From positions 186,001-250,000 of the forward strand of contig NZ_JAUOTP010000003.1 in the NCBI RefSeq assembly GCF_030546695.1: a DNA stretch of 64,000 nt. Direction: 5' to 3'. Source of the stretch: Sphingomonas natans. Its GTDB lineage: Bacteria; Pseudomonadota; Alphaproteobacteria; Sphingomonadales; Sphingomonadaceae. Numbering within the stretch: the stretch's first letter is position 1; the number at the start of each line of letters is the position of its first letter. The notes under the pieces are model-generated. The model searched no databases, was not told the origin of the DNA, and saw only the letters and a list, made by a program, of their open reading frames with translations. Shown here one piece after another: positions 1 through 64,000 of this stretch. A program made the position numbers and the translations under genes.

Positions 1-814
1 CAGCGATCCGACGGCATTCGGAAATACCGCCGGCGTGCGCCAGATCGGGCTGCGCAATGTCGATCGATCCGTTTTCCAGAAACGGACGGAAATCCCAGCG
101 GCTGTAGAGACGCTCGCCCATCGCAAGGGGGACGGTCGTCTGCTGAGAAAGCTGAAGCAGCGCGTCCGGATGCTCGCCGAGCACGACTTCCTCCGCAAAG
201 AGCGGGCGATGCGGGGCGATCGCCGCTAACAATGCTCTGGCCATCGGCTTGTGGACCCGTCCGTGGAAATCGACGCCGACATCGATGCCTGTTTCCCGGA
301 CCAACGCTATCCGTTCGGCTACGGCGTCGACGTGCGCTGCGGTTTCAAGCCACCCCATATCCTCGACACCGTTCATTTTGACGGCGGTGAAGCCTTGGGC
401 CTTGCGCGCGACCGCTGCGGCGGCGACGTCGTGCGGACGATCGCCACCGATCCACGCATAGACGGGGATCAGATCCCGCACGCGACCACCGAGCAGCTCG
501 TAGACAGGGACACCGAGCTTGCGAGCCTTGAGGTCCCACAAGGCCTGGTCGATGCCCGATATGGCAGACATCAGTACGGGCCCGCCGCGATAGAATCCCA
601 GCCGATACAGAAGCTGCCAGGCGTCTTCGATGCGATCCGGATCATGACCGATCAGGCGATCGCGCGCGGCGTCGATCGAACCCATGACTGACTCTACATG
701 GCCTTCGAGCGTCGCTTCACCCCAACCCACGGCGCCCTGCTTTGTCTCGATGCGGACGAACAGCCATCTCGGGCGAACCGGAAAGCACTCGATGAGCGCG
801 ATGCTATCAGTCAC
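1..814 (-). CDS. dgoD: D-galactonate dehydratase-like enolase-superfamily enzyme (C-terminus outside window)
   Basis: The minus strand is open for 271 codons from a GTG at 814 to the window edge. It reads as a mandelate racemase/muconate lactonizing enzyme close to DgoD, which dehydrates D-galactonate to 2-keto-3-deoxygalactonate. The family opening PVRPRWLFV is at residues 12-20. Metal ligands fit Asp182 (DFHGR), Glu208 (AEE) and Glu234 (GERLYSR). The frame stays open upstream of the GTG, but residue 1 there matches the usual N-terminal length and no better start is visible. It may serve galactose catabolism together with the GH36 gene at 16 kb. I infer the substrate from overall similarity; other acid-sugar dehydratases share these motifs. 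Confidence 0.85.
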   Translation of the reverse strand, partial: MTDSIALIECFPVRPRWLFVRIETKQGAVGWGEATLEGHVESVMGSIDAARDRLIGHDPDRIEDAWQLLYRLGFYRGGPVLMSAISGIDQALWDLKARKLGVPVYELLGGRVRDLIPVYAWIGGDRPHDVAAAAVARKAQGFTAVKMNGVEDMGWLETAAHVDAVAERIALVRETGIDVGVDFHGRVHKPMARALLAAIAPHRPLFAEEVVLGEHPDALLQLSQQTTVPLAMGERLYSRWDFRPFLENGSIDIAQPDLAHAGGISECRRIA

Positions 815-1648
815 GAAGCAGCTTTCAGCGGCGCGGTCGACGCGACGATCAACCTGCAGAATGCCAGCGTCAAAGTGACTCCTCTCGATGTTTGCAAGGC
901 GACCGATTGCCCGCCCGGGGCCGAACCCGCGCTGTATAGGCCGATCTTATATAAGCGGCTTCGGAGAAATGTCTGTCGCCAGATACGGCCAGCCCGAGGG
1001 GCTCCTTCATTGCCTTGCCGTATGGCTGTCGGACGCCTTGATCCTCGCAAGCTCTGCCGCGGACAACGCCAGGACTGATCCATCGCGAACTTTGAACGGG
1101 AAGCTGAAGCCGTCGGCGGGCTCGAATTTCCCTCATACCCCGTCAGCTTCGCGAGCGATAAAGCCGGGGACGTCGGGCCAAGGTCCGTTAAAACGGTCGC
1201 GGCCTCCATTGTGATAGCCTTGAAGTTCTCGTCCTTGGTGAAACGGTAGTAGGTCGCGCGGTCGCCGAACGCCTTGGTGTGAGCAGAGAAACGGTCAGCG
1301 CCGTCGCCCGCGCTGCTGGTCTCGTGGTCAACCGCATGATGCCCTTTCAACTCGGGCTTAGCGAGGGGGAGGTGAGGCCGCTATCGGACGCGAGCCGTTG
1401 GTCAGCTTCCAGCGACAGATCAGCCAAATAAGCGCCTTCCACCGACCATATGCCGGTACGGCGTGCCGACCCATTCAGAACATTTACATCGCTCGGCCGC
1501 TCCCCAAAAGCGGTTGTCCGGCTATCCCGCTTATATGGCTGTTCCGGAGTACAGGATTGCCTCGCAAACGGTTCGGGTGGTGGGAAACGGAACCACCGAT
1601 TGGTCAAGTCCGATCCGCCGATCAGCGCCTCGGGAGCGCAGCCTTTAG
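815..1648. other. No intact gene; traces of a decayed minus-strand coding region
   Basis: No convincing gene is seen. On the minus strand between about 1020 and 1260, one reading frame gives protein-like text (GPWPDVPGFIAREADG, then FEPADGFSFPFKVRDGS) split by a TGA stop. This looks like a remnant, but I cannot name its family. Confidence 0.4.
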
Positions 1649-2146
1649 TCACTCAGCCATGGCGTCCATCTCGGCGCGTGTGGCGCGGACCCGGGGGACA
1701 AGCGGCGTATTGGGGATCACGTGGACATGGAGGTGGCAGACGTCCTGACTGCTCGCGTTGTTCTGCTGCAGGGAGAAGCCGGTACTGCCCACCGCACGCT
1801 GTTGAGCCGTCGCGACGCGCTTCACCATGTGCATCACCGCAACCAGATCGCGGTCGTCAAGGTCATAGAGGTTGCGCACGGGCCGCTTCGGCATCACCAG
1901 CGCATGATTCGGATGCACCCAATCCAAGGGTATGATCGCGATCACTCTCTTATTCTGGGCAATGATTGATACAGGGAGTTGCCCCTGGATAATCCGCGCG
2001 CAAGGATTGTTGGCATCGTAGGGCGCAGAGAGCGGGCAGAGCGTAGCCCCGCTGTTCGCTGAAACCGGGGGCTTCGTTTGGGCAGAGGTCGCCGTCGCGG
2101 CCCCGATGGCCGTCATCATCATATACCCCATGACCAGTCGCTTCAC
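1649..2146 (-). CDS. Secreted HIT-family protein
   Basis: This 165-residue protein has the histidine-triad signature HLHVH at residues 138-142 near the C-terminus, as in HIT nucleotide hydrolases and transferases, with the usual upstream HPNHALVMPKRP strand at about 78-89. Unusually for the family, it begins with a probable signal peptide (hydrophobic 5-20, cleavage near SAQ at 21-23), so it is predicted to be periplasmic. Cytoplasmic HIT proteins act on nucleoside phosphoramidates or dinucleoside polyphosphates; the exported form has no assigned substrate here. It stands alone. Confidence 0.85.
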   Translation of the reverse strand: MKRLVMGYMMMTAIGAATATSAQTKPPVSANSGATLCPLSAPYDANNPCARIIQGQLPVSIIAQNKRVIAIIPLDWVHPNHALVMPKRPVRNLYDLDDRDLVAVMHMVKRVATAQQRAVGSTGFSLQQNNASSQDVCHLHVHVIPNTPLVPRVRATRAEMDAMAE

Positions 2147-2677
2147 ATCGTCCCCTCACGGCCTGATCGCGACGCTAGATCACGCTCCGTGATCCCGGTC
2201 GGCGTGTCAACGGCTGCTCATGGGCGGCAGCAGTCCGGCGGGCTCGTAGCAGCGCTGACCCAGAATCCGCCATTCAGCACCATTCGGGCGGGTCCCAGTT
2301 TCGGGCTTCGTTCAGCTAAAATAATCTGCGCTATGGAGCCGATCACATCACAGAACGGGCCTCGGCACTACTTTCAGTACGCCGAGCGCTCGTGACAGCT
2401 GCGTACGCGGACGGTGGGCACGGGCCGATCGCGACAGACGCACGATAGCGCGTCATCTCCGCCGGGCCGACAAGCTCGGAGGGATCACCTTGCCTCTATT
2501 GCCTCAGGCTGACAGCCGCCGCCGCTGATCCTGCTGCTTCACGGGTTGCTGTACCGAACATAACCGGCTGACGTTCAACTTTTTACCCTTCTTTATCCCT
2601 GAGCGGACGCCCCCTCCTGATATCCAGCGTTCCGAGGTGCTGAACTTGCTCGGCACCGATTTGGGAAGGCAAAGATC
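2147..2677. other. Intergenic region without a recognisable gene
   Basis: No gene is supported between the divergent HIT and hydrolase genes. Two divergent promoters are expected, but no clear -35/-10 pair could be assigned. The stretch around 2250-2340 reads like degenerate intergenic sequence. Confidence 0.4.
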
Positions 2678-3649
2678 ATGAACAAGTATTTTGTTAGCGC
2701 CATCGCCCTTGTCGCAGCCATGGCCCCGGTTGTTGCCGACGCCCGCTGTGCCCCGAATAAGCCCGTACTTGCCGCGCAGGCAGTGCCGGTCATCCATTAC
2801 AAGAGCACGACGATTGACGGCTTGAAGATTTTCTATCGCGAGGCAGGGCCCGTCGACGCGCCTGTTCTGCTCTTGCTGCACGGCTTTCCCACGTCTTCGC
2901 ACATGTTCCGCAACCTCATCCCGCTGCTCGCCGACCGCTACCGCGTCATCGCCCCCGACTATCCCGGTTATGGTCAGAGCGACGCACCGGACCACGCCCA
3001 ATATCAGTACACCTTCGCCAACCTCACCGACATCGTCGACAAGCTTACCGATTATGTCGGGGCGAAGCGCTACAGCATGTACGTCATGGATTACGGCGCA
3101 CCGGTTGGGTACCGGCTCGCACTCAAGCATCCGGAGCGGGTGGAAGCGCTGATCGTCCAGAACGGCAACGCCTATACCGAGGGGCTTGCTGCGTTCTGGG
3201 ATCCGATCAAAGCCTATTGGGCCGAGAAGACGCCAGAGCGGCGCGCGGCTCTTGCCGGGCTCGTAACGCTCGATATCACGAAGTTTCAGTACACGGACGG
3301 CATGGGCGACGTCGCGCGGATCAGCCCCGACAACTGGGTCATCGACCAGGCGCTACTCGATCGGCCGGGCAACCGCGAGATCCAGCTCGATCTCCTTGGG
3401 GACTACGGCAGCAACGTGCCGCTGTACCCCCAATTTCAGGCTTTCTTCCGGGAGCGCAAGCCGCCGACGCTGATCGTCTGGGGCAAGAACGACAAGATCT
3501 TCCCCGAAGCTGGCGCGCACCCGTACCTGCGCGATCTGCCCGATGCCGAAATGCATATCCTGGACAGCGGCCACTTCGCCCTTGAGGACAAGCTCGACGT
3601 GATGGCGCCGCTCATCCGCGACTTCCTCGATCGCAAGGTCTGCAAGTGA
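2678..3649 (+). CDS. Exported alpha/beta-hydrolase with Asp nucleophile (epoxide hydrolase/haloalkane dehalogenase type)
   Basis: The 323-residue protein has an N-terminal signal segment (residues 1-22, ending VVADA). The alpha/beta-hydrolase core follows, with HGFP at 68-71 as oxyanion element. At the nucleophile elbow the motif is VMDYG with Asp138 where esterases carry Ser, and a C-terminal GHF places the catalytic His at about 299. An Asp nucleophile is the hallmark of epoxide hydrolases and haloalkane dehalogenases, which form a covalent ester intermediate. The exact substrate cannot be read from the sequence. It precedes a truncated second hydrolase and may form one transcript with the isochorismatase-like gene at 4075. 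Confidence 0.85.
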
Positions 3650-3700
3650 AGCGTCCCGCGGGGCCGGCGGCCTCGCGGCGCATTTCCGAAAGGATGTCAG

Positions 3701-3994
3701 ATGACCAGCAGCCTGTGGGGCATCCCGGTAACGTGGGCGTCTGCCGTGTCGATCATTCTGGTTCACGGAGCCTTCGTGGCGGGCTTGGGATGGCATCATA
3801 TCCACGGCGAACTCGTCGGCCGTGGGCTGGACGTGATCGCTGTGCGACACCCGACGATATCGTTAGAAAGCAACGTTGCCGTGGTCGGGCGTCTGATTGC
3901 CGCTGTAAGCCATCTTCGATTGCTGGTCGCCCAGCTACGGCAGCAGCACCTTCACGGAAGCCAGCGCCAATCTGAAGTGCGGGTAGCCGGCTAG
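3701..3994 (+). pseudogene. Truncated alpha/beta-hydrolase (EstC-like) remnant
   Basis: The first 65 or so residues match the start of small alpha/beta-hydrolases: SIILVHGAFVAGLGWHHI followed by GRGLDVIAVRHP and a regular helix. The reading then loses similarity and stops at 97 residues, before any nucleophile elbow or catalytic His. Intact relatives are about 230-280 residues. It is therefore best read as a C-terminally deleted pseudogene between the exported hydrolase and the isochorismatase-like gene. Confidence 0.6.
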
Positions 3995-4074
3995 ATCGCG
4001 ACCGTATTCGCCGAAAGCCGGCGAGCCCGCCCGTTCCACACGGCTGATTTGTAACCAGACGAAGGAGGACAACC

Positions 4075-4752
4075 ATGTACAGCAACAGATCTAAATCCAG
4101 CGTTCTTCCGTCGGGCGGCGGAGCGGCGCTCATCGATCCCTCCGACGCGCTGATCCTGCTCCTCGATCATCAATCGGGGCTGCTCCAGACGGTGAAGGAC
4201 ATCTCGATCTCCGACCTGCGCCGGAACGTCGAGATGATCGCCAAGCTCGCGGCATTGCTGGAGATACCGGTGATCACGACCGCTTCCGAACCCGCCGGCC
4301 CGAATGGACCGCTCATGCCCGAGATTCATGATTACGCACCGCATGCGGTTTATGTGCCGCGCAAGGGCGAAGTGAACGCCTGGGATAATGACGATTTCGT
4401 CGCCGTAGTGCGTTCAACGGAGCGCAAGACGCTGATCATGGCGGGCGTCTGGACCAGCGTCTGCGTGATGTTTCCGGCTCTCGACGCCCGCGCCGTCGGC
4501 TATGACGTCTATGCCGTGCTGGATGCCTCGGGAGATCCGAGCGAAATGGCATCGCGCGTTTCGCTGGCCCGCTTCGTCCAGGGTGGCGTCAAACCTACCT
4601 CTACCAATGCCTTGTTATCCGAACTCCATCGGACCTGGGCGCGCCCCGAAGCCGCCGACCTCGCAAAGCTCTACGGGCTGGTCGCGCCCAACTATGCGGC
4701 AGTGGCGGAGAGCTACGCCCGTGCCCAGCAGGCTGCCAGAGAGGCTGCCTAG
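4075..4752 (+). CDS. Isochorismatase-family cysteine hydrolase (YcaC-like)
   Basis: This 225-residue protein has the cysteine-hydrolase triad of the isochorismatase superfamily: Asp31 in LLLDHQSG, Lys97 in VPRKGEVNAW and Cys130 in GVWTSVCV. The arrangement resembles the YcaC subgroup, whose physiological substrates are mostly unknown. A purine-rich AAGGAGG lies just upstream of the ATG, supporting the start. A PPOX-type flavoprotein follows 49 bp downstream and is probably co-transcribed, an association that suggests a small detoxification unit; that role is inference. Confidence 0.85.
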   Translation: MYSNRSKSSVLPSGGGAALIDPSDALILLLDHQSGLLQTVKDISISDLRRNVEMIAKLAALLEIPVITTASEPAGPNGPLMPEIHDYAPHAVYVPRKGEVNAWDNDDFVAVVRSTERKTLIMAGVWTSVCVMFPALDARAVGYDVYAVLDASGDPSEMASRVSLARFVQGGVKPTSTNALLSELHRTWARPEAADLAKLYGLVAPNYAAVAESYARAQQAAREAA

Positions 4753-4801
4753 CCGCACGTATGCTACAGCCGCGTGAGCAGGAAGAGAGCGGAGACTCGA
4801 T

Positions 4802-5431
4802 ATGACCTATGGTTTTATGGACGTCGCGCTAACCCCCGCCGTTCGCAGCGCGCAGGCCGAAATGGGCGCGGATCGTCTCTGGTCGGACTTCAAGGGACAC
4901 CGGGAGTTTGACCGCTTTTCCGCCAACGAGACCGCGTTCATGGCCGAGCGCGACAGCTTCTACATTGCCTCGGTCTCCGAGACGGGCTGGCCCTATGTCC
5001 AGCATCGCGGGGGCCCTCCTGGCTTCCTCAAGGTTTTGGATGATCGCACTCTCGCGTTTGTCGACTACCGCGGCAATCGCCAGTATATCAGCACCGGCAA
5101 TCTGATGGCGAATGATCGGGCGTGTCTATTCGTCATGAGCTACCCTTCCCGGTCGCGCCTCAAGATTTACGCGCATGTTGAAAAGCTTGCGCTCGATGCG
5201 GACCCGGCGCTGACGGCCAAAGTCATCGATGAAACCTATGGCGCGAAAGCGGAGCGTATCTTCCGATTGAGGCTCGTGGCCTTCGACTGGAATTGCCCGC
5301 AACATATCCTACCGCGATTCACCGAGGCCGAAGCGCGCGCGGCTTCGCAATCACTGTTAGAAAGAATTGCGCAACTCGAGCGAGAGAACGCCGCGCTGCG
5401 CGCGCGCATCGATACAGAGCCAACGGACTGA
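4802..5431 (+). CDS. Pyridoxamine 5'-phosphate oxidase-family flavin-binding protein
   Basis: The 209-residue sequence has the split-barrel PPOX pattern: FYIASVSETGWPYVQHRGG at about 51-69, LAFVDYRGNRQYISTGNL at 80-97 and ACLFVMSYPSRSRLKIYAHV at 102-121. These are the FMN-binding and dimer strands of the family. A C-terminal helix rich in Glu, Arg and Leu (180-203) could form a coiled coil. It probably reduces or oxidises a small molecule using FMN or F420; the substrate is unknown. It lies downstream of the YcaC-like gene and converges on the large regulator at 5459-8209. Confidence 0.8.
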   Translation: MTYGFMDVALTPAVRSAQAEMGADRLWSDFKGHREFDRFSANETAFMAERDSFYIASVSETGWPYVQHRGGPPGFLKVLDDRTLAFVDYRGNRQYISTGNLMANDRACLFVMSYPSRSRLKIYAHVEKLALDADPALTAKVIDETYGAKAERIFRLRLVAFDWNCPQHILPRFTEAEARAASQSLLERIAQLERENAALRARIDTEPTD

Positions 5432-5458
5432 GAAAGCGGGCCGCTGCTCGCTAGCACC

Positions 5459-8209
5459 TCAGTCCGCGGCAGCGACCGACGCTTCGGTTCGCCGGATCGC
5501 CGATCCTGCGCCCATAGCCTTTGCCGCTCTAAGAGACTTCTCGAAATAGCGATCCGCCTGCGCGCGGCGCTGCCTGGCCGCTTCGATGACGCCGGCGACC
5601 CGCCATAGTTCGGGATGGCACCACCGCTCTTGACGAACGTCGGCCTGCGCTACCGCCGGCCTGAAACAATCTTCGGCGCGCCGCACGTCACCCGCTTTGA
5701 TCCAGGCCTCGGCAAGCAAACATCTGTAGAAAGCGACGCGTGTGCGCCAGCCATGCGCATGCAGTTCGGAAATGCCCTGTTGCATCAGCGCCAATCCGTC
5801 CTGTTCTCCCTGAGCCATCCGGATGGCACCGCCGAAAAACAGGCTGGTCCCTTCATATATGCCGACACTCTCGCGTCTACCGACTTGGGCCAGTTGCTGC
5901 TGCAAACGCGCGGCAACCGCGAACTCGCCGCTCAAATAGGCGATTGGGAGGCCAGCAAGGCAGATGGCATTGCCGAGCGATATCATGTGGTCGAGATCGG
6001 TCGCTCTATCGACCGCGCGTGCTGCGAGGTGCGAGGCGCGCTCGACGTCTCCTTGGAGCCATAGCAGAAACGATCTGGATAGGCCGATCGCGACGGGCAG
6101 ATCTACCTGGAAGCGAGACAAGCCGCGGCCATCCTGCAGCCCGCCCCAGGTTGCCATCAGTTCGTCGAGGCGTGTCGCGGCGGACGATAAGCGACCCGCA
6201 TAGACCTCGACATGCGCCAGCAAGCGCTTTCCGTCGGGCGCAACCGTCCAGTCCAGCCCCGAGCTTGCGGCAAAGTCGCTCATCCTACGCAGCGCAGCGA
6301 GCGGCCGGCCCGAATAGGTCAGGAAGACCGCCTGTCCGAATATGGCACGCAGCTCGAGCTCTGCATCTCCGGCCTCCGCCGCATCGTGGATGCTCTGAAG
6401 CCACGCGCCGTCCGTCCGCATGTGGATCTGGCGCGCGAGCGTCATGGCCCAGGCTTGCGCTGTCGAGAGTTTGGCACGGGCAGAAGGCGCAAGATTGAGA
6501 AAGGCTGATCCCGCCTCCGCAGCAAGCTCTATCGCCGACAGCATCTCCCTAAAGGCCGACAGCTCCTGCCACAGCGGCAATGCGGCGACCACCAGTTCGA
6601 CGCCGATGTCGGGATCGCCCGAAGGATCAAATGCCCAGGCGATCACCGCCCGGACGTCATTGATCTGCGACTGATATTTCCTGAGCCACTCGCGTGACGT
6701 CTGTGAGGACCAATCCCGCTCGGCCGTCTGTAGCTTGTCCCGTACGCGCGCGGCATAGTGACGTCGGGCCTGCTCCCGATGCGGAGCGCCGAACAGACGC
6801 CGAGCGGCGTAGGCCCCCGTGCTCTCGGGCAGCCGGTAAAGAACGGACCCACCTTCCACTTCAGCAGATACCAGCGATTTCGCCACGAGCTGCGCCAACG
6901 CGTCACGCCCGGTCATCGGATCGAGGCCGCCGGCGGGATACATCGCCTCCGCATCATCCGCGGCAAACCGCCCCGAAAACACCGATAGCAGGCCGAGGAC
7001 GACGGCCTCGCGGTCCGGCAGAAGCCGGTAGCTCCAGTCGAGGGTGGCTTCCAATGTCTGGTGGCGCAGGGGTGCGTCCCTCGGCCCGCGATTCATCGTG
7101 CCGAAACCATTCCGGAAGAGCTGCTGCAGCGCTGAAGGGGCAAGAACGCTGGCGGTGCCCGCTGCCAGCTCGATGGCAAGAGCCAAGCCCTCCAGCCTTG
7201 CGCAGATCGACGCGACGTCGCGCGCATACTCGTCCGTCATCTGGACGTCGCGGGAAGCGTTCGCCTTGGCCATGAACAGCTGCACGGCGGGAAAGCTCAA
7301 GGCGTCGCGGGCGCGAAGCGGCTTCGTGTGGTCCGGATAAGATAGCCCCAAAAGGAAATGGATCTGCTCGTGCCTCGTGCGCAGCGGCTCGCGGCTGGTG
7401 GCGACGATGCTAGCGTCGGGAAGTTCCGCCGAGATCCGTTCAACGATCGTCCCGGCCATCGCAAGGACGTGTTCGCAATTATCGATGATCAGCAGCAACG
7501 CCTGGTTTCGCATTGTCTCGATCACCGCGGCGATCGGATCGTCAAGACCCAGCGAAATACCGAAGGCAGAGGCTATTGCCGGCACGACGAACCGATGGTC
7601 GCTTACCGTCGAAAGATCGACGAAGACGATCGCCTGCCCGGCTACGCGGCACTGCTGCATGATCGTTACGGCGAGCGACGTCTTCCCGCCACCGCCGGGC
7701 CCAACAATCGTCACATAGCCAGGTTGCTGCAACTGCCGGGAAATCTGCTCGATTGCCTCCTCGCGTCCGAAGAGACGCGTTGCCTTGGGCATGCCGGCGG
7801 GATGCACCCCGCTCGCCGGGCCGGGCGCGGCAGTAGGGTTTGCACTCTCGACCGTCGCGACGAACTTGTAGCCACGGCCGGCTATCGTCGCGATATAATC
7901 GGCGGTGAGATCAAATCGCGCCAGCGACCTTCGCAGGTTGCCGACGTTGACCTTCAAATTGTGCTCATGGACAATATAGTCTGGCCACACGTGCGAGATT
8001 AAATCCGCTTTACTGACCACCTCGCCGGCTCGGGTCACAAGCAAAGTCAAAATGTCGAAGCCTCGTCCCCCGAGCGCGACCGGCTGGCCCTCGTACAGCA
8101 GGAGCTGACGTCCGGGCGACAGAAGGAAGTCACCGAAGCGATAGACGCATTGTCGCGGCGTGTCGCCAGAACTACCCTCGTTGGTCACCGCTTCCCCAAA
8201 GCTTTTCAA
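5459..8209 (-). CDS. Winged-helix transcriptional regulator fused to NB-ARC/AAA-type ATPase
   Basis: The 916-residue protein starts with an OmpR/PhoB-type winged helix (about 22-118; GFDILTLLV, then the wing IATIAGRGYKFVA). A P-loop ATPase follows, with Walker A GPGGGGKTS at 170-178, a Walker B-like LLLIIDNCEHVL and the later segment SIVATSREPL typical of STAND/NB-ARC ATPases. The rest is helical and resembles TPR-like repeats used as a ligand sensor. The architecture is common in actinobacterial and sphingomonad SARP/AfsR-like regulators. The target genes cannot be read directly; the convergent hydrolase/PPOX genes are candidates. The gene appears intact. Confidence 0.85.
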   Translation of the reverse strand: MKSFGEAVTNEGSSGDTPRQCVYRFGDFLLSPGRQLLLYEGQPVALGGRGFDILTLLVTRAGEVVSKADLISHVWPDYIVHEHNLKVNVGNLRRSLARFDLTADYIATIAGRGYKFVATVESANPTAAPGPASGVHPAGMPKATRLFGREEAIEQISRQLQQPGYVTIVGPGGGGKTSLAVTIMQQCRVAGQAIVFVDLSTVSDHRFVVPAIASAFGISLGLDDPIAAVIETMRNQALLLIIDNCEHVLAMAGTIVERISAELPDASIVATSREPLRTRHEQIHFLLGLSYPDHTKPLRARDALSFPAVQLFMAKANASRDVQMTDEYARDVASICARLEGLALAIELAAGTASVLAPSALQQLFRNGFGTMNRGPRDAPLRHQTLEATLDWSYRLLPDREAVVLGLLSVFSGRFAADDAEAMYPAGGLDPMTGRDALAQLVAKSLVSAEVEGGSVLYRLPESTGAYAARRLFGAPHREQARRHYAARVRDKLQTAERDWSSQTSREWLRKYQSQINDVRAVIAWAFDPSGDPDIGVELVVAALPLWQELSAFREMLSAIELAAEAGSAFLNLAPSARAKLSTAQAWAMTLARQIHMRTDGAWLQSIHDAAEAGDAELELRAIFGQAVFLTYSGRPLAALRRMSDFAASSGLDWTVAPDGKRLLAHVEVYAGRLSSAATRLDELMATWGGLQDGRGLSRFQVDLPVAIGLSRSFLLWLQGDVERASHLAARAVDRATDLDHMISLGNAICLAGLPIAYLSGEFAVAARLQQQLAQVGRRESVGIYEGTSLFFGGAIRMAQGEQDGLALMQQGISELHAHGWRTRVAFYRCLLAEAWIKAGDVRRAEDCFRPAVAQADVRQERWCHPELWRVAGVIEAARQRRAQADRYFEKSLRAAKAMGAGSAIRRTEASVAAAD

Positions 8210-8491
8210 GATGCGCCGAGATTAAATCGTAGATAGCTGTTTACAAGCCCCCGTAGGCAACCACGCTAAGCGTGACCCAGAAGCGGCCGTTCAAAGCCAA
8301 GTGGCGTTGCCGCGGCCGCATGTCAGCCAGCGTCCGGGCGCGAACTGATCGCTCTCTGTCCCGTGTCGGGTCAAATCCGTGGGTTGCAAGAACAGCGCGC
8401 GCACGTGTCAACAAAAGATGCTTACGCACTTCGTAACTCTTTCACCTCGGGCGACCAAAACATCGCGAACCTCGAGTTCCCGGCTGAATAT

Positions 8492-10075
8492 TCAGGTCCC
8501 CGGCTGAATATAAGGAACGCGCGCGAACAGCTCCCGCTGCCACCGCCGCGGGTTCTCCTCCACGCCTGAAACCACGTCGAACAGCATTGTCGGGCGCCGC
8601 TCGAGATCATATGTCGGCCAACGCGCCAGCCCTGGATGGTTGGGATCACCCGTCGCGGCGAACGCGACGAAGCTGTTTTGCATCGTCTGAGACGCAGTCC
8701 GCGCGTCGACGCCGATCCCGGTTTCGGAACCCTTTGCGTCAAGCGTTCCGAACACGAGCGGAATGTCCATCGTGTGAAACGCACCGTGTCGCGGATCCAG
8801 GCGCGAGGTAAAATCGACCTGATACACCCACGCCGGTGCCCCCGCGCGAGCGCGGGCTTCCGCCTCGATAACCTGGCCGCGCCAACTCCGCCCCGCGGTC
8901 GTCGCCGCATAGAAAACATCGATCGGCGACCAGTTTGGAAACTGTTGGCGATATTGTCCGACGACCCATTCCGGCAAGATGTCAGTCCGCAGATCCGGTG
9001 CCATTCGCTCGGCGACATTGTCCCACGTCAGGCCTTGAACCTTAGGGGAATCGGGTCTGGTAAAGGCGCGCGTCTCATCAAGCGTATTGCCGAGGATCAT
9101 CGGGATCCTGAGCGACTGGGGATTTGCATCCGGCCAGAACGGGTGCCGGACGATCGATTTCATATCGAGCACCGGCCCGAAATAGACGCCTCCGCCGAGG
9201 ATCGGATCCGTCGCGGCAAGACCTTCGAGCAGCTTTTCGAAAGGCATGGCCAGTAACAGGTCCAGGTCGGTCTCGCGCAGTCTCAGCGCGGTGAGGAATG
9301 CACGCGTCCTCGCCGTCGCGTTGATGGGGCCCGAGGCCGTGACCTGCTGCCCGCTCATCGTTGCCGCGCGAGAGAATAGCCCGTCGGCCGCCTGCATGCC
9401 CATCAGCGTCGCGATCTTCCCCCCGCCGCCGGACTGGCCGAACAGCATGACGCGCTCAGGATCGCCGCCGAACGCGGCGATATTCTGTCGCACCCATTGG
9501 AGCGCGAGGATCAGATCCAGCTGTCCACAATTGCCGCTATCTGCAAAGCGCGGATCGAGGCGGGCGAGGTACAGATAGCCGAACGCGTTGAGCCGATGAT
9601 TCACGGTCACGACAACGACGTCGCCGCGGGCTGCCAGCCTTTGCCCGTCATTCAACGGATCGGTGACGCTGCCGTTCGAATAGGCGCCCCCGTGCAAATA
9701 AAGCATCACGGGCTTCCTGGCGGCCGGGTGCGGTTCGGTGGTCCAGATATTGAGGAACAAGCAATCCTCTGACTGCGGGTGATAGGTCTCATCGCCCTGC
9801 GGGCTGACCGGTCCAAACGCGTCCGCCATTATCCGCTTCCCGGGCGCACCCACCGCGCCCGGCGCGCGGAACCGTGGCGCCCGGCCATATCGAATTCCCC
9901 GGAACGCCGTGACGCCCTGATCGCAGACACCGACAAAATCACCGACCAAGGTGCGGACCCTGTTCCGTTGCCTTCGGACGCCCGCGGCGCGGACCGGCTC
10001 GATCCCGGTCAGCAGCAGGCCCGCCCCTGCCAGAACGATGCGCCGCGACACACCTTCAGCGCTCGCGATGGTCAT
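8492..10075 (-). CDS. Tat-exported carboxylesterase type B
   Basis: The 527-residue protein opens with a twin-arginine signal (SRRIVLAGAGLLLTG, residues 10-24). The type-B carboxylesterase landmarks are all present: EDCLFLNIW at 103-111, LHGGAY at 127-132 for the oxyanion hole, the nucleophile elbow GQSGGGG with Ser215, the acidic region around 330-350 and a C-terminal HGAFHTMDIP carrying the catalytic His. Such enzymes hydrolyse esters in the periplasm; the natural substrate is unknown. It is monocistronic, and its upstream region (10076-10346) holds no gene. Confidence 0.88.
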   Translation of the reverse strand: MTIASAEGVSRRIVLAGAGLLLTGIEPVRAAGVRRQRNRVRTLVGDFVGVCDQGVTAFRGIRYGRAPRFRAPGAVGAPGKRIMADAFGPVSPQGDETYHPQSEDCLFLNIWTTEPHPAARKPVMLYLHGGAYSNGSVTDPLNDGQRLAARGDVVVVTVNHRLNAFGYLYLARLDPRFADSGNCGQLDLILALQWVRQNIAAFGGDPERVMLFGQSGGGGKIATLMGMQAADGLFSRAATMSGQQVTASGPINATARTRAFLTALRLRETDLDLLLAMPFEKLLEGLAATDPILGGGVYFGPVLDMKSIVRHPFWPDANPQSLRIPMILGNTLDETRAFTRPDSPKVQGLTWDNVAERMAPDLRTDILPEWVVGQYRQQFPNWSPIDVFYAATTAGRSWRGQVIEAEARARAGAPAWVYQVDFTSRLDPRHGAFHTMDIPLVFGTLDAKGSETGIGVDARTASQTMQNSFVAFAATGDPNHPGLARWPTYDLERRPTMLFDVVSGVEENPRRWQRELFARVPYIQPGT

Positions 10076-10786
10076 CAGCTCTTTCTCCTAGGTTGGCCGC
10101 GCACAATGGCGAAAGCGGCTGTTATAGTCGCGCTTGCAGCGATCGACCGAAAGGCTTTCTCGCTGCCTGTTGACGGATCAATCACATCCGACGGGCCCGC
10201 TAATCGGCAAGACGGATCGCATGCCAGGACCTGTCATGCGCCGCCCGCTTTTCCTGCACGTATCGGCGGAGGTTGGCAGGAAACTCCGTCGCGAGATCGG
10301 TAGAGCGCCCCGGCTTACGCGGCGAATCATTATGACCGAACCGGATCAGCACCTAAATGTACGCATGGTTTGAGGCCTGCATCCAGGATGTCTCGGCGCT
10401 ATAGCTTTCTGGATCTTCGCCCCTCGCGACCCAGATTGAAACAGGCCGCGAACGAGCTGACATCGAAAGCACAGACGCTCGCCCCCTGTTCTCGCTGAAC
10501 GGCCATCGCAGAGTCGTCGAGGAGAATGATCGTCGACGGACGGATCGGCTGGACGATGGCGCGGTCGGACGCGAAGCGGCCTGCTCGGTTGGCGTTGCGC
10601 GACTGGTTGGAACAAGGTTTTGTGCGAAAGCACCCACAGGAAGTCAGACCGCCGCTGCTTGCCCAAGCACGCATTGTCTCAGTTCTCACGGCGCGCAGAA
10701 GAAGCTTGGCCTGCGCGCCAGAATTTACGTGGCCCGACCGCACCGCTCCAGCCGAAGCGCCGGTTCGCGGCGAGGCAGTGTTACAC
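10076..10786. other. Intergenic region without a recognisable gene
   Basis: Several short open frames occur on both strands but none has family motifs, a good start or regular composition. The region joins the esterase promoter to the decayed GH35 fragment. Confidence 0.35.
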
Positions 10787-11163
10787 AGCTGGTCGTCAAG
10801 GGTGCGCCCTTCCTGATGCTCGGCGGCGAGGTCTATAATTCCAGCTATTCGCATCTCGAATACGTGCAACCGGTCTAACCGCAGCTCGCGGCTATGAATT
10901 TAAATACTGTGTTCGTACCTGTCTCGTGGGAACAGCTGGAGCCGAAAAAGGCGTCTACAATTTTTCGCTGGTTGATGGCCTGATCCGCGATGCGCGCAAA
11001 AACCATCTACGGCTGGGACTGCTTTGGTTCGGGACCTGGAAAACATCGTCTTGACCTAAGCCCCGGCTTAGGTCCGCAGTGGCACGCAACGCCTTCCCAC
11101 CGCGATCGACGAAGCTGGCAACCAGCTGCCGATCCTGTCCACGCTGAGCTATTTCTCGCTTTG
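10787..11163 (+). pseudogene. GH35-type beta-galactosidase remnant
   Basis: Three pieces of a GH35/DUF5597-like beta-galactosidase follow one another. The first reads GAPFLMLGGEVYNSSYSHLE and ends in an in-frame TAA after LEYVQPV. The second continues in the same frame with LAAMNLNTVFVPVSWEQLEP and then shifts frame after 10950 to give SLVDGLIRDARKNHLRLGLL. The third, TAIDEAGNQLPILSTL, appears near 11100-11150 after a deletion. The pieces cover the N-terminal TIM-barrel strands of the family; the active-site part is gone. It is a clear pseudogene, recording a lost galactoside hydrolase. Confidence 0.7.
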
Positions 11164-11183
11164 AAGGCGGGTAGCAAAGCAGC

Positions 11184-11363
11184 CTATTGCGCCTTGGCCG
11201 GGCTTATAGCTGCCCGGGGGGCGTCGGGCCTGGCGATCGGCTTCGGCCCGCTGTCGGGCCTTGAGGTCAAGTAGACGCCCAGCGCAATAAGCACGAGCAT
11301 AGCGGCGCAGATCGCGGCCAGCATGCACCAGCTGCTCAAATGGTGCTTCAGACCCTGAGACAT
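11184..11363 (-). CDS. Small single-span membrane protein
   Basis: Reading from ATG at 11363 gives 59 residues with one strong transmembrane segment (about 12-34, CMLAAICAAMLVLIALGVYL) and a proline-rich basic tail. A longer start at 11453 adds 30 residues with no membrane or signal character, so the internal ATG is preferred. The family was not recognised. Confidence 0.4.
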   Translation of the reverse strand: MSQGLKHHLSSWCMLAAICAAMLVLIALGVYLTSRPDSGPKPIARPDAPRAAISPAKAQ

Positions 11364-11559
11364 CGGCGTCGCCTTCGTCAGTCCAGTATGTTCAATGCGC
11401 CAGTTCGCTTTCTGCTCCAGAGCAAAACAGCTTCCACGCGTGCAGCACAGCAACCGCCCCCCGGTCTCTGATTGTCTGCACGTCGGGAGAGCCGAATTTT
11501 TTTGACAGACGCTATCGCATGGGAGTCTTGTTCGACCGAACAGCTAATAGAGTGGGCGG

Positions 11560-11832
11560 ATGAACAAGCTGGGGTTGATCCGAGCAATCGCGGACGAGGG
11601 CGGTTTCGACCGGGCCGCAACGTCTTTGATCGTCGAGGCAGCGCTGAGTAGAATCGGTATGGCTCTGGCCGAAGGCGATGAAGTGCGCTTGGTCCGATTT
11701 GGCGTATTTTCTGTGACCAAGCGGAAGCCTTCACCGGGACGCAACCCACGCACCGGCGAGCGGTTAGAGATCGCTTCAACCGGCATGCCGAAGTTCCGGG
11801 CGAGCAAAGCGCTCAAGGCTATGTTCCGCTGA
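11560..11832 (+). CDS. HU/IHF-family DNA-binding protein
   Basis: The 90-residue protein has the HU fold in order: the N-terminal helix pair (MNKLGLIRAIADEGG), the central strand VRLVRFGVFSVTKR and the conserved arm motif GRNPRTGERLEI at about 60-71, which inserts into the minor groove. Length matches the family. It would compact and bend DNA as a dimer. The divergent beginning (no canonical DLI) suggests an accessory paralogue rather than the main HU. It is flanked by two small minus-strand membrane genes. Confidence 0.88.
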   Translation: MNKLGLIRAIADEGGFDRAATSLIVEAALSRIGMALAEGDEVRLVRFGVFSVTKRKPSPGRNPRTGERLEIASTGMPKFRASKALKAMFR

Positions 11833-11874
11833 GATGGCCCTGCCCACACGACCCCTTGATGCCAGGAGGATCGA

Positions 11875-12042
11875 TCAGGCGCTAAGATGCACAGCGGCCG
11901 CGACCGGCAGCAGCACGACGACCGACCACATAGCCCAGCCTAGTAGGCCCGTGATCAGGCGCACTCTGCCCAATTCCAAGCCGATCAAGATCAGCACGAG
12001 CATGGCCACCGAGGTGGTGGTGATCAACATTGGTAGGTGCAT
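11875..12042 (-). CDS. Small two-span membrane protein (55 aa)
   Basis: A short frame from ATG at 12042 to TGA at 11875-11877 encodes 55 residues that are almost entirely hydrophobic. Two membrane spans are predicted: LITTTSVAMLVLILIGLEL and, after GRVRLITG, LLGWAMWSVVVLLPVAAAV. No family was recognised and the ribosome-binding site is weak, so this is a cautious call based on composition. Confidence 0.4.
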   Translation of the reverse strand: MHLPMLITTTSVAMLVLILIGLELGRVRLITGLLGWAMWSVVVLLPVAAAVHLSA

Positions 12043-12189
12043 CGGGATCAGGTCCAGTTCGCAGCAGCGCGATCCCTTACGCGAAAGACATTAAAGCGCC
12101 ACTTCACGAGAGGCGGGGTGAGTAGCAAAGTCCTGAGGCCTAATCCTGCCGCCTGGGAGCATTTTCGGCCCTCGGAGACAGGCCGGACC

Positions 12190-12363
12190 GGCCCGATCGA
12201 CGGCCGATCGGGCACGTCCATCGATCATTTCCAAACGATAAGACCTACGGCGTCGGCCACCGACACGCTCCACGGTCGACTCCCCCGATGGGCGTGTCGA
12301 ACTTCCGCCTTCAAGATCGGTAGTGCGAACATCAGTCTGAAGATGAAGAAAATACCGTGCCCT
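12190..12363 (-). pseudogene. DUF6894-like pseudogene, inverted copy of the gene at 48926
   Basis: Reading from about 12363 downwards gives ARYFLHLQTDVRTTDLEG, matching ARYFFHVQTDVRSTDLEG of the intact gene at 48926. The start codon position (GTG in the intact copy) is AGG here. About 60 bp are missing after the ACGCCCATCG segment near 12286, after which the copies match again in a shifted frame. The non-coding upstream 170 bp is also shared. It is a degraded duplicate. Confidence 0.65.
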
Positions 12364-12531
12364 GCGCGCTCCTGCGATCGGGACGGGAGCAAAGACACTC
12401 TCGGTTGCCAGAATCTGAAGAAATGGCCAGCAATGCCCTATCGAGGTCCGCTCCAGGCATTGACCCATCGGAAGAAGCTAGGGGCCGCCCGTCGGATGTT
12501 CATCCTTTCTAAGCACAACTATTTTGCTAAT
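12255..12531. repeat. Inverted duplicate of 48756-49105
   Basis: The reverse complement of this stretch aligns by eye over its whole length with 48756-49105. Long identical runs include GGCATTGCTGGCCAT, CTGGCAACCGAGAGTG and GTCGACCGTGGAGCGTGTCG. It covers the upstream region and coding part of a DUF6894-type gene. Confidence 0.7.
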
Positions 12532-12575
12532 ATGAATACTCAACACACGTTGATGAAACTGCATGAGGACGTCAG

Positions 12576-12803
12576 TTGTCTACAGTGCCACTTTCCGTTC
12601 TCGCTCAAATTCGGCGATTACTCGAGACGGCGCTCGTCACTGCCGATGAGCAAGGCGCGTCGCTTGTCGCGCTCCGAATAGCCCAGGCGCTGGAGGAGGT
12701 TGAGCGCTCTGCGCCGCGCAACGAGTCGTGTAACAGCGAGCCTACCGAGGAGGATGCACATCGGATCCTGGCATTGCGGCGTGCCGAGGTGGATCGGTTC
12801 TAG
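12576..12803 (+). CDS. Small hypothetical protein (75 aa)
   Basis: From a TTG start at 12576 this frame gives a regular, acidic, helical protein (PLSVLAQIRRLLETALVTAD, then LVALRIAQALEEVE). The composition is much more protein-like than in the other frames, and small proteins of this look are common in sphingomonads. The function is unknown. It lies next to the inverted duplicate. Confidence 0.45.
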   Translation: MSTVPLSVLAQIRRLLETALVTADEQGASLVALRIAQALEEVERSAPRNESCNSEPTEEDAHRILALRRAEVDRF

Positions 12804-12909
12804 GGTCCGCATAACGAGGAGGGCTTTCGCGCCCCAACTCGCTGCGCGGATGTACCGTCAGTAAGACGTAATCGACATTCGCAAAGCACAGGATCAGGTA
12901 TGCTGATGA

Positions 12910-13125
12910 TTAAAGGTCGAACCATCGAGGCGGCTCCAATCTGAGCCGCTTTTGAGGCGTGGAGCTCGGTGCTTGCTGGGCTATTTCCGTCCCGTAATCC
13001 TTAAAACGCGCCGCATTTGCTTTCCCAGCTTCTCGTCGATCGCTTAAATCTTCGGCGCGTTCCTGAGCAAGCCTTCTGGCGAGACCATCTGCGTCTACCG
13101 CGGATCGCGAATCAGCCGCCCCCAA
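12910..13125 (-). CDS. Small charged hypothetical protein (71 aa)
   Basis: The frame from 13125 encodes a strongly charged helical protein with LARRLAQERAEDLSDRREAG followed by KANAARFKDYGTEIAQQA. The latter resembles GEANSARLKGYGEKVARQA read at 48515-48574, so both duplicated regions carry this element. The function is unknown and the start is uncertain. Confidence 0.35.
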   Translation of the reverse strand: MGAADSRSAVDADGLARRLAQERAEDLSDRREAGKANAARFKDYGTEIAQQAPSSTPQKRLRLEPPRWFDL

Positions 13126-14155
13126 TCCATGGTAGTATGCTAATTGGGCTGTTTACTACCTTTTATACGCGCGACCGGGTTAGATCGCAGAAATCAACGA
13201 TACTCTGCACGCTTCACGACCCCTTCCGATTCTCAGACCGTCCCCGCACCGAATCCGAACCAATCAATCTACGGTCGGTCTGTGAACCGCAATCGCGTGG
13301 TCCCGAAGCGGATCGGATCGTTGCGCGTCCCTTGATCCAGCCTGCTCCAGCAAACGGCATGATGCGCCTGATGATAGCCGTTTTGTCCCTCTTGCTCGCG
13401 GCGGCTTCGGATGGTCTGGCCCTCGGTCCCGTACGCCTCCAACTCTGCTACAAGAGCGCCGCACGCTCTGAGGAAACGTCTCGCCTACGCCGAGGCTCAG
13501 CTTCCGAACAGCGGCGCGGGCGAGGGAGACGTCAAGGAGCCGCCGAAGATCTCCTCGTCTCCGTACCAATCCAAATGTCGACCGGGCGCGACATGGGTCA
13601 GAACAGCGAGCTGCCCCTCACAATTACCGTCCGCACGAGAGGCGGCTGGCTCCCGCACCTTCCGCTTTATCTCGATCCCCTACCAGGATCCCACTATGGG
13701 TCGATTGCATACTGTACGCAGGGCCGATTATCGCCACCGCAATCGAGGAAGCAGCAAAGGATGGCGGCGGTCAGCTTAGATTGTGGCGAATAGAACCCAA
13801 AATCAGTTGCTCAAGCAAGCTTTGGCCGTCCCCGAAAGTGGGCGTCCGTTAAGCAGCTGCTACTAGGGATCGCAGCCCGCCTAGGCTTCGGCCACGACGG
13901 CCGAAAAGGAAGGATTCACGGACCCGCTTGCTTCACCCGTCGGCCTAGGCTGCGGCCCTATCCAGGGGTATCTTCTCGGTTACCCTGTAACTGCTGAAGA
14001 CGCTCTTGATCTCAAACTGCCGAGCGCAATGCTCGCGTAGAATAACTGAGGCGCTCTATTTTTATAATCTCCATTGCTGAGCATATGATGCGGAGCCGGT
14101 GCGTGCTATGTGATTCTATCGTCGTAGACTCGGCTTCCGACGACTGAGAGATTCG
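13126..14155. other. About 1 kb without a supported gene
   Basis: Open frames exist on both strands, the longest on the plus strand from 13017 to 13793, but their translations are Arg/Ser/Pro-rich with no motif or domain. It separates small accessory genes from the HWE kinase and may be decayed sequence. Confidence 0.4.
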
Positions 14156-15232
14156 ATGAGCTCCCGCCACTTGGGAGACTGCGTCTTGCCCGATTCAAAA
14201 TCCAAAACAGTCGAGCAGCGGGCCGCTGAGGGGCAGGTAGCGAACTTTCAAAGGCAACTTGGCCCTTTTGTCGTCGCAGCGGAAACGACCAGAATGGCGA
14301 TGGCCTTCACGGACGCGACGGCGCCCGGCGAGCCGATCATTTTCGCCAACGAAGCTTTTTTTCATCTCACCGGCTATCCGTGCGATGAAGTTCTGGCGCA
14401 GCCAATCGAGTTCTTTTTTCATCCCGATAGCGATGGGAAGACATTGGCGGAGATCGCCGCTGCCTGCCACGGGCATGAAGGTGGCCCCGATATCCGCTAC
14501 CGTCGCAAAAATGGCTCAGGATTCTGGGCGAGTACATTCGTAAGCCGGGTTTTCAATGCAGCTGGCGAGACCGCTCAACATTTTATCTCGCTAGCCGATA
14601 ATACGAAGCACCACCAAGAACGCGAGCGGTGTTACGCGCTTATCGACGAACTTAACCACCGGGTGAAAAATACCTTATCGACAGTTCAATCCATCGTTTC
14701 ACAAGCGTCGAAAAAGGCAAACCAAGGTGAACTGTTCCGCGACGCAGTTGAGTCGCGCATTTTTGCACTGTCCCGGTCGCACGATCTGCTCGCCCGAGTT
14801 AGCTGGGACGGAGTAGCCATGCATGATCTCGTGACTACGGCGCTCGAGCCGTTCCGTCCCGCTGTCGGCGACTTCGATCGAACCACCATAAGTGGACCCG
14901 ACTTTCAGCTTTCCCCCAGGGCCACAATTGCTCTCGGAATAGCTTTTCACGAGTTGGCGACAAACGCGACCAAATATGGAGCATTCCACAGTCAGCGTGG
15001 CTCACTAGCGGTGTCTTGGGACTTTTCCCCATTAGCGGCGAGCGCAAACTTACGTATTCGATGGGCAGAGAACGACGGCCCACCGGTAGCAAAGCCCACG
15101 CAGAAGGGGTTTGGGTCTCAAGTTTTAGAACGCGGATTGGCACATGAATTGGGGGGAAAGGTTACTCTCGAATACAAGGATTCCGGCCTCGTCTGTCTAA
15201 TTGAGGTGCCGGCCCACGGCAACATTTTGTGA
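14156..15232 (+). CDS. PAS-domain HWE-family sensor histidine kinase
   Basis: The 358-residue protein has an N-terminal PAS domain (about 45-150; IIFANEAFFHLTGYPCDEVL) and a HWE kinase core. The H-box is ELNHRVKNTLSTVQSI with phospho-acceptor His168, the N-box is HELATNATKYGA with Asn270, and the characteristic WAE follows at about 308. The PAS domain lacks the NCRFLQ cysteine of LOV photoreceptors (here AQPIEFFFHP), so it probably senses something other than blue light by that chemistry. No membrane segment is seen, so it is cytoplasmic. The receiver protein gene overlaps its stop codon, so the two form a signalling pair of the alphaproteobacterial general-stress type. Confidence 0.9.
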   Translation: MSSRHLGDCVLPDSKSKTVEQRAAEGQVANFQRQLGPFVVAAETTRMAMAFTDATAPGEPIIFANEAFFHLTGYPCDEVLAQPIEFFFHPDSDGKTLAEIAAACHGHEGGPDIRYRRKNGSGFWASTFVSRVFNAAGETAQHFISLADNTKHHQERERCYALIDELNHRVKNTLSTVQSIVSQASKKANQGELFRDAVESRIFALSRSHDLLARVSWDGVAMHDLVTTALEPFRPAVGDFDRTTISGPDFQLSPRATIALGIAFHELATNATKYGAFHSQRGSLAVSWDFSPLAASANLRIRWAENDGPPVAKPTQKGFGSQVLERGLAHELGGKVTLEYKDSGLVCLIEVPAHGNIL

Positions 15233-15603
15233 TCACGCCACTTGCCGGAAAACGCATTCTGGTAGTCGAGGACGAAATGGCCATAATGATTATGTTGGTG
15301 GGCGCTCTCGAGGAGTTGGGGTGCGAGGCTGTCTTTACCGCGTCAACCGTTATCCAGGCTTGCGATATCTTAGCCGCAAATTTATTCGATGCCGCCATGT
15401 TGGACATCAACCTTAGCGGCACCACTAGTTACCCGGTGGCGGCCGTCCTTCAAGGTCGGGGAATACCCTTCATTTTCTCGACGGGCTATCAGGTCGAGCG
15501 AATTCCGGAAAGGTATAAAAAGCATATCATATTGACGAAGCCGTACCCAATGGGCGAGCTCGCACGGGCGTTCACGGCGCTGCTGGGGCCCGCGCCGCGT
15601 TGA
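15229..15603 (+). CDS. Stand-alone response-regulator receiver
   Basis: This 124-residue single-domain receiver begins at a GTG overlapping the kinase stop codon (GTGATC). It carries the acidic pair in VVEDE (14-15), phospho-acceptor Asp59 in MLDINLSG, Ser84 in FSTGY and Lys104 in LTKPYP. There is no output domain. It is the probable partner of the upstream HWE kinase and would act as a phosphate shuttle or sink, as such receivers do beside other HWE kinases. Translational coupling is likely. Confidence 0.9.
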   Translation: MITPLAGKRILVVEDEMAIMIMLVGALEELGCEAVFTASTVIQACDILAANLFDAAMLDINLSGTTSYPVAAVLQGRGIPFIFSTGYQVERIPERYKKHIILTKPYPMGELARAFTALLGPAPR

Positions 15604-16011
15604 AACTTTGTGATCAGCGCCCGTACGCCCGCTGACGGGGCGCTAGCCGACAGACAGCTTTGGCGGCGCAAGGACCCAAACCGGTCACGGCTGCTGATCG
15701 GTATGGAGATCGCGATTCGGGTCCAGACCGGTTTTGCGCGCTCGGGGGTGAGGGCTGCTCGACAGGCCGGACACACGGACGCACCTGAACCTGCGCGATC
15801 GAGCCACCTTAACACCTCTTGAACCCAGCGGGGCGTCCACACACGGACATTCAGGCCGCAATTTGCGCTCGCGCAAGCAGACACATTCATCTCGATCTCT
15901 TGCTTTCGATAGCGCCCTTGGGTCCCCCAGAAATTCGGATGGGAGCCTCCCGCATTTTTTTAAAGCGTTGCGGACGAACGCCGCGCCATTCGGACGAAGC
16001 AACCGCGGCTA
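15604..16011. other. Intergenic region, convergent gene ends
   Basis: The region lies between the receiver gene and the convergent GH36 gene. A minus-strand frame (15489-15890) begins with a Cys-rich stretch (SACASANCGLNVRVW, then VCPACRAAL) that hints at a zinc ribbon. It runs into the receiver gene with poor composition and is not called. Confidence 0.35.
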
Positions 16012-17748
16012 TCACCGGCGGAGCGTGTAGGGCGGCAACGTCCCGCCGTCAGGGCCGTCGCTCGGCGTGTCGCTAGGGTTGAACCATTGTGTCGCCGCCG
16101 CCGCCGCGCCGTCCCACAAACGCTGCTCGATGGTGACGCCGTCTGTGCCGAGCCGCGGGAAGTCGCAGTGCGTGACCCGCGTGCGCAGGAGTTCGGCCAA
16201 CAGCGCCGCCCGGCCGGGGGGCAGTTCGGCAAGCTGGTCGCTCGTCATCACGACGCCTCCTGCCCCGCCGCCGAAATGCGCGAGCGCCTCCACCTGCGCA
16301 TTGCTCAGTTCGTGAAAGCGATCGCGCAACAGCAGGCAATCGGGATCAGCCTGCCACAGGATGCCGTGGGCATGGTTGCGGCTCTGCAGATCTCGCAGCA
16401 AGCTTTCGGCCGAATAGTCGCCGTGCCAGGTCACGCCCACATCGCGCCCGATCCGCACCGCGTCGACGAGCCCGATCGATGCCCATAGCGGACAGCCGCA
16501 GCCGGATAGGGTGACATCGTCGCCGATCTCCTCGCGGATCGCTGTCATCATGCGGCGCCAGATCGCGATCCGTGACAATCCGCTTGCGTGCCAGATCGCC
16601 CGATCGGGGCTATATTCGGCGCCGTGCAGCAGGAAATCGGCCTTGATGTAACCGGCGCCCCACTCGCGCGTCCACGTGCGGAAGACGCGGCGAATATAGG
16701 CCTCGGCTTCGGGGTGAGTGATATCCAGGACGTAATATTCCTCCGATCGTTTGTGCCAGCGAAACTCGCCGTAGAAGTGCATCGCGAGGAGCGGGCGGCC
16801 CGCGGCGCGGTCTTGGACCACCCAGTCCGGATGCTCGACAAACAACCGGCTGCGATTTCCGACCAGGAACGGCGCGATCCACAGGCCGGGACGAAAGCCT
16901 GCCGCCGCAATCTCCTGCAGCATCGGTTTCATCCCCCGCGGGAATTGAGCCTTCACATCCAGCCAATCACCCATTTCGGGCGTGAAGCCGTCATCGATCT
17001 GGAAGATTTCGAGCGCGACATCGTGCGTGTCGCGATAGGCGCGGGCGGCATCCAGATGTTCGCGCAGCAGCGGTTCGTCGATTGCGGCATATAGATTGTA
17101 CCACGAACACCAGCCCGTCAGCCGCTGATCAGGGATACGCGGCGCGAGCGGCGAGGCGGATGCCGAACGGCGGGACCAGCGCCGCAACGCCTCCTCGACT
17201 TCGTCGCCGTCGAACAGGAACAAGGTCTCGGCCTGGGTCGCGCCGGTGCCATCCAGCAATGTCTCGACGTCGATCGTCAATGCCGCAGCTGTGCCGCCGA
17301 AGCGGAAGCGCGTTTGAAAGCGATCGTGCCGGTCGTGGCCGAGCACCACCGCACCAGCGCCCACCACGGGCAGCAGCGCCGTCATCGCGAAGCCGAGCGT
17401 CGGCGCCTTGGCCGGCGGCCCGTCGCCCGCCGGCGTACCCGGCGCTACGAAATAGCTGCCGTCCCAGCTTTGATAGCCGTTGCGCAGATACTTGCGAACG
17501 CCGCTAATGCCCCCAAATCGCAGCCCCAGGCTGGCGAGCGGACAGGTAATGTCCTCGGCCGTCACGTCGATCGCGATCGCGTCGTCGATCCTTCGTATCG
17601 TCAGCCGGATCGCGCCGCCGGACGGCAGCGTCCAGACGATGCCCTTCTCGTCGCGCGCAGAGACCTCCAGACGATAGGGCAGCTGTCCGTCGATCAGCGG
17701 CGCCACGTCGCCCAGATCGATGCTGCGTAATTCAGGCAGGATCGGCAA
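16012..17748 (-). CDS. GH36 alpha-galactosidase (melibiase-like)
   Basis: The 578-residue enzyme shows the GH36 layout. An N-terminal beta domain is followed by a TIM barrel with GWCSWYNLY at 212-220, EIFQIDDGF at 247-255 and GLWIAPFL at 288-295. The nucleophile is Asp371 in YIKADFL and the acid/base is Asp436 in RIGRDVG. A short C-terminal beta domain is present. No signal peptide is evident, so cleavage is cytoplasmic. It retains alpha-galactosides as probable substrates, and family members also act on galactosylglycerol. The gene overlaps the preceding Gfo/Idh/MocA gene by 17 bp and is the last of the minus-strand operon running from 22276. Confidence 0.9.
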   Translation of the reverse strand: MPILPELRSIDLGDVAPLIDGQLPYRLEVSARDEKGIVWTLPSGGAIRLTIRRIDDAIAIDVTAEDITCPLASLGLRFGGISGVRKYLRNGYQSWDGSYFVAPGTPAGDGPPAKAPTLGFAMTALLPVVGAGAVVLGHDRHDRFQTRFRFGGTAAALTIDVETLLDGTGATQAETLFLFDGDEVEEALRRWSRRSASASPLAPRIPDQRLTGWCSWYNLYAAIDEPLLREHLDAARAYRDTHDVALEIFQIDDGFTPEMGDWLDVKAQFPRGMKPMLQEIAAAGFRPGLWIAPFLVGNRSRLFVEHPDWVVQDRAAGRPLLAMHFYGEFRWHKRSEEYYVLDITHPEAEAYIRRVFRTWTREWGAGYIKADFLLHGAEYSPDRAIWHASGLSRIAIWRRMMTAIREEIGDDVTLSGCGCPLWASIGLVDAVRIGRDVGVTWHGDYSAESLLRDLQSRNHAHGILWQADPDCLLLRDRFHELSNAQVEALAHFGGGAGGVVMTSDQLAELPPGRAALLAELLRTRVTHCDFPRLGTDGVTIEQRLWDGAAAAATQWFNPSDTPSDGPDGGTLPPYTLRR

Positions 17749-18715
17749 GACAGATCTCGGTGCGCTCGTCGGCCGATTGCCGCGCGGCTAGCGCTAGCCG
17801 CAGCGAGGCTGAGCCTTCGCGCAGGGGCACCAGCGGCGGACGGCGGTCGCGGATCGCATTGGCCAGATCGGCCAGTTGCGCGATGAAGGGATCGCTCGGG
17901 CCGGCGATTGTCTCGGCTGCTGCACCCGCTTGGGTCGGCGTCAGTACAGCATCGTTCCAGCTGGTGAAGCGCCCCGTAAGCCGCTCGGCATAGACCGCCC
18001 ATGCCTTGTGCCATTCGCCCGGCGTCGCGATGTTGGACGCATCGAGGGTGGCGATGCGGCCGTCGTCCCAGCCGAACAGGATCGCCGAAATGTCCTCGAC
18101 ATCGTAGCCCGGCATATTGCGATGAAACAAGTTCGCACGGCGCGCATAGACGGTGCTGGGCTCGCCGACGAGATGGCGGACCAGATCGATCTGGTGGATC
18201 ACCTGCTCCAGCATCTGTCCGCCTGACTTCGCCTGCTCGCGCCACCACGGCGCGTGCAGCGCGTTGCAATGATAGCTGCCCGCGTACATCCCGACCGTAC
18301 CGGTATCGCTCGCCTTCCAGCGCTTCACCGCGTCGCCATGCCGGTACATGAAGCCGATCGCTGCCGTGACGCCCGTCGCCTCCACCGCCGCGACCATGCT
18401 TTCGGCGGCGCCCATATCCAGCGCGATTGGCTTCTCGACAAGCAGGTGAATGCCCCGATCGGCAATATGCTCGATCTCCCCACCGCGCACAAAAGGCGGC
18501 AAAGTCGCGATGATCAGATCGGGCGCGACCTCGCCAATCATTCGAGCCAGATCGACGAAGGCCACGCCGCCATGCTGCGCGGCGAAGGCATCGGTGCGCG
18601 GCTGATCGCGCCCACAGCAGCCGACCAGGCTCATCCGTTCGGGCAAAGCCGCGACCGCGCCGGCATGGCGCCCGGCGATGCCGCCGCAGCCGAGCAGGGC
18701 AACGCGCAGCGTCAC
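17732..18715 (-). CDS. Gfo/Idh/MocA-family oxidoreductase
   Basis: The 327-residue protein starts with an NAD(P)-binding Rossmann motif (ALLGCGGIAGRHAGA, residues 6-20). It has the family EKP motif at 94-96 (LLVEKPIALD), and GGQMLEQVIHQIDLVRHLVG supplies the active-site His helix. These enzymes oxidise or reduce sugar hydroxyls. Its ATG overlaps the stop of the upstream MDR dehydrogenase, and its 3' end overlaps GH36, indicating translational coupling. MDR plus Gfo pairs also occur as fused bi-domain oxidoreductases, which suggests the two work together on one sugar. The substrate is inferred to be the glycoside taken up by this locus. Confidence 0.88.
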   Translation of the reverse strand: MTLRVALLGCGGIAGRHAGAVAALPERMSLVGCCGRDQPRTDAFAAQHGGVAFVDLARMIGEVAPDLIIATLPPFVRGGEIEHIADRGIHLLVEKPIALDMGAAESMVAAVEATGVTAAIGFMYRHGDAVKRWKASDTGTVGMYAGSYHCNALHAPWWREQAKSGGQMLEQVIHQIDLVRHLVGEPSTVYARRANLFHRNMPGYDVEDISAILFGWDDGRIATLDASNIATPGEWHKAWAVYAERLTGRFTSWNDAVLTPTQAGAAAETIAGPSDPFIAQLADLANAIRDRRPPLVPLREGSASLRLALAARQSADERTEICLADPA

Positions 18716-19752
18716 GCCCCGAACTCCAGCATCGCCTGCAACAGGCCTTGTTCGCCCGCATCAATGCGCGCGAACAAGGCCGGCGCCTCGGCAAACGCCA
18801 CTCCATGCGTGATAAGGGGGATCAAATCGAGCTGCCCCGCATGCTGGAGATCGATCGCCGTCCGCCACAATCGCGGCTTCGACCAGCGGTGCATGGCCTC
18901 AGGTGCGGTACCCGAAATCTGCGAGCAAACCAGTTCCACCCGATTGTGATGGAACTCTTCGCCGAGCCGCAGCCCCGGAACTTCACCCTGGAAAAAGCCC
19001 ATTGCCACGACGCGCGACGAATAAGCGATCGCGCGGATGGCATCGGCCAGCGCGGGCGGCGCGCCGGACACTTCGATGCACGCATCCGCGCCGCGCCCCC
19101 CGGTGATCGCCTTGATCGCCTCCGCCGCGCCGCCACCGGCCGGATCAAGCGTTTCGTGCGCGCCCAGTCGCAGCGCCACTGCGCGGCGGCCCGGATCGGG
19201 ATCGACCGCGATTACGCGCGCGCCGCTCGCCCGCGCCGCCTGGGCGACGATTTGCCCAGGCACACCCAGCCCGAAGACCGCGACGACATCGCCAATGCGG
19301 ATGCGGGCGTCGTGCACCCCGTTCAGCGCCACCGCTCCGATATGGCTGAAAACGCCAATGCGCGGATCCGCGTCTTCGGGCAACAATCGGTCACGCGCCC
19401 AGTTGGCCTCAGCGACATGATGCGTGCGGTGGCCCCACGTTCCGTAAAGGCGCTGACCGACGGCCAGCCCCTCCACGCCGTCCCCCAGCCCGACGATCTC
19501 GCCCACTTCCTCATAGCCGAGGTTGCGCACCGGATACGGCCAGCTCGGGCCCGCCCCCTCGACGAACAGCCGCCGGCTCTCGTCCCACTGGCGGTTCATG
19601 AACGGGCTGGACCCGCGATATTGCGAGAGCTCGGTGCCCGCGCTGACCCCAGAATATAGCGTACGGATCAGCACCTGCCCCGGCCCTGCCGCGAGATCGA
19701 GCGTCTCGAACACCAGGTTTCGCGGGGCGGCGAGCATCAATCCCTGCATCAT
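18712..19752 (-). CDS. MDR (zinc-type alcohol dehydrogenase-like) oxidoreductase
   Basis: From ATG at 19752 the protein has about 346 residues. It shows an MDR catalytic fold with SGVSAGTELSQYRG near residue 31, the GYEEVGEIVGLG segment, a nucleotide-binding VVAVFGLGVPGQIVAQAA and then RVIAVDPD, pointing to NAD(H). The usual catalytic-zinc Cys is replaced by Ser/Ala in SGVSAGTE, as in the MDR half of bi-domain oxidoreductases. The frame extends far upstream inside the MFS gene, but the ATGATGA junction with the MFS stop marks the true start. It is coupled to the Gfo/Idh/MocA gene downstream. Confidence 0.85.
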   Translation of the reverse strand: MMQGLMLAAPRNLVFETLDLAAGPGQVLIRTLYSGVSAGTELSQYRGSSPFMNRQWDESRRLFVEGAGPSWPYPVRNLGYEEVGEIVGLGDGVEGLAVGQRLYGTWGHRTHHVAEANWARDRLLPEDADPRIGVFSHIGAVALNGVHDARIRIGDVVAVFGLGVPGQIVAQAARASGARVIAVDPDPGRRAVALRLGAHETLDPAGGGAAEAIKAITGGRGADACIEVSGAPPALADAIRAIAYSSRVVAMGFFQGEVPGLRLGEEFHHNRVELVCSQISGTAPEAMHRWSKPRLWRTAIDLQHAGQLDLIPLITHGVAFAEAPALFARIDAGEQGLLQAMLEFGA

Positions 19753-20999
19753 TGCACCTGCTGCTGGTTGGCGATCACGGCCGCACGGGTGGACTCGCGC
19801 GTCGCCAACAAGATGAGCACGGCGATCGCGTACAGCGCGCCGAACGACGCGAAGGCGCCGGCCATGCCCAGCGTCTTCGAAAGCACCGATATGACCAGTG
19901 GCGCGAAGCCGGCACCGATGAAGCCGCAGGTCGTCATCAGCCCGACCGCAGTCGATCGCGCGCTCGGCGGCACGACGTCCTGCATCGCCGCGTAGATGCA
20001 GCCGTCGAACAGGCCCTTGCCGAGCGTCGTCGCGATCAGGACCATGCCGACCATCGCCCCGCTGCGCGCCCAAAGCATAGGCAACAGCATCAACGCCGCC
20101 ACCGTCAATCCTATTGCGAGCGTGTAGAAGCGCCCGACCGGGTTTCGCCGCGCCAGCGTATCCGCCAGCAGCCCACCGAGCGGCACGGCAACGAAGCCGG
20201 CGATGTTGATGCTCGCCGATCCGTAAAAGGCGGAGCCGGTCAGGCTCTCACCCAGCATGTCGTGGACGAACGTCGGCGCCCACACGGTGATGCCGTTGGC
20301 TACGCCGTTTGCGAGGAAGAAAACGACGAACAGCATCACCGCCGGCTTGATCCGGAGCACCACGCCATATGGCTCGTTGCCCTTCCCCGCCTCGGCCGCG
20401 GTATGCACGATCGGCGCGTCTTGCAGCGTGCGGTACAGTACCGCGACCCAAAGGAGGCCCGCGACCGCGAATACCAGGAACGGCATGCGCCAGCCGAAAT
20501 GATCGGCCAACGCGCCGGCCAGCAGAGCGCCGAGCCCCGATCCGGCAAACACCGCCGTCTGATGGAGTGAGAGTGCGCGGCTGCGCGTCGCAGGCTTGTG
20601 CCAATCACCGATCAGGGCGGTAGCCGTGGGATAATAAGTGGATTCGCCCGCCGCCACGATCGCCCGCGCGCCGAGCAGCATCGCAAAACCGCTGACGAGC
20701 GGGATCAGCCCCGTCGCGACGCTCCAGAAGGCCAGCCCGTATAGAACGACGCGCGTGCGCCGGGCGCTGTCGCCGAGCCGCCCGGTGAAGAGGGCTGCGG
20801 CGGCATAGACCCAGAAGAAGACCGACGAGATCAAGGCAAGCTGATTGCCGGACAGGCCATATTCCGCGCGGATGTTTGGCATCACCGCAACGATGACCGA
20901 TCGATCCGCCGCGTTGAGGAAGGCGACGACCCAGAGCAACGCGATCAGCGACCACGGATAGTTCGCGCCGGGCGGCCCGCGCTTTTTGTCGGCCTGCAT
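19749..20999 (-). CDS. MFS transporter, probable sugar/sugar-acid importer
   Basis: The 416-residue protein has twelve predicted membrane helices. The first, SLIALLWVVAFLNAADRSVI, carries the NxxDR pattern of anion:cation and sugar-acid symporters, and the loop-2 motif is GRLGDSARRTRVV. The second half starts near 215 after a charged central loop (TAAEAGKGNEPYG). Its place between glycerate kinase and sugar oxidoreductase genes suggests inner-membrane uptake of the glycoside or its acid product. It starts 11 bp after the kinase stop and overlaps the MDR gene. Confidence 0.88.
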   Translation of the reverse strand: MQADKKRGPPGANYPWSLIALLWVVAFLNAADRSVIVAVMPNIRAEYGLSGNQLALISSVFFWVYAAAALFTGRLGDSARRTRVVLYGLAFWSVATGLIPLVSGFAMLLGARAIVAAGESTYYPTATALIGDWHKPATRSRALSLHQTAVFAGSGLGALLAGALADHFGWRMPFLVFAVAGLLWVAVLYRTLQDAPIVHTAAEAGKGNEPYGVVLRIKPAVMLFVVFFLANGVANGITVWAPTFVHDMLGESLTGSAFYGSASINIAGFVAVPLGGLLADTLARRNPVGRFYTLAIGLTVAALMLLPMLWARSGAMVGMVLIATTLGKGLFDGCIYAAMQDVVPPSARSTAVGLMTTCGFIGAGFAPLVISVLSKTLGMAGAFASFGALYAIAVLILLATRESTRAAVIANQQQVQ

Positions 21000-21010
21000 C
21001 GCTGTCCTCT

Positions 21011-22276
21011 CTAAGCCTCCGCGTCGATCAAGATCGCACGGAAGTCGTTGACGTTGGTGAGCGTGGGGCCGGTGACGACAAGATCGCCGAGCGCTTCGAA
21101 AAAAAGATAAGCGTTGTTCTGCGCTAGATGCGCCGCCGGATCGAGCCCTAGGGCAGCGGCGCGCGTGAGCGTGTCGGACGTGACGATCGCGCCCGCTGCA
21201 TCTTCGGTGCCATCGATGCCATCGGTATCGCAGGCGATGGCCGAGATGCCCGGTGCGCCGTCGAGCGCGATGGCGAGGCCAAGCAAATATTCGAGGTTAC
21301 GCCCGCCCCGCCCCGCCTTGTTGACGACCGTGACCGTCGTCTCGCCACCCGAAAGGATCGCCCGGCGGATCCCGTCCTTGGCGAGCCGGCGGGAGAGTGC
21401 CGCATGGCTCGCTCCCAAATGCCGCGCCTCTGCCTGGAGCCGATCGCCCAGGCTCGTCACCTGATAGTCCAGCGCCTGCGCCATTTTGCCTGCCGCGTTG
21501 AGCGAGTCGGCGGCTCGTGCGATCACCACTGTCTCCGCCCCAGCCAGTCCTAGGCTGTCTGGGTCAGGTGTCTCGTTCGCCGGGTCGGCAAGCGCAGTGT
21601 GGATCGCGGGCGCGACCTCGATACCATAACGCGCGATGATCTCGCGCGCCGTTTCGAGATTGCTCGTATCGGCCACCGTCGGGCCCGAGGAGACGAACGA
21701 GGGGTCGTCACCCGGAATGTCCGAGATGATCCAGGTCGTCACCGCCGCATGCCCGGCAGCCACCGCGAGCCGGCCGCCCTTTACGAGCGAGAGGTGTTTG
21801 CGCACGCGGTTGATCTCCTCGATCGTCGCGCCGGATTGCAGCAGCGCGCGGGTGACCGCCTGCTTGTCGGCGAGCGAAAGTCCGGGAACGGGCGCCGCCA
21901 GCAGCGCCGAGCCGCCGCCCGACAGCAGCACGAGCAGGCGATCGCCCGCCTCCAATGTCGCGGCAAGTTTCAACGCGCGGCGCGCGGCGCGGACGCTATT
22001 GTCGTCCGGATAGGGATGGCCTGCCTCGATTACCTCCACGTTCGGCCAATTTGCTCCGGTCAAGGGCAGGTGCCCATGCCTAGTGACGACGAGCCCCTCG
22101 ACGGCGGCGCCCCGGCTGCGCGCCTGCACGACACGCATCATCTCGGCCGCTGCCTTGCCCACCGCAATCACGACTGTACGGCCGTGCGGCGCGCTTGGCA
22201 GCACCAAGGGCATCGCGACGATGGGCGATACGGCCCGCACCGCCTCGGCAAACAAGGCGCGCAGGCTGGCGCGCAC
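21011..22276 (-). CDS. Glycerate 2-kinase (MOFRL/GckA/TtuD type)
   Basis: The 421-residue protein has the DUF4147 plus MOFRL arrangement. The N-terminal half carries VVIAVGKAAAEMM (about 34-46), VVTRHGHLPL and LLVLLSGGGSALL (about 117-129). The C-terminal MOFRL domain has ILSGGETTVTV, GRGGRNLEYLLGLA, IACDTDGIDGTEDAAGA and TGPTLTNVNDFRAIL. Such enzymes convert D-glycerate to 2-phosphoglycerate with ATP; older databases call them hydroxypyruvate reductases. It heads the operon MFS-MDR-Gfo-GH36, so glycerate is likely released by this pathway, consistent with the mannosyl-/glucosylglycerate-hydrolase-like gene at 26114. Confidence 0.9.
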   Translation of the reverse strand: MRASLRALFAEAVRAVSPIVAMPLVLPSAPHGRTVVIAVGKAAAEMMRVVQARSRGAAVEGLVVTRHGHLPLTGANWPNVEVIEAGHPYPDDNSVRAARRALKLAATLEAGDRLLVLLSGGGSALLAAPVPGLSLADKQAVTRALLQSGATIEEINRVRKHLSLVKGGRLAVAAGHAAVTTWIISDIPGDDPSFVSSGPTVADTSNLETAREIIARYGIEVAPAIHTALADPANETPDPDSLGLAGAETVVIARAADSLNAAGKMAQALDYQVTSLGDRLQAEARHLGASHAALSRRLAKDGIRRAILSGGETTVTVVNKAGRGGRNLEYLLGLAIALDGAPGISAIACDTDGIDGTEDAAGAIVTSDTLTRAAALGLDPAAHLAQNNAYLFFEALGDLVVTGPTLTNVNDFRAILIDAEA

Positions 22277-22378
22277 GTCGCCGCTTAAAGTTGGACTCCC
22301 GGCGCTGGCGATGGTCCCTCTCCGATGAAGTCGCCGGTCGTTGCCGGGACGCCTTTAGGCTGGCCTAACCGGCAGCGC

Positions 22379-23329
22379 TTACAAGTCAGCATAATCGGAA
22401 CGCATTGTTCCGCTTGTGGCAACATCATGCATGTCCCACGACAGGATCGGGCGCAGATGCTCAACGAGATAGTCGATCAGCGTGCGCACTCGCACTGACA
22501 CACCCTTCGGATCAGCGAACAGAGCGAAGAAATCCATATCAGCGGCTTGCCAGCCGGGAAGCACCTCGACGAGCCGCCCTTCGGCGAGATCGCGCTTGCA
22601 CAGAAAAGCCGGCAGACTGGCGATGCCGAGCTGGGAAAGCGCGGCATGGCGGAGCAGGATCAGGTCGTTGCACACCAGCCGCGGCGAGAATTCGACCGTC
22701 ACCTGCGCATCGGCGCTGTGCAGGCTCCAGCGTTGGCGACGATCGAGAGTGCCGGTGGCGAGCAAATCGAAGCGCGGCAATTCGGTATGGCTCTGCGGCA
22801 TCCCTTTCCGCTCGAAATAGCCGGGTGCGCCAAAAGTGCCGCAGCCGGTCGAGCCGAGCTTGACCGCGATCAGCCCGCTATCCGCGAACGGCCCCACCGC
22901 GAGCGCAACGTCGAACCCCGAGCGAAGCAACCCGATCGCATCATCGCTCAGCACGCTTACCAGCCGCACCTCGGGAAATTGCTGCAAGAAGTCAGCGAGC
23001 AAAGGACCGATCAGGCTTTGGCCGAGCACATAGGGGATCGCGATCTGGACGACGCCGCGCGGTGTGTCCCGGCCCGTTTGAAGAGCGCGCTCCCCGTCGC
23101 GCAGCACGCCGATCGAGCGCAAACAATAATCGAAGAACAGCGCGCCGTCCTGCGTCACCGTCACCGCGCGCGTGGAGCGATGAAGCAATTGCACCCCCAG
23201 ATACTCCTCGAGCCGTGATACGCGCCGGCTGATGGTCGACTTGGGCATGCCGAGCAACTTGCCGGCTTTGGTCAGGCTTTCCGTCTCGACGACTTTCGTG
23301 AACACCATGAGGTCGCCGAGATCGAGCAT
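22379..23329 (-). CDS. LysR-family transcriptional regulator
   Basis: The 316-residue protein has an N-terminal winged helix-turn-helix (AGKLLGMPKSTISRRVSRLEEYLGVQLLHRSTR, about 22-54) and the LysR effector domain (VVQIAIPYVLGQSLIGPLL onwards). It belongs to the subgroup with the LLHRSTR ending. It is divergent from the TonB-receptor gene and upstream of the kinase operon on the same strand (102 bp gap), the classic position for a locus-specific regulator. A palindrome in the intergenic region is a candidate operator. The effector is unknown, probably the transported glycoside or a product. Confidence 0.9.
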   Translation of the reverse strand: MLDLGDLMVFTKVVETESLTKAGKLLGMPKSTISRRVSRLEEYLGVQLLHRSTRAVTVTQDGALFFDYCLRSIGVLRDGERALQTGRDTPRGVVQIAIPYVLGQSLIGPLLADFLQQFPEVRLVSVLSDDAIGLLRSGFDVALAVGPFADSGLIAVKLGSTGCGTFGAPGYFERKGMPQSHTELPRFDLLATGTLDRRQRWSLHSADAQVTVEFSPRLVCNDLILLRHAALSQLGIASLPAFLCKRDLAEGRLVEVLPGWQAADMDFFALFADPKGVSVRVRTLIDYLVEHLRPILSWDMHDVATSGTMRSDYADL

Positions 23330-23360
23330 GCGATATTGTTAAGGCTACGTTCCGAAACCC

Positions 23361-23375
23361 GCAACAGATCGTTGC
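23361..23375. promoter_or_regulatory. Candidate LysR operator palindrome
   Basis: GCAACAGATCGTTGC is a perfect inverted repeat with 5-bp arms and a 5-bp spacer. It lies 32 bp upstream of the LysR start and 96 bp upstream of the TonB-receptor start. Size and position suit autoregulation and divergent control. No binding data are available. Confidence 0.45.
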
Positions 23376-23470
23376 AACATCACAGACTTCCGGCCGACCC
23401 GGCTTCTGATCACGCTCTGGCCAACGATCGGCGACAGGCAATGTTGCGATGGGTAGATGGAGGGGATGAG

Positions 23471-26056
23471 ATGAAGGGCTTCGGCATGAACGGCCTGCGC
23501 GCAGGGTTGCTGTCGGCGAGCGCCGCGCTGGCATTGCTCCCGACGATGGCGTCGGCCCAGACCACGGCCGCGCCGCCGGCCGAGGCGCCCACCCCGACGG
23601 CGATCGCTTCGGCAGCCGAGGCAGCGCCCGACATCATCGTCACCGGCACGACCCGTGCGCGCATCGCGCTCGACACGCCGCTTGCTGTGACGTCGCTGAA
23701 CAGTGAGACGCTCGCCCGACGGTCAGCGTCCAATCAGGCCGACATTCTCAACAGCATCCCGACGATCAAGGCCGACGGCGGCGGTGGTGAAGTCGCGGCC
23801 AACGTGTTCGTGAAAGGGCTTCCTTCGGGCGGCCAATATCAGTTCACCCCGCTGATGTATGACGGGATCCCCGTCTTCTCAACCTTTGGCCTCAACTCGT
23901 CGGCGTTCGACGTCTATTATCGCAACGACCTTGGCATTGATCGGCTCGAATTCGTGCGCGGCGGCGTCTCGAACCTGTTCGGACCGGGGTCGGTCGCGGG
24001 ACTGATCAACTATCTGAGCCGTTCGGGTACCGACACCTTCCGGGGCACCACCCAGCTCGAATATGCGCAGCGCGGGCGTTATCGCGGCGACCTTGCCGTG
24101 AGCGGTCCGCTCGCTGAAAATCTGTTCTATGCCTTTTCAGGCTTCTACCGCGATGACGAGGGGCCGATCCGCACCGATCTGGATACCAAGGGCTATCAGC
24201 TGCGTGCGAACTTGAAATATGCCTTCCCCGACAATGGCGGATCGGTCACGCTCTACGGCCAGTGGATCGACGATCAGGTTCAATATTATCTGCCCATCCC
24301 GCTCGACGGGGTGACGCGAAACCGCATCCCGGGAAATGACGGGAAGAAGGTCAATTCCGTCCAAAACAAGTTCCCGCTCGCGAGTCTCGGCTTCAACACG
24401 CCGGACGGACCGTTCGTCAGCGATATCGATGATGGCGTCTATACTAAGGGCGGCCAGGTCGCGCTCGCTTTCGACAAGAAGATGAGCGACAATTGGGGCT
24501 TCAACGGCAGAGCCAAATATTCCCAATACAAGCACAAGTTCGGGCTCTGGTCGGATGGAGACGGCATCGTCAACGTGCCCGAGACTCTGGCCAGTTTCGT
24601 GACCAATGCTGCGCGCCGCGCCCAGATACCCGAGCTGAACGGCATCAGCCTGGCCAACGCCACCTATACGTTCGCAGGCGGCGGCGCAGTGCCCGCGAAC
24701 ACCTTATTGTTCGCCAACCGCTTCACCGATCGCAATCGGCCGATGCACGATTTCACCGGCGAACTGAACCTCACCGGCAGGTTTGTGACCGGCGCATTGG
24801 ATCATAGCGTCACGCTCGGCGGCTTCTATGCGAATGCATGGGCGCGGGACGTGAACGTCACCTCCACCTACCTCGCCGAGTTCAACAACCAGCCGCGCCT
24901 GATCAACCTGACCGTCACCAACCCGACGACCGGCGCCACGACGATCATCTCGCACAACGGCCTCACCAACGCGAGCACTGCCAATTATGTGAACAACCGC
25001 CACAAAGCGGAGCGCTACGCCGCCTATCTTGCTGATCAGATCGAGATCGGCGACCGCTTCAACCTCGACCTGGGCGGGCGCGTCGAGCATTTCAGCGGTG
25101 ACGTCCGCCGCGAGCGCGTCTCCACCTTCATCACGGACACCACGACCCCAAATCTCTCGGCGGCGCTGCGCGACGTCAGCTGGGGCAATGACGGCTATCT
25201 GACCGGCAAGGTCTCTGCCACCGAATGGGCGGCCGCGTTCGGCCTGCTCTACAAGCTGACCGATCGCGTGAGCCTCTATGCCAATGGCTCACGCGGCTAT
25301 TTTTTCCCCGAGATCCGCGCGGTAGGGTTCGCGCCGCTGCCGACCGGCACGGCCGCGAATGCCAGCGCGTCACCGGGCACTTCCAGCTATTCGGGCGAGA
25401 TCATCAAGCAGGCCGAAGCGGGCATCAAGGTCGCCCAGCCGCAATTCACCTTCACGGCGGCGGCGCTTTATACCAAGCTAAATAACCGGCGGCAGGTGCT
25501 GTTCATCAACGCCCCCGGCGGCGGCTTCCAGGAAGCGGTGAACCTGATCGCGACCGAATCCTATGGCGTCGAGGCCACGCTCGACATCAAGCTGCTGCGC
25601 AGCCTCCACTTCAACGGCAACATGACGCTGCAGCACGCCGAATATACCCAGTTCCAGGCGCTGGTGAACAACGTTCCGACGCCAAATCCGGCGATCATCG
25701 GCAACCAGCTCGAGCGCCAGCCGAACCTGCTCTACAATGCCGGCCTCTATTATGACGACGGCGCGCTCGATGTGTCTTTTTTCACGAACTATACGGGCGA
25801 GAATTATGTCGCGTCGAACAACGCGATCCTCCTGAAAGGGTGGAACATCGTCAATCTCGATGCCGGCTACAAGATCCCGCTCGGCAGCGAGCATGCGCTG
25901 CGGTTCAGCGTCAACGTCTTCAACCTGTTCGATACCGACGCCGTGACCGAAGGCTCGCCGCGGCTCGACAATAACCAGACGGTCGGCGGGCAATATTTCG
26001 TCGGCCGCCCGGTGCTGCCGCGCCGCGTGACCGGGCGGCTTACCTTTACCTTCTGA
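23471..26056 (+). CDS. TonB-dependent outer-membrane receptor
   Basis: From ATG at 23471, preceded by GGAGGGG, the protein has 861 residues with a signal peptide ending ASAQ. The TonB-box region is DIIVTG followed by the plug domain (LNSIPTIKADGGGGEVAANVFVKGL, then IDRLEFVRGGVSNLFGPGSVAGLINYLSR). A long beta-barrel rich in aromatic strands ends in the canonical TGRLTFTF. An in-frame start at 23336 would only add non-signal residues. It imports a large or scarce ligand using TonB energy. The following MGH/GH63-like gene starts 57 bp later, so the ligand is probably a glycoside handled by this locus. Confidence 0.92.
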   Translation: MKGFGMNGLRAGLLSASAALALLPTMASAQTTAAPPAEAPTPTAIASAAEAAPDIIVTGTTRARIALDTPLAVTSLNSETLARRSASNQADILNSIPTIKADGGGGEVAANVFVKGLPSGGQYQFTPLMYDGIPVFSTFGLNSSAFDVYYRNDLGIDRLEFVRGGVSNLFGPGSVAGLINYLSRSGTDTFRGTTQLEYAQRGRYRGDLAVSGPLAENLFYAFSGFYRDDEGPIRTDLDTKGYQLRANLKYAFPDNGGSVTLYGQWIDDQVQYYLPIPLDGVTRNRIPGNDGKKVNSVQNKFPLASLGFNTPDGPFVSDIDDGVYTKGGQVALAFDKKMSDNWGFNGRAKYSQYKHKFGLWSDGDGIVNVPETLASFVTNAARRAQIPELNGISLANATYTFAGGGAVPANTLLFANRFTDRNRPMHDFTGELNLTGRFVTGALDHSVTLGGFYANAWARDVNVTSTYLAEFNNQPRLINLTVTNPTTGATTIISHNGLTNASTANYVNNRHKAERYAAYLADQIEIGDRFNLDLGGRVEHFSGDVRRERVSTFITDTTTPNLSAALRDVSWGNDGYLTGKVSATEWAAAFGLLYKLTDRVSLYANGSRGYFFPEIRAVGFAPLPTGTAANASASPGTSSYSGEIIKQAEAGIKVAQPQFTFTAAALYTKLNNRRQVLFINAPGGGFQEAVNLIATESYGVEATLDIKLLRSLHFNGNMTLQHAEYTQFQALVNNVPTPNPAIIGNQLERQPNLLYNAGLYYDDGALDVSFFTNYTGENYVASNNAILLKGWNIVNLDAGYKIPLGSEHALRFSVNVFNLFDTDAVTEGSPRLDNNQTVGGQYFVGRPVLPRRVTGRLTFTF

Positions 26057-26113
26057 TCCTCTCACCGGAGCGGGCGCCGACGCGCGTCCGCATCGTGCAT
26101 TTCAGGCGACACC

Positions 26114-27406
26114 ATGACCGACCAGTTCGATACCGATCGGCTCGACGGGGCAGCCCGCGATATCCTGCGTTGCAATGATCGCGGCGGCTACACCGTGCCA
26201 AACGGCCGCGTCTATCCGTTCCAGTGGAATTGGGATTCGGCCTTCGTCGCGCTGGGCTTCGCCACCTTTGACCGCGAACGCGCCTGGGCCGAGATCGAAA
26301 CGCTGTTCCGCGCACAATGGGACGATGGCTTCCTGCCGCACATCGTCTTTTGGCAGGAGGACGAGGGCTATTTCCCCGGTCCGCAGGTCTGGGGCACAGA
26401 TAGGGAGCCGGTCACGTCGGGTATCACCCAGCCGCCTGTCGCCGCGACCGTCGTGCGAAGGCTATGGGACGGCGCGGTCGCCGCCGGCGAAGGCGAGGCC
26501 TTCCGGCCGCGCGCGGAGGCTCTGTTCGACAAGCTGTTCGCTTGGCATCGCTGGTTCGCGGACCATCGCGACCCCGAGCAGCGCGGCGTCGTGGTGGCGA
26601 TGCACCCTTGGGAAACGGGCCGTGACAATTCTCCCGAATGGGATGCGCCCGGCGAATCGATCGATGTCTCGAACGTCGGCGAATATACCCGCCGCGATAC
26701 CGGCCATCTCAATGCCAAGATGCGGCCGACGAAGCTCGAATATGATCGCTACCTGGCGCTCGTCCAATATGGCCGCGCACAAGGGTGGGATCATGCGAAG
26801 ATCGCCACCGGCAATCCGTTCAAGGTGGCGGATGTCGGCATGTCGATGATCTTGCTGCGCGCGAATCGCGATCTCGCGGACCTTGCCGACATTCTCGGCT
26901 GTGACCGCAGCGCAATCGATGTCTGGATCGCCCGCTCCGAAGCCGGCATCGGTTGGTTGTGGGACGAAGTGCGCGGCACCTGGTGCTCGCGCGATCTTCT
27001 CACTGGACGCCATTCCGGCTTTGTCACCAGCGCGTCCTTGCTCAGCTTCTACGCAGGCCTATCAAACCCGCGGAAGGACGCGGCGATGCTCGCGCATATC
27101 GAGCGCATCTCCGCTCGCGTCCAGTTTCTGATGCCGAGCCTCGATCCGGACGATCCGGGCTTCCAGATGGTCCGCTATTGGCGCGGGCCGGTGTGGGCGG
27201 TGGTCAATTGGATGATCGGCACCGGCCTCGCCGAAGCCGGTCATCGCCGCTGGGCCGAAAGGGTACGCGGCGATACGCTGGCGCTGATCGCCCGCAAAGG
27301 TTTCTACGAGGCGTTCAGCCCGATCGACGGCTCCGGCAGCGGGGGTGACGATTTCTCGTGGACGGCAGCGATCTGGCTGGCTTGGTCGACAGTTCCCGCA
27401 TCGTAA
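26114..27406 (+). CDS. MGH/GH63-like glycoside hydrolase (mannosyl-/glucosylglycerate hydrolase type)
   Basis: The 430-residue protein is an (alpha/alpha)6-barrel enzyme of the MGH1-like/GH63 group. Landmarks are YPFQWNWDSAF at 34-44, LPHIVFW at 74-80, HPWETGRDNSPEWD at 164-177 with Asp171 fitting the general acid, YWRGPVWAVVNW, and a C-terminal FYEAFSP with Glu399 fitting the base before FSWTAAIWL. Length matches bacterial mannosylglycerate and glucosylglycerate hydrolases, which release glycerate. There is no signal peptide. The adjacent receptor and the divergent glycerate kinase operon support a glycosyl-glycerate substrate; trehalase or mannosidase relatives remain possible. Confidence 0.82.
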   Translation: MTDQFDTDRLDGAARDILRCNDRGGYTVPNGRVYPFQWNWDSAFVALGFATFDRERAWAEIETLFRAQWDDGFLPHIVFWQEDEGYFPGPQVWGTDREPVTSGITQPPVAATVVRRLWDGAVAAGEGEAFRPRAEALFDKLFAWHRWFADHRDPEQRGVVVAMHPWETGRDNSPEWDAPGESIDVSNVGEYTRRDTGHLNAKMRPTKLEYDRYLALVQYGRAQGWDHAKIATGNPFKVADVGMSMILLRANRDLADLADILGCDRSAIDVWIARSEAGIGWLWDEVRGTWCSRDLLTGRHSGFVTSASLLSFYAGLSNPRKDAAMLAHIERISARVQFLMPSLDPDDPGFQMVRYWRGPVWAVVNWMIGTGLAEAGHRRWAERVRGDTLALIARKGFYEAFSPIDGSGSGGDDFSWTAAIWLAWSTVPAS

Positions 27407-27487
27407 AATGCCGCGGGATGAAGGACGCATTGCAGGCTTGCCCGCCGCCGCCAGATGAGCGCGTGGACGCTCGCGCGCGACGCTCGG

Positions 27488-28357
27488 CTAGCGATCGGCA
27501 TCGATCGTTTTGCCGACCGAGCGTGCGCGGATCGCGGAAGGGCTCGCCCCCAACAGCCGCCGCAGCGTCTTGTTGAAATGCTGTGCATCGGGGATCCCGA
27601 CCCGCTCGGCGATGCGCCAGATGGGCAGGTCGGTCGATTCCAGCAGATAGCGGGCATGCTGGGCGCGGCTCCGGATCAGGCGATGCGGGATGGTCGTGCC
27701 GAAGCGCGTCCGGAATATCCGCGCCAGATAGGCCGGAGACCGACCGACTGCGGCGGCGATCGTCGCCGGATCGAGCGGTTCGGCAAAGCGCGTGTCGATG
27801 ATCGCCGCAGCCTGCTCCGCAGCCGTATCGACACGAGCGCCAAGCATGCTGCGCGGCCGATCGGCCAGCCACAACAACAATTCCTGCAGGGCCAAACCCG
27901 CGGCCACGGCAGCGAGGCGGTCGTCCGCCGATCGCGCATGCAGCGCCGCGACATGCGCCATCCGCTCGCGCACCCCGCCGCCGATCGTCGCGGCCGAGCT
28001 GTGCACCGGGATCGCCAATGGCGCATCGTCAGCTACGACATCGGCGGGCGCCAAGAAATGGATGCACCAGTGCCGCCCCGGCGCATCGAGCGCATATGTC
28101 GTGGCGCTGCCAGCGGGGCTGAGCGTCACGTCACCCTGCGCCAACGGCTGCGTCCCCGCCTCCGTGCGCAGCTCCGCGCTATAATCGTGGAGGTGCAGCG
28201 CATGCGTCGGCCCGCAGTAGCGGGTCTCGTGCGCGCGATCGACTAGGGCGAAGCGGCCGGCGACCACGATGCGCGGCACGATCGCCGTGGCCAGGCGAAA
28301 AGCGACATGCGTTTTTATACCACGAGGCTTGCCCAGATCCAATTGCCTCTGAGTCAC
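27488..28357 (-). CDS. AraC-family transcriptional regulator
   Basis: The 289-residue protein has an N-terminal cupin-like sensor (HALHLHDYSAELRTEAG, then LSPAGSATTYALDAPG). The C-terminal AraC double helix-turn-helix contains DPATIAAAVGRSPAYLARIFRTRFG and IWRIAERVGIPDAQHFNKTLRRLLG. The start (GTG at 28357) is uncertain. It is divergent from the dioxygenase gene, with 38 bp between start codons if the dioxygenase starts at 28396, so the promoters must overlap coding sequence. It probably controls that gene or the neighbouring carbohydrate locus. Confidence 0.85.
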   Translation of the reverse strand: MTQRQLDLGKPRGIKTHVAFRLATAIVPRIVVAGRFALVDRAHETRYCGPTHALHLHDYSAELRTEAGTQPLAQGDVTLSPAGSATTYALDAPGRHWCIHFLAPADVVADDAPLAIPVHSSAATIGGGVRERMAHVAALHARSADDRLAAVAAGLALQELLLWLADRPRSMLGARVDTAAEQAAAIIDTRFAEPLDPATIAAAVGRSPAYLARIFRTRFGTTIPHRLIRSRAQHARYLLESTDLPIWRIAERVGIPDAQHFNKTLRRLLGASPSAIRARSVGKTIDADR

Positions 28358-28395
28358 GCAGTTATATGATGCCAGCGCAAATCAGGACGCCGCCC

Positions 28396-29158
28396 ATGAC
28401 CAGCCTTTCCACCGAACAGATCGAATTCTACCAGCAGAACGGCTATCTTCACATAACCGGCCTGCTCACTCCGGAGGAGGCAGCCGCCTATCGGGCCGAG
28501 ATTCACGCCATCGCCGAGCGGCAGGGGGAAACCGACGCGACATGGGAAAGCGTCAAGGCCGGCGGCACCTCGATCACCCATTGCCACGATGTGCATTTCC
28601 GCTCGGCCGCCTTCACTCGGCTGCTGACCGATCCGCGCCTGACAGGCCCGGCACAGGGCATCATCGGCCCGAACGTCCAGCTTCACCACAACAAAATGTT
28701 CATTAAGCCGCCGGAAAAGGGATCGCCCTTCCCGATGCACCAGGACTATCCCTATTTTCCGCATCGCGATCATTCGATGATCGCGATCATCCTGCACTTC
28801 GACGATGCGCCCGAGGAAAAAGGCTGCCTGCGCGCCTATCCCGGCAGCCACAAGCTCGGCCCGGTCGAAGCCTATGGCAGCGATCATCACGCCTCAGAAA
28901 AGCTGTATCCGATCACTCGCGCGACTCCGATCCCGGCAAAGGCGGGCGACGCGATCTTCATGTCCTATCTGCTCATCCATGGATCGGGCACGAACGTCTC
29001 CAACGAGCCACGCACCACCTTGCTCGTGCAGATGCGCGACCCGCTCGACGTGCCGCTCAACGATCGTCATTGCCTCGCGCGGTCAGGGCATGATGCTCGC
29101 CGGCGTCGATGCCGGTGCCAAGCGCTTCGCCTTTGCGTGGGAGGAACAGGCTGCCTGA
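28396..29158 (+). pseudogene. Phytanoyl-CoA dioxygenase-family protein, frameshifted near its 3' end
   Basis: The start region (MTSLSTEQIEFYQQNGYLHI) and iron ligands are intact: HQD at residues 115-117 and the distal His195 in YLLIHGSGTN, as in Fe(II)/2-oxoglutarate oxygenases of the PhyH family. After LNDRH the frame breaks: an extra T at about 29070 shifts it, and the continuous frame runs on to 29193 with a meaningless tail. The displaced frame gives the expected family end ASRGQGMMLAGVDAGAKRF and stops at 29156-29158. Only the last 30 residues are affected, so either the enzyme was lost recently or this is a sequencing error. Confidence 0.75.
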
Positions 29159-30367
29159 CCTGCTCGGCGCGGGGGCGCACTGCGCCGGTCTGACGGCCGC
29201 GCGGGTTGGGAACGTCGAGATCGCGTCTGCGGCAATCGATCTCGCGAAGCAGGCCTGTCGCGTCAGCGGCACGGCCCGCCCCCGCCCCGAAGCCGACAAG
29301 GGCCGGGATGTCGCGGTCGCCACACCGGCCGCCACGAATGCCGGGATGTGGGCCGACGAAATTTGTAGACGACACGCATCCCGGTGCCCGAGCGGGAGGT
29401 CGCGTGTGACCGACACCACGAAGCGTCCTGGCGATCATGTCCGCGTGGGCGACGCGATAGGCATTCCGCTCTTTCGGCTCCGCGTTGATGGGCGCACCGA
29501 TTCGCTTTGCCTCTTCCGCCCAGTCGGTCGCGGTGCCGTGTGTCGCCATTACAAATATCCCGCCAGATGCGCTGAACAGTCCGGCCGCCATCTCACATCC
29601 AGGGAAAGATACGGACCGTCCCGGATGAGAAAACTACGAATTACGCAAATTTGGAGCACGCATGCTTCGCACCAATGATGTCATCACACGAGTCGAATCG
29701 CACGTGGAAAGTTGCGTCATGGCGGACAGGCACAGGATATAGACCAAAGCGCGGGCCGCTCATCATGTTAACTCGCCCTACCAACAATCTCTGTTCGTGT
29801 CAGGTGTTGCTCATCCTGTCACTCACGACGGATGCCATGTCGGGCTAGATGAAAGACTGGCGGTCTACCGCGAAACAGCCAATAGACTTTGATAAAGCGG
29901 GTAGTTTCGCCGCAGCACCCGTCGGGACCGAAAGCGGCAGATTGAAAGCCGAGATGCCCGCTGTCAGGGGTTGCCGACGTTAGGCGCAACGATCTCGTAG
30001 GCGGGCGCCTGTCGTTCGTGCTCTCGACCGGGCACAGACCCAGGCGGGAGGTCGCGATGGTCCGCGTCAAGATTGAGCCCAGCAGACGATTGTTGACCAG
30101 CTTGAATTCACCGATGTTTAGGACACTTGTCCTTTGACGACTGTCCCCTCAGGCCATTCCGAAAGGACACCCATCCAGATCCTCCTCTCCTCTGCATCCC
30201 GGCCGGCGCACTCTGCCCCACCGTCGCCCAGCCTGGCGCCACCGCGCGGCACTCCTCGCCTTCAACCACATGCGACATGCGCCCGGACCATGATCGCGCG
30301 GGCACCCGGCTGGGAGTTCACCGGCCGCTTTGATAGCGTGCCGGACGGGGGATTCGTGGAGCGCGGG
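29159..30367. other. About 1.2 kb without a supported gene
   Basis: Several frames are open on each strand, but all translations are Arg/Ala/Ser-rich and lack motifs; the minus-strand frame 29067-29591 overlaps the dioxygenase gene antisense. No repeats or mobile-element ends were recognised. It probably is decayed sequence between the dioxygenase and VOC remnants. Confidence 0.4.
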
Positions 30368-30820
30368 ACATGCGGAACAGGGCGGTGACAGTGGCGTCTG
30401 CGACGCTCGTCATCTTCGCATCGGCACCGGCGGTAGCGGAGGGCGCGGGTCGAATCACAGAGCTCGGCGGGGTATTTGTCACCAGCAAGAACCCCCAGGC
30501 GCTGGCCGCGTGGTAGGGACGTGCTGGGTTCGCCGCTCGAACCCTGGGGAGGGGCGATCCTGCGCACCGACGCGCCCGGCCATCCACCGATGGCGCTCTG
30601 GAACGCATGCCAGAGGCGAGCGAGGGGATCGAGCTGTCGAAGCGCGAGTTCATGATCAGTTTCGCGGTCGACGATCTCGACGCTTATGTCGCGCGCCTCG
30701 AGACGAAGGGCGTCAAGATCCTGAAGCGCCAGAGCGACGGCACGGGGAAGTATGCCTGGATCATCGATCCGGACGGTACCAAGACCGAGTTCTGGCACCG
30801 CCTGCCAAATGAAATTTCAG
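30368..30820 (+). pseudogene. Secreted glyoxalase/VOC-superfamily pseudogene
   Basis: The start at 30368 gives a signal peptide and then GRITELGGVFVTSKNPQALAAW followed directly by TAG. A shifted frame continues GDVLGSPLEPWGGAILRTDA to PPMALWNA, and a second shift near 30605 leads to KREFMISFAVDDLDAYVARL and KYAWIIDPDGTKTEFW. Together these are the two beta-alpha-beta-beta-beta modules of a VOC domain, including the final Glu metal ligand in TEFW. One stop and two frameshifts make it a pseudogene. Confidence 0.7.
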
Positions 30821-31008
30821 GGTCAGACAATTCGTCGATCAGCCTGAGGCTCAGCCCCGCGAACTGCATTGCCCGATTCACCTCCCATCCGGACAGAGTC
30901 AATTATAGCCCACAGAGGCTATAATCGGGCCTAAACCGATAAATCTTCCAGGCATCTGGCAGGGCCGCCGCCGCGCGCGGATTGTGACCCGCTCGGCCGG
31001 GATATAGA

Positions 31009-32145
31009 GTGGCGGACGGCAAACCGGGAGTCCGCACGATGGCGCGTGATAAGGACGAGCTAGAGGCACGGGTCAGAGCGCAGTTTCCTCTCGTTTTCTC
31101 TCTCAAGGATCCGGTCGACAACGAGGCTTATGCCGTGCGCCGCAATGCGCTGGTCGACTATGCGACCGCCGTCAGCGTCCCACCGCTCTCGGTCGAGACG
31201 GTGCGGTACCAGACGATGTTGTTGACGAGCGCCCTCGTGTTCGTCTCGTTCGGGCTTCTCGACGTCGCCAGCTTCAAGCTTGCTGACGCGACAATTGCGC
31301 TCGATTGGAAGGCCTTCCTGCTCTTCGGCATGTTCGTGTTCGGAGTCGGGGCGATCTTTTCGTTCAAGGCGTGGGTCGATTATGACCGGGCAGGCTTCAG
31401 CCGCACGAAGAACGATACGGCGATCCTCGAAGTGCGTAATCTGATCGCGGTCGCTCAGATCAGTGAACGGGTCGAGCAATATTACCGGGAGCAAATGGAT
31501 CGCGCGATCACCGACGCCTATCGAGTCTACAACGAGAAAATAATGGCGTCGGTCGATGGCGCCCCGCTGACGACGCCCGACATTCAGTTCATTACCATCG
31601 ATGTGACCGAAATCCGCAAGCTGCCCGAAATGGCTGGCGTCATCGACGCGCAGGAGGCCTGGCTCGCTGAGATCCGGGCTGACATCGCGGCCGATCTGCG
31701 GCGACTTGTCGACAAGGCCGACGAGGCTCTGCACGCCGATCGGCTGGAGAAGGAAAAAGCCGGCGCACCTTATCTCGCGCCGCGTCGCGCGCGCCGAGTC
31801 ATCAAGACCGCGTACGAAGAGACCCTTCATCCGTGGGTCGAGATGCGCAGCGCTCTCTCATCGAAAGGCTTACGGGCTGCCTTCGACAGGGGCGATCAAC
31901 AATTCATCTACAACCGACTGGAGGAATTGAACGATCTCCTGAAGAAAGTTCTGCGCATCCGTCGCTGGACCTTCAGACTGGAGGTCATACTACCCCTGCT
32001 CTTTGCCTTGGGCGCGATCGCGGCCGTCGGCTGGCAGGTAGGCCACCACGGCCTGCCCAAGCCATCGCTCCCGGCGAAAAATCCATCGGGGCCGGCCTCT
32101 CAAGATGAGGCACCTGCCAAAGCCGGCACGGTCCAGAGGCTATGA
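31009..32145 (+). CDS. Integral membrane protein of unknown function (378 aa)
   Basis: The protein has two adjacent membrane helices (about 70-90, MLLTSALVFVSFGLLDVA, and 103-123, KAFLLFGMFVFGVGAIFSF), a long soluble middle rich in charged helices (about 140-320) and a third membrane helix near 325-348 (VILPLLFALGAIAAVGWQVG), ending in a Pro/Ala tail. A shorter start at 31039 (MARDKDELEARV) is equally plausible. The central part could form coiled coils. No family was recognised and the gene stands between two pseudogenes, but its regular composition argues that it is real. Confidence 0.65.
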   Translation: MADGKPGVRTMARDKDELEARVRAQFPLVFSLKDPVDNEAYAVRRNALVDYATAVSVPPLSVETVRYQTMLLTSALVFVSFGLLDVASFKLADATIALDWKAFLLFGMFVFGVGAIFSFKAWVDYDRAGFSRTKNDTAILEVRNLIAVAQISERVEQYYREQMDRAITDAYRVYNEKIMASVDGAPLTTPDIQFITIDVTEIRKLPEMAGVIDAQEAWLAEIRADIAADLRRLVDKADEALHADRLEKEKAGAPYLAPRRARRVIKTAYEETLHPWVEMRSALSSKGLRAAFDRGDQQFIYNRLEELNDLLKKVLRIRRWTFRLEVILPLLFALGAIAAVGWQVGHHGLPKPSLPAKNPSGPASQDEAPAKAGTVQRL

Positions 32146-32925
32146 GAAATCGAGCACGGCCGCGGAACACGGGCGGTGGCTTCTCGCCCCCTTCCCCTCC
32201 TACCCGGGCGTGCACTGTTTGAGTCGGTTGAATAGGGTGACGCGGCGATGCTGCTGGGATGTGGGGTCAGAATGGCACCATGCGCCCACACTGCGTCCAA
32301 ACCGTCCTTGGCGCACCGGAAATGCTCGACACCCTTGTGGAGATCGCGCGAGCAGATCTGATACATACTTTGCCGTTTCGGGTCCTGCCAACGCGTGGAA
32401 TGCGCCGTAAATTTTGCTTTGCCCTCCGCGTGGGTCTCCACGAAAAGGGGGCGCAACTTGCCGACGCCCTTCGCGTGCTCATTTTCACCCACCGAGTGTC
32501 AAAGCTGAGGATGACGTCCGAACTACGAAATCGGCTATCGATGTAGTGGAAGTGCCATTTGACGCCCCCATGCGCCTCTCGTTCGAGGCCATCGTCGCCA
32601 CCGGACAACATCGTCCGGAAGTAGAGAACGACTGTTTTCAGAACACGCTCGACCATAGTTACGAAGCGATCGGCTGGACGAAACCGCGTAGGATTGTCCG
32701 CATCGGCGCAAAGCGCTGGATCAGGCCATACGACCAGTGGCCATCGAGATCGGAAACAACGGCCTCTGCCGGCGTTCCACGTTGAACGGACAGTTGATGA
32801 AGACGTCACGAGCGGACGATGGCACCCGATGCTATCCCTTGTGGGATTCGCGATAGTCCTTCACGGCCTTGTCTGCCTGTGCGCTCGTGATGGTCGCATC
32901 ACGGCAACCTCGCGCGTGAGCTTCG
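32146..32925. other. Region without a supported gene
   Basis: Frames on both strands have poor composition. Part of it probably belonged to the haloperoxidase gene whose remains begin near 32930. Confidence 0.4.
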
Positions 32926-32929
32926 CGAG

Positions 32930-33371
32930 GAGGTGGAGGCGCATGGCGGGTCTGGAGGCGAACGCGGCGATCGCGCAGGCCAAGATGCGCTACATGACGT
33001 GGCGGCCGCTAAGCGCGATCCGCAATGCTGATCGGGACGATAATGCGGCGACCGAGCGCGATCCGCTCTGGGAGCCGGTCATGGCGACGCTCCAACCATC
33101 CCGAACATCCCTGCGGCCACTGCGGCTTCTCAGGCGTATATGCTGGAGTCCTCGCCGCTGAAACGGCGGGGCCGGTAGAGATCGCCAGTGACTCCTCGGC
33201 ACGCCCGTCACGATGACGTTTGCGGATTGGGATGACTTTCTCGCCGCCAGCAGCCTCGCCCGTATCCAGGGCGGAATGCACTTCCGCTTTTCCAACGAGG
33301 CTGGGCAAGCATTAGGTCTCCGTGTCGGGCAGATAGCGCGGGCGCGCTTCGCGCCGGAATTGCGTCGTTGA
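32930..33371 (+). pseudogene. Vanadium-haloperoxidase/PAP2-family remnant
   Basis: Three frames in turn give family motifs. The first has AKMRYMTWRPLSAIRNADRD and TERDPLWEPVMAT (about 32980-33090). The second has NHPEHPCGHCGFSGVYAGV (about 33100-33150), the phosphate/vanadate-binding stretch. The third has ASSLARIQGGMHFRFSNEAG and a normal stop at 33369-33371. The N-terminal half is missing and at least two frameshifts separate the pieces. The intact protein would have been a secreted vanadium-dependent haloperoxidase-like enzyme. Confidence 0.65.
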
Positions 33372-33499
33372 TCCAGGAGACCCAGATGCGGCCGCCCAAA
33401 CGCGGCCCGCCGCGTCCCGGAAACGGCTATTCGATCATATCGATACGTGGCACTGAACCGGGTGAGCCCCAGCGCGTTTTAACGGTGGAGGAGAAGGAT

Positions 33500-33706
33500 A
33501 TGACGAAGCTATCCGAGTCGGAGCGCGACAAACTGCCGCCGAGTAAATTTGCCGAGCCCGACAAACGAGCATACCCGATCGAGGACACAGCCCACGCCAA
33601 GAACGCAAAGGCGAGAGCGAGCCAAGCGGCCAAGGCGGGACGTATCTCTAAAGCCGAAGAAAAAAAGATCGACACTAAGGCCGACACCGTAATCAAGAAG
33701 GGTTGA
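33500..33706 (+). CDS. Small lysine-rich conserved-type protein (68 aa)
   Basis: From ATG at 33500, preceded by AGGAGAAGG, the protein reads MTKLSESERDKLPPSKFAEP and continues with repeated short Lys/Ala helices (HAKNAKARASQAAKAGRISK). Small proteins of this DUF6582-like kind occur in many alphaproteobacteria and phage-related loci; the function is unknown. The strong ribosome-binding site favours this start over the open extension to 33368. Confidence 0.65.
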   Translation: MTKLSESERDKLPPSKFAEPDKRAYPIEDTAHAKNAKARASQAAKAGRISKAEEKKIDTKADTVIKKG

Positions 33707-33991
33707 GCAAGAACTAGCTCACCGCTCAAGAGAGTGCGGATTTGGCGTCAGTCTATGATGCTTGATTAGCCGCCATAGTCCGTGATTATTCACTTTAGCA
33801 GATAGACGCTTCATCATCGCATCCTGAGACGCATTGATGATCGCGCAGTGTGAGTAGAAAGTAGAAGCGCGGCGCTTATAGAAACTGCACCAACAAATAC
33901 CGCTCCCAATGCGATCATTTAGCTCAAGCTTCCCAGCTTAAATCGCGGACTCCGTATTCGACGCCGGAGACTGACCTCGACGTTTTCCGGG

Positions 33992-36253
33992 TCAGCGCCA
34001 GCGTATATGCACCCGTGCGTTTGCTGGCACTTCAAATTCGCGGCGCCTGCCCTGTGTATTGCCCGCGATCTCGCCCCCGGGATCGCTCGTCACGGTAACG
34101 GACGACAAAGATCCTTTGCCAGTGGCTAGCAGGAAGAGATTTGCACGGCCCGCCGGATCGCCGCCGAGATGAAAAGACAGCGATTGATCGCTGGTCCGGT
34201 CGCTGGCGAGAAGGAAGGCATTGCAGAACATGTCGAACGGTGCGCCCTCGACATGATGGAAGACCCGGCTCGCAAATACGAACGCAGCGCCGGCTCCGTA
34301 GATTTCTTGGCCGACCTGCCCTGCTTTGTCCCCGCCGACATACAGATCCTCAAGCGGAAACGAGAGCTTTCGATCGATATGGCCGTTGCGCGGTTCCTCG
34401 GAAATCATCTCCGCAGGCAGTGCGTCGGGATAATAATACCAGGCGCGATCCAGCGCGTAGCGGCAATAGTCGCTGACCATCATCAGGGCCGCAGGATCGA
34501 GATCCGGTCCGCCGTCCTTCAGATAGCGCTCGAATGCCGCGAAGCTGTCGAAGCATTCGTACAGCGCCATGTACGGGCCGTCATGGAGCGCGCTTACCGC
34601 AAGGAATGTCGGATAGTTCGCGCTGTCGCCGATCTTCGACGTCCACAGAACGGAATTGTGGAAGAAGCTCGCCAGATAGACGTAGCTCTGGAGGAGGTAG
34701 CGCTCCTGGTTCGTGATCCGCCACAGCCGCATGCAGGCGGCAGCACCCCAGGCGGTCAGGTTGGCCTGATAATTGAGTTCGAAGCGCATGCCTTCCGCGG
34801 CATCGATCGCCTTTCGCGCTTCTCCGAGATATTTGGGATCGTCGGTCAGCTCGAAAGCGACGAGCATGACGTAAGCGTAGATGCCGCCAACGTCGGTCTG
34901 GCCAAGATCGGTGTCGCCGCGGGCCTCGACGATAACCGAGAAATCCGTGACCTTGTACTGGATCGGCCACTTGTAATCGAAATGGTGCGCGGCCTTGATG
35001 GCAAAGCCCACCGATTGCTCGAACAGGCGCCGCGCACGCTTATCGCCGTCGAGCGCGAGATTCCCCAGGCCGAGCAACGGGTGATAGAGGTACCAGCTGT
35101 CGACCGCATCCTTGTCCTTATCCTTGCCGACGTTCGGAAGGTAGCGGCGGATCGAGCCCAGCTTCGGATCGAAAAAGCGATCGAGCCCCCGCGCCAGCCG
35201 CGCCTCGAGAGGGGCCGCCTGCCCGAGCCACCGGCCGTAATCGTGGATCGAACTGACGAGAGAGACCTGCACCATCGAGTCCGGATATTCGGAGGCAGTG
35301 TAAGGATGAACATAGGTGTTGCCGTAATGGCGGATCGTCGCCTCCGGCGCGTCCGCCAGGTCTCGAAGCGTGCGCTCGGCCCGCGCTGGCCAATCGTGGA
35401 ATTCCGGCTCAGGCTTGTCGAGCAGGCGGTAGGCACTGCCGAGCATCTGCAGGAACAGCCGCCCCGAATGCGCTTCATCCGCCGGTGCGTCGCGATGGAA
35501 GACGATCAATGCGTCGGAGAGGCAGACCTGCTCCCCTTTTTTGAGCGGGTTCACCGGCGGTGTACCGCTCTGCGGGGGCGTCGGCGGAAGATAGCCGAGT
35601 TCCGGCCATTCGCCACCGACCGCGCCATCGGGCTTGGTATGGGTAGCGTTGTAATAGGCGTTCATCGCCGTGAGGTTCTGCAAATACAGCAGGGAGCCGG
35701 GCGTCTCGCCGCCGAGACGCCAATAGAGCAGGCCGGCGTTGAGCCCCCGTTGCGCCGCCTCGACATTGCCTTCTGCGGTCAAGGGGTCGTCATCGGGGCC
35801 GAGAGGATAGAGATCGCGCGGCAGATGCGGCACGAGCAGATCCTCGCTCGGCGTCAGCCATGTCGTCGCCCGAAGCACGGGTAGTTCGTTCGTATCGACG
35901 GCCAGGCTGACGATGTGCTTGCCGATCGCGCTGGTCAACGCGATGCGCATGGCCTCGCCCGGCCTCGGTTTGATCCGCCGCGCCTTGAGCCCGCCCAACG
36001 CGTAGGCGGTGCGAACCGCAAGCCGGGCGGCGCCGCGCCGGCTGATCGCCCACAGCGAATCATGTCCGAGCGCCACGGTCACGTCGCGCCCCTCGAACTC
36101 GAACGTACCGATCGTGCGCATCCGGCCCTGCTTCAGCTCGGAGCGAAGCGCGAGCACGCAGAGACTTGCGCCTGGGGCGTTGTCGCTCCGCACGCCAGTT
36201 TCGCCCGACGATCGTCTCGTTGCCTTTGCCATGACCATCCCCTGTCCCTGCAC
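33992..36253 (-). CDS. Large protein of unknown function, predicted helical (alpha/alpha) barrel, carbohydrate locus
   Basis: The 753-residue protein begins with about 120 residues of beta-rich sequence. A long helical region follows with repeated aromatic-rich helices (GNTYVHPYTASEYPDSMVQV, KAAHHFDYKWPIQYKVTDFS, QTDVGGIYAYVMLVAFEL, FELNYQANLTAWGAAACMRL) and a beta-type end. The pattern resembles six-hairpin glycosidases or lyases, with conserved-looking His, Tyr, Trp and Asp clusters, but I cannot assign a family. No signal peptide is evident. It is divergent from an SDR-GH130 pair (134 bp between starts), which supports a role in carbohydrate processing. The intact frame and good composition make it a real gene. 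Confidence 0.75.
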   Translation of the reverse strand: MQGQGMVMAKATRRSSGETGVRSDNAPGASLCVLALRSELKQGRMRTIGTFEFEGRDVTVALGHDSLWAISRRGAARLAVRTAYALGGLKARRIKPRPGEAMRIALTSAIGKHIVSLAVDTNELPVLRATTWLTPSEDLLVPHLPRDLYPLGPDDDPLTAEGNVEAAQRGLNAGLLYWRLGGETPGSLLYLQNLTAMNAYYNATHTKPDGAVGGEWPELGYLPPTPPQSGTPPVNPLKKGEQVCLSDALIVFHRDAPADEAHSGRLFLQMLGSAYRLLDKPEPEFHDWPARAERTLRDLADAPEATIRHYGNTYVHPYTASEYPDSMVQVSLVSSIHDYGRWLGQAAPLEARLARGLDRFFDPKLGSIRRYLPNVGKDKDKDAVDSWYLYHPLLGLGNLALDGDKRARRLFEQSVGFAIKAAHHFDYKWPIQYKVTDFSVIVEARGDTDLGQTDVGGIYAYVMLVAFELTDDPKYLGEARKAIDAAEGMRFELNYQANLTAWGAAACMRLWRITNQERYLLQSYVYLASFFHNSVLWTSKIGDSANYPTFLAVSALHDGPYMALYECFDSFAAFERYLKDGGPDLDPAALMMVSDYCRYALDRAWYYYPDALPAEMISEEPRNGHIDRKLSFPLEDLYVGGDKAGQVGQEIYGAGAAFVFASRVFHHVEGAPFDMFCNAFLLASDRTSDQSLSFHLGGDPAGRANLFLLATGKGSLSSVTVTSDPGGEIAGNTQGRRREFEVPANARVHIRWR

Positions 36254-36386
36254 GCCGCCGCAACGCGCTCGGATGGGTTAGGTTGCAGCCCGATGGCACG
36301 CCATTCCTATGGGATTTTCGTGACTTGCTCGCGCCGGGGGAACTTCGCGCCCGGCCCGCGCTTTCCGGGCGTCGAGCCTTCAGGAG

Positions 36387-37151
36387 ATGCCGATGACGCC
36401 GGATGTCGATGCCCACACCGAACAGCCGACGCTCGAAGGTAGAAAGGCGATCATTACGGGCGGAACGACGGGTATAGGCCGCGCCATCGCGGTCTTGCTC
36501 GCGAGCTACGGCGTCGACGTCTTTATCTGCGGCCGCGACCCCGGCCATCTCGCCGACGCGCTGGAAAGGATCAGGGAGGTCGGCCGGGGAAACGGCTTAG
36601 CCGTCGATCTCGCCGACCCCGACAATGTTACACGCTCCTTCGAAGCAGCCGCATCCTATCTCGGCGGACTCGATATAGCGGTAATCAATGCCGCGGCCGC
36701 CGCCGGCGCGCTCGGTGAAACGAGCGAGCCCGATCTTCGCGAGGCGATCGCCACCGACTTCACCGCCTATCTGCTGAGCGCCAAGGCAGCCGCCGACACG
36801 CTCCGAGACCATGGCGACATCGTCTTCATCGGCTCGATGAGCGCTCATGTGCTCGGACCGCAATCGACGATCTATGCAGGCATCAAATATGGCATCCAGG
36901 GCTTCTCGGAGGCGCTGCGCAAGGAGCTTGGCCCGAAAGGCATCAAAGTCAGCAACGTCGAGCCAGGCAAGACCGGATCGGACATGCAACTGCCCGACAT
37001 ACCTGTCGAGAAGCAACGCGAGATGATCAACGAGGACAGCATGCTTCGCGCTGAGGACATCGCGGTCGGCGTGCACTTCGTGCTGACCCAGCCGCGGCGC
37101 GCCGTGGTCCAGCAGCTCACCATCGCCCCTCGCATGCAGCCGGGCGAATGA
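36387..37151 (+). CDS. Short-chain dehydrogenase/reductase
   Basis: The 254-residue SDR has the cofactor motif TGGTTGIG at about 24-31, NAAAAAG in place of the usual NNAG, the catalytic Ser in FIGSMSAHV and the YAGIK pair (Tyr/Lys). The PG motif is EPGKTGSDM. The ATG follows a GGAG. Its stop codon overlaps the ATG of the GH130 gene (ATGA), so the two are translationally coupled and probably act on the same sugar. Cofactor preference and substrate cannot be fixed from sequence. Confidence 0.88.
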   Translation: MPMTPDVDAHTEQPTLEGRKAIITGGTTGIGRAIAVLLASYGVDVFICGRDPGHLADALERIREVGRGNGLAVDLADPDNVTRSFEAAASYLGGLDIAVINAAAAAGALGETSEPDLREAIATDFTAYLLSAKAAADTLRDHGDIVFIGSMSAHVLGPQSTIYAGIKYGIQGFSEALRKELGPKGIKVSNVEPGKTGSDMQLPDIPVEKQREMINEDSMLRAEDIAVGVHFVLTQPRRAVVQQLTIAPRMQPGE

Positions 37152-38263
37152 CGTTCGCGGTCGACAAGCTGGTCCTCGTCCCCGACGATATCGACCTCTC
37201 GCGCTCGCCGCTTGCGGGTCATCTCGGCGTCGAGACCTATGTGCTCGGCGCGTTCAATCCGGCGCTGACCCGATTGCCGAACGGCAATCTGCTGATGATG
37301 GTCCGTGTCGCCGAGGCGCTCCGCCAGCCGATATTCGATGGCCATGTCCACAATATCCGCTGGTCCGACGGCCGCTATCTGCTCGACGCATGGCCGCTCG
37401 AGGCCGCCAACACGGCCGATCCGCGCAAGTTCATGCTGCAGGGGGGCGGCTGGAAGGTCATGGCGCTGACGTCGCTCGCCTGGCTCTTGCCGGTCGAGCT
37501 CAGTCCCGACGGCCTTGAGGTGATCGCGCATCATTACGACAAGGCGATCGCGCCGCATGCCGATTTTCAGATGTATGGTCTCGAAGATGCGCGCATCAGC
37601 AAAGTTGGAGATCGCTGGCTGATGACGACCTGCTCGGTCAGCCCCGAGCGCCATTCGACGACGCTCTACTCCTCGATCAACGGCCTAGACTGGACCTTCG
37701 AGGACATCGTCCTCGATCATCAGAACAAAGACATGCTGATCTTCGAAGGCCTGATCGACGGACATTATTGGGCCCAGACCCGCCCGCTCGGCGACTTGTA
37801 TTTCGCCTATCCGCCGGGCAGCGAATGGCGTGCGGGGCCGTCCATCAACCTGGCCTCCTCGCCTGACGCGCTTCATTGGAAGCCTTATCGCGAGCCGGGC
37901 ATAAGACCGCATTCGGCGACCGTCGCGACCGCCCGGATGGGCGGCGGCACGCCCCCAATCCTCACGGACCGCGGCTGGCTCACGCTTTGGCACGGCGTGG
38001 AGCCCAAGGAGATCGTCGGCATCTACCGGACCTATTGGTCGATCCTCGACCGAGACGATCCGAGCAAGACAGTCGCCACGGAACATGCGCCCTTGCTCGA
38101 AGCGAACCCCGAGCTCACCCGCCCGATCGAGCACCAGATGTACCTCCGCGACGTCGTGTTCACGACCGGCATCGCCGACGGCGGAGACCATTATGTGGTA
38201 GCCTCCGGCGAGGGCGATCTCGCCTGTCGAATTACGCACATCCCTAAAAGCGTGTTCGTCTGA
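37148..38263 (+). CDS. GH130-family glycoside phosphorylase/mannosidase
   Basis: The 371-residue protein is a five-bladed beta-propeller of GH130. The first blade has GAFNPALTRLPNGNLLMMVR (about 34-53), a later one YGLEDARISKVGDRWLMTT with Asp and Arg expected in the active site, and TLWHGVE near 280 supplies a phosphate- or substrate-binding His. Known members phosphorolyse or hydrolyse beta-mannosides. Which activity applies is unclear because phosphate-binding residues cannot be judged by eye. It is coupled to the upstream SDR and lacks a signal peptide, so it acts in the cytoplasm. Confidence 0.85.
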   Translation: MTFAVDKLVLVPDDIDLSRSPLAGHLGVETYVLGAFNPALTRLPNGNLLMMVRVAEALRQPIFDGHVHNIRWSDGRYLLDAWPLEAANTADPRKFMLQGGGWKVMALTSLAWLLPVELSPDGLEVIAHHYDKAIAPHADFQMYGLEDARISKVGDRWLMTTCSVSPERHSTTLYSSINGLDWTFEDIVLDHQNKDMLIFEGLIDGHYWAQTRPLGDLYFAYPPGSEWRAGPSINLASSPDALHWKPYREPGIRPHSATVATARMGGGTPPILTDRGWLTLWHGVEPKEIVGIYRTYWSILDRDDPSKTVATEHAPLLEANPELTRPIEHQMYLRDVVFTTGIADGGDHYVVASGEGDLACRITHIPKSVFV

Positions 38264-38518
38264 GATACAAACCACTGATGAGGCATGACGCACTATTCGA
38301 TATAGCGAGCGGGCACCCCTGGAGCCAAGCGATGGGACATTTCTGCATCAATCCTGCATTCCGAGTACGCCGCCCTTGGAATGACGGGCGACTTCTCGTC
38401 CGAAGAGGGCGTTAAAGCAGCAGCAGGTTTGGGCTATTCGCTTCTGGCTCAACCAACACGTTCGGCTACAGCACGAGACCATTTCACACTGCTGATAGAG
38501 CCGGCATATATTCTAATC

Positions 38519-39433
38519 TTAGACAGTCAGAACTGATGACTGCTGCTCTGCAGGAAAGCCGGTCAAGAACCGCAGGATCGCGTCGCCGACCTGCTGTGCT
38601 GCTTCTCGCGCCGGAAAATGACCAATATTATCGATGACCAGTCGCTCATAGCTTGCCGTGAAGAACCGCTCCTGCCCTTCGGACTCCTCAGGCGGGTCGC
38701 ATCGGTCGTCACCGCCTTGGATCATCAGCATCGGCACGCTGAGGCGCTCGGTCGCCCCGATCCTCATACGCTGTTCCGCATAGCGAGGGTCGAGCGCCTC
38801 CGATTGCCAGCGATGCCGGTATCCGTGCAACGTGATCGCCAGCCAATCCGGATTACGAAAGCTCTCGGCCGCCATCGAAAAGCTGTCCTCGGCGTACCAT
38901 CCTGGAGGGCTCCAGCTTTCCCACTGCGCGCGCGCAAAGCCGATCGGGTCGGCCGACACCGTGGCCGCGCCCGCTTCCGAGGTCATCAACCACTGATACC
39001 ACCAGCGCCGGCACTGCGCGAAAGACGGCACCTCGTAACGTCCATGCGGCGTGTAGCCGATCGCCAACACAGCGATGGCCATGAGGCGCTCAGGCGAGAG
39101 CGCGGCCATTGCATAGGCCGCTCGCCCACCCCAATCGTGGCCAAGCACTGCGAACCGATCGAGGCCAAGCGCGTCCGCGAAGTCGAGCGCGTCCTGCGCG
39201 ATGGCGACCGAGCTCGCGTCGCGGATCGTATCAGGCAACCGAAAGCGCGTCGGACCGAAGCCTCGGAGCCATGGTGCGAACCATCTATATCCCGCGGCCT
39301 CCAGCGCCGGAGTAACAGTCGCCCAACCGCTGACATCATCGGGCCAGCCGTGAAGGAGCAGAAGCGGAGCACCATTTTCGGGTCCGCCGCTGAGATAAGC
39401 GATGTCCAACAACGCGGTCTGCACGGTCAACAT
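38519..39433 (-). CDS. Alpha/beta-hydrolase, epoxide-hydrolase type
   Basis: The 304-residue protein has HGWPDD at 28-33 and the nucleophile elbow GHDWGG with Asp100, the hallmark of soluble epoxide hydrolases. A lid helix region (about 140-220) is rich in Trp and Tyr, followed by the charge-relay Asp in IQGGDDRCDPPEES and catalytic His in NIGHFPAREA. It is cytoplasmic. The TetR gene lies upstream on the same strand, 39 bp away, so the two may be co-transcribed and the regulator may control it. Confidence 0.85.
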   Translation of the reverse strand: MLTVQTALLDIAYLSGGPENGAPLLLLHGWPDDVSGWATVTPALEAAGYRWFAPWLRGFGPTRFRLPDTIRDASSVAIAQDALDFADALGLDRFAVLGHDWGGRAAYAMAALSPERLMAIAVLAIGYTPHGRYEVPSFAQCRRWWYQWLMTSEAGAATVSADPIGFARAQWESWSPPGWYAEDSFSMAAESFRNPDWLAITLHGYRHRWQSEALDPRYAEQRMRIGATERLSVPMLMIQGGDDRCDPPEESEGQERFFTASYERLVIDNIGHFPAREAAQQVGDAILRFLTGFPAEQQSSVLTV

Positions 39434-39472
39434 GGGCAGGCATCCCTGATGAGAATGGATGGGTTGCAGTGA

Positions 39473-40078
39473 TCATCGGCGTCCTGCTTCGCCCGCGAGG
39501 GCATCGAGCTCACGGTGCAGCATCGTTTTCAAATGGCGGATCGCGGCGATATCCTCGGGCCTGCCGGACGCTGTCAGCATGACGGCGATCTTGATCTGCT
39601 GGAGCAACAGGACGGCCAATCCGGCGATCTGCGGCGCGGGAAGCGCACCCGAGGCGGCCAGCATCTTGCCGAGCCGCTCTTCAAGAGCAGTACGCGAGGC
39701 CAGCTTCCGGGCGGGGTCTATATCGCGCCGGTTTACGAGTGTCGCGAGTGCCGGATGTGCTTTTAAAAAGCTCCCCAGCGCCTCGAAAATCGCGTCGATC
39801 AAGCCCGCGATAGGCGCCGGATCTACGTCCGAGAGGGCCGCGTCAAGCTGATCCAGATAGGCTGCGTGCAGATGCGCCGCGATGTCCTCCTTGGTCGGGA
39901 AATACTGGTAGAGAGAGCCGATCGAAGCACCGGCCCGCGCCGCGATCTCTGTCATGGTCGTGGCTTCATAGCCCTTGTCGGCAAGCACATCCGCCGCCGC
40001 CGCTTCAAGCGCCGCCACCCGCGCCTCTCCCCGAGCAGACGTTGGACGTCGCCCCGAACGGGCCTGCTCGGTTGACAT
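39473..40078 (-). CDS. TetR-family transcriptional regulator
   Basis: The 201-residue protein has an N-terminal TetR helix-turn-helix (AAADVLADKGYEATTMTEIAARAGASIGSLYQYFPTKED, about 26-64) and a helical ligand domain. It is divergent from the isochorismatase-like gene. The two near-identical palindromes between them, one right at its own start codon, are the likely binding sites, so it should repress itself and its neighbour until an inducer binds. The downstream epoxide hydrolase gene may be in the same transcript. Confidence 0.88.
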   Translation of the reverse strand: MSTEQARSGRRPTSARGEARVAALEAAAADVLADKGYEATTMTEIAARAGASIGSLYQYFPTKEDIAAHLHAAYLDQLDAALSDVDPAPIAGLIDAIFEALGSFLKAHPALATLVNRRDIDPARKLASRTALEERLGKMLAASGALPAPQIAGLAVLLLQQIKIAVMLTASGRPEDIAAIRHLKTMLHRELDALAGEAGRR

Positions 40079-40079
40079 G

Positions 40080-40118
40080 TGAGGTAATCCTCATATTTGT
40101 TCTGTGAGGCTACCCTCA
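40080..40118. promoter_or_regulatory. Tandem TetR operators
   Basis: Two palindromes, TGAGGTAATCCTCA at 40080-40093 and TGAGGCTACCCTCA at 40105-40118, share the arms TGAGG and CCTCA with 4-bp spacers. Both are extended by matching flanks. They are 25 bp apart, between the divergent TetR and isochorismatase-like starts, as expected for cooperative TetR dimers. Confidence 0.65.
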
Positions 40119-40151
40119 TATCATGTCCCTCAATTTCGGAAAGGTTCTACG

Positions 40152-40730
40152 ATGCCGCTTGCCTTCGATCCGCGCTCAACCGCGCTGTTGCTGATCGATC
40201 CACAGAATTGGACGCTCGGCCTGCCGATCCGTCCGTACGCGAAAGCGCCGCTCATCGAGAAGATGGTGACCACGATGCAGGCTCTACGAGACGCCGGCGG
40301 GACACTGATCGTGTCGCGTGCGGCCTTTTCGGAAGGCTACGCAGACATGATCCGCACGCCCGTCGATGTGGTACTGAACGTGCCCGAGGGCGGTATGCCG
40401 GACGAAGCGCTCGCCTTGGATCCCGCCGTCGCAGCGCTCCAGGCAGAGCTCGTTCTCACCAAGCGCCAGTGGAGCGCCTTCTATGGTACCGAACTCGATC
40501 TCCAACTCCGTCGGCGCGCGATCCGAACGTTGCTCATCGGCGGCGTGATGACGAACTTCGGCGTAGAATCGACGGCACGCGATGCGTGGCAGCACAATTA
40601 CGAGACGGTGGTCGTCGAAGATCTCTGCTCCAGTCTCACTCACGATATGCACGCATTCTCGATCGAACAAATCCTGCCGCGGGTTGCCCGAGTGCGCTCC
40701 AGTGCGGACGTAGTGTCCGCCTGCCACTAA
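40152..40730 (+). CDS. Isochorismatase-family hydrolase without the catalytic Cys
   Basis: From ATG at 40152 the protein has 192 residues. The catalytic Asp is in ALLLIDPQNW and the Lys in LTKRQWSAFYG. In place of the usual nucleophilic Cys, the motif is GGVMTNFGVESTARDAW, with Gly, as in the YecD group. Such proteins may still perform isochorismatase-type vinyl-ether hydrolysis, which needs no Cys, but not Cys-dependent amidohydrolysis. The divergent TetR gene and tandem operators suggest inducible expression. Confidence 0.85.
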   Translation: MPLAFDPRSTALLLIDPQNWTLGLPIRPYAKAPLIEKMVTTMQALRDAGGTLIVSRAAFSEGYADMIRTPVDVVLNVPEGGMPDEALALDPAVAALQAELVLTKRQWSAFYGTELDLQLRRRAIRTLLIGGVMTNFGVESTARDAWQHNYETVVVEDLCSSLTHDMHAFSIEQILPRVARVRSSADVVSACH

Positions 40731-40780
40731 GAACGCGACGTCTGCAGGGCGTCGCATTCGGCGCCCCGCGGCTGTCGCTG

Positions 40781-41422
40781 TCAGCCTTTCCAGCGCGAAC
40801 TCCGGATCACCTCGCAAAAATTGCCGCGATGGAAGTGCGGCTCCCTATCGGCGATCACGTCGGCCTTGACGTTGCCGAAGGTCGTGGCCGGCTTGTGCTT
40901 GATGCCGTCGTAGAAGGCCTGGAGGATATCCTCCTTGAACGCCGGCGTGCGCGGGAAAGCGCCTACGACCGATTCCCGCTCGGCGTCCGAATAGTCGGGA
41001 TACGTAAGGCCGAGCACATCCATTTCGACGCCCGCGGTCACCAACGCCACCACAGGATGCATGTGGACCGGAACGCCGGGCGTCGTGTGCAGCGCTATCG
41101 CGGTCCAGACCGTATAGGCGTCAGCTTCCGACACACCATGGCTGCGCAGGAAATCGCGCGCCGCATGCGCGCCATCGACCTCGAAGCGCTCGTCTGCGCT
41201 CGCATGGCCCGGCATCAGCCCGATGTCGTGGAACATCGCGCCGGCGTAGAGCAGCTCGCGATCGAAGCGGAGGCCACGATGCACGCCGGCGAGAGCGCCA
41301 AATTGATAGACCCGGCTCGAATGGTTGAAGAGAAGCTCAGTCTCTGTGTCACGGATGAACTCGGTGATGGCGCGGGCGAGCTTGCTGTCGGGGATGACGG
41401 CGACTGGATCATGGGACGGCAT
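40781..41422 (-). CDS. HD-domain metal-dependent phosphohydrolase-like protein
   Basis: From ATG at 41422 the protein has about 213 residues with the HD signature: His in LFNHSSRV, the HD pair in LLYAGAMFHDIGL, a third His in TAIALHTTPG and a downstream Asp. An additional conserved-looking Glu/His set follows (VDGAHAARDFL). Proteins of this subgroup are often annotated as cyanamide-hydratase-like or HD hydrolases. It is divergent from the GlxA-type regulator, which may control it. The in-frame start at 41461 is less likely. Confidence 0.8.
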   Translation of the reverse strand: MPSHDPVAVIPDSKLARAITEFIRDTETELLFNHSSRVYQFGALAGVHRGLRFDRELLYAGAMFHDIGLMPGHASADERFEVDGAHAARDFLRSHGVSEADAYTVWTAIALHTTPGVPVHMHPVVALVTAGVEMDVLGLTYPDYSDAERESVVGAFPRTPAFKEDILQAFYDGIKHKPATTFGNVKADVIADREPHFHRGNFCEVIRSSRWKG

Positions 41423-41523
41423 GGCGGGTATCCTTCCTGGTGGCTCCATATCCATAGCCACGCCAGACCTGGCTCGTTATGATGTGTTCCGGACAATCCT
41501 GCCATTTCACCTCGAGGACGGAC

Positions 41524-42504
41524 ATGGGTGCGGCGCGGAGAGTGGGGCTACTGGCCGTTGAGGGCGTGCAGCTCCTGGACGTGTCAGGCCCGGCGGATGT
41601 GTTCGCCGAGGCCAATGTCCAGTCCGGATCGGCCGCCTATGCGATCTCGATCGTCGGAATTGCAACGGGATCGATCGAGGCATCATCGGGCATGCGCCTC
41701 GCAGTCAGCGAGGTGCTTGGCGACCCGGACGCCAAGCCGTTCGACACCCTGCTCGTGGCCGGTGCCCCGCACATGGACCGCCGTGCGCGAGACGAGGGCG
41801 TGCTTGCGAACCTGAGGACGGCCGCCGACGCCGCGCGGCGCTACGGTTCGGTCTGTACCGGCGCTTTCCTGCTGGCGGACGCAGGCTTACTGGAGGGACG
41901 GCGCGTGACGACGCACTGGGCGATGGCCGATCGCTTCGCCAGCGCTTTCCCAGGGGTGAATCTCGATATCGATGCGATCCATGTCCGCGATGGCAAGGTC
42001 CGGACCGCTGCCGGCGTGACGGCGGGGCTCGATCTGGCGTTGGCGCTGGTCGAGGAGGATCTCGGACCGGAGATAGCGCGCCGCGTCGCCAGCCAACTGG
42101 TCATGTACTTCCGCCGACCGGGTGGCCAGCTTCAATATAGCCGATCCGGCAAGGGGAGACCCGCCGGGCGTTCTGCGTTGCAGGATTTGCAGCGCTGGGT
42201 CTCAGCTCATCCTGCCGACGATCATAGCGTCGCGATACTTGCGCAACGTGCAGGCATCAGCCCGCGCCATTTCGCACGGCTTTTCCGTGACGAGGTGGGC
42301 GTGACGCCATCGGCGTGGGTTGAAGGTGTCAGAATCGATGCGGCCCGTCGTCTGCTCGAAGATGGACACCCACCGAAGCTGGCAGGCGCGCGTTGCGGCT
42401 TTTCTGACGTCGAGACCTTCCGTCGAGCATTTCAGCGCTGCATCGGTGTCACGCCTGCAGCCTATCGCAGCCATTATACGGGGAAGGGATCAAGCGATTG
42501 GTAG
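41524..42504 (+). CDS. GlxA-type regulator (DJ-1/PfpI domain plus AraC helix-turn-helix)
   Basis: From ATG at 41524 the protein has 326 residues. The N-terminal DJ-1/PfpI-like domain contains VQLLDVSGPADVFAEAN, TLLVAGAPHMD, and GSVCTGAFLLADAGLLEGRR with the nucleophile-elbow Cys. The C-terminal AraC domain contains VAILAQRAGISPRHFARLFRDEVG and GARCGFSDVETFRRAFQRCIGVTPAAYR. The family activates or represses catabolic and detoxification genes. It is divergent from the HD-domain gene, its likely target; the effector is unknown. Confidence 0.88.
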   Translation: MGAARRVGLLAVEGVQLLDVSGPADVFAEANVQSGSAAYAISIVGIATGSIEASSGMRLAVSEVLGDPDAKPFDTLLVAGAPHMDRRARDEGVLANLRTAADAARRYGSVCTGAFLLADAGLLEGRRVTTHWAMADRFASAFPGVNLDIDAIHVRDGKVRTAAGVTAGLDLALALVEEDLGPEIARRVASQLVMYFRRPGGQLQYSRSGKGRPAGRSALQDLQRWVSAHPADDHSVAILAQRAGISPRHFARLFRDEVGVTPSAWVEGVRIDAARRLLEDGHPPKLAGARCGFSDVETFRRAFQRCIGVTPAAYRSHYTGKGSSDW

Positions 42505-42820
42505 GCCGACACGTAGAGGCAGCTTCAAGGTTTGAGCGCGTCTGCCCAGACAGATGCTCGGCTGGTATCACCGCACTCGCTACAAAGACCCAATTTCATC
42601 CACTCAGTATCCCTTGTGTCCATCTCGAATGCGGACTTCTGTTAATGTGCTCAGATCGGAAGAGTTGGGCAAGCCGAAGGCGAGGCGCAAGCGCTCGTCG
42701 ATCGCTAGCTGCATGGTGATCGAACCGGCTGCGATAGCGAAGAACCAGGCAAGCTACTGATTCGACTTTTCTTTTTTACACTGTTAACCAGGTCCCCTGT
42801 CGTTCTGAGCAGGGGGTGGT
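42505..42820. other. Intergenic region upstream of the PEP-CTERM gene
   Basis: No gene is seen. The last 40 bp contain an AT-rich run and the stem-loop listed separately. Confidence 0.4.
42794..42815 (+). promoter_or_regulatory. Stem-loop over the ribosome-binding site
   Basis: CCCCTG at 42794-42799 pairs with CAGGGG at 42810-42815 across a 10-nt loop. The 3' arm is the G-rich stretch just before the ATG at 42821, so the hairpin would hide the ribosome-binding site and could control translation of the PEP-CTERM protein. Confidence 0.4.
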
Positions 42821-43558
42821 ATGAAGCGTTTATCGGTAGCGACCGCATTGGCAGCAGTTTTTGGAATCGTAATTGGAGCGCCGGTTGCGGCGGCGACCAC
42901 AATTACGCTTACTGGCGCTCATTACATTTATTACGCCCCGGGCAATAGTGAGTCGTTCTCCACAAACGGCCCGTTGGGCAATGGTGCCGGCGCTGTCGGA
43001 CGGTTTTCTGACTCTTCCACCTTAACCGGCAACTATGCGACTACTTTAGAGTTTCTGATCCCTACGATACCGAGTGATATGGATATCACATCACTTTCTC
43101 TCACACTACAGCCTAGTCCGCAGGTAGACGGACATGGCAATACCGGACTCGGTGCCGTGCAGTTCAGAAGCTACCTCGCGGCCAATACTGGCAGTGATGC
43201 CACGCGCCTCTTTGCCGGCAACAACCTTACCAACAATCTGGACTTAAACCATCCTTTGGTGATAGCTGATCTATTTGGCGGTCCAACCGTAAATTATGTT
43301 TACAATGGACCGGGGCAGTATCTTGGCTTTGCATTTCGGGAAACCAATCCTTGCACGTCCTGCACCAGCTTTACGACTTTGGATTTTCCGGGCGCAACCC
43401 AAGCGGTGCTGTCAATAACCTACGATACTCCGACGCCTCCGCCCACAATTCCATCAGCAATTCCCGAACCCGCCACGTGGGCGATGTTCATCGGCGGGTT
43501 CGGCCTAATCGGTGTTGGAATGCGCCGACGTCAGCGGGTCAGCGGCAGCTTCGCCTGA
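42821..43558 (+). CDS. PEPxxWA-CTERM exported protein
   Basis: The 245-residue protein has a signal peptide (1-25, ending PVAAA), a beta-rich Thr/Asn/Gly body and a C-terminal sorting tail: PEPATWAMFIGGFGLIGVGM followed by RRRQR. This tripartite end is the PEPxxWA-CTERM signal of sphingomonads, thought to be cut by exosortase so the protein is anchored or released at the surface. The body has two close Cys (CTSC). Codon use is less GC-rich than in neighbouring genes. The function is unknown; similar proteins are linked to extracellular matrix. Confidence 0.88.
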   Translation: MKRLSVATALAAVFGIVIGAPVAAATTITLTGAHYIYYAPGNSESFSTNGPLGNGAGAVGRFSDSSTLTGNYATTLEFLIPTIPSDMDITSLSLTLQPSPQVDGHGNTGLGAVQFRSYLAANTGSDATRLFAGNNLTNNLDLNHPLVIADLFGGPTVNYVYNGPGQYLGFAFRETNPCTSCTSFTTLDFPGATQAVLSITYDTPTPPPTIPSAIPEPATWAMFIGGFGLIGVGMRRRQRVSGSFA

Positions 43559-44638
43559 TCAGTCTTTCGGTGCGCGGGTTGGAAACTCTGGCCCGCGCAC
43601 GTTCATCCAATCGGCCGCACTCGATTATGCCGACCTCCCGAGGCTCTCTCATGTGATCTCCGACGATCGATGGCTGCGCGCGCCATCCCTAACGAGGCCA
43701 GTACTGGGCTGAACCTGGGCAGCGACAGGATCTTCGGGCTCGACGTCGACGCAGCGCTGGGAGGAGGAAGCAGGCTCGGTACGGGTAAGATAAGTGTCGG
43801 AGAAAAGTTCTGATTGAGCGACCTTGAGTCACATCGGTTGACCTTAGGTTTGGTAACATGCTGTGGGAGCGGAGCGTTTGCTGGCGGCATTGCGCTAACT
43901 GCGCCTTGGTAGGACCGCTTAATCGTCGACTGGCCGCGTTCGGGCTCCAAAATAAAAACGCGCTTCGTTCCGCTAGGAAAGACCCACATCCCGCCACTCA
44001 GGCGCACAACGCCGCATTCCGGAAGCGGACGCCTGTTCACGTTCCGTGGCCGAGGTTGATCAAACGCAAGGCGACTATCAGCTCCACGTTTAGTCGATCA
44101 TCGTTCAGCCTTTCAGGGTGGCGCCGCTCGGAGATGGCGGAACCGGGACATTTAGGTCCCGCTCGTATTTTAGTAAGCGTCGTTGCCTCCGCGTACCGCC
44201 CGCCGTCCACCCCCTGCGGCGGGGCCACCGCCCCACAGTCGACCGCCTTTCTGGGGCCCCGTTGGAACCGTCGCGTGAAACCGGTGTTGAGCCCCTCCGT
44301 GAGCTCGGCCGAGTTTCGCAGCGCCCCGTTGTTCATACGCCCAGCGGGGCGCTTTCGGTCAGTCGAGCTTGCCGAGCATTTATCGGAGGCGATCCGTTTC
44401 CGCCGTCGCGCTCATTGGCGGGCAATGACCCCCGCTATTTACACCCCAGCCTGCCAGCGGCTCCCCCCGGCGAGGTGCACATGAGCGCAATAATGCCCGC
44501 GCTCTCCGGAATGGAGTTGAACGAGCTCGGCATGAGCATCGAGGGCGGCAAAGTAGCCGTCGCTGGTATGCTGGATCGGTACCGCGTCGTTACGGAATGG
44601 GCGAATGTCGATATGCGGACCAAGGCGAGCTCACTACC
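43559..44638. other. About 1.1 kb without a supported gene
   Basis: A short plus-strand stretch (about 43705-43806, LNLGSDRIFGLDVDAALGGG then GTGKISVGEKF and a stop) could be the tail of a decayed gene. Nothing else is protein-like. A strong stem-loop lies at 44320-44353. Confidence 0.4.
44320..44353. terminator. Perfect 9-bp stem-loop, terminator-like
   Basis: AGCGCCCCG at 44320-44328 pairs perfectly with CGGGGCGCT at 44345-44353 around a 16-nt loop and is followed by TTC, with no long U-run. No gene ends nearby, so it may be left from decayed sequence. Confidence 0.35.
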
Positions 44639-45082
44639 TCAATCGTCCGGAAGGAGCGGGAATACAATAGCGCGCTCTTCCTGCAGAAGATGCTCAAGCT
44701 TGCCCATCAACAATGAAGCGGAGGCGATATACACGTCAGGCTCGATGTGAATATCGCGCGTAGGGTGCTTAGCTTTGTGATATTCATAATCATGGCTGAG
44801 GTCCTCTGCCAAGCGGGCGACCGAGCTCACCCGCCCGGACTCTTCCGGATGAAACTTGGCGGCCCAATCTCCGATCTCGGTCCTGAGGCTATGTATGTGG
44901 CGCGCTACCACCCGATCAAACCGCCACCGTATCCTGTCGACCGTTAATGCGTCGACCTCTTCAGGCTGCTGAAACATTCGGCGCGAATGATCCATCATCT
45001 CGAGGATCTCACGCTGATCCTCCTGAAGCATCCTCAACATAGCCTTCCTTTCCGAAGGTTTTGAATAATTTAGCGGCTGCAT
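44639..45082 (-). CDS. Helical protein, possibly hemerythrin-like (147 aa)
   Basis: From ATG at 45082 the protein reads as four long amphipathic helices with several His and Glu at helix ends (EILEMMDHSRRMF, VARHIHSLRTEI, DLSHDYEYHKAKH, LEHLLQEERAIVFPLL). The ending LQEERAIVFPLL resembles hemerythrin-type bundles, though the full ligand set is not clear. An in-frame start at 45187 adds 35 residues of poor composition. A role in binding metal or in stress is only a guess. Confidence 0.55.
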   Translation of the reverse strand: MQPLNYSKPSERKAMLRMLQEDQREILEMMDHSRRMFQQPEEVDALTVDRIRWRFDRVVARHIHSLRTEIGDWAAKFHPEESGRVSSVARLAEDLSHDYEYHKAKHPTRDIHIEPDVYIASASLLMGKLEHLLQEERAIVFPLLPDD

Positions 45083-45365
45083 GTCGTCGCGCAAGCCGAG
45101 TAGGCCCGATTGAGGGTGATCCTGCCTATCATGACATGGCGTCGCCGAGCCGATGATGATCGGCCTCATCGCCGTTCCGATCCTCACTCAGGTCTGCCTT
45201 ACCCGCCGGAATCGCCTCTGCTATCCCGCCGGTTCCCCGTGCTGACGCAGTACCTGCAGGGCGCACCCCACAGCTCCCGATCACGCATGAGCGTCAATGT
45301 AGCTAACCCTTGGATTACCAGCTGCGGAGCTTCCCCACCGCCGGTGGGAAGCAGACGCGCCCTTC

Positions 45366-45815
45366 CTACTTCGCCTCGGCGATCGTCGCCTGGCGGGCGA
45401 TCAGCTGCCAGCCTGCGCCCCGCTTCGCCCGCACGTCCGTGAAGGGCCGCGTGACCTGCTTGCCAGCGCCAGGACCCTTCAACGGAATCATCGTGTCATA
45501 TCCCATGATAACGGTCACCTCCGGCTTCTCGCCGACAAAGGTAATGTGCTTGCGGAAGTCGCGGTAGTCGAGAAAGTCCTGGTCCATGATGGCGATCACA
45601 TCTTCTCGCCCGATCACGGTATTGTTGGGCGAATTGACAACGAAATTATCGGCCCAGACGGTTCTGACACCTGCAGCGTCATGAGCCATCATCGCCTTCC
45701 CGAGCCTCCCGTAAGCAGCACCAATCTCCGGGGGCATCCGAACTCCAGGGGCAAGCTGCGCGAGAACAGGCATAGCGAAGACCAAGGCCCCAAGCAGTCC
45801 GATCTTCTCTAGCAT
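45366..45815 (-). CDS. Secreted SnoaL/DUF4440-like protein
   Basis: The 149-residue protein has a signal peptide (1-19, MLEKIGLLGALVFAMPVLA). An NTF2-like fold follows: AYGRLGKAMMAHDAAGVRTVWADNFVVNSP, NTVIGREDVIAIM and a terminal RAGWQLIARQATI-like strand (residues 130-146). DUF4440 proteins are small binding or catalytic cone-shaped domains with many functions. It stands alone with no clear partner. Confidence 0.75.
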   Translation of the reverse strand: MLEKIGLLGALVFAMPVLAQLAPGVRMPPEIGAAYGRLGKAMMAHDAAGVRTVWADNFVVNSPNNTVIGREDVIAIMDQDFLDYRDFRKHITFVGEKPEVTVIMGYDTMIPLKGPGAGKQVTRPFTDVRAKRGAGWQLIARQATIAEAK

Positions 45816-46077
45816 GCCACCCTCTTCGATCTGAGAACCGGCGCCATGGTGCGTCGAATTGTTATCGGTGGCAACGGCGGCTCCTGTGGCGGAAGCTACA
45901 GCGCTTTCAGGTCAGACGGTGCCCGTCACCTATACGGTCGCGGCGAACCACGGCGCGGGGCGGCGTGCAGGTGAGTTGCTGATCTCAAATCGATGGTAGC
46001 AACTATCTGGAAGACCGGCAGTTATGCCGCCAGTCCCCCAGTGGCCGCAACGACCTAGGAGCGGGGGCGGCGTCGCA

Positions 46078-46332
46078 TTAGTCAGCCAAGGGGCTCTGGG
46101 TCGCCGTAACAGTCGTCACTAAGCGATAGTTCGCAATCCGCGTTCCCCGTGGATCTTCAACCATGATCGCAAGATGGATCGAGCTTCGGCCCTGTCGAAT
46201 TTCATCGGCAACGACGTCGGCCAGCACATGTCGCGCATGGACCTCGACGGCCGCGGTATCAGGGAGGTCCTTTCCGTCCTCGTCCTGCAGATAAAAAGTA
46301 TCGTTTAGAACGTGGAATCGGAAACGGGGCAT
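46078..46332 (-). CDS. DUF6894-like small protein (84 aa)
   Basis: From ATG at 46332 the protein begins MPRFRFHVLNDTFYLQDEDG, the typical DUF6894 opening of an aromatic-alternating strand followed by D-D/E-G. It ends in a second beta unit. It is related in pattern to the gene at 48926. Such proteins are numerous in sphingomonads and rhizobia; the function is unknown. Confidence 0.65.
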   Translation of the reverse strand: MPRFRFHVLNDTFYLQDEDGKDLPDTAAVEVHARHVLADVVADEIRQGRSSIHLAIMVEDPRGTRIANYRLVTTVTATQSPLAD

Positions 46333-46727
46333 CAACGCATCTTGCGTATAACATTACTGCATCGCAACAACATGGATTAGCGTGGTCTGAGTGGCGGCGA
46401 GCGCCTCACGCGGGTGAGCTGATCGTCCGCGGTTGAAAAGCCATAGACCACATCCCCAAAGTGGTGCGACCTGTTTGTAGATCCTGTCGACGATTACTGG
46501 TCGACGACGATGCGGAACACCTTCAGCCCGTACGCAGAAGCGAAGATGCACCTTCCGTTACGAGTCCGGATCGAAGCGATGAAATCTCGCGCTTGCTATT
46601 GCCCCAGAACGCCAGTCTCACCCGGATCGCGTCCTGCACGGCGTTCTCGTTTGACGATCGCCCTTCCGCGCTCGAGCGCCTCAACACAGCGACGCAATAG
46701 CGCACCGGGCTTTGGGGGCGGGGGCCT
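46333..46727. other. Intergenic region without a supported gene
   Basis: Short frames on both strands lack motifs; a 65-codon minus-strand frame at 46354-46551 could be a small protein but has no supporting feature. Confidence 0.3.
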
Positions 46728-46946
46728 TCAACATAGCCGGTCGTCTCGACGGTGGCGCCAAGCTTCGACGAGCACCGCGATGGCGTCGCTGATGAGAGGG
46801 GCCTGCTGCCCGTAGGTCAGATCGTCCCAGCGCTTCCCCGGGTGTCCTTCCTCGTAGAGGCGCGCGGCGACGATGCGCACCTCCTCGTGCCCCTTCCACG
46901 GTCCCGCGATCTCGTCCCCGTCGCCCTCTTCCAAAACGAGCCTCAT
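46728..46946 (-). CDS. Hypothetical acidic protein (72 aa)
   Basis: Reading from ATG at 46946 gives MRLVLEEGDGDEIAGPWKGH and a regular helical remainder ending HRRDDRLC. The ATG overlaps the stop codon of the YozE-SAM-like gene (ATGA), which supports the start and an operon. The family is unknown. Confidence 0.5.
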   Translation of the reverse strand: MRLVLEEGDGDEIAGPWKGHEEVRIVAARLYEEGHPGKRWDDLTYGQQAPLISDAIAVLVEAWRHRRDDRLC

Positions 46947-47321
46947 TGCGAAAGCCAACACCGTTCGGCGTCACCGATCTGCTCGAAGACGTCGGCCTCG
47001 GCAATGCCAAGCGAATTCATCCGCTTGCGCACGTTCTCGACCGACCCTTTCTTCGGGAAGAGCCGGTAGAGCTTTGCCGCCCTCGCCACCTCCCCCATCA
47101 GGCCAGGCCGCCTTCGTCTGGTCGAACGGCCAGTCGCCAAACGACTGCGCCGGGTTGCTTGCAACGGACGGCGCAGGCGCAGTCAGGACCAGCGGCTGCA
47201 CCGGCTCGATCAGCCGAACATTTGACCGTGCGTCTGTCTCGCTTAGCCGCGCGGCGGACGGGGATGCCACCGATTTTAGGGTTTCGTTAACTGAGGTTGA
47301 CGAGACGTTGCCGCGCAACAT
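46943..47321 (-). pseudogene. YozE-SAM-like protein, frameshifted
   Basis: From 47321 the frame gives a disordered N-terminus and then QSFGDWPFDQTK; near 47100 it goes out of register. The neighbouring frame continues GLMGEVARAAKLYRLFPKKG and SVENVRKRMNSLGIAEADVF, stopping at 46943. Together they match the intact paralogue at 55087-55581 (QSFGSWLFDQTK, GMIGELAKAAKLDRLFPKNG). A single-base indel explains the break. The SAM-like helical domain is normally about 60 residues; its function is unknown. Confidence 0.65.
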
Positions 47322-47338
47322 GCTGGAGCGAAACAGTG

Positions 47339-47557
47339 CACACAGCCCTTGAACCTGATCGCCGGCGCATAATCTCGCGATTGAGGCAGCGCGCCACTCA
47401 GCACCGGAAGCTCGCGGAGGCGCTTGCGCCGCAGGATAGACTCATTGCGCTTGCCGAGGCGGGACAGACAGAAACCGAGGCTTCCAAGCTCGAAGCTGAA
47501 CTAAGCGGCGTAGTCGTCGGCGTTATGATCACGACGCCATTCTACGAACAGATCTGA
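47339..47557 (+). CDS. Hypothetical helical protein (72 aa)
   Basis: From a GTG at 47339 the frame encodes a helical protein (RRRIISRLRQRATQHRKLAE, then ETEASKLEAELSG) with regular composition. It overlaps the minus-strand gene at 47501 by about 57 bp, so one of the two may be wrong. The function is unknown. Confidence 0.35.
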   Translation, partial: HTALEPDRRRIISRLRQRATQHRKLAEALAPQDRLIALAEAGQTETEASKLEAELSGVVVGVMITTPFYEQI

Positions 47558-47704
47558 GGGCAGGCGCTGCTCCGTCGGCACATCGGCCCATGAGCCGCCA
47601 CCTTCATCCGTCCACCGGATCCGATGTTCAACGCCCTCCACCCGGGTGCACCCGATGATAGTGCGCCCGTCCCGTGGCGCTTCGGCCATGCCCCGACGAC
47701 GCAT
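47501..47704 (-). CDS. Hypothetical protein (67 aa)
   Basis: From ATG at 47704, with GGGGGACAGG upstream, the protein reads MRRRGMAEAPRDGRTIIGCT and has the feel of small phage- or sphingomonad-type proteins that start with APRDGRxI and contain RIRWTDEGGGSW. The function is unknown. Confidence 0.45.
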   Translation of the reverse strand: MRRRGMAEAPRDGRTIIGCTRVEGVEHRIRWTDEGGGSWADVPTEQRLPSDLFVEWRRDHNADDYAA

Positions 47705-47770
47705 CACCTGTCCCCCTTTTCTAAAGTTCAGGGATCTGCCTCGTCGAAGCTGGAAGCAACTCTCAATCTG

Positions 47771-48271
47771 TTAGCAACATGCGTTGCAGCTACTCTGCTT
47801 GATCGGACGACCGCGCCGAGCGCTCGCAGCAGCACCGGCCAGCGCGAGCACATGTCCACCGGCAATGGCGCCTTGCAAAGGTGGAACCCGTTTCCCCGGC
47901 TCGCCGAGCATGACGATCATCATCCAGAGGAAGCCGCAGACCATTGCTAATGGATCGATCCACCGCTTGGCAAAGAAGACGCGCGCCGTGAGGCTTGGAG
48001 CGGCCAAGTCCCGTCTCCACAGCGGAGGCGCCTCGGCACCGCACCGGAGCATCGCGGCGAGCGCAGCGAAGAACGTGATCAACCGATAGAGGCTGACCGG
48101 ATCGGGCGTTCGCCTGCCGCCCGGGCCGAGGATATATAACTCCGTCATCAAGACATAATGAAGGTGTAAAGCGACATATCCCTGCCAAAACTCGGCGGGG
48201 CGGACGTTGCGGGGTCGGTGACGACCTTCGCGGCGATGCTGTTGCTCGACCTGAGCGCTCCATTTTAACAA
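47771..48271 (-). CDS. Predicted membrane protein (166 aa)
   Basis: The frame shows three or four likely hydrophobic helices (VALHLHYVLMTELYILG, LYRLITFFAALAAML, IDPLAMVCGFLWMMIVML, GAIAGGHVLALAGAAAS) separated by basic loops. The N-terminal 25 residues are Arg-rich and the start may lie downstream. No family was recognised. Confidence 0.4.
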   Translation of the reverse strand: MLKWSAQVEQQHRREGRHRPRNVRPAEFWQGYVALHLHYVLMTELYILGPGGRRTPDPVSLYRLITFFAALAAMLRCGAEAPPLWRRDLAAPSLTARVFFAKRWIDPLAMVCGFLWMMIVMLGEPGKRVPPLQGAIAGGHVLALAGAAASARRGRPIKQSSCNACC

Positions 48272-48372
48272 CGCTGCGGCGCGCAGGCTGCAACCGGGCG
48301 CGGCTTTTCACCGTATGTTCAGGCATCTCGGATGAACGCGGGGGACGTGCGTTCATCCGATGAGGGGTGGGT

Positions 48373-48495
48373 ATGGGGGTGCTTTGGTGGCTGGGGCTTC
48401 ATCGGTGGCGTGGAAAGAAAGCCGCGCGGCCGGCGACGACCGTTTATCGGTGTCGGCGTTGCAACCGGGTCAAGGTGAAGCGCCGCAACTCGTGA
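48373..48495 (+). CDS. Small CxxC protein (40 aa)
   Basis: A short frame from ATG at 48373, after GAGGGGTGGGT, encodes MGVLWWLGLHRWRGKKAARP and then TTVYRCRRCNRVKVKRRNS with stop at 48493. The CxxC in a basic context suggests half of a zinc ribbon or a redox pair. It is too short for certainty but has a good ribosome-binding site and protein-like composition. Confidence 0.45.
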   Translation: MGVLWWLGLHRWRGKKAARPATTVYRCRRCNRVKVKRRNS

Positions 48496-48755
48496 GACGA
48501 GCGAAAAAAACTGGGGAAGCTAATTCAGCGCGCCTCAAGGGCTACGGCGAGAAAGTGGCCAGGCAAGCATGGCCCTCCACTCCCTAGAGCGACCCAGATT
48601 AGGACTGCCTCGGTTGTCCGATTTTAATCACCGGCGGCACCTCGGTTCCTTGGCTTCGCAAATGTTCGATCACGTCTCGCCGACTGGGCATCCGCAAAGT
48701 CAGTTTAGCATCTGACATCCTCACGCAATAAAATTGATCCGTGTTATTTCTTTAT

Positions 48756-49105
48756 ATTAGCAAATAATTGTGCTCGGAAAGCATGGACATCCCGCCAGAC
48801 CGCTTCCAGTTCTATTAGAGGGATCAATGCCTTGAGCGGGCCGTTCATAAGGCATTGCTGGCCATCTTTTTCGGGCGCTGGCAACCGAGAGTGCCTTTGC
48901 TCCCGCCCCGATCGCAGGAGCCCGCGTGGCCCGATATTTTTTTCACGTACAGACCGACGTTCGCTCTACCGATCTCGAAGGGTGGGAGTTCGACACGCCC
49001 ATCGAGGCGCGGAGCCAAGCGATCGCCACTTGTGGCCAAATGATGAGAGATGCCGCTGAAGCTTTTTGGGGAAGTCGACCGTGGAGCGTGTCGGTGACCA
49101 ATGCG
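48756..49105. repeat. Inverted duplicate of 12255-12531
   Basis: This segment holds the intact DUF6894-type gene start and about 170 bp of its upstream region. Its reverse complement matches 12255-12531, where about 60 bp are deleted. The conserved upstream part has no shared reading frame and may be regulatory. Confidence 0.7.
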
Positions 49106-49174
49106 GTGGGTCTCATTCTCTGGGAGCTATCGATGGACGGATATGCGGCACCAGCGGCCTTAGATATTGCGTAG
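48926..49174 (+). CDS. DUF6894-like protein (82 aa)
   Basis: Starting at GTG 48926, the protein opens with the family strand MARYFFHVQTDVRSTDLEGW, followed by helices (EARSQAIATCGQMMRDAAEA) and a C-terminal strand WSVSVTNAVGLILWEL. This is the standard small DUF6894 layout. A degraded copy lies inverted at 12.2 kb. The function is unknown. Confidence 0.7.
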   Translation: MARYFFHVQTDVRSTDLEGWEFDTPIEARSQAIATCGQMMRDAAEAFWGSRPWSVSVTNAVGLILWELSMDGYAAPAALDIA

Positions 49175-49219
49175 GCGATCAATCCGTCAGCACGCGCGCA
49201 ATGCAGCTGTCGTGGTCCG

Positions 49220-49414
49220 ATGAAAAAGACGGTGCGGCACCCCGAAGCAGCTCGCGAAGCACGCGCTCTCGTGAGCGATCATGATGGCCACGCAAAGGCG
49301 ATGGTCGAGCACAAGCTTGCTGACCGCCTGAACCAGGGCGAGACTGACGAGGCGCTTCGGCTCGACCAGGTCAGGCGCGAGATCCAGGGTGTTTATGACC
49401 GGAAGGAGGAATGA
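49220..49414 (+). CDS. Small charged hypothetical protein (64 aa)
   Basis: The protein is helical and strongly charged (EAAREARALVSDHDGHAKAM, then LADRLNQGETDEALRLDQVR) with a clean end DRKEE. It resembles small conserved proteins found in sphingomonads. It follows the DUF6894 gene on the same strand. Confidence 0.55.
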   Translation: MKKTVRHPEAAREARALVSDHDGHAKAMVEHKLADRLNQGETDEALRLDQVRREIQGVYDRKEE

Positions 49415-49718
49415 TCCCCGGTGAGTATGGCGAAGAGAGGCGCCAGCCGTCCACTCAAACGCCGACCGGGTCGGCTATCGGCGTTCATGACCGGCGCAAG
49501 TTTTAGCGCCGGCCCGGCGATCGGAGGCGAGCAGCCTTCTTAGCGACGCCATCTTAACGAGACGACGGCGGCGATATTTATAGTCTAAAACCTGGAGGCA
49601 AGCGCGCGGACGCAACCATGTCTTCGGAGAGGTATTATTGTGGCGTAACCAGCTAAGACGCGCATGACCAATACCGAGCCCGCCGGACGCCGTCTGCCGC
49701 GTTCAGGCGACCGCTCCT
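49415..49718. other. Intergenic region, nothing recognised
   Basis: No gene, repeat or clear regulatory site was seen. Confidence 0.4.
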
Positions 49719-50105
49719 ATGGCGGACGCGCCAGCGCCGTCGATCGTCGTCTCAGCGTCCGAACGGATCAAGCCTGCCTCGACCAAGGAGGTGTTCGGGC
49801 GCGGACTGCTACTAATTTTCGGCGAGATGGTTCAGCTGGTGCTTGCCTTCGTCCTCGCGCTCTTCGCGCTGGCATGCTGTGCAGCGCTGGCGGTCAAAGC
49901 GAACGATGCTCTTCATTTCATGGGCGAGAAGTTTGTAATCCCGCGCGTCATTACAGATGCGCTCAGCGGACTGCTGGCTCATTCCCCGACCTATCTGGTC
50001 GTCTGCGTGCTCGGCGCTATCTTCGCGATCAAGCTGGTCGATCTGATCCTTCGTGTGCTGCAGCGTCGAGCCCGGCTGGCAGAGATCGGATATTCTCCAG
50101 CCTAG
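49719..50105 (+). CDS. Two-span membrane protein (128 aa)
   Basis: After a polar N-terminus the protein has two long hydrophobic helices, LIFGEMVQLVLAFVLALFAL with ACCAALAV (about 33-58) and TYLVVCVLGAIFAIKLVDLILRVL (about 91-114), ending in a basic tail. No family was recognised. It is probably an inner-membrane protein. Confidence 0.55.
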   Translation: MADAPAPSIVVSASERIKPASTKEVFGRGLLLIFGEMVQLVLAFVLALFALACCAALAVKANDALHFMGEKFVIPRVITDALSGLLAHSPTYLVVCVLGAIFAIKLVDLILRVLQRRARLAEIGYSPA

Positions 50106-50217
50106 GAAATTGGTCACCTTCAGCGTGTCTCGATCAGCCGCCCTGTGGCTTCATTGCCCCCTGCATCCACGACAACTTAGGCAAGGTATCCGAGTGCCAG
50201 CGTGAGCGCGCCTAGCC

Positions 50218-50460
50218 CTACTGACAGCAGCATGCGAAGCCGCCGCCACCATGGTGGACAAAGCCCTCCGCATGCAGTTTGTAGTCGACCGCCAGCGATG
50301 CGAGCAGCAAGATCCCAAGCAGCGCGAGCGACGGAACAGGCCACGGTTCGCCAATGGCCCACGGCACTGCCGAGAGTAAGCTGATCAGCGATGGCGTAAC
50401 CGCTGCGACCCAGACCCACTCTAGAACGGAAGCCGCGCCTGGGCCGCTAGACCCCACCAA
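50218..50460 (-). CDS. Small membrane protein (80 aa)
   Basis: The frame, starting at a TTG or GTG near 50460, has hydrophobic helices (LEWVWVAAVTPSLISLLSAV and VPSLALLGILLLASLAVDY) and ends with a His/Gly/Cys-rich tail (HHGGGGFACCCQ). The start is weak and the call rests on composition. Confidence 0.35.
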   Translation of the reverse strand: MVGSSGPGAASVLEWVWVAAVTPSLISLLSAVPWAIGEPWPVPSLALLGILLLASLAVDYKLHAEGFVHHGGGGFACCCQ

Positions 50461-50850
50461 ATACCGCCCAGAAAAGCTGAGGATCGCCGGCTCCGTATCA
50501 AAGGCCCGGCGCGATCATGTCCGCTTCCGTGTGTCGCCACAATCATCGCGAGCGGCCGAAACTCGGGGCGGCCGACGACCAGCCTTACGGCGGCTAAGAC
50601 CCAAAGTCGGCCATTCGTGCAGGTTCTGCGGAGCCCGAAACCGGACGTTGGTTCAGCTCAATTTGGCTGCTGCAAGGGCGTGAAGCGGACATTGCTGGCG
50701 GCGCACCCCGCCCGAAAGCGGCCGTGCCGCTCACCACCCAAAGTGCCGATTGCTCGTGCAAGGACAAGTTTCCGCTCGAGGTACCGACATTTGACCGGCT
50801 GGATACTCTTGAAAGCAATGCGCAGCCGCAGGGCGACCGCATGCCGGCGA
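50461..50850. other. Intergenic region with degenerate sequence
   Basis: No gene is supported. It contains degenerate stretches of a kind also seen near 2250-2340 (GGCCATTCG and CGAAACCGG-like pieces). Confidence 0.35.
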
Positions 50851-51456
50851 TCACTTTCGGAGCAGGATGACCGAAAGATTGTTCGCCGGCATCGCCATGA
50901 CGCGGGCCAACTCAAAGCCCGCCTTCTCAGCTTCATGCACGACGTCCTCCAGCAAGCGGATTCCCCACTCCGAATTGCGGAGTCGGAGATCCGCGTCGAA
51001 CGCCGCATTGCTCAACGACATCGCCTCGCCGTCTCGTTGAAACGGACCGTAGAGAAACAACGGCGCATTGCTCGGAAGAAGGCGCGCCGCGCCCCGCAGC
51101 AGCCCCAGCGTTGCCGCCCATGGGCTGATATGAACCATGTTTATCGCCAGCACGGCATCCGCATGCGCGATGGGCCAATCTGGCGCCATGGCATCGATGG
51201 GCAGCGGCAGAAGAATATTCGGCAAGCCTTCATCGGCGATCCAGCCAGCGATCGACGCCCTTGCCTCCGCAGCGGGGTCGGAGGGCTGCCAAAGAAGATT
51301 GGGAAAGTGCTTGGCGAAATAGACAACATGCTCGCCAGATCCGCTGGCGACCTCGATCACCGTTCCAGCCGACGGCAGGATCGCGCGCAAGGCCACAAGG
51401 ATCGGCTCGCGGTTACGGAGAGCAGCGGGGCTGCTGCGGCGGGGATCGGTGCTCAT
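50851..51456 (-). CDS. DUF938 SAM-dependent methyltransferase-like protein
   Basis: From ATG at 51456 the protein has about 201 residues. It contains the DUF938 landmarks SSPAALRNREPILVALR at the N-terminus, the SAM-binding glycine motif VIEVASGSGEHVVYFA and AINMVHISPWAATLGLL. The rest is a Rossmann methyltransferase fold ending in VILLRK. The substrate is unknown. An upstream in-frame extension to 51606 has poor composition. It is divergent from ycaQ. Confidence 0.82.
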   Translation of the reverse strand: MSTDPRRSSPAALRNREPILVALRAILPSAGTVIEVASGSGEHVVYFAKHFPNLLWQPSDPAAEARASIAGWIADEGLPNILLPLPIDAMAPDWPIAHADAVLAINMVHISPWAATLGLLRGAARLLPSNAPLFLYGPFQRDGEAMSLSNAAFDADLRLRNSEWGIRLLEDVVHEAEKAGFELARVMAMPANNLSVILLRK

Positions 51457-51614
51457 GCGCCACTCATGCAAACCGCCCATGTCAAAGCCAAGGTCGGGCT
51501 CGAAGATGTTGGCCGCCCAAACCGGCAGGCAGTCACAGCGGTGAAACCCCGCCAACATTGACCATCCGCGGATTGCCCAGCAATCGAATCCACCATGATC
51601 TTGCATCGCGTACG

Positions 51615-52780
51615 GTGACCATCGAGAGAATCAGCCTGTCGTTCGCGCGGCGAATCGCGCTGGCCGCTCAGGGTTCGGGATCGCACGTCCGGAGAGGCCG
51701 GGCATTCTTCACATCAGGCGCGCACTGGACAGGCTTCACCTTTTCCAGATCGACAGCGTCAACGTCCTGTCACGCGCCCATTATCTCCCGGCCTTCTCCC
51801 GGCTCGGGTCGTATGATCGCACCGATCTTGATCGACTCGCCTGGGGAAAGAAGCGCGAGCGGAAGCTCTTCGAGTATTGGGCGCACGAAGCCTCGCTCCT
51901 GCCATATGATTTTCATCGCCTTCTCCGCTGGCGGATGGCGCAGGCTGATCGTGGCGAAGCTGGGTGGAGCGGCATGCGTGTGTTCGCCATCGAGCGTCGT
52001 CCCGAGGCAATGACCGTCCTCGATCGGATCCGAATCGGCGGGCCGATGGCGGCAGCCGATTTCGAGGCGCACAAAGGCCAATCGGGCTGGTGGGAATGGA
52101 GCGACACAAAGCGCGCGCTGGAGTGGCTGTTTTGGGCGGGGCACATCACCACCGCTACACGCCGCGGCGGCTTCGAGCGCGTCTATGATCTCGCGGAAAG
52201 GGTGATCCCTGCCGACGTGTTGGCCCAGCCCACGCCCTTCGCAGGTGATGCGCATCGGGCGCTGATCGAGCGCGCCGCGGCAGCACATGGCATCGCGACG
52301 AGCGGCGAACTGCGCGACTATTTTCGCCTGTCGCCCGATGAAGCGCGGCCGGCGATCCAGGCTCTGGCTGAGGAAGGCATCCTCATCCCGGTCGATGTAC
52401 CGGGTTGGCGCCATGCCTGGCTCCATCACGCAGCGAGCCGACCTCGCAAGATCGAAGCGCGGGCGCTGTTGGCGCCGTTCGACCCACTAATCTGGGAGCG
52501 CGATCGGACCGAACGTCTGTTCGGCTTTCACTACCGGATCGAGATCTATGTTCCCGCCGACAAGCGGCGATTCGGCTATTACGTGCTTCCCTTCCTGCTC
52601 GACGAGCAGATCGTCGCGCGGGTCGATCTCAAAGCCGACCGGAGGGCTTCGCGGCTAATCGTCCAGTCGATACACTTCCAGCCTGACGCGCCTGATCATG
52701 CAGGCGTCGCGCTGGAGGCTGAGCTGGGGGATATGGCCGTCTGGCTTGGCCTCGACGGATGGTCGAACGCGACCGGTTGA
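51615..52780 (+). pseudogene. ycaQ: YcaQ-family DNA glycosylase, frameshifted near the N-terminus
   Basis: YcaQ is a winged-helix glycosylase that unhooks DNA crosslinks. The start at GTG 51615 gives ERISLSFARRIALAAQG and then leaves register near 51673, where one base appears missing. The next frame gives RRALDRLHLFQIDSVNVLSR, RAHYLPAFSRLGSYDR, the catalytic-type segment QSGWWEWSDTKRALEWLFWA and a normal end at 52780. From ATG 51935 a truncated protein of 281 residues could be made, but it would lack the QxD-containing N-terminal domain (FQIDSVNVLSRAHY). Real decay or a sequencing error is possible. Confidence 0.78.
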
Positions 52781-52950
52781 GATTCGTCGACCGACCCTCT
52801 ATGGCCCAGGTCCCGATGGCCGTATTAGGCGGATCAAATTGCGAACCGATCAACCCTGCGATCCGGCTGCGACCCGTGAAGCAGAACAAACCATGTCCCT
52901 CGGAAGCGCCCCGGAATAAATATTCTGTCGTTCTTTCAATTACTTAGAGG

Positions 52951-53000
52951 TGGTGGAGCCGTGGGGGATCGAACCCCAGACCTTCGCAATGCCATTGCGC
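52951..53000 (-). tRNA. tRNA-Ala(GGC) 3' fragment, possible attachment-site scar
   Basis: Read on the minus strand, this 50-nt stretch ends in GGCTCCACCA and has a perfect T-arm (TGGGG, loop TTCGATC, CCCCA), a variable loop AGGTC and an anticodon loop ATGGCAT with anticodon GGC. Upstream of 53000 the sequence does not match a D-arm or 5' acceptor. It is a partial tRNA gene, of the length that integrative elements leave at their att sites. Confidence 0.65.
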
Positions 53001-53309
53001 TTTGCGGGCAATGCCGGTCCACACCCCCTTTCGCATGTCGGCGATATCGTTGGCCGGCTTCGGCTTGGCCGTCGGCGCCATCGTCCTCAGCCGAAGCTAG
53101 AAGCCCCACGCCATGCTCTGCGTGAGCCGCATGCCTGCGTGCTCCCGAACGACCATGCCGGGAGCACCGGAATACATCTCCTCACCAGCGTTCGACGCAA
53201 TCGGATTGGCGACGTTGAAATGGGACGGGACCTTGCTGCGCTGCTTCGCAGGGCATAAAGATCGCACATCGACGGATCATGCCGGAAGGCGGACGTCACG
53301 CCAACTTGC

Positions 53310-53584
53310 CTAGAGGGGTTTGTCAGCCTCGCTCAGGGCGGGGTTGATCGCAACGTAGATCTTGGCGATCTTTGCTTCGTTGGCCCAAGCCAAGCCGACA
53401 TTGATCGCCGCCTCGCTGTTTCATAGTGCTGGTCGCCCACGAACGAAACGCTGTCACCATCGCACAGTGCGGAGCACATCAGCTCGAATTGACCCGAACC
53501 ATCGGCATAAACGCGAATGCAATCTGCATCCGTGGGCGGTTCAGTCCCTTCTGCCAGCTCCACGACATCCATAGCGCGCTCCAT
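53310..53584 (-). pseudogene. Hypothetical protein, frameshifted
   Basis: From ATG at 53584 the frame reads MERAMDVVELAEGTEPPTDA to FVGDQHYETA, then leaves register near 53421. The adjacent frame gives the regular ending AAINVGLAWANEAKIAKIYV and AINPALSEADKPL, stopping at 53310. One missing base accounts for this. The family is unknown, but the two parts fit together well. Confidence 0.5.
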
Positions 53585-53705
53585 AGGTTCGCTCAGACCA
53601 CCACCCGAGCGGCAGCTAGTTGCCAACCGCGCCGGCAGTCCGGCTAAGCCAGAACTCTCAGCATTCCTGAGCGCGCGTTGGGCCGGCTGTCTTGGGATTG
53701 CGCCG

Positions 53706-53873
53706 CTAAGCGCGGCGAACGGCTTTCAGAGCCTCTCCTTCTGAACGCCGCTCATACGCTTCAGTCATCTGGCGGTGGATCTTGCCGATGGCAGGATTTA
53801 CCGCGATTCTCGCTTTTTCCGGGCATTCGGCGGCCCGTCGCGCGAAATATTCTCGATCCTGATTGTCGGCCAT
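53706..53873 (-). CDS. Small conserved-type protein (55 aa)
   Basis: A frame from ATG at 53873, preceded by GTGAGGGAGAA, encodes MADNQDREYFARRAAECPEK followed by NPAIGKIHRQMTEAYERRSE and stops at 53706. The pattern D-REYFARRAA...AIxxIHxxMxxAYExR is typical of a short protein common in sphingomonads. Its role is unknown. The ribosome-binding site and pattern make it convincing despite its size. Confidence 0.65.
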   Translation of the reverse strand: MADNQDREYFARRAAECPEKARIAVNPAIGKIHRQMTEAYERRSEGEALKAVRRA

Positions 53874-54327
53874 TTCTCCCTCACCATCAGTGGTTTGAGG
53901 CTTAGGATTCCAAGACCTGTCAAAACGGTCAAGCCATCGTGGCGGCGAACATCCCAGATCGAGCGGATGCCAATCCCTGCCCTACCAACGATATCGCGAG
54001 GCCAGTCGCTTCCAGGTCCGCTCGTCCGGATAGGGATATTGGCCGATCCTTGGCGAGGTTCGTGCGTCACCAAGATGGAGGGTCTGAATTTGCGTCGGCC
54101 TTTCTCTTAGCAAAGCCGCAATAGACATGCCGGCGCATCCCAGGGAACAGACCGCTCCAGCCGCGACGATCGAACATCCACCACAACGGCACAGCGTCGA
54201 ATGGTGGGCATGCTTGCACTGCCGGCAGGCAACCGATGGTGCACCGGTGCAGGGCGCACTGACCGAGGGTGTCGAGCTTGCGGCCGATATGATGGCGATC
54301 ATTGATCCGGATGGCACACCCGACTGC
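53874..54327. other. Region without a firmly supported gene
   Basis: A plus-strand frame from 54127 with a WWACLHCRQ segment overlaps the next minus-strand gene and is not called. Nothing else is convincing. Confidence 0.3.
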
Positions 54328-54606
54328 TCAGCCGAACGCGAGCGCCTGGATCATGTCGTCGGTCGGGACCGCCCAGCGGACCGGAGTGACCTTGCCCAGC
54401 AGGTCCCCGTCGATCATCTCGCGCCAGTCGCCGTGAGGATCCTGCTGGGCCAGCCATGTCTTGCCGTCTGCGTCTTGCACGATCGGTAAGGTTGTCGCCT
54501 CCGGCGAATATGCGTCCATCGGCCACCAATCGAGCGTTCCAAGCTCGATTTCGGGCCAGCAGACAGCGACCATCCCGCCCATGTCTATCATCTCAGGTTC
54601 GGACAC
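54328..54606 (-). CDS. Hypothetical acidic protein (92 aa)
   Basis: Starting at GTG 54606, with GAGGAG 8 bp upstream, the protein is acidic and Trp/Asp-rich (MVAVCWPEIELGTLDWWPMD, then DGKTWLAQQDPHGDWREMID). It is the last gene of a four-gene minus-strand operon that starts at 55780. The family was not recognised. Confidence 0.5.
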   Translation of the reverse strand: MSEPEMIDMGGMVAVCWPEIELGTLDWWPMDAYSPEATTLPIVQDADGKTWLAQQDPHGDWREMIDGDLLGKVTPVRWAVPTDDMIQALAFG

Positions 54607-54616
54607 GATGTGCTCC

Positions 54617-55090
54617 TCAAGGGTTCGATTGCGCGGCGTGGGCTCGGCCCAGCCACTTGATTGTCCGATGCGCGATCAGCAGGAAAGCTGCCTCGATGCT
54701 GGCTGGCCTTTTCAAAGAGCGTCCCGGGCACGAGCGCTTCCCACATGGCCCGTGCCAGATCGTCGCCAAGCGCATCGATGTCGTTTGCCGTGCAGATGCG
54801 GCATCGGTCGGCTGCTTCGGCTCGCCGGGCGCCGTCGGCCAAGGCTCGGTATCGCCGAAGTATCCTGCCTTCATGTAGGTTGGGCTGTCGCCAAAAGTTG
54901 CGGTCCGCACCACCCTGTTTGGCTCGAAGATCGCGCAGCCGGAAAGGCACCGCTCGATAATCAGACGTGCGGCAGTCTCGGCCGCCTGCGCCCCGCGTAC
55001 GTTCTGCAGCGTCGTCCTCATCGGTCCCCGCAAAACGCGAAGCCGGATCGCGATGTCGCTTTGGCGCGTCGCCAGATTGAGCCGCTTCAC
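54617..55090 (-). CDS. Hypothetical protein (157 aa), possible internal frameshift
   Basis: The gene starts at a GTG whose GTGA overlaps the stop of the upstream YozE-SAM-like gene. The first 95 residues (to EPWPTAPGEPKQPTD) look regular. Beyond about 54810 the adjacent frame (DIDALGDDLARAMWEALVPG) is more protein-like, so a frameshift is possible. However, this frame ends just before a good ribosome-binding site for the next gene. The function is unknown. Confidence 0.4.
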   Translation of the reverse strand: MKRLNLATRQSDIAIRLRVLRGPMRTTLQNVRGAQAAETAARLIIERCLSGCAIFEPNRVVRTATFGDSPTYMKAGYFGDTEPWPTAPGEPKQPTDAASARQTTSMRLATIWHGPCGKRSCPGRSLKRPASIEAAFLLIAHRTIKWLGRAHAAQSNP

Positions 55091-55581
55091 CGCCGGTCAT
55101 ATTCATTCTCGGCATCTTCAAGGGCCATGAACGCATCGCCGTCCGCCCCGACGGTCGCGAACCGTGCGCGAACGTCTTCAACCGAGCCGTTCTTCGGGAA
55201 AAGCCTGTCGAGCTTGGCGGCCTTCGCGAGCTCGCCAATCATTCCCGCCCGCTTCGTCTGATCGAACAGCCAGCTGCCGAAAGACTGCGGCGGCGCGCTT
55301 GCTGTCGTCGGCTCGGGGGTGGTCATCGCGGGAGCGACACGCGGCGTTTGCGCGATCGGCGGTTCGGCGCGGACGATTGGAGGTGCGGGCGGCTTGATGA
55401 TCTTCTTAAGCTTCTTCGGCGCGGTCGCCATCTTCAATTCCATCTGCTGATTCGAGGACGGCGGACGATCGACGTCCTGCACGGTGGGTTTCGGCCGGCG
55501 TGGCCGAGTCAGGATCGGTCGCTCGACATCGAGCCAGAGCTGCTGGGGCCGCTCGACCTCCATTGCCACGGACGCGCCCAT
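55087..55581 (-). CDS. YozE-SAM-like domain protein (164 aa)
   Basis: A long Pro/Ala/Thr-rich disordered N-terminus (1-100) is followed by a YozE-SAM-like domain: QSFGSWLFDQTKRAGMIGEL, AKAAKLDRLFPKNGSVEDVR and a helix ending EDAENEYDRR. The same domain occurs frameshifted at 46943-47321. It lies between two small genes with one base or an overlap of separation, so it belongs to a tight operon. The function is unknown. Confidence 0.65.
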   Translation of the reverse strand: MGASVAMEVERPQQLWLDVERPILTRPRRPKPTVQDVDRPPSSNQQMELKMATAPKKLKKIIKPPAPPIVRAEPPIAQTPRVAPAMTTPEPTTASAPPQSFGSWLFDQTKRAGMIGELAKAAKLDRLFPKNGSVEDVRARFATVGADGDAFMALEDAENEYDRR

Positions 55582-55582
55582 G

Positions 55583-55780
55583 TCAGATTAATGCCAGCTG
55601 CGTCGCGCTGGCAGCGCTCAACAGGAGTCGGGCCTGGCGCGCGTCCTCTACCGCCTGCCGATAATGAAGCGTCCCGCATCGCTCGGCCTCGTCGAACGGG
55701 ACCAGCGACCATTCTTCGGACGGGTAGCAGGCGTCAAAGATCGCCCGCGCGGCGGCCCTCAGCCGCACGTCGTGCTGCAT
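55583..55780 (-). CDS. Small hypothetical protein (65 aa)
   Basis: The protein is helical with a notable YPSEEWSLVPFDEAERCGTL segment and heads the operon with the YozE-SAM-like gene (TGA, one base, ATG). The family was not recognised. Confidence 0.5.
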   Translation of the reverse strand: MQHDVRLRAAARAIFDACYPSEEWSLVPFDEAERCGTLHYRQAVEDARQARLLLSAASATQLALI

Positions 55781-55867
55781 CGTCTTGCTCCAAGCTTAGC
55801 GACTCGCCGACATCGCGGCATGCGATGTAGCTAGAACATAGGCGGAACATCGGGCAAGAGGATTCCC

Positions 55868-56266
55868 ATGCTTGCCCTGCTTCTCGTCGCCGCCACGTCT
55901 CCATTCAGCTGCGTCGTGACGCGCGTCCACGACGGGGATGGGCCGCTCTGGTGCGCCAACGGCGTGAAGGTGCGCATCGCGGGCGTACAAGCGCCGGACT
56001 TCCAAAATGCCGAGCCGTGCCGACGCGCCACGCATCCTGCCTACAGCTGCGACGACATGGCCGCCGCACGCAGCCGGGGGACCGTCGAGAAGCTCGTTCT
56101 GGGGAAGCGTCTGTCCTGTCTCGGTGTCGACCGCAGCTACGGACGCGTCGTCGCCCGATGCACGCTTCCCGATGGGCGATCATTATCGTGCGCAGTGGTC
56201 GCGGCAGACGCCGCCGTCCGGTGGGATCGATACTGGCGGCAATACCGCATGAACGACTGCAGATGA
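55868..56266 (+). CDS. Secreted thermonuclease-like (SNase-fold) protein
   Basis: The 132-residue protein has a short signal segment (1-13) and the SNase opening CVVTRVHDGDGPLWCANGVK followed by VRIAGVQAPDF, matching the family DGDT...VRLxGIDAPE. The Glu of the PE motif is Asp44 here. Six or more Cys residues suggest disulphides, consistent with export. A basic, Trp-rich end follows. It may be an active or weakened nuclease; it stands alone. Confidence 0.7.
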   Translation: MLALLLVAATSPFSCVVTRVHDGDGPLWCANGVKVRIAGVQAPDFQNAEPCRRATHPAYSCDDMAAARSRGTVEKLVLGKRLSCLGVDRSYGRVVARCTLPDGRSLSCAVVAADAAVRWDRYWRQYRMNDCR

Positions 56267-56341
56267 CGAAGCGCGTCAGGCCGCGTCGCGGATCAACAAA
56301 GGCTGGCATCGTCGAGCGGCCGAACCGGTTGCCACTTCGGA

Positions 56342-57355
56342 CTAGAGCGGGACCGGCGCCGCCGGATCGATGAGCCTTCCGTCGCGCAACTCACGCCAGA
56401 AGTCGCCCGGGACGCTTTCTTCCATGGCTGCACGATCTTCCGCAATCCGATCCGGACGACTGGCACCGGGGATGACGGCCGTCACTGCAGGGTTGGCCAG
56501 CGAGAACTGCAGCCCTGCAGCCTTCATGCTGATGCCATACCGATCGGCGATCGCCTTGATGCGCGCCACCTTCTCTAGAATGGTCGCGCTCGCCGGAGCG
56601 TATTCGAAGTTCGGGCCGCCGACGAGCGCGCCGGAGCTGTAGGGACCGCCGACCACGACGCCGAGACCGCGCTCGGCCATCGCCGGCATGACGCGCTGAA
56701 GAGAACGCGAATGGTCCAGCAGCGTATAACGGCCGGCAAGCAGCGAGCAGTCCGGAGTAGGCTCGCTCAAATCCAGCAAGGTTTCGATCGGCTCACACAG
56801 GTTCACGCCGAGGCCCCACGCCTTGATTACGCCTTCGCCGCGCAGACGGTCCAAGGCGCGAAACGCGCCCGTGCGGGCCTCCTCGAAGCGGGCGATCCAC
56901 TCGTCGCCCCAGAAGTCGCGCGCCAGGTCGTGGACGAAGGCGATCTCGATGCGGTCGGTGCGGAGCCGTTTGAGGCTGCCCTCGATCGATCGCAGCGTGG
57001 CGTCGTAGCTGTAGTCGTTCACGACCTTGTTGGGGCGACCGTTGGCGAACACACCGCTCTTCTCCCCCTGCTCCCGGCTGGCGACATCTTCGAGCTCGTC
57101 GAGGATCACGCGCCCGACCTTGGTGCTGACGACATATTCGTCACGTGGTTTTCCGGCGAGCGCCTCACCCATGCGGATTTCGGCCAGACCGGCGCCGTAG
57201 AACGGCGCGTTATCATAATAGCGAATGCCATCGTCCCACGCGGCCTGGACCGTCGCCAGCGCCTCGGCCTCTGGAATGTCTCGGAACATGTTGCCGAGCG
57301 GAGCCGCCCCGAAGCCAAGTTTTCCGGGCAGGATGTCGCTCAGTGCCATGTTCAA
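56342..57355 (-). CDS. Aldo/keto reductase (D-threo-aldose 1-dehydrogenase-like)
   Basis: The 337-residue TIM-barrel protein has the AKR active site: Asp and Tyr in IRYYDNAPFYGAG (about 45-57), Lys in VVSTKVGR and His in IAFVHDLARD. The cofactor end is TAVIPGASRPDRIAEDRAAM. The sequence style matches the fucose/pyridoxal dehydrogenase subgroup that oxidises aldoses to lactones with NAD(P). No operon partner is visible. It could complement the galactose/galactonate route at the left edge, but that is speculative. Confidence 0.88.
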   Translation of the reverse strand: MNMALSDILPGKLGFGAAPLGNMFRDIPEAEALATVQAAWDDGIRYYDNAPFYGAGLAEIRMGEALAGKPRDEYVVSTKVGRVILDELEDVASREQGEKSGVFANGRPNKVVNDYSYDATLRSIEGSLKRLRTDRIEIAFVHDLARDFWGDEWIARFEEARTGAFRALDRLRGEGVIKAWGLGVNLCEPIETLLDLSEPTPDCSLLAGRYTLLDHSRSLQRVMPAMAERGLGVVVGGPYSSGALVGGPNFEYAPASATILEKVARIKAIADRYGISMKAAGLQFSLANPAVTAVIPGASRPDRIAEDRAAMEESVPGDFWRELRDGRLIDPAAPVPL

Positions 57356-57440
57356 TCCTCAAACGGAGTCGGACCGCCACGTGGTCATCGGTCCGAACGG
57401 GATCAAGATGCGCAAGCGTCCGCCCGCCCTGACGCGCGGG

Positions 57441-58280
57441 TCAGGGGAGCGCCGGAAACGTCCTGCGATAGTCATGCACCATCTCACGCAGGCGCAAGGG
57501 TGCAACGACCTCGACCGCATCGCCCCATGAATAGAGATGCCAGGTCATCTCCAGATACCCGGAAGCCCGGAACTTGACGATCAGCGAGCCGTCCTCAGCC
57601 TCCTCGGTGGTCTGCGTCGGGTGGAAGACGTAGCGGCGGGCCTGGGGGGCGGCATCGGGCCGGAACCGCCAGACGACCTCGCCGAACTCCTGCGCGCTTT
57701 CGTAAGAGCCGACCCCCTTCTCGGCATGCTTCTTGAGATCGAATGCGGGATCCGTCTCGAACGTGCCGTCCAGCAGTTCGGCGTGATAAATTTCCTCGAC
57801 CCGGTAGTGCTGCAGGGTCGCCTTGGGCCCCTTGGTCGTGTCCCGCGCCACCAGATAGCGGCGCACGCCGAGGAGCAGGCCATGGGGTGCGACGACGCGC
57901 TCCCTCGGCGCCTCGTCCTCTCGCTTGCGGTAAAGAATGCGCAGGAGGTTGCAGCCCTTCAGCGCCTCGTAGATCGCCTCGACCACCTCCTCGTCGCCGG
58001 CAGGCCGGGGTCCGGGCCGTGCGGCGTGGACCGGCGCCTCCAGCACCGCCTCCTTGTCGACGTCGAGCCTCGTTCCCTGCTCGGGCGGGGATGAGCGCCC
58101 TCACCTTGCGCTCCAGGCTCCGCGCATGGGCAGCCTCCTGTCGCATTCCCGCCTTGTCCAGCTGCGTGATCGCCTCGGCGAGCGCGACAAGCTCGTCTGA
58201 TGAGGGCGTTAGCAGGTGTGCGATGTGCCGCGCCGGGATCGTCCACCGGGCGCGCCGATAGAGGGGTGACAGGTTTTGAC
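57441..58280 (-). pseudogene. WYL-domain regulator, truncated and frameshifted
   Basis: From 58046 downwards the protein reads as a WYL sensor domain and C-terminal extension: EALKGCNLLRILYRKREDEA, VVAPHGLLLGVRRYLVARD and GSLIVKFRASGYLEMTWHLY. The N-terminal linker appears in another frame between 58080 and 58280 (ARWTIPARHIAHLLTPSSDE, then LVALAEAITQLDKAGMRQEA), broken near 58080. The winged-helix DNA-binding part expected before it is missing; that space holds the divergent small gene at 58324. WYL regulators often control defence genes. Confidence 0.65.
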
Positions 58281-58323
58281 ATCCACGCGTGCGAAAGTCC
58301 TTCCCTCGAAGAAGGACACGGGC

Positions 58324-58584
58324 ATGGGTTTTTCGGACATCGGGCTGCGCCACATCGTCGACGTCGACGGACAACTTCTCGGGATCGACGCCGAGGTGAT
58401 CGACACCAGCTATCTGCTCGCCAAGGCCAACCGACCCGCTGACAGGCAGCTGTGGATGGTACGAGCGGGCGAGCGTCTGTTTGTTCAGCCCCGGCAGCGT
58501 ATCCAGCTCACGCAGGACGAGGTGATTTTTTTCGAGACCTCCAGCCATGTCAGCATGCAGGTCCCCCACCGCATGGCAGCATGA
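58324..58584 (+). CDS. Small protein, possible ubiquitin-like (multiubiquitin-type) beta-grasp fold
   Basis: From ATG at 58324, after AAGAAGGA, the 86-residue protein reads RHIVDVDGQLLGIDAEVIDT, an Ala-rich helix (SYLLAKANRPADRQLWMVR) and LTQDEVIFFETSS. The strand-strand-helix-strand order and end resemble the single repeats of prokaryotic multiubiquitin-domain proteins, which occur with E1/E2/JAB-like genes. None of those partners is present here. The adjacent broken WYL gene suggests the leftover of a larger operon. The assignment is by pattern only. Confidence 0.45.
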   Translation: MGFSDIGLRHIVDVDGQLLGIDAEVIDTSYLLAKANRPADRQLWMVRAGERLFVQPRQRIQLTQDEVIFFETSSHVSMQVPHRMAA

Positions 58585-58687
58585 GGGGGCCTGCGGGGGT
58601 CTGGCGGCTCGCGAGCGATCGCGGTCCGCCGTTGAGCCGCTGATCATCGAGCGGCCAACACCAGCAGGTGCCGGGTGGGGCGGTCCC

Positions 58688-58894
58688 TCAGTCGGGGGCC
58701 GCGGCTACCGTAAGAGCGTCGCGTTGCGCGTCCGATAGTACGCCGGCGAGCCCGGGCACCTCGTCAAGCTGCCTGATCTTCGTGAAGCGGCCGCGCTCCT
58801 CGCGGTATCGGACAATCTCGAACCCGTGTCCGCGAAGCCCATCGACCGCGTCGAGGTCGGCCGCGGTCGCGCTGTTGATGTCGACGGCGGGCAT
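58688..58894 (-). CDS. Helix-hairpin-helix protein (68 aa)
   Basis: The protein reads VDINSATAADLDAVDGLRGH then FTKIRQLDEVPGLAGVLSDA, which is a ComEA/UvrC-like double helix-hairpin-helix (N-A-A-DL...GL..., F...QL..VPG...). Such modules bind DNA without sequence preference. It has no signal or membrane anchor, unlike ComEA. It ends 2 bp before the GST gene on the same strand would stop, so it lies downstream in the same transcript. Confidence 0.65.
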   Translation of the reverse strand: MPAVDINSATAADLDAVDGLRGHGFEIVRYREERGRFTKIRQLDEVPGLAGVLSDAQRDALTVAAAPD

Positions 58895-58896
58895 GC

Positions 58897-59524
58897 TCAG
58901 CCCTCCACCGATGGGGTCATGGGTCCGCCGATCTCAACCGCCTTCGTGAGGCCGGGGGTCGCCTCGAGCCGCTCGAGATACGCTAGCACCGCGGCATAGT
59001 CTGCGAGTTGCCCCGAGCGGCGCAGGGTCGCGAGCATGTAGCTCATCTGGATGTCGGCGAGCGTCAGCCGTTCGCCCATCAGGAAGTGGCGCTCGCGAAC
59101 CCTGTGCGCTGTGTAGGAGAGAGCCTTGGTAAGCTCCGGTGCGGTGAAGCTAGCAAGGGCGGTGGGCAGCCTACCGGTTCCCCCTCCAAGAATGGTGAGC
59201 ATCGCCGGTAAGGCCAGCGAACTCTCGACATAATCGAGCCACTCGTCGTGAAGCGCCCGATCAGGCGTGCCAGCCACCAGGACCAGGCGGCCGTTGCCAT
59301 ATTTCTGTTCGAGAAATCGCAGGATCGACGCTGATTCTGCGAGCACGAGACCATCGTCGACGACCACGGGCGCTTTTCCGAGCGGATGGACTGGATAGCT
59401 CGGCGGGCGCGCGAAAGTTCTGATCGCGGTCATAGGCCTTCAGCTCATAGTCGAGGCCAAGCTCCTCGAGCAGCCAGAGCACCCGTGTCGAGCGGGAGAA
59501 TTTCAGGTGGTGGACGGTGGTCAT
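58897..59524 (-). pseudogene. Glutathione S-transferase, frameshifted
   Basis: The start at 59524 gives the GST thioredoxin-fold opening VHHLKFSRSTRVLWLLEELG and LDYELKAYDRDQNF, then breaks near 59397. The adjacent frame supplies VHPLGKAPVVVDDGLVLAES, the glutathione-binding part with the cis-Pro and ES motif, and the full helical C-terminal domain (HFLMGERLTLADIQMSYMLA) to a stop at 58897. One extra base explains it. The Ser in SRSTRV is the expected catalytic residue. Confidence 0.78.
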
Positions 59525-60343
59525 TGCGCGCCTTTCGGAATGTCCGCGCTCAACGCCGGAGCGCGTCGGACGGTCCGGAGCGACGCGCTTCCGGCTCGCC
59601 GGGCTTTCCCTCTAGGTCGGTTCGCTGGACTTTTCGCCGGTGCCTGGGTCAAAGCGCTGCTGATCCACCACGATTCCGGTGCCGGAGGGTGGCATTGACC
59701 GTCCCGCTTTTTGGGCAGTCGTCGACATCTCGCTGGGCGCGGCCGCTGCCACGCGCTTTCGCTGTCGTCGATCGGAGCGCTTCGAAGGCAACTGTGCGCC
59801 CACGTCGCCGGGCAGCGCCAATTATATGACCGGTGAGCCGCGCGACGAATGAGAGCACAGCATCGTCGAGATGGAGGACCCCTGCTGGTCTATCACGGTT
59901 CGCAGCCTGCGCGAGGCTCGCGGTTAGCCCGCGTCATCGACGCGCCGTCGATGATGACCGGATGCTCAACCGTCAGCATAGCACCCGTCCTATGTGCTGC
60001 ATCCAGCGTCAGCCAGGCACGGACCGCGCCTTCGACGATCGTCACTTCGGCGACTTTGCCATCTCCGTGAGGGACATTTTCCAGGGCGACGCTCATGCGC
60101 CAATTAATGTCAGGCGAGGCCGCGCCACGCCATGTCGCTCGGTCATCGGTCGTTCCGTCCGTCTCGGTACTCCATCCGAGCGTTGCCGGACGCGCGATGT
60201 TCCTAAGGGCTCGTTGTCGCGCCGAGTTCCGCGCCGCGCGCGAAAAAGAACGGCCGCCAGCAATGCCCGCAAGTTGATTGCGTCGTAGATGCGCTGCGCC
60301 TGCCGAAGAGCCCGAAGCTCAGCGGCGGAAGCCTCGCAAATGC
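59525..60343. other. Region without a firmly supported gene
   Basis: A minus-strand frame at 59893-60096 (VALENVPHGDGKVAEVTIVE, then HRTGAMLTVEHPVIIDG) has good composition and may be a small protein, but no family or start evidence supports it. The rest is not protein-like. Confidence 0.3.
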
Positions 60344-60373
60344 GAAGGGCCGCCCCTCACGGAACGGCCCTTC
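60344..60373. terminator. Perfect 9-bp stem-loop
   Basis: GAAGGGCCG at 60344-60352 pairs with CGGCCCTTC at 60365-60373 around a 12-nt loop. There is no clear U-run on either side. It lies downstream of the amidohydrolase gene (minus strand) and could end its transcript or be an intergenic repeat. Confidence 0.4.
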
Positions 60374-60625
60374 CATTGTCTACCGAACGCGGTCAGCTCA
60401 GACGAGCCGGACCCCCGTGGTGGAGGCCATGCTCAGAATGTGTGCCGCGGACGGCGTATGACAATGAGACATTCGACCACCTCCTTTCCGTTGTTGACGA
60501 TGGAGTGGATGTGGGACCGATCGCAGGACTTTCAAGCACATCGGGATTCAATCATTGTCGTCGCCGGGATACGAAGACTTGATCGCGAGCGCCTGCGGCG
60601 CGAATTTTGGTCCGCAATGAATAGG

Positions 60626-62419
60626 TCAGTAGAACCCGACATTGTCGAGGAGTAGCCATGCCTTCTCGCCGCCCTTTCGCACCGCCTTGATCTCGATCTC
60701 GGTAACGTCGTCTCCGGTCCAGCCGGTGGTCGCAAATTCGGCCCGGCCCTTCTGCTTTTTCAGGTCGGCGAAGGGCACGTCTACTGTATGCCACTTAGCG
60801 CTGCCGATGATTGTCGCGGAATAGGTCCCGCTCAGGGTGTTGAGTTCGACTTCGTATGGACCGTCGCCGCGCAGGTCGAGCTTGATGCCCTTATACTTGC
60901 GCAGGTCAGCCGGCTGTATGCTGCCCTTCGTGAGCGGCAGAACGACGGCGATCTGCGCATCGGGCTTGATGGCCATCTTGCCCATCATGCTCAGCGCATG
61001 GCCACTATTCTCTCGGGCGACGGTGTCGATCACCTCGATGCTGCGCTCGATGCCTCCGTCTGGTTCGGTCACGACCAACGTATCAAGACTAGTGCGCCCA
61101 TCCGCCCGCTCGAAATCGGCCACCAGCGGGGCAACCGCGATCGCCGGCATCGGCGTGATCGCGTTGAGCGGCGGCGCGCCGGGGCCGAACACCAACTTAC
61201 CGTCGATGAATACCCGATCGGTTTTCTCGACATCAGCGATGTTGGTCCAGGGCGCGCCTTTGATCAGGACGATGTCGGCGCGCTTGCCCGGCTCGATTGT
61301 CCCGCGATCGGCCAACTGGCGCATGATCCGGGCGCTGTTGGCGGTGGCGGCGATCAGCGCAGCCGAGGGTGACAGCCCGGCCTGGACCAGCAACTCCATC
61401 TCGCGCAGGCTCGATTTGCCGTGAGGTGTCCCCGGCATGCCGCCATCTGTGCCCGCAGCAATCGGAACACCCGCGTCGTAGAGTTTCTTGGTGTTGGAGA
61501 CGGCATTGCTCCAGTTGGCGTTGGCGCGGGCGCGGCGCGCTGCATCGGTGCCGGCTTGAGCACGACGGCCCGGTTTGTCAGGATCGTAGACGGCAAGTGT
61601 CGGCGCGAAATAGTCGCCGCCTTTCTTGATAGCCTCGACCTGCTCGTCGGTGAGCGGCAGATCCTGCAGCGCGTGCGCGATCACGTCCACCTTGGCATGC
61701 CCGGCCTCGACGGCCTTCTGCGTCCGCAGAATGTGGGTCAACACGGGAATATCGTACTTGTGCGCCTCGTCCACCAACGCGACCAGCGCATCCTCGTTCA
61801 TGCTGGTATCGTCGGGCGACAAGCCATAGCGCCAGCCGTCGACCATCACCTCCCCCAGGCAGTCGGGCTTGTAAGGCACGATCTGATCGACGCCGTCGCG
61901 CGCTGACTGCGGCGTTACGATCATCTTGGTGGTGGCGGTATCGGCCCAGTCAGCGCCGTGGCCGCCGGGCGTCGACAGGCGGCCGCACAGATTGACGTGC
62001 GGCGCGATGGCCAGCGACGCCAGCCACTTGCGCCGAGCGGCGAACGCCTCAGGGGAAGAGTTGAAATCGTTGCTCGTGGTGACGCCGGTCGACACGTAGG
62101 CGTTGGCGATGGCCGGAGTGACGCCCGGGTCGCCGCTTGCCGTCCAGTGCGTGTGCAGGTCGTAGAACCCGGGAACCAGAGCCTCGCCGCTGGCGTCGAT
62201 GATCTTTGCGCGCGAGGGCACCTTCACGTTCGTACCGACCGCGACGATTCGGTCGCCCTGAATCAGCACGGTTGCCCGATAGGGCGCCGCACCAGTGGAA
62301 TCAAAGACGGTCGCGCCGACGATCGCGGTGGTCGCTCCGCCCGGTGCCGCGTCGGTGCGACCCGCGGCGGAGATAAAGAAGGCGATCATTCCGGCAAAAG
62401 CGAGGGGTCTCTTCAACAA
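60626..62419 (-). CDS. Secreted amidohydrolase with C-terminal CIA30-like domain
   Basis: The preferred start is TTG 62419 (CCGGAGACAC upstream), giving a signal peptide (PLAFAGMIAFFISAAGRTDA) and about 597 residues. The amidohydrolase domain has VPGFYDLHTHWTASGDPG with the metal HxH, VLTHILRTQKAVEAGHAKVD with further His, and AAGTDGG with the Asp ligand. The end IEPGKRADIVLIKG is typical of imidazolonepropionase-like dipeptidases. After about 440 comes a beta-sandwich (DFERADGRTSLDTLVVTEPD ... AWLLLDNVGFY) resembling CIA30 carbohydrate-binding modules. The combination suggests a periplasmic enzyme on a carbohydrate- or amide-containing substrate. Confidence 0.85.
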   Translation of the reverse strand: MLKRPLAFAGMIAFFISAAGRTDAAPGGATTAIVGATVFDSTGAAPYRATVLIQGDRIVAVGTNVKVPSRAKIIDASGEALVPGFYDLHTHWTASGDPGVTPAIANAYVSTGVTTSNDFNSSPEAFAARRKWLASLAIAPHVNLCGRLSTPGGHGADWADTATTKMIVTPQSARDGVDQIVPYKPDCLGEVMVDGWRYGLSPDDTSMNEDALVALVDEAHKYDIPVLTHILRTQKAVEAGHAKVDVIAHALQDLPLTDEQVEAIKKGGDYFAPTLAVYDPDKPGRRAQAGTDAARRARANANWSNAVSNTKKLYDAGVPIAAGTDGGMPGTPHGKSSLREMELLVQAGLSPSAALIAATANSARIMRQLADRGTIEPGKRADIVLIKGAPWTNIADVEKTDRVFIDGKLVFGPGAPPLNAITPMPAIAVAPLVADFERADGRTSLDTLVVTEPDGGIERSIEVIDTVARENSGHALSMMGKMAIKPDAQIAVVLPLTKGSIQPADLRKYKGIKLDLRGDGPYEVELNTLSGTYSATIIGSAKWHTVDVPFADLKKQKGRAEFATTGWTGDDVTEIEIKAVRKGGEKAWLLLDNVGFY

Positions 62420-62667
62420 GTGTCTCCGGCGCAACGCTCGCGATCGAATCCATTCGGCCCTCTGATCGCGTGCTATCGAACATCTGCTAGCAGAAAGCTC
62501 AGATCCGAAACGTTCAAAGACGAAGCAAAAAAAACGGCGTTTTGCTGTTTTTGTGCGCAGTTGGCATCCCGCCGCCCGGCATAGGGCAGCTAGCACGCCC
62601 GGAGCGCCGGCAAAGACGATCCGTATTTCCCGGGAACTTTATCAAAACAGACAATGGATGCTCGACA

Positions 62668-63267
62668 GTGCCAGACGGCAAGGTATTACTGCTGCTGAAC
62701 ACGGAGGATGATTTGGCCAACGACGCGCTACTAACTCTCACTGCCGACATCGTGTCGGCGCATGTGTCGAACAACTCCGTGGCGGCAGTCGATCTGCCAA
62801 CGCTGATCAGCACCGTTTATGGCGCCTTGAGCAAGATATCCGCTCCGGAAGAAGCTTTACCCGCTAAGTTGGTGCCAGCCGTATCGATCCGAAACTCTAT
62901 CAAGCCGGACTATATCGTCTGCCTGGAGGACGGTAAAAAACTCACGATGCTGAAGCGCTATCTCGGCCGGACGTACGGGATTACACCGGACGCATATCGT
63001 GCGAAATGGGGTTTGCCGAAGGACTATCCGATGGTTGCTCCCAATTATACCGAGAAGCGTCGAAATCTGGCCAAGGCCGTCGGCTTGGGCCGCAAGGCAG
63101 TTGAACAGGTCGATGCCGCCACCGCTCCACTCGCCGCTGCCGTAAAGGCCAGTCGCAGGAAACTTGGCATCGCCGCAGGCAGGGCCGTCGCGACCCCAGA
63201 ACCCATCAGTGACGTCATCGTCGCCAAGCCGGCCCCGAAGCGCGGACGCAAGCCAAAGGCAAGCTAA
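62668..63267 (+). CDS. MucR/Ros-family transcriptional regulator
   Basis: The protein (about 199 residues from GTG 62668) has the MucR core: LTADIVSAHVSNNSVAAVDL, IKPDYIVCLEDGKKLTMLKR with the first zinc ligand Cys, and YLGRTYGITPDAYRAKWGLP. The C-terminus is Ala/Lys-rich (KPAPKRGRKPKAS), an AT-hook-like tail. MucR proteins are nucleoid-type silencers of exopolysaccharide, motility and virulence genes. The second Cys of the zinc site is not evident in this copy. The start is uncertain because no ATG fits. It is divergent from the amidohydrolase. Confidence 0.88.
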   Translation: MPDGKVLLLLNTEDDLANDALLTLTADIVSAHVSNNSVAAVDLPTLISTVYGALSKISAPEEALPAKLVPAVSIRNSIKPDYIVCLEDGKKLTMLKRYLGRTYGITPDAYRAKWGLPKDYPMVAPNYTEKRRNLAKAVGLGRKAVEQVDAATAPLAAAVKASRRKLGIAAGRAVATPEPISDVIVAKPAPKRGRKPKAS

Positions 63268-63483
63268 TCGCCTGGCGGGAGCCGGCAGGCTCCCGCCTCG
63301 CGCTTCGTCATCACGCATGCGGATGGTATTAAGCAGCGGAGAGAGAACACGCCGATCAATCGGGCCGCTCACTCGATGACTTAGTCGCCACGCGCCAACT
63401 GAAGGGGCGGTAATGGCGCCGACGCCGGCGCAGTTAGGGCAGCACCAAAATAAGCTATAGCGACAAAGGAAAACGGACTCTCA

Positions 63484-64000
63484 TCAACTCTGAGTACAGA
63501 GCGTCTTCAAGGCGACTTCGGTCGAGAAGTCAGCGCCACCCGACCACCTTAGCCGATAAAGGTCACCCTGAACGACTGATTGGACGACGTTCGGCCATAG
63601 TGCCGCGATGCAGGTGCCGCCTGAGTCGCGAACGGATGGATAGATGATACCGTTGTGGCCGCCGCCGCGTGCAGCCGCCGCCATGGCGTTGCCGGCAGGA
63701 TAGCCTTTAGCAGAATTGGGATCGAGGCAGGGATGCTCGGACGCCTGCCGGAGATCGGCAAAAACGCCTGACATGCTGGCGAGCATCTCGCCATATTCGA
63801 CGATAGCGTTGAAATCGCCGGTGTCGGCGAGCGCTTTGGTGAGGTGATGCCCGACCTCGGCGATACAGGTCTCGACCGCAAGCGCAGCATACCAGGCCCC
63901 ACGCTCTGCCGGGTTGAAACGGTTAGGTTCGCGGGGTTTGGCGTACGCGAAGCTCGCATTGATGAATTTGGCATGCGGAACACCGTGGACCAGCTCCGCC
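63484..64000 (-). CDS. RES-domain protein (N-terminus outside window)
   Basis: Reading from the window edge, the frame gives VHGVPHAKFINASFAYAKPR, RFNPAERGAWYAALAVETCI and, near the end, KGYPAGNAMAAAARGGGHNG then IIYPSVRDSGGTCIAALWPN, with stop at 63484. These are the Arg/Tyr/Glu and Ser motifs of the RES domain, an NAD+-degrading toxin fold normally paired with an Xre/MbcA-type antitoxin upstream, which would be beyond 64000. The frame is intact as far as visible. Confidence 0.8.
   Translation of the reverse strand, partial: AELVHGVPHAKFINASFAYAKPREPNRFNPAERGAWYAALAVETCIAEVGHHLTKALADTGDFNAIVEYGEMLASMSGVFADLRQASEHPCLDPNSAKGYPAGNAMAAAARGGGHNGIIYPSVRDSGGTCIAALWPNVVQSVVQGDLYRLRWSGGADFSTEVALKTLCTQS

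Follow-up and report, generated by a model that had tools for sequence, protein, structure and literature searches.

We analysed 64,000 nt of Sphingomonas natans DNA (hereafter the window), which correspond to bases 186001-250000 of contig C7 (641,879 bases) in a genome assembly of 4.56 Mb and 13 contigs. Near position 53,000, the window contains the 3' half of a tRNA-Ala(GGC) gene, and the 5' edge of this half is fused to a decayed SRAP gene, a junction that is newly described here. On its other side the half is followed by 170 bases which precede a ycaQ/AlkZ-like gene. The coordinates of these features and of the loci with which they are compared below are given in Table 1.

Table 1. Features of the tRNA-Ala locus and of compared loci; positions are those of the window unless another contig or locus is named.
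Feature	Position	Strand	Remarks
ycaQ/AlkZ-like gene, frameshift near 51668-51680	51609-52780	+	PF06224, E 1.2e-53 on the open part; two frames
170 bases after CCA	52781-52950	.	possibly the end of a lost element
3' half of tRNA-Ala(GGC), nt 28-76 including CCA	52951-52999	-	98% over 52 nt to the intact gene
Anticodon loop ATGGCAT (nt 32-38), putative crossover region	52989-52995	-	base 31 SRAP-like; base 37 onward tRNA
Common join CGCAATGGC	52991-52999	-	found natively in related SRAP loci; identical to tRNA nt 28-36 at 8 of 9 bases
5' part of decayed SRAP gene, about 93 codons	52991-53269	-	homologue: PF02586
RepA_C, ParA, SopB-like ParB and XerC/D-like tyrosine recombinase in a row	L013:1765-8690 (C7:251765-258690)		
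Intact tRNA-Ala(GGC) with tyrosine integrase ORF	L226:12484-14157		ORF ends 20 bases from the tRNA 3' end
Displaced tRNA-Ala half from nt 28	L227:6984-9057		phage genes left, TonB-receptor gene right; no intact tRNA

The tRNA half spans 49 bases on the minus strand, from C28 at window position 52999 to A76, the final base of CCA, at 52951. With a query of 64 nt, the fragment matched the intact tRNA-Ala(GGC) gene at C5:59332-59407 with 98% identity over 52 bases (E 1.6e-19), and it also matched tRNA-Ala(CGC) on C6 (88% over 48 nt). Base 31 is the sole mismatch to the GGC gene of the same genome (A in the fragment, G in the intact gene); bases 32-76 are identical, as are the three bases past CCA. 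The initial annotation had described a fragment that runs from the anticodon arm to CCA without the 5' half, and this description is borne out. The extent that it gave, 52951-53000, is correct to one base: base 27 is mismatched, so the half begins at nt 28 and ends in the window at 52999. The intact copy with the same 3' sequence, on which its proposal of an integration scar depended, is the gene on C5. Fragment and intact gene thus lie on different contigs (C7 and C5). ARAGORN found no tRNA in the window and Rfam gave nothing at the gathering threshold, as expected because only half a gene is present; the 5' half of tRNA-Ala is absent from the window.

The fragment was matched at E 1e-12 or better in 70 of 397 genomes of the family, the own genome included. 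Among the listed matches, all except that in the own genome align from base 28 or later, and the 5' side is matched in the own genome alone. Consequently no listed match from the other family genomes shows the fragment with its present 5' neighbour, a distribution that is compatible with the proposed scar. At the 3' side, a query of 232 bases was compared with 59 genomes (the own and its relatives), and only the own match passes base 66. Matches of the fragment to phage records were weak (24 records, best E 2e-4).

The SRAP gene, which we take to be of the YedK/HMCES type, is a remnant with one frameshift and one in-frame stop. Its translation shares 63% of 87 aligned residues with the homologue in the relative G017 and 54% of 84 with that in G004. 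The remnant reaches the conserved ARKxQW block and then turns into tRNA: at the join the SRAP codons read CG-CAA-TGG-C, and CGCxATGGC also corresponds to tRNA nt 28-36. In a comparison of 30 related SRAP loci (31 rows, since L134 and L248 are one place), CGCAATGGC was native in five, all of them among the 14 loci with 70% amino acid identity or more, and CGCAGTGGC was present in three. The own intact tRNA has CGCGATGGC at nt 28-36 and thus starts with CGCG. At base 31 the fragment has the letter of SRAP instead of that of the own tRNA, which places the switch from one parent to the other in the anticodon loop; since both parents can be inferred from relatives, a landing at this site would be readable to within this loop. 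It is possible, judging from the tRNA sequences, that base 31 came from a donor tRNA with A31 instead of from SRAP; some tRNAs of relatives carry A31, although those examined differ at two later positions. With the ancestral site on C7 reconstructed from the SRAP genes of relatives, the SRAP and tRNA parents were probably alike at the join. Such likeness is expected of the core site of an integrase, and it is equally expected of repair by microhomology.

We then asked how closely the SRAP genes resemble the 17-bp arm TCGCG-ATGGCAT-TGCGA of the tRNA gene. Among the 14 close SRAP loci, the best-matching local 17-mer has six mismatches in four loci, seven in five and eight to ten in the other five. 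The frequency per position, calculated for those loci or for the window, is 0.0014-0.0015 for six or fewer mismatches and approximately 0.006 for seven or fewer; as the score is the best of 14 offsets, with this free register six or fewer mismatches are expected by chance nearer to 2%. Both marks of a secondary integration site, a target like the att core and a switch in the crossover region, were found, with six to seven mismatches of 17 in nine of the 14 close loci. The SRAP 3' part, which would indicate the second junction, was sought in the own genome and not found. The matches at C7:612571, C9:352416, C9:351931 and C12:88041 turned out to be other SRAP copies, the last of which is itself broken, and a weak likeness at C7:306807 (E 0.04) was inspected and left out of the count.

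On the left side of the half, the 170 bases after CCA gave no phage match at E 1, one plasmid match of 27 bases, nothing significant elsewhere in the own genome and nothing in 59 relatives at E 1e-5. They could possibly represent the end of a lost element. The ycaQ/AlkZ-like gene behind them is a neighbour whose membership in the event is not supported. In a tree of 32 sequences it falls into a clade of 12 rows (support 100/99), with G017 outside. Members of this clade come from Sphingobium, Novosphingobium, Jiella and Brevundimonas, and one of them is a 'chromosome C2' gene of Sphingomonas sp. IC081; this range suggests that ycaQ genes of the window type may have spread horizontally.

The G017 genome is of interest, since there an intact tRNA-Ala(GGC) is followed, 1.25 kb downstream, by a ycaQ-like gene, the order being that of the window (L089:7448-10175). 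This is the only such arrangement among the loci examined: tRNA-Ala was found near ycaQ in none of the first 22 of 80 named loci (flanks of 4 kb or less), and among ten further ycaQ loci (1.5-kb flanks) in that of G017 alone. The other 11 members of the clade of the window gene have no tRNA-Ala in the flanks examined, and DUF938, the other neighbour, was beside ycaQ in none of 28 loci checked. Because the clade excludes G017, the flanks examined at the other loci contain no tRNA-Ala and DUF938 does not adjoin ycaQ in the loci checked, the capture of a chromosome segment with both ycaQ and the tRNA was judged unlikely. By these sequence comparisons the gene order in G017 is probably unrelated to that of the window; among the individual facts, it weighs most heavily against the reading that we prefer below.

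Contig C7 is probably a megaplasmid, as judged by the lack of tRNA genes and by a RepA-ParA-ParB module. The genome has 42 detected tRNA genes and none of them is located on C7, for which, at an even spread of tRNAs by length, we calculate a chance of approximately 0.002. Some 13 kb rightward of the half, Pfam revealed RepA_C (PF04796) with adjacent ParA and SopB-like ParB, a known type of sphingomonad plasmid, and the RepA is 81-86% identical to RepAs of pSWIT02, pNL1 and other sphingomonad plasmids (23 listed records). The genes in this row (Table 1) make up the module for replication and partition of a probable sphingomonad megaplasmid. A terminal overlap, as a sign of a closed circle, was sought, and the ends of C7 do not overlap. 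On a contig free of tRNA genes, a tRNA half is improbable as an ordinary end of an island. The idea that the fragment belongs to the backbone of RepA plasmids was rejected, as the 42 plasmid records matching the fragment and the 40 listed RepA records (of 908 with a match) have no accession in common. The best plasmid match to the fragment was Sphingomonas parapaucimobilis CP155757, at four places. This record (NZ_CP155757.1, L130-L132) is labelled plasmid unnamed8 and carries aroA, cmk, rpsA, nadA and leuCD besides the four tRNA-Ala-like places; by its gene content it looks like chromosomal DNA and not like a plasmid.

To these data we add the distribution of integrases, searched genome-wide with PF00589 only. 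This profile gave 12 matches in the genome, none of them in the window and none beside tRNA-Ala within the flanks examined. The nearest match on C7 lies 19 kb to the right of the fragment, beside the plasmid repA/parAB genes, and that nearest to the intact tRNA-Ala(GGC) on C5 is 86 kb away. An integrase gene next to the intact tRNA, as anticipated in the initial annotation, was therefore not seen with this profile. Two of the own integrases, L020 (C10:61209) and L022 (C6:561113), adjoin tRNA-Lys(CTT) and tRNA-Glu(TTC), respectively, and these loci are likely true islands. Within the window, 40 ORFs from a list of 79 were scanned with Pfam and seven with PHROGs, in overlapping choices, and none of them was an integration or phage gene.

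Viral contigs (IMG/VR) scanned for the exact 3' half yielded two prophage-like stretches, L226 and L227. The L226 integrase reaches PF00589 exactly at the cut-off and matches a PHROG integrase with E 6.4e-24. Together the two stretches indicate that elements use the 3' end of tRNA-Ala(GGC), in agreement with the earlier assumption that integrases target this part of the gene, and the 5' limit at nt 28 is repeated in the one displaced half seen. At E 1e-20, relatives of the L226 integrase are absent from the own genome and present in seven of 397 family genomes. At six of these seven loci the stretch examined contains a tRNA, which is Thr-CGT, Arg-CCG or Ala-CGC and in no case Ala-GGC, so the element could not be named by its integrase. 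The relatives (L230-L236) appear to be a family that switches tRNA targets. When the L226 integrase was searched in viral contigs, its own contig alone was returned. A literature search on Sphingomonas prophage integration at tRNA-Ala, made for that combination alone, found nothing.

Our preferred reading, to which we attribute about an even chance, is that an integrase inserted an element at a secondary, tRNA-like place on a plasmid and that the fragment is what remains of this event. What we observe are the 5' part of SRAP, the half of the tRNA gene, the join common to both, an agreement with the tRNA gene that ends three bases past CCA, and elements elsewhere that use this tRNA; from them we infer that an integrase rather than a chance join was at work. 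A mobile element which normally resides in the anticodon arm of the chromosomal tRNA-Ala(GGC) would have carried nt 32-76 in its attP. Either in the present host or in one that harboured the plasmid before, the tyrosine integrase of the element would have used a look-alike site in the SRAP gene, consisting of CGCAATGGC and its flanks and resembling the 17-bp arm. By crossover in the loop, the tRNA 3' half would have become attached to the 5' part of SRAP, the element extending leftward from 52950; the element and the integrase, as well as the 3' part of SRAP, would have been lost later. The end of the half at the 3' end of the gene, with no chromosomal flank in 59 relatives, fits a half borne by attP.

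The initial annotation had interpreted the fragment as one end of a genomic island lying to one side among small, decayed genes. Its first element stands insofar as tRNA-directed integration is the likely source of the half, but there is no island bracketed by tRNA and fragment. The location proposed for the island must be given up, since the decayed DNA on the right is the truncated SRAP gene fused to the half; on the preferred reading it is more likely that the SRAP side is the target and that the element lay to the left. The half looks like the trace of an everyday type of event at an uncommon location. Indeed, tRNA-gene fragments left by integration are described as common in prokaryotes in the accessible part of one report (PMC9897764).

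Against insertion at a secondary site are the missing second junction, the absence of an L226-like integrase from the own genome at E 1e-20 and the absence of integration or phage genes from the scanned ORFs. To these come the eight to ten mismatches in five of the close SRAP loci, the free register of the 17-mer score and the weakness of the matches in phage records. As neither a second junction nor an integrase was found, the join could also have arisen without an integrase, by microhomology (CGCxATGGC) repair of a break in the decaying SRAP gene to tRNA-Ala DNA. The parents agree at eight of nine bases of the join, and SRAP and the adjoining ycaQ are both broken, which means that the region decays freely. 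However, such a repair leaves unexplained why the agreement stops three bases past CCA, with no recognisable chromosomal flank in 59 relatives, and why the break fell in the anticodon loop, the place where anticodon-type integrases cross over according to the available text of PMC4383910. We regard this origin as possible, yet doubtful. A different course would be that of a classical island end: the half was displaced from tRNA-Ala(GGC) and then rearranged with its flank onto C7. In that case the island would end on the SRAP side, and the ycaQ side would represent the former flank on the chromosome. This course is unlikely in our view, despite the displaced half from nt 28 in L227 and the matching order in G017, with its ycaQ-like gene 1.25 kb downstream of tRNA-Ala(GGC). 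It would require an attP inside the SRAP gene; the 12-row clade of the window ycaQ (100/99) excludes G017, and its other 11 members have no tRNA-Ala in their flanks; furthermore, intact gene and fragment are on separate contigs.

Since the fragment extends almost precisely from loop to CCA, we also considered capture of RNA, in which a tRNA would have been cleaved in the anticodon loop and its 3' half copied into DNA and joined to the broken SRAP gene. The three bases after CCA, however, match the own gene and are absent from the mature RNA, an agreement with a chance of about 1/64 by our own estimate, and CCA itself is encoded in the gene and is thus no sign of RNA. We consider this origin barely conceivable.

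Insertion of an element at a secondary site, as preferred here, can be compared with known systems. Among Islander islands, a 3' fragment is present in 3760 of 3919 and an anticodon-centred site in 2083, as far as the accessible part of that publication goes (PMC4383910). Like them, the half in the window starts in the anticodon arm and is cognate to an intact gene. Measured against the filters described in the same part, the window differs in that fragment and intact gene are on different contigs, which are unjoined in the assembly and of which C7 looks like a plasmid, instead of on one replicon at the proper side and orientation, that no integrase lies between fragment and gene and no bounded island exists, and that the fragment overlaps a protein domain with the join inside the SRAP frame; each of these three would be screened out by an Islander filter. 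Another parallel is ICEBs1, for which the available portion of PMC3715440 reports that crossover takes place in a spacer of 7 bp within a 17-bp site, itself located in a tRNA gene, and that secondary sites differ from it at 2-12 of 17 positions. As at those secondary sites, a protein gene in the window is joined at a 17-bp stem-loop-like site with a 7-bp crossover region, and the six to seven mismatches of 17 are within the ICEBs1 range. The window differs from what is reported there in that one junction remains, with neither element nor integrase found, and in its probable plasmid site.

Plasmid pPDL2 of Sphingobium fuliginis is likewise a sphingomonad plasmid with an attP that matches the 3' end of a tRNA gene, as stated in the part of PMC3516476 available to us. 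According to the same text it is 37 kb in size, uses a seryl tRNA gene, has its own integrase and was shown to recombine, whereas the window fragment has no linked integrase. In L226 and L227, tRNA-Ala(GGC) is involved as in the window, and the L227 half also starts at nt 28. Unlike the window, L227 has another tRNA variant (TCAGGGG ... CCCCCTCGG), and there is no further sequence in common with L226 or L227.

Halves of tRNA genes are commonly read as island boundaries; the case described here suggests an off-target landing on a plasmid instead. It would contribute a natural case to what is known to us chiefly from laboratory studies, among them those of ICEBs1. By analogy, the 49-bp half might also serve as a usable attP-like site on the megaplasmid, which we consider highly improbable. 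Since its loop and 3' arm are identical to the chromosomal tRNA-Ala(GGC), an L226-type integrase could fuse C7 with the chromosome there; if true, the replicon of the 642-kb contig would be conditionally integrative, as pPDL2 is on a small scale.

Further features of the window are a sugar-use cluster at 16012-41482, which comprises genes for a melibiase-like protein, a TonB receptor, an MGH1-like glycoside hydrolase, a GH130 phosphorylase, PhyH and regulators, and two DUF6894 genes on opposite strands, 2.6 kb apart (46078-46335 and 48926-49174). The sequence at 49609-50095 has an inverted copy with 71% identity at C7:261576-262062, 12 kb past the end of the window.
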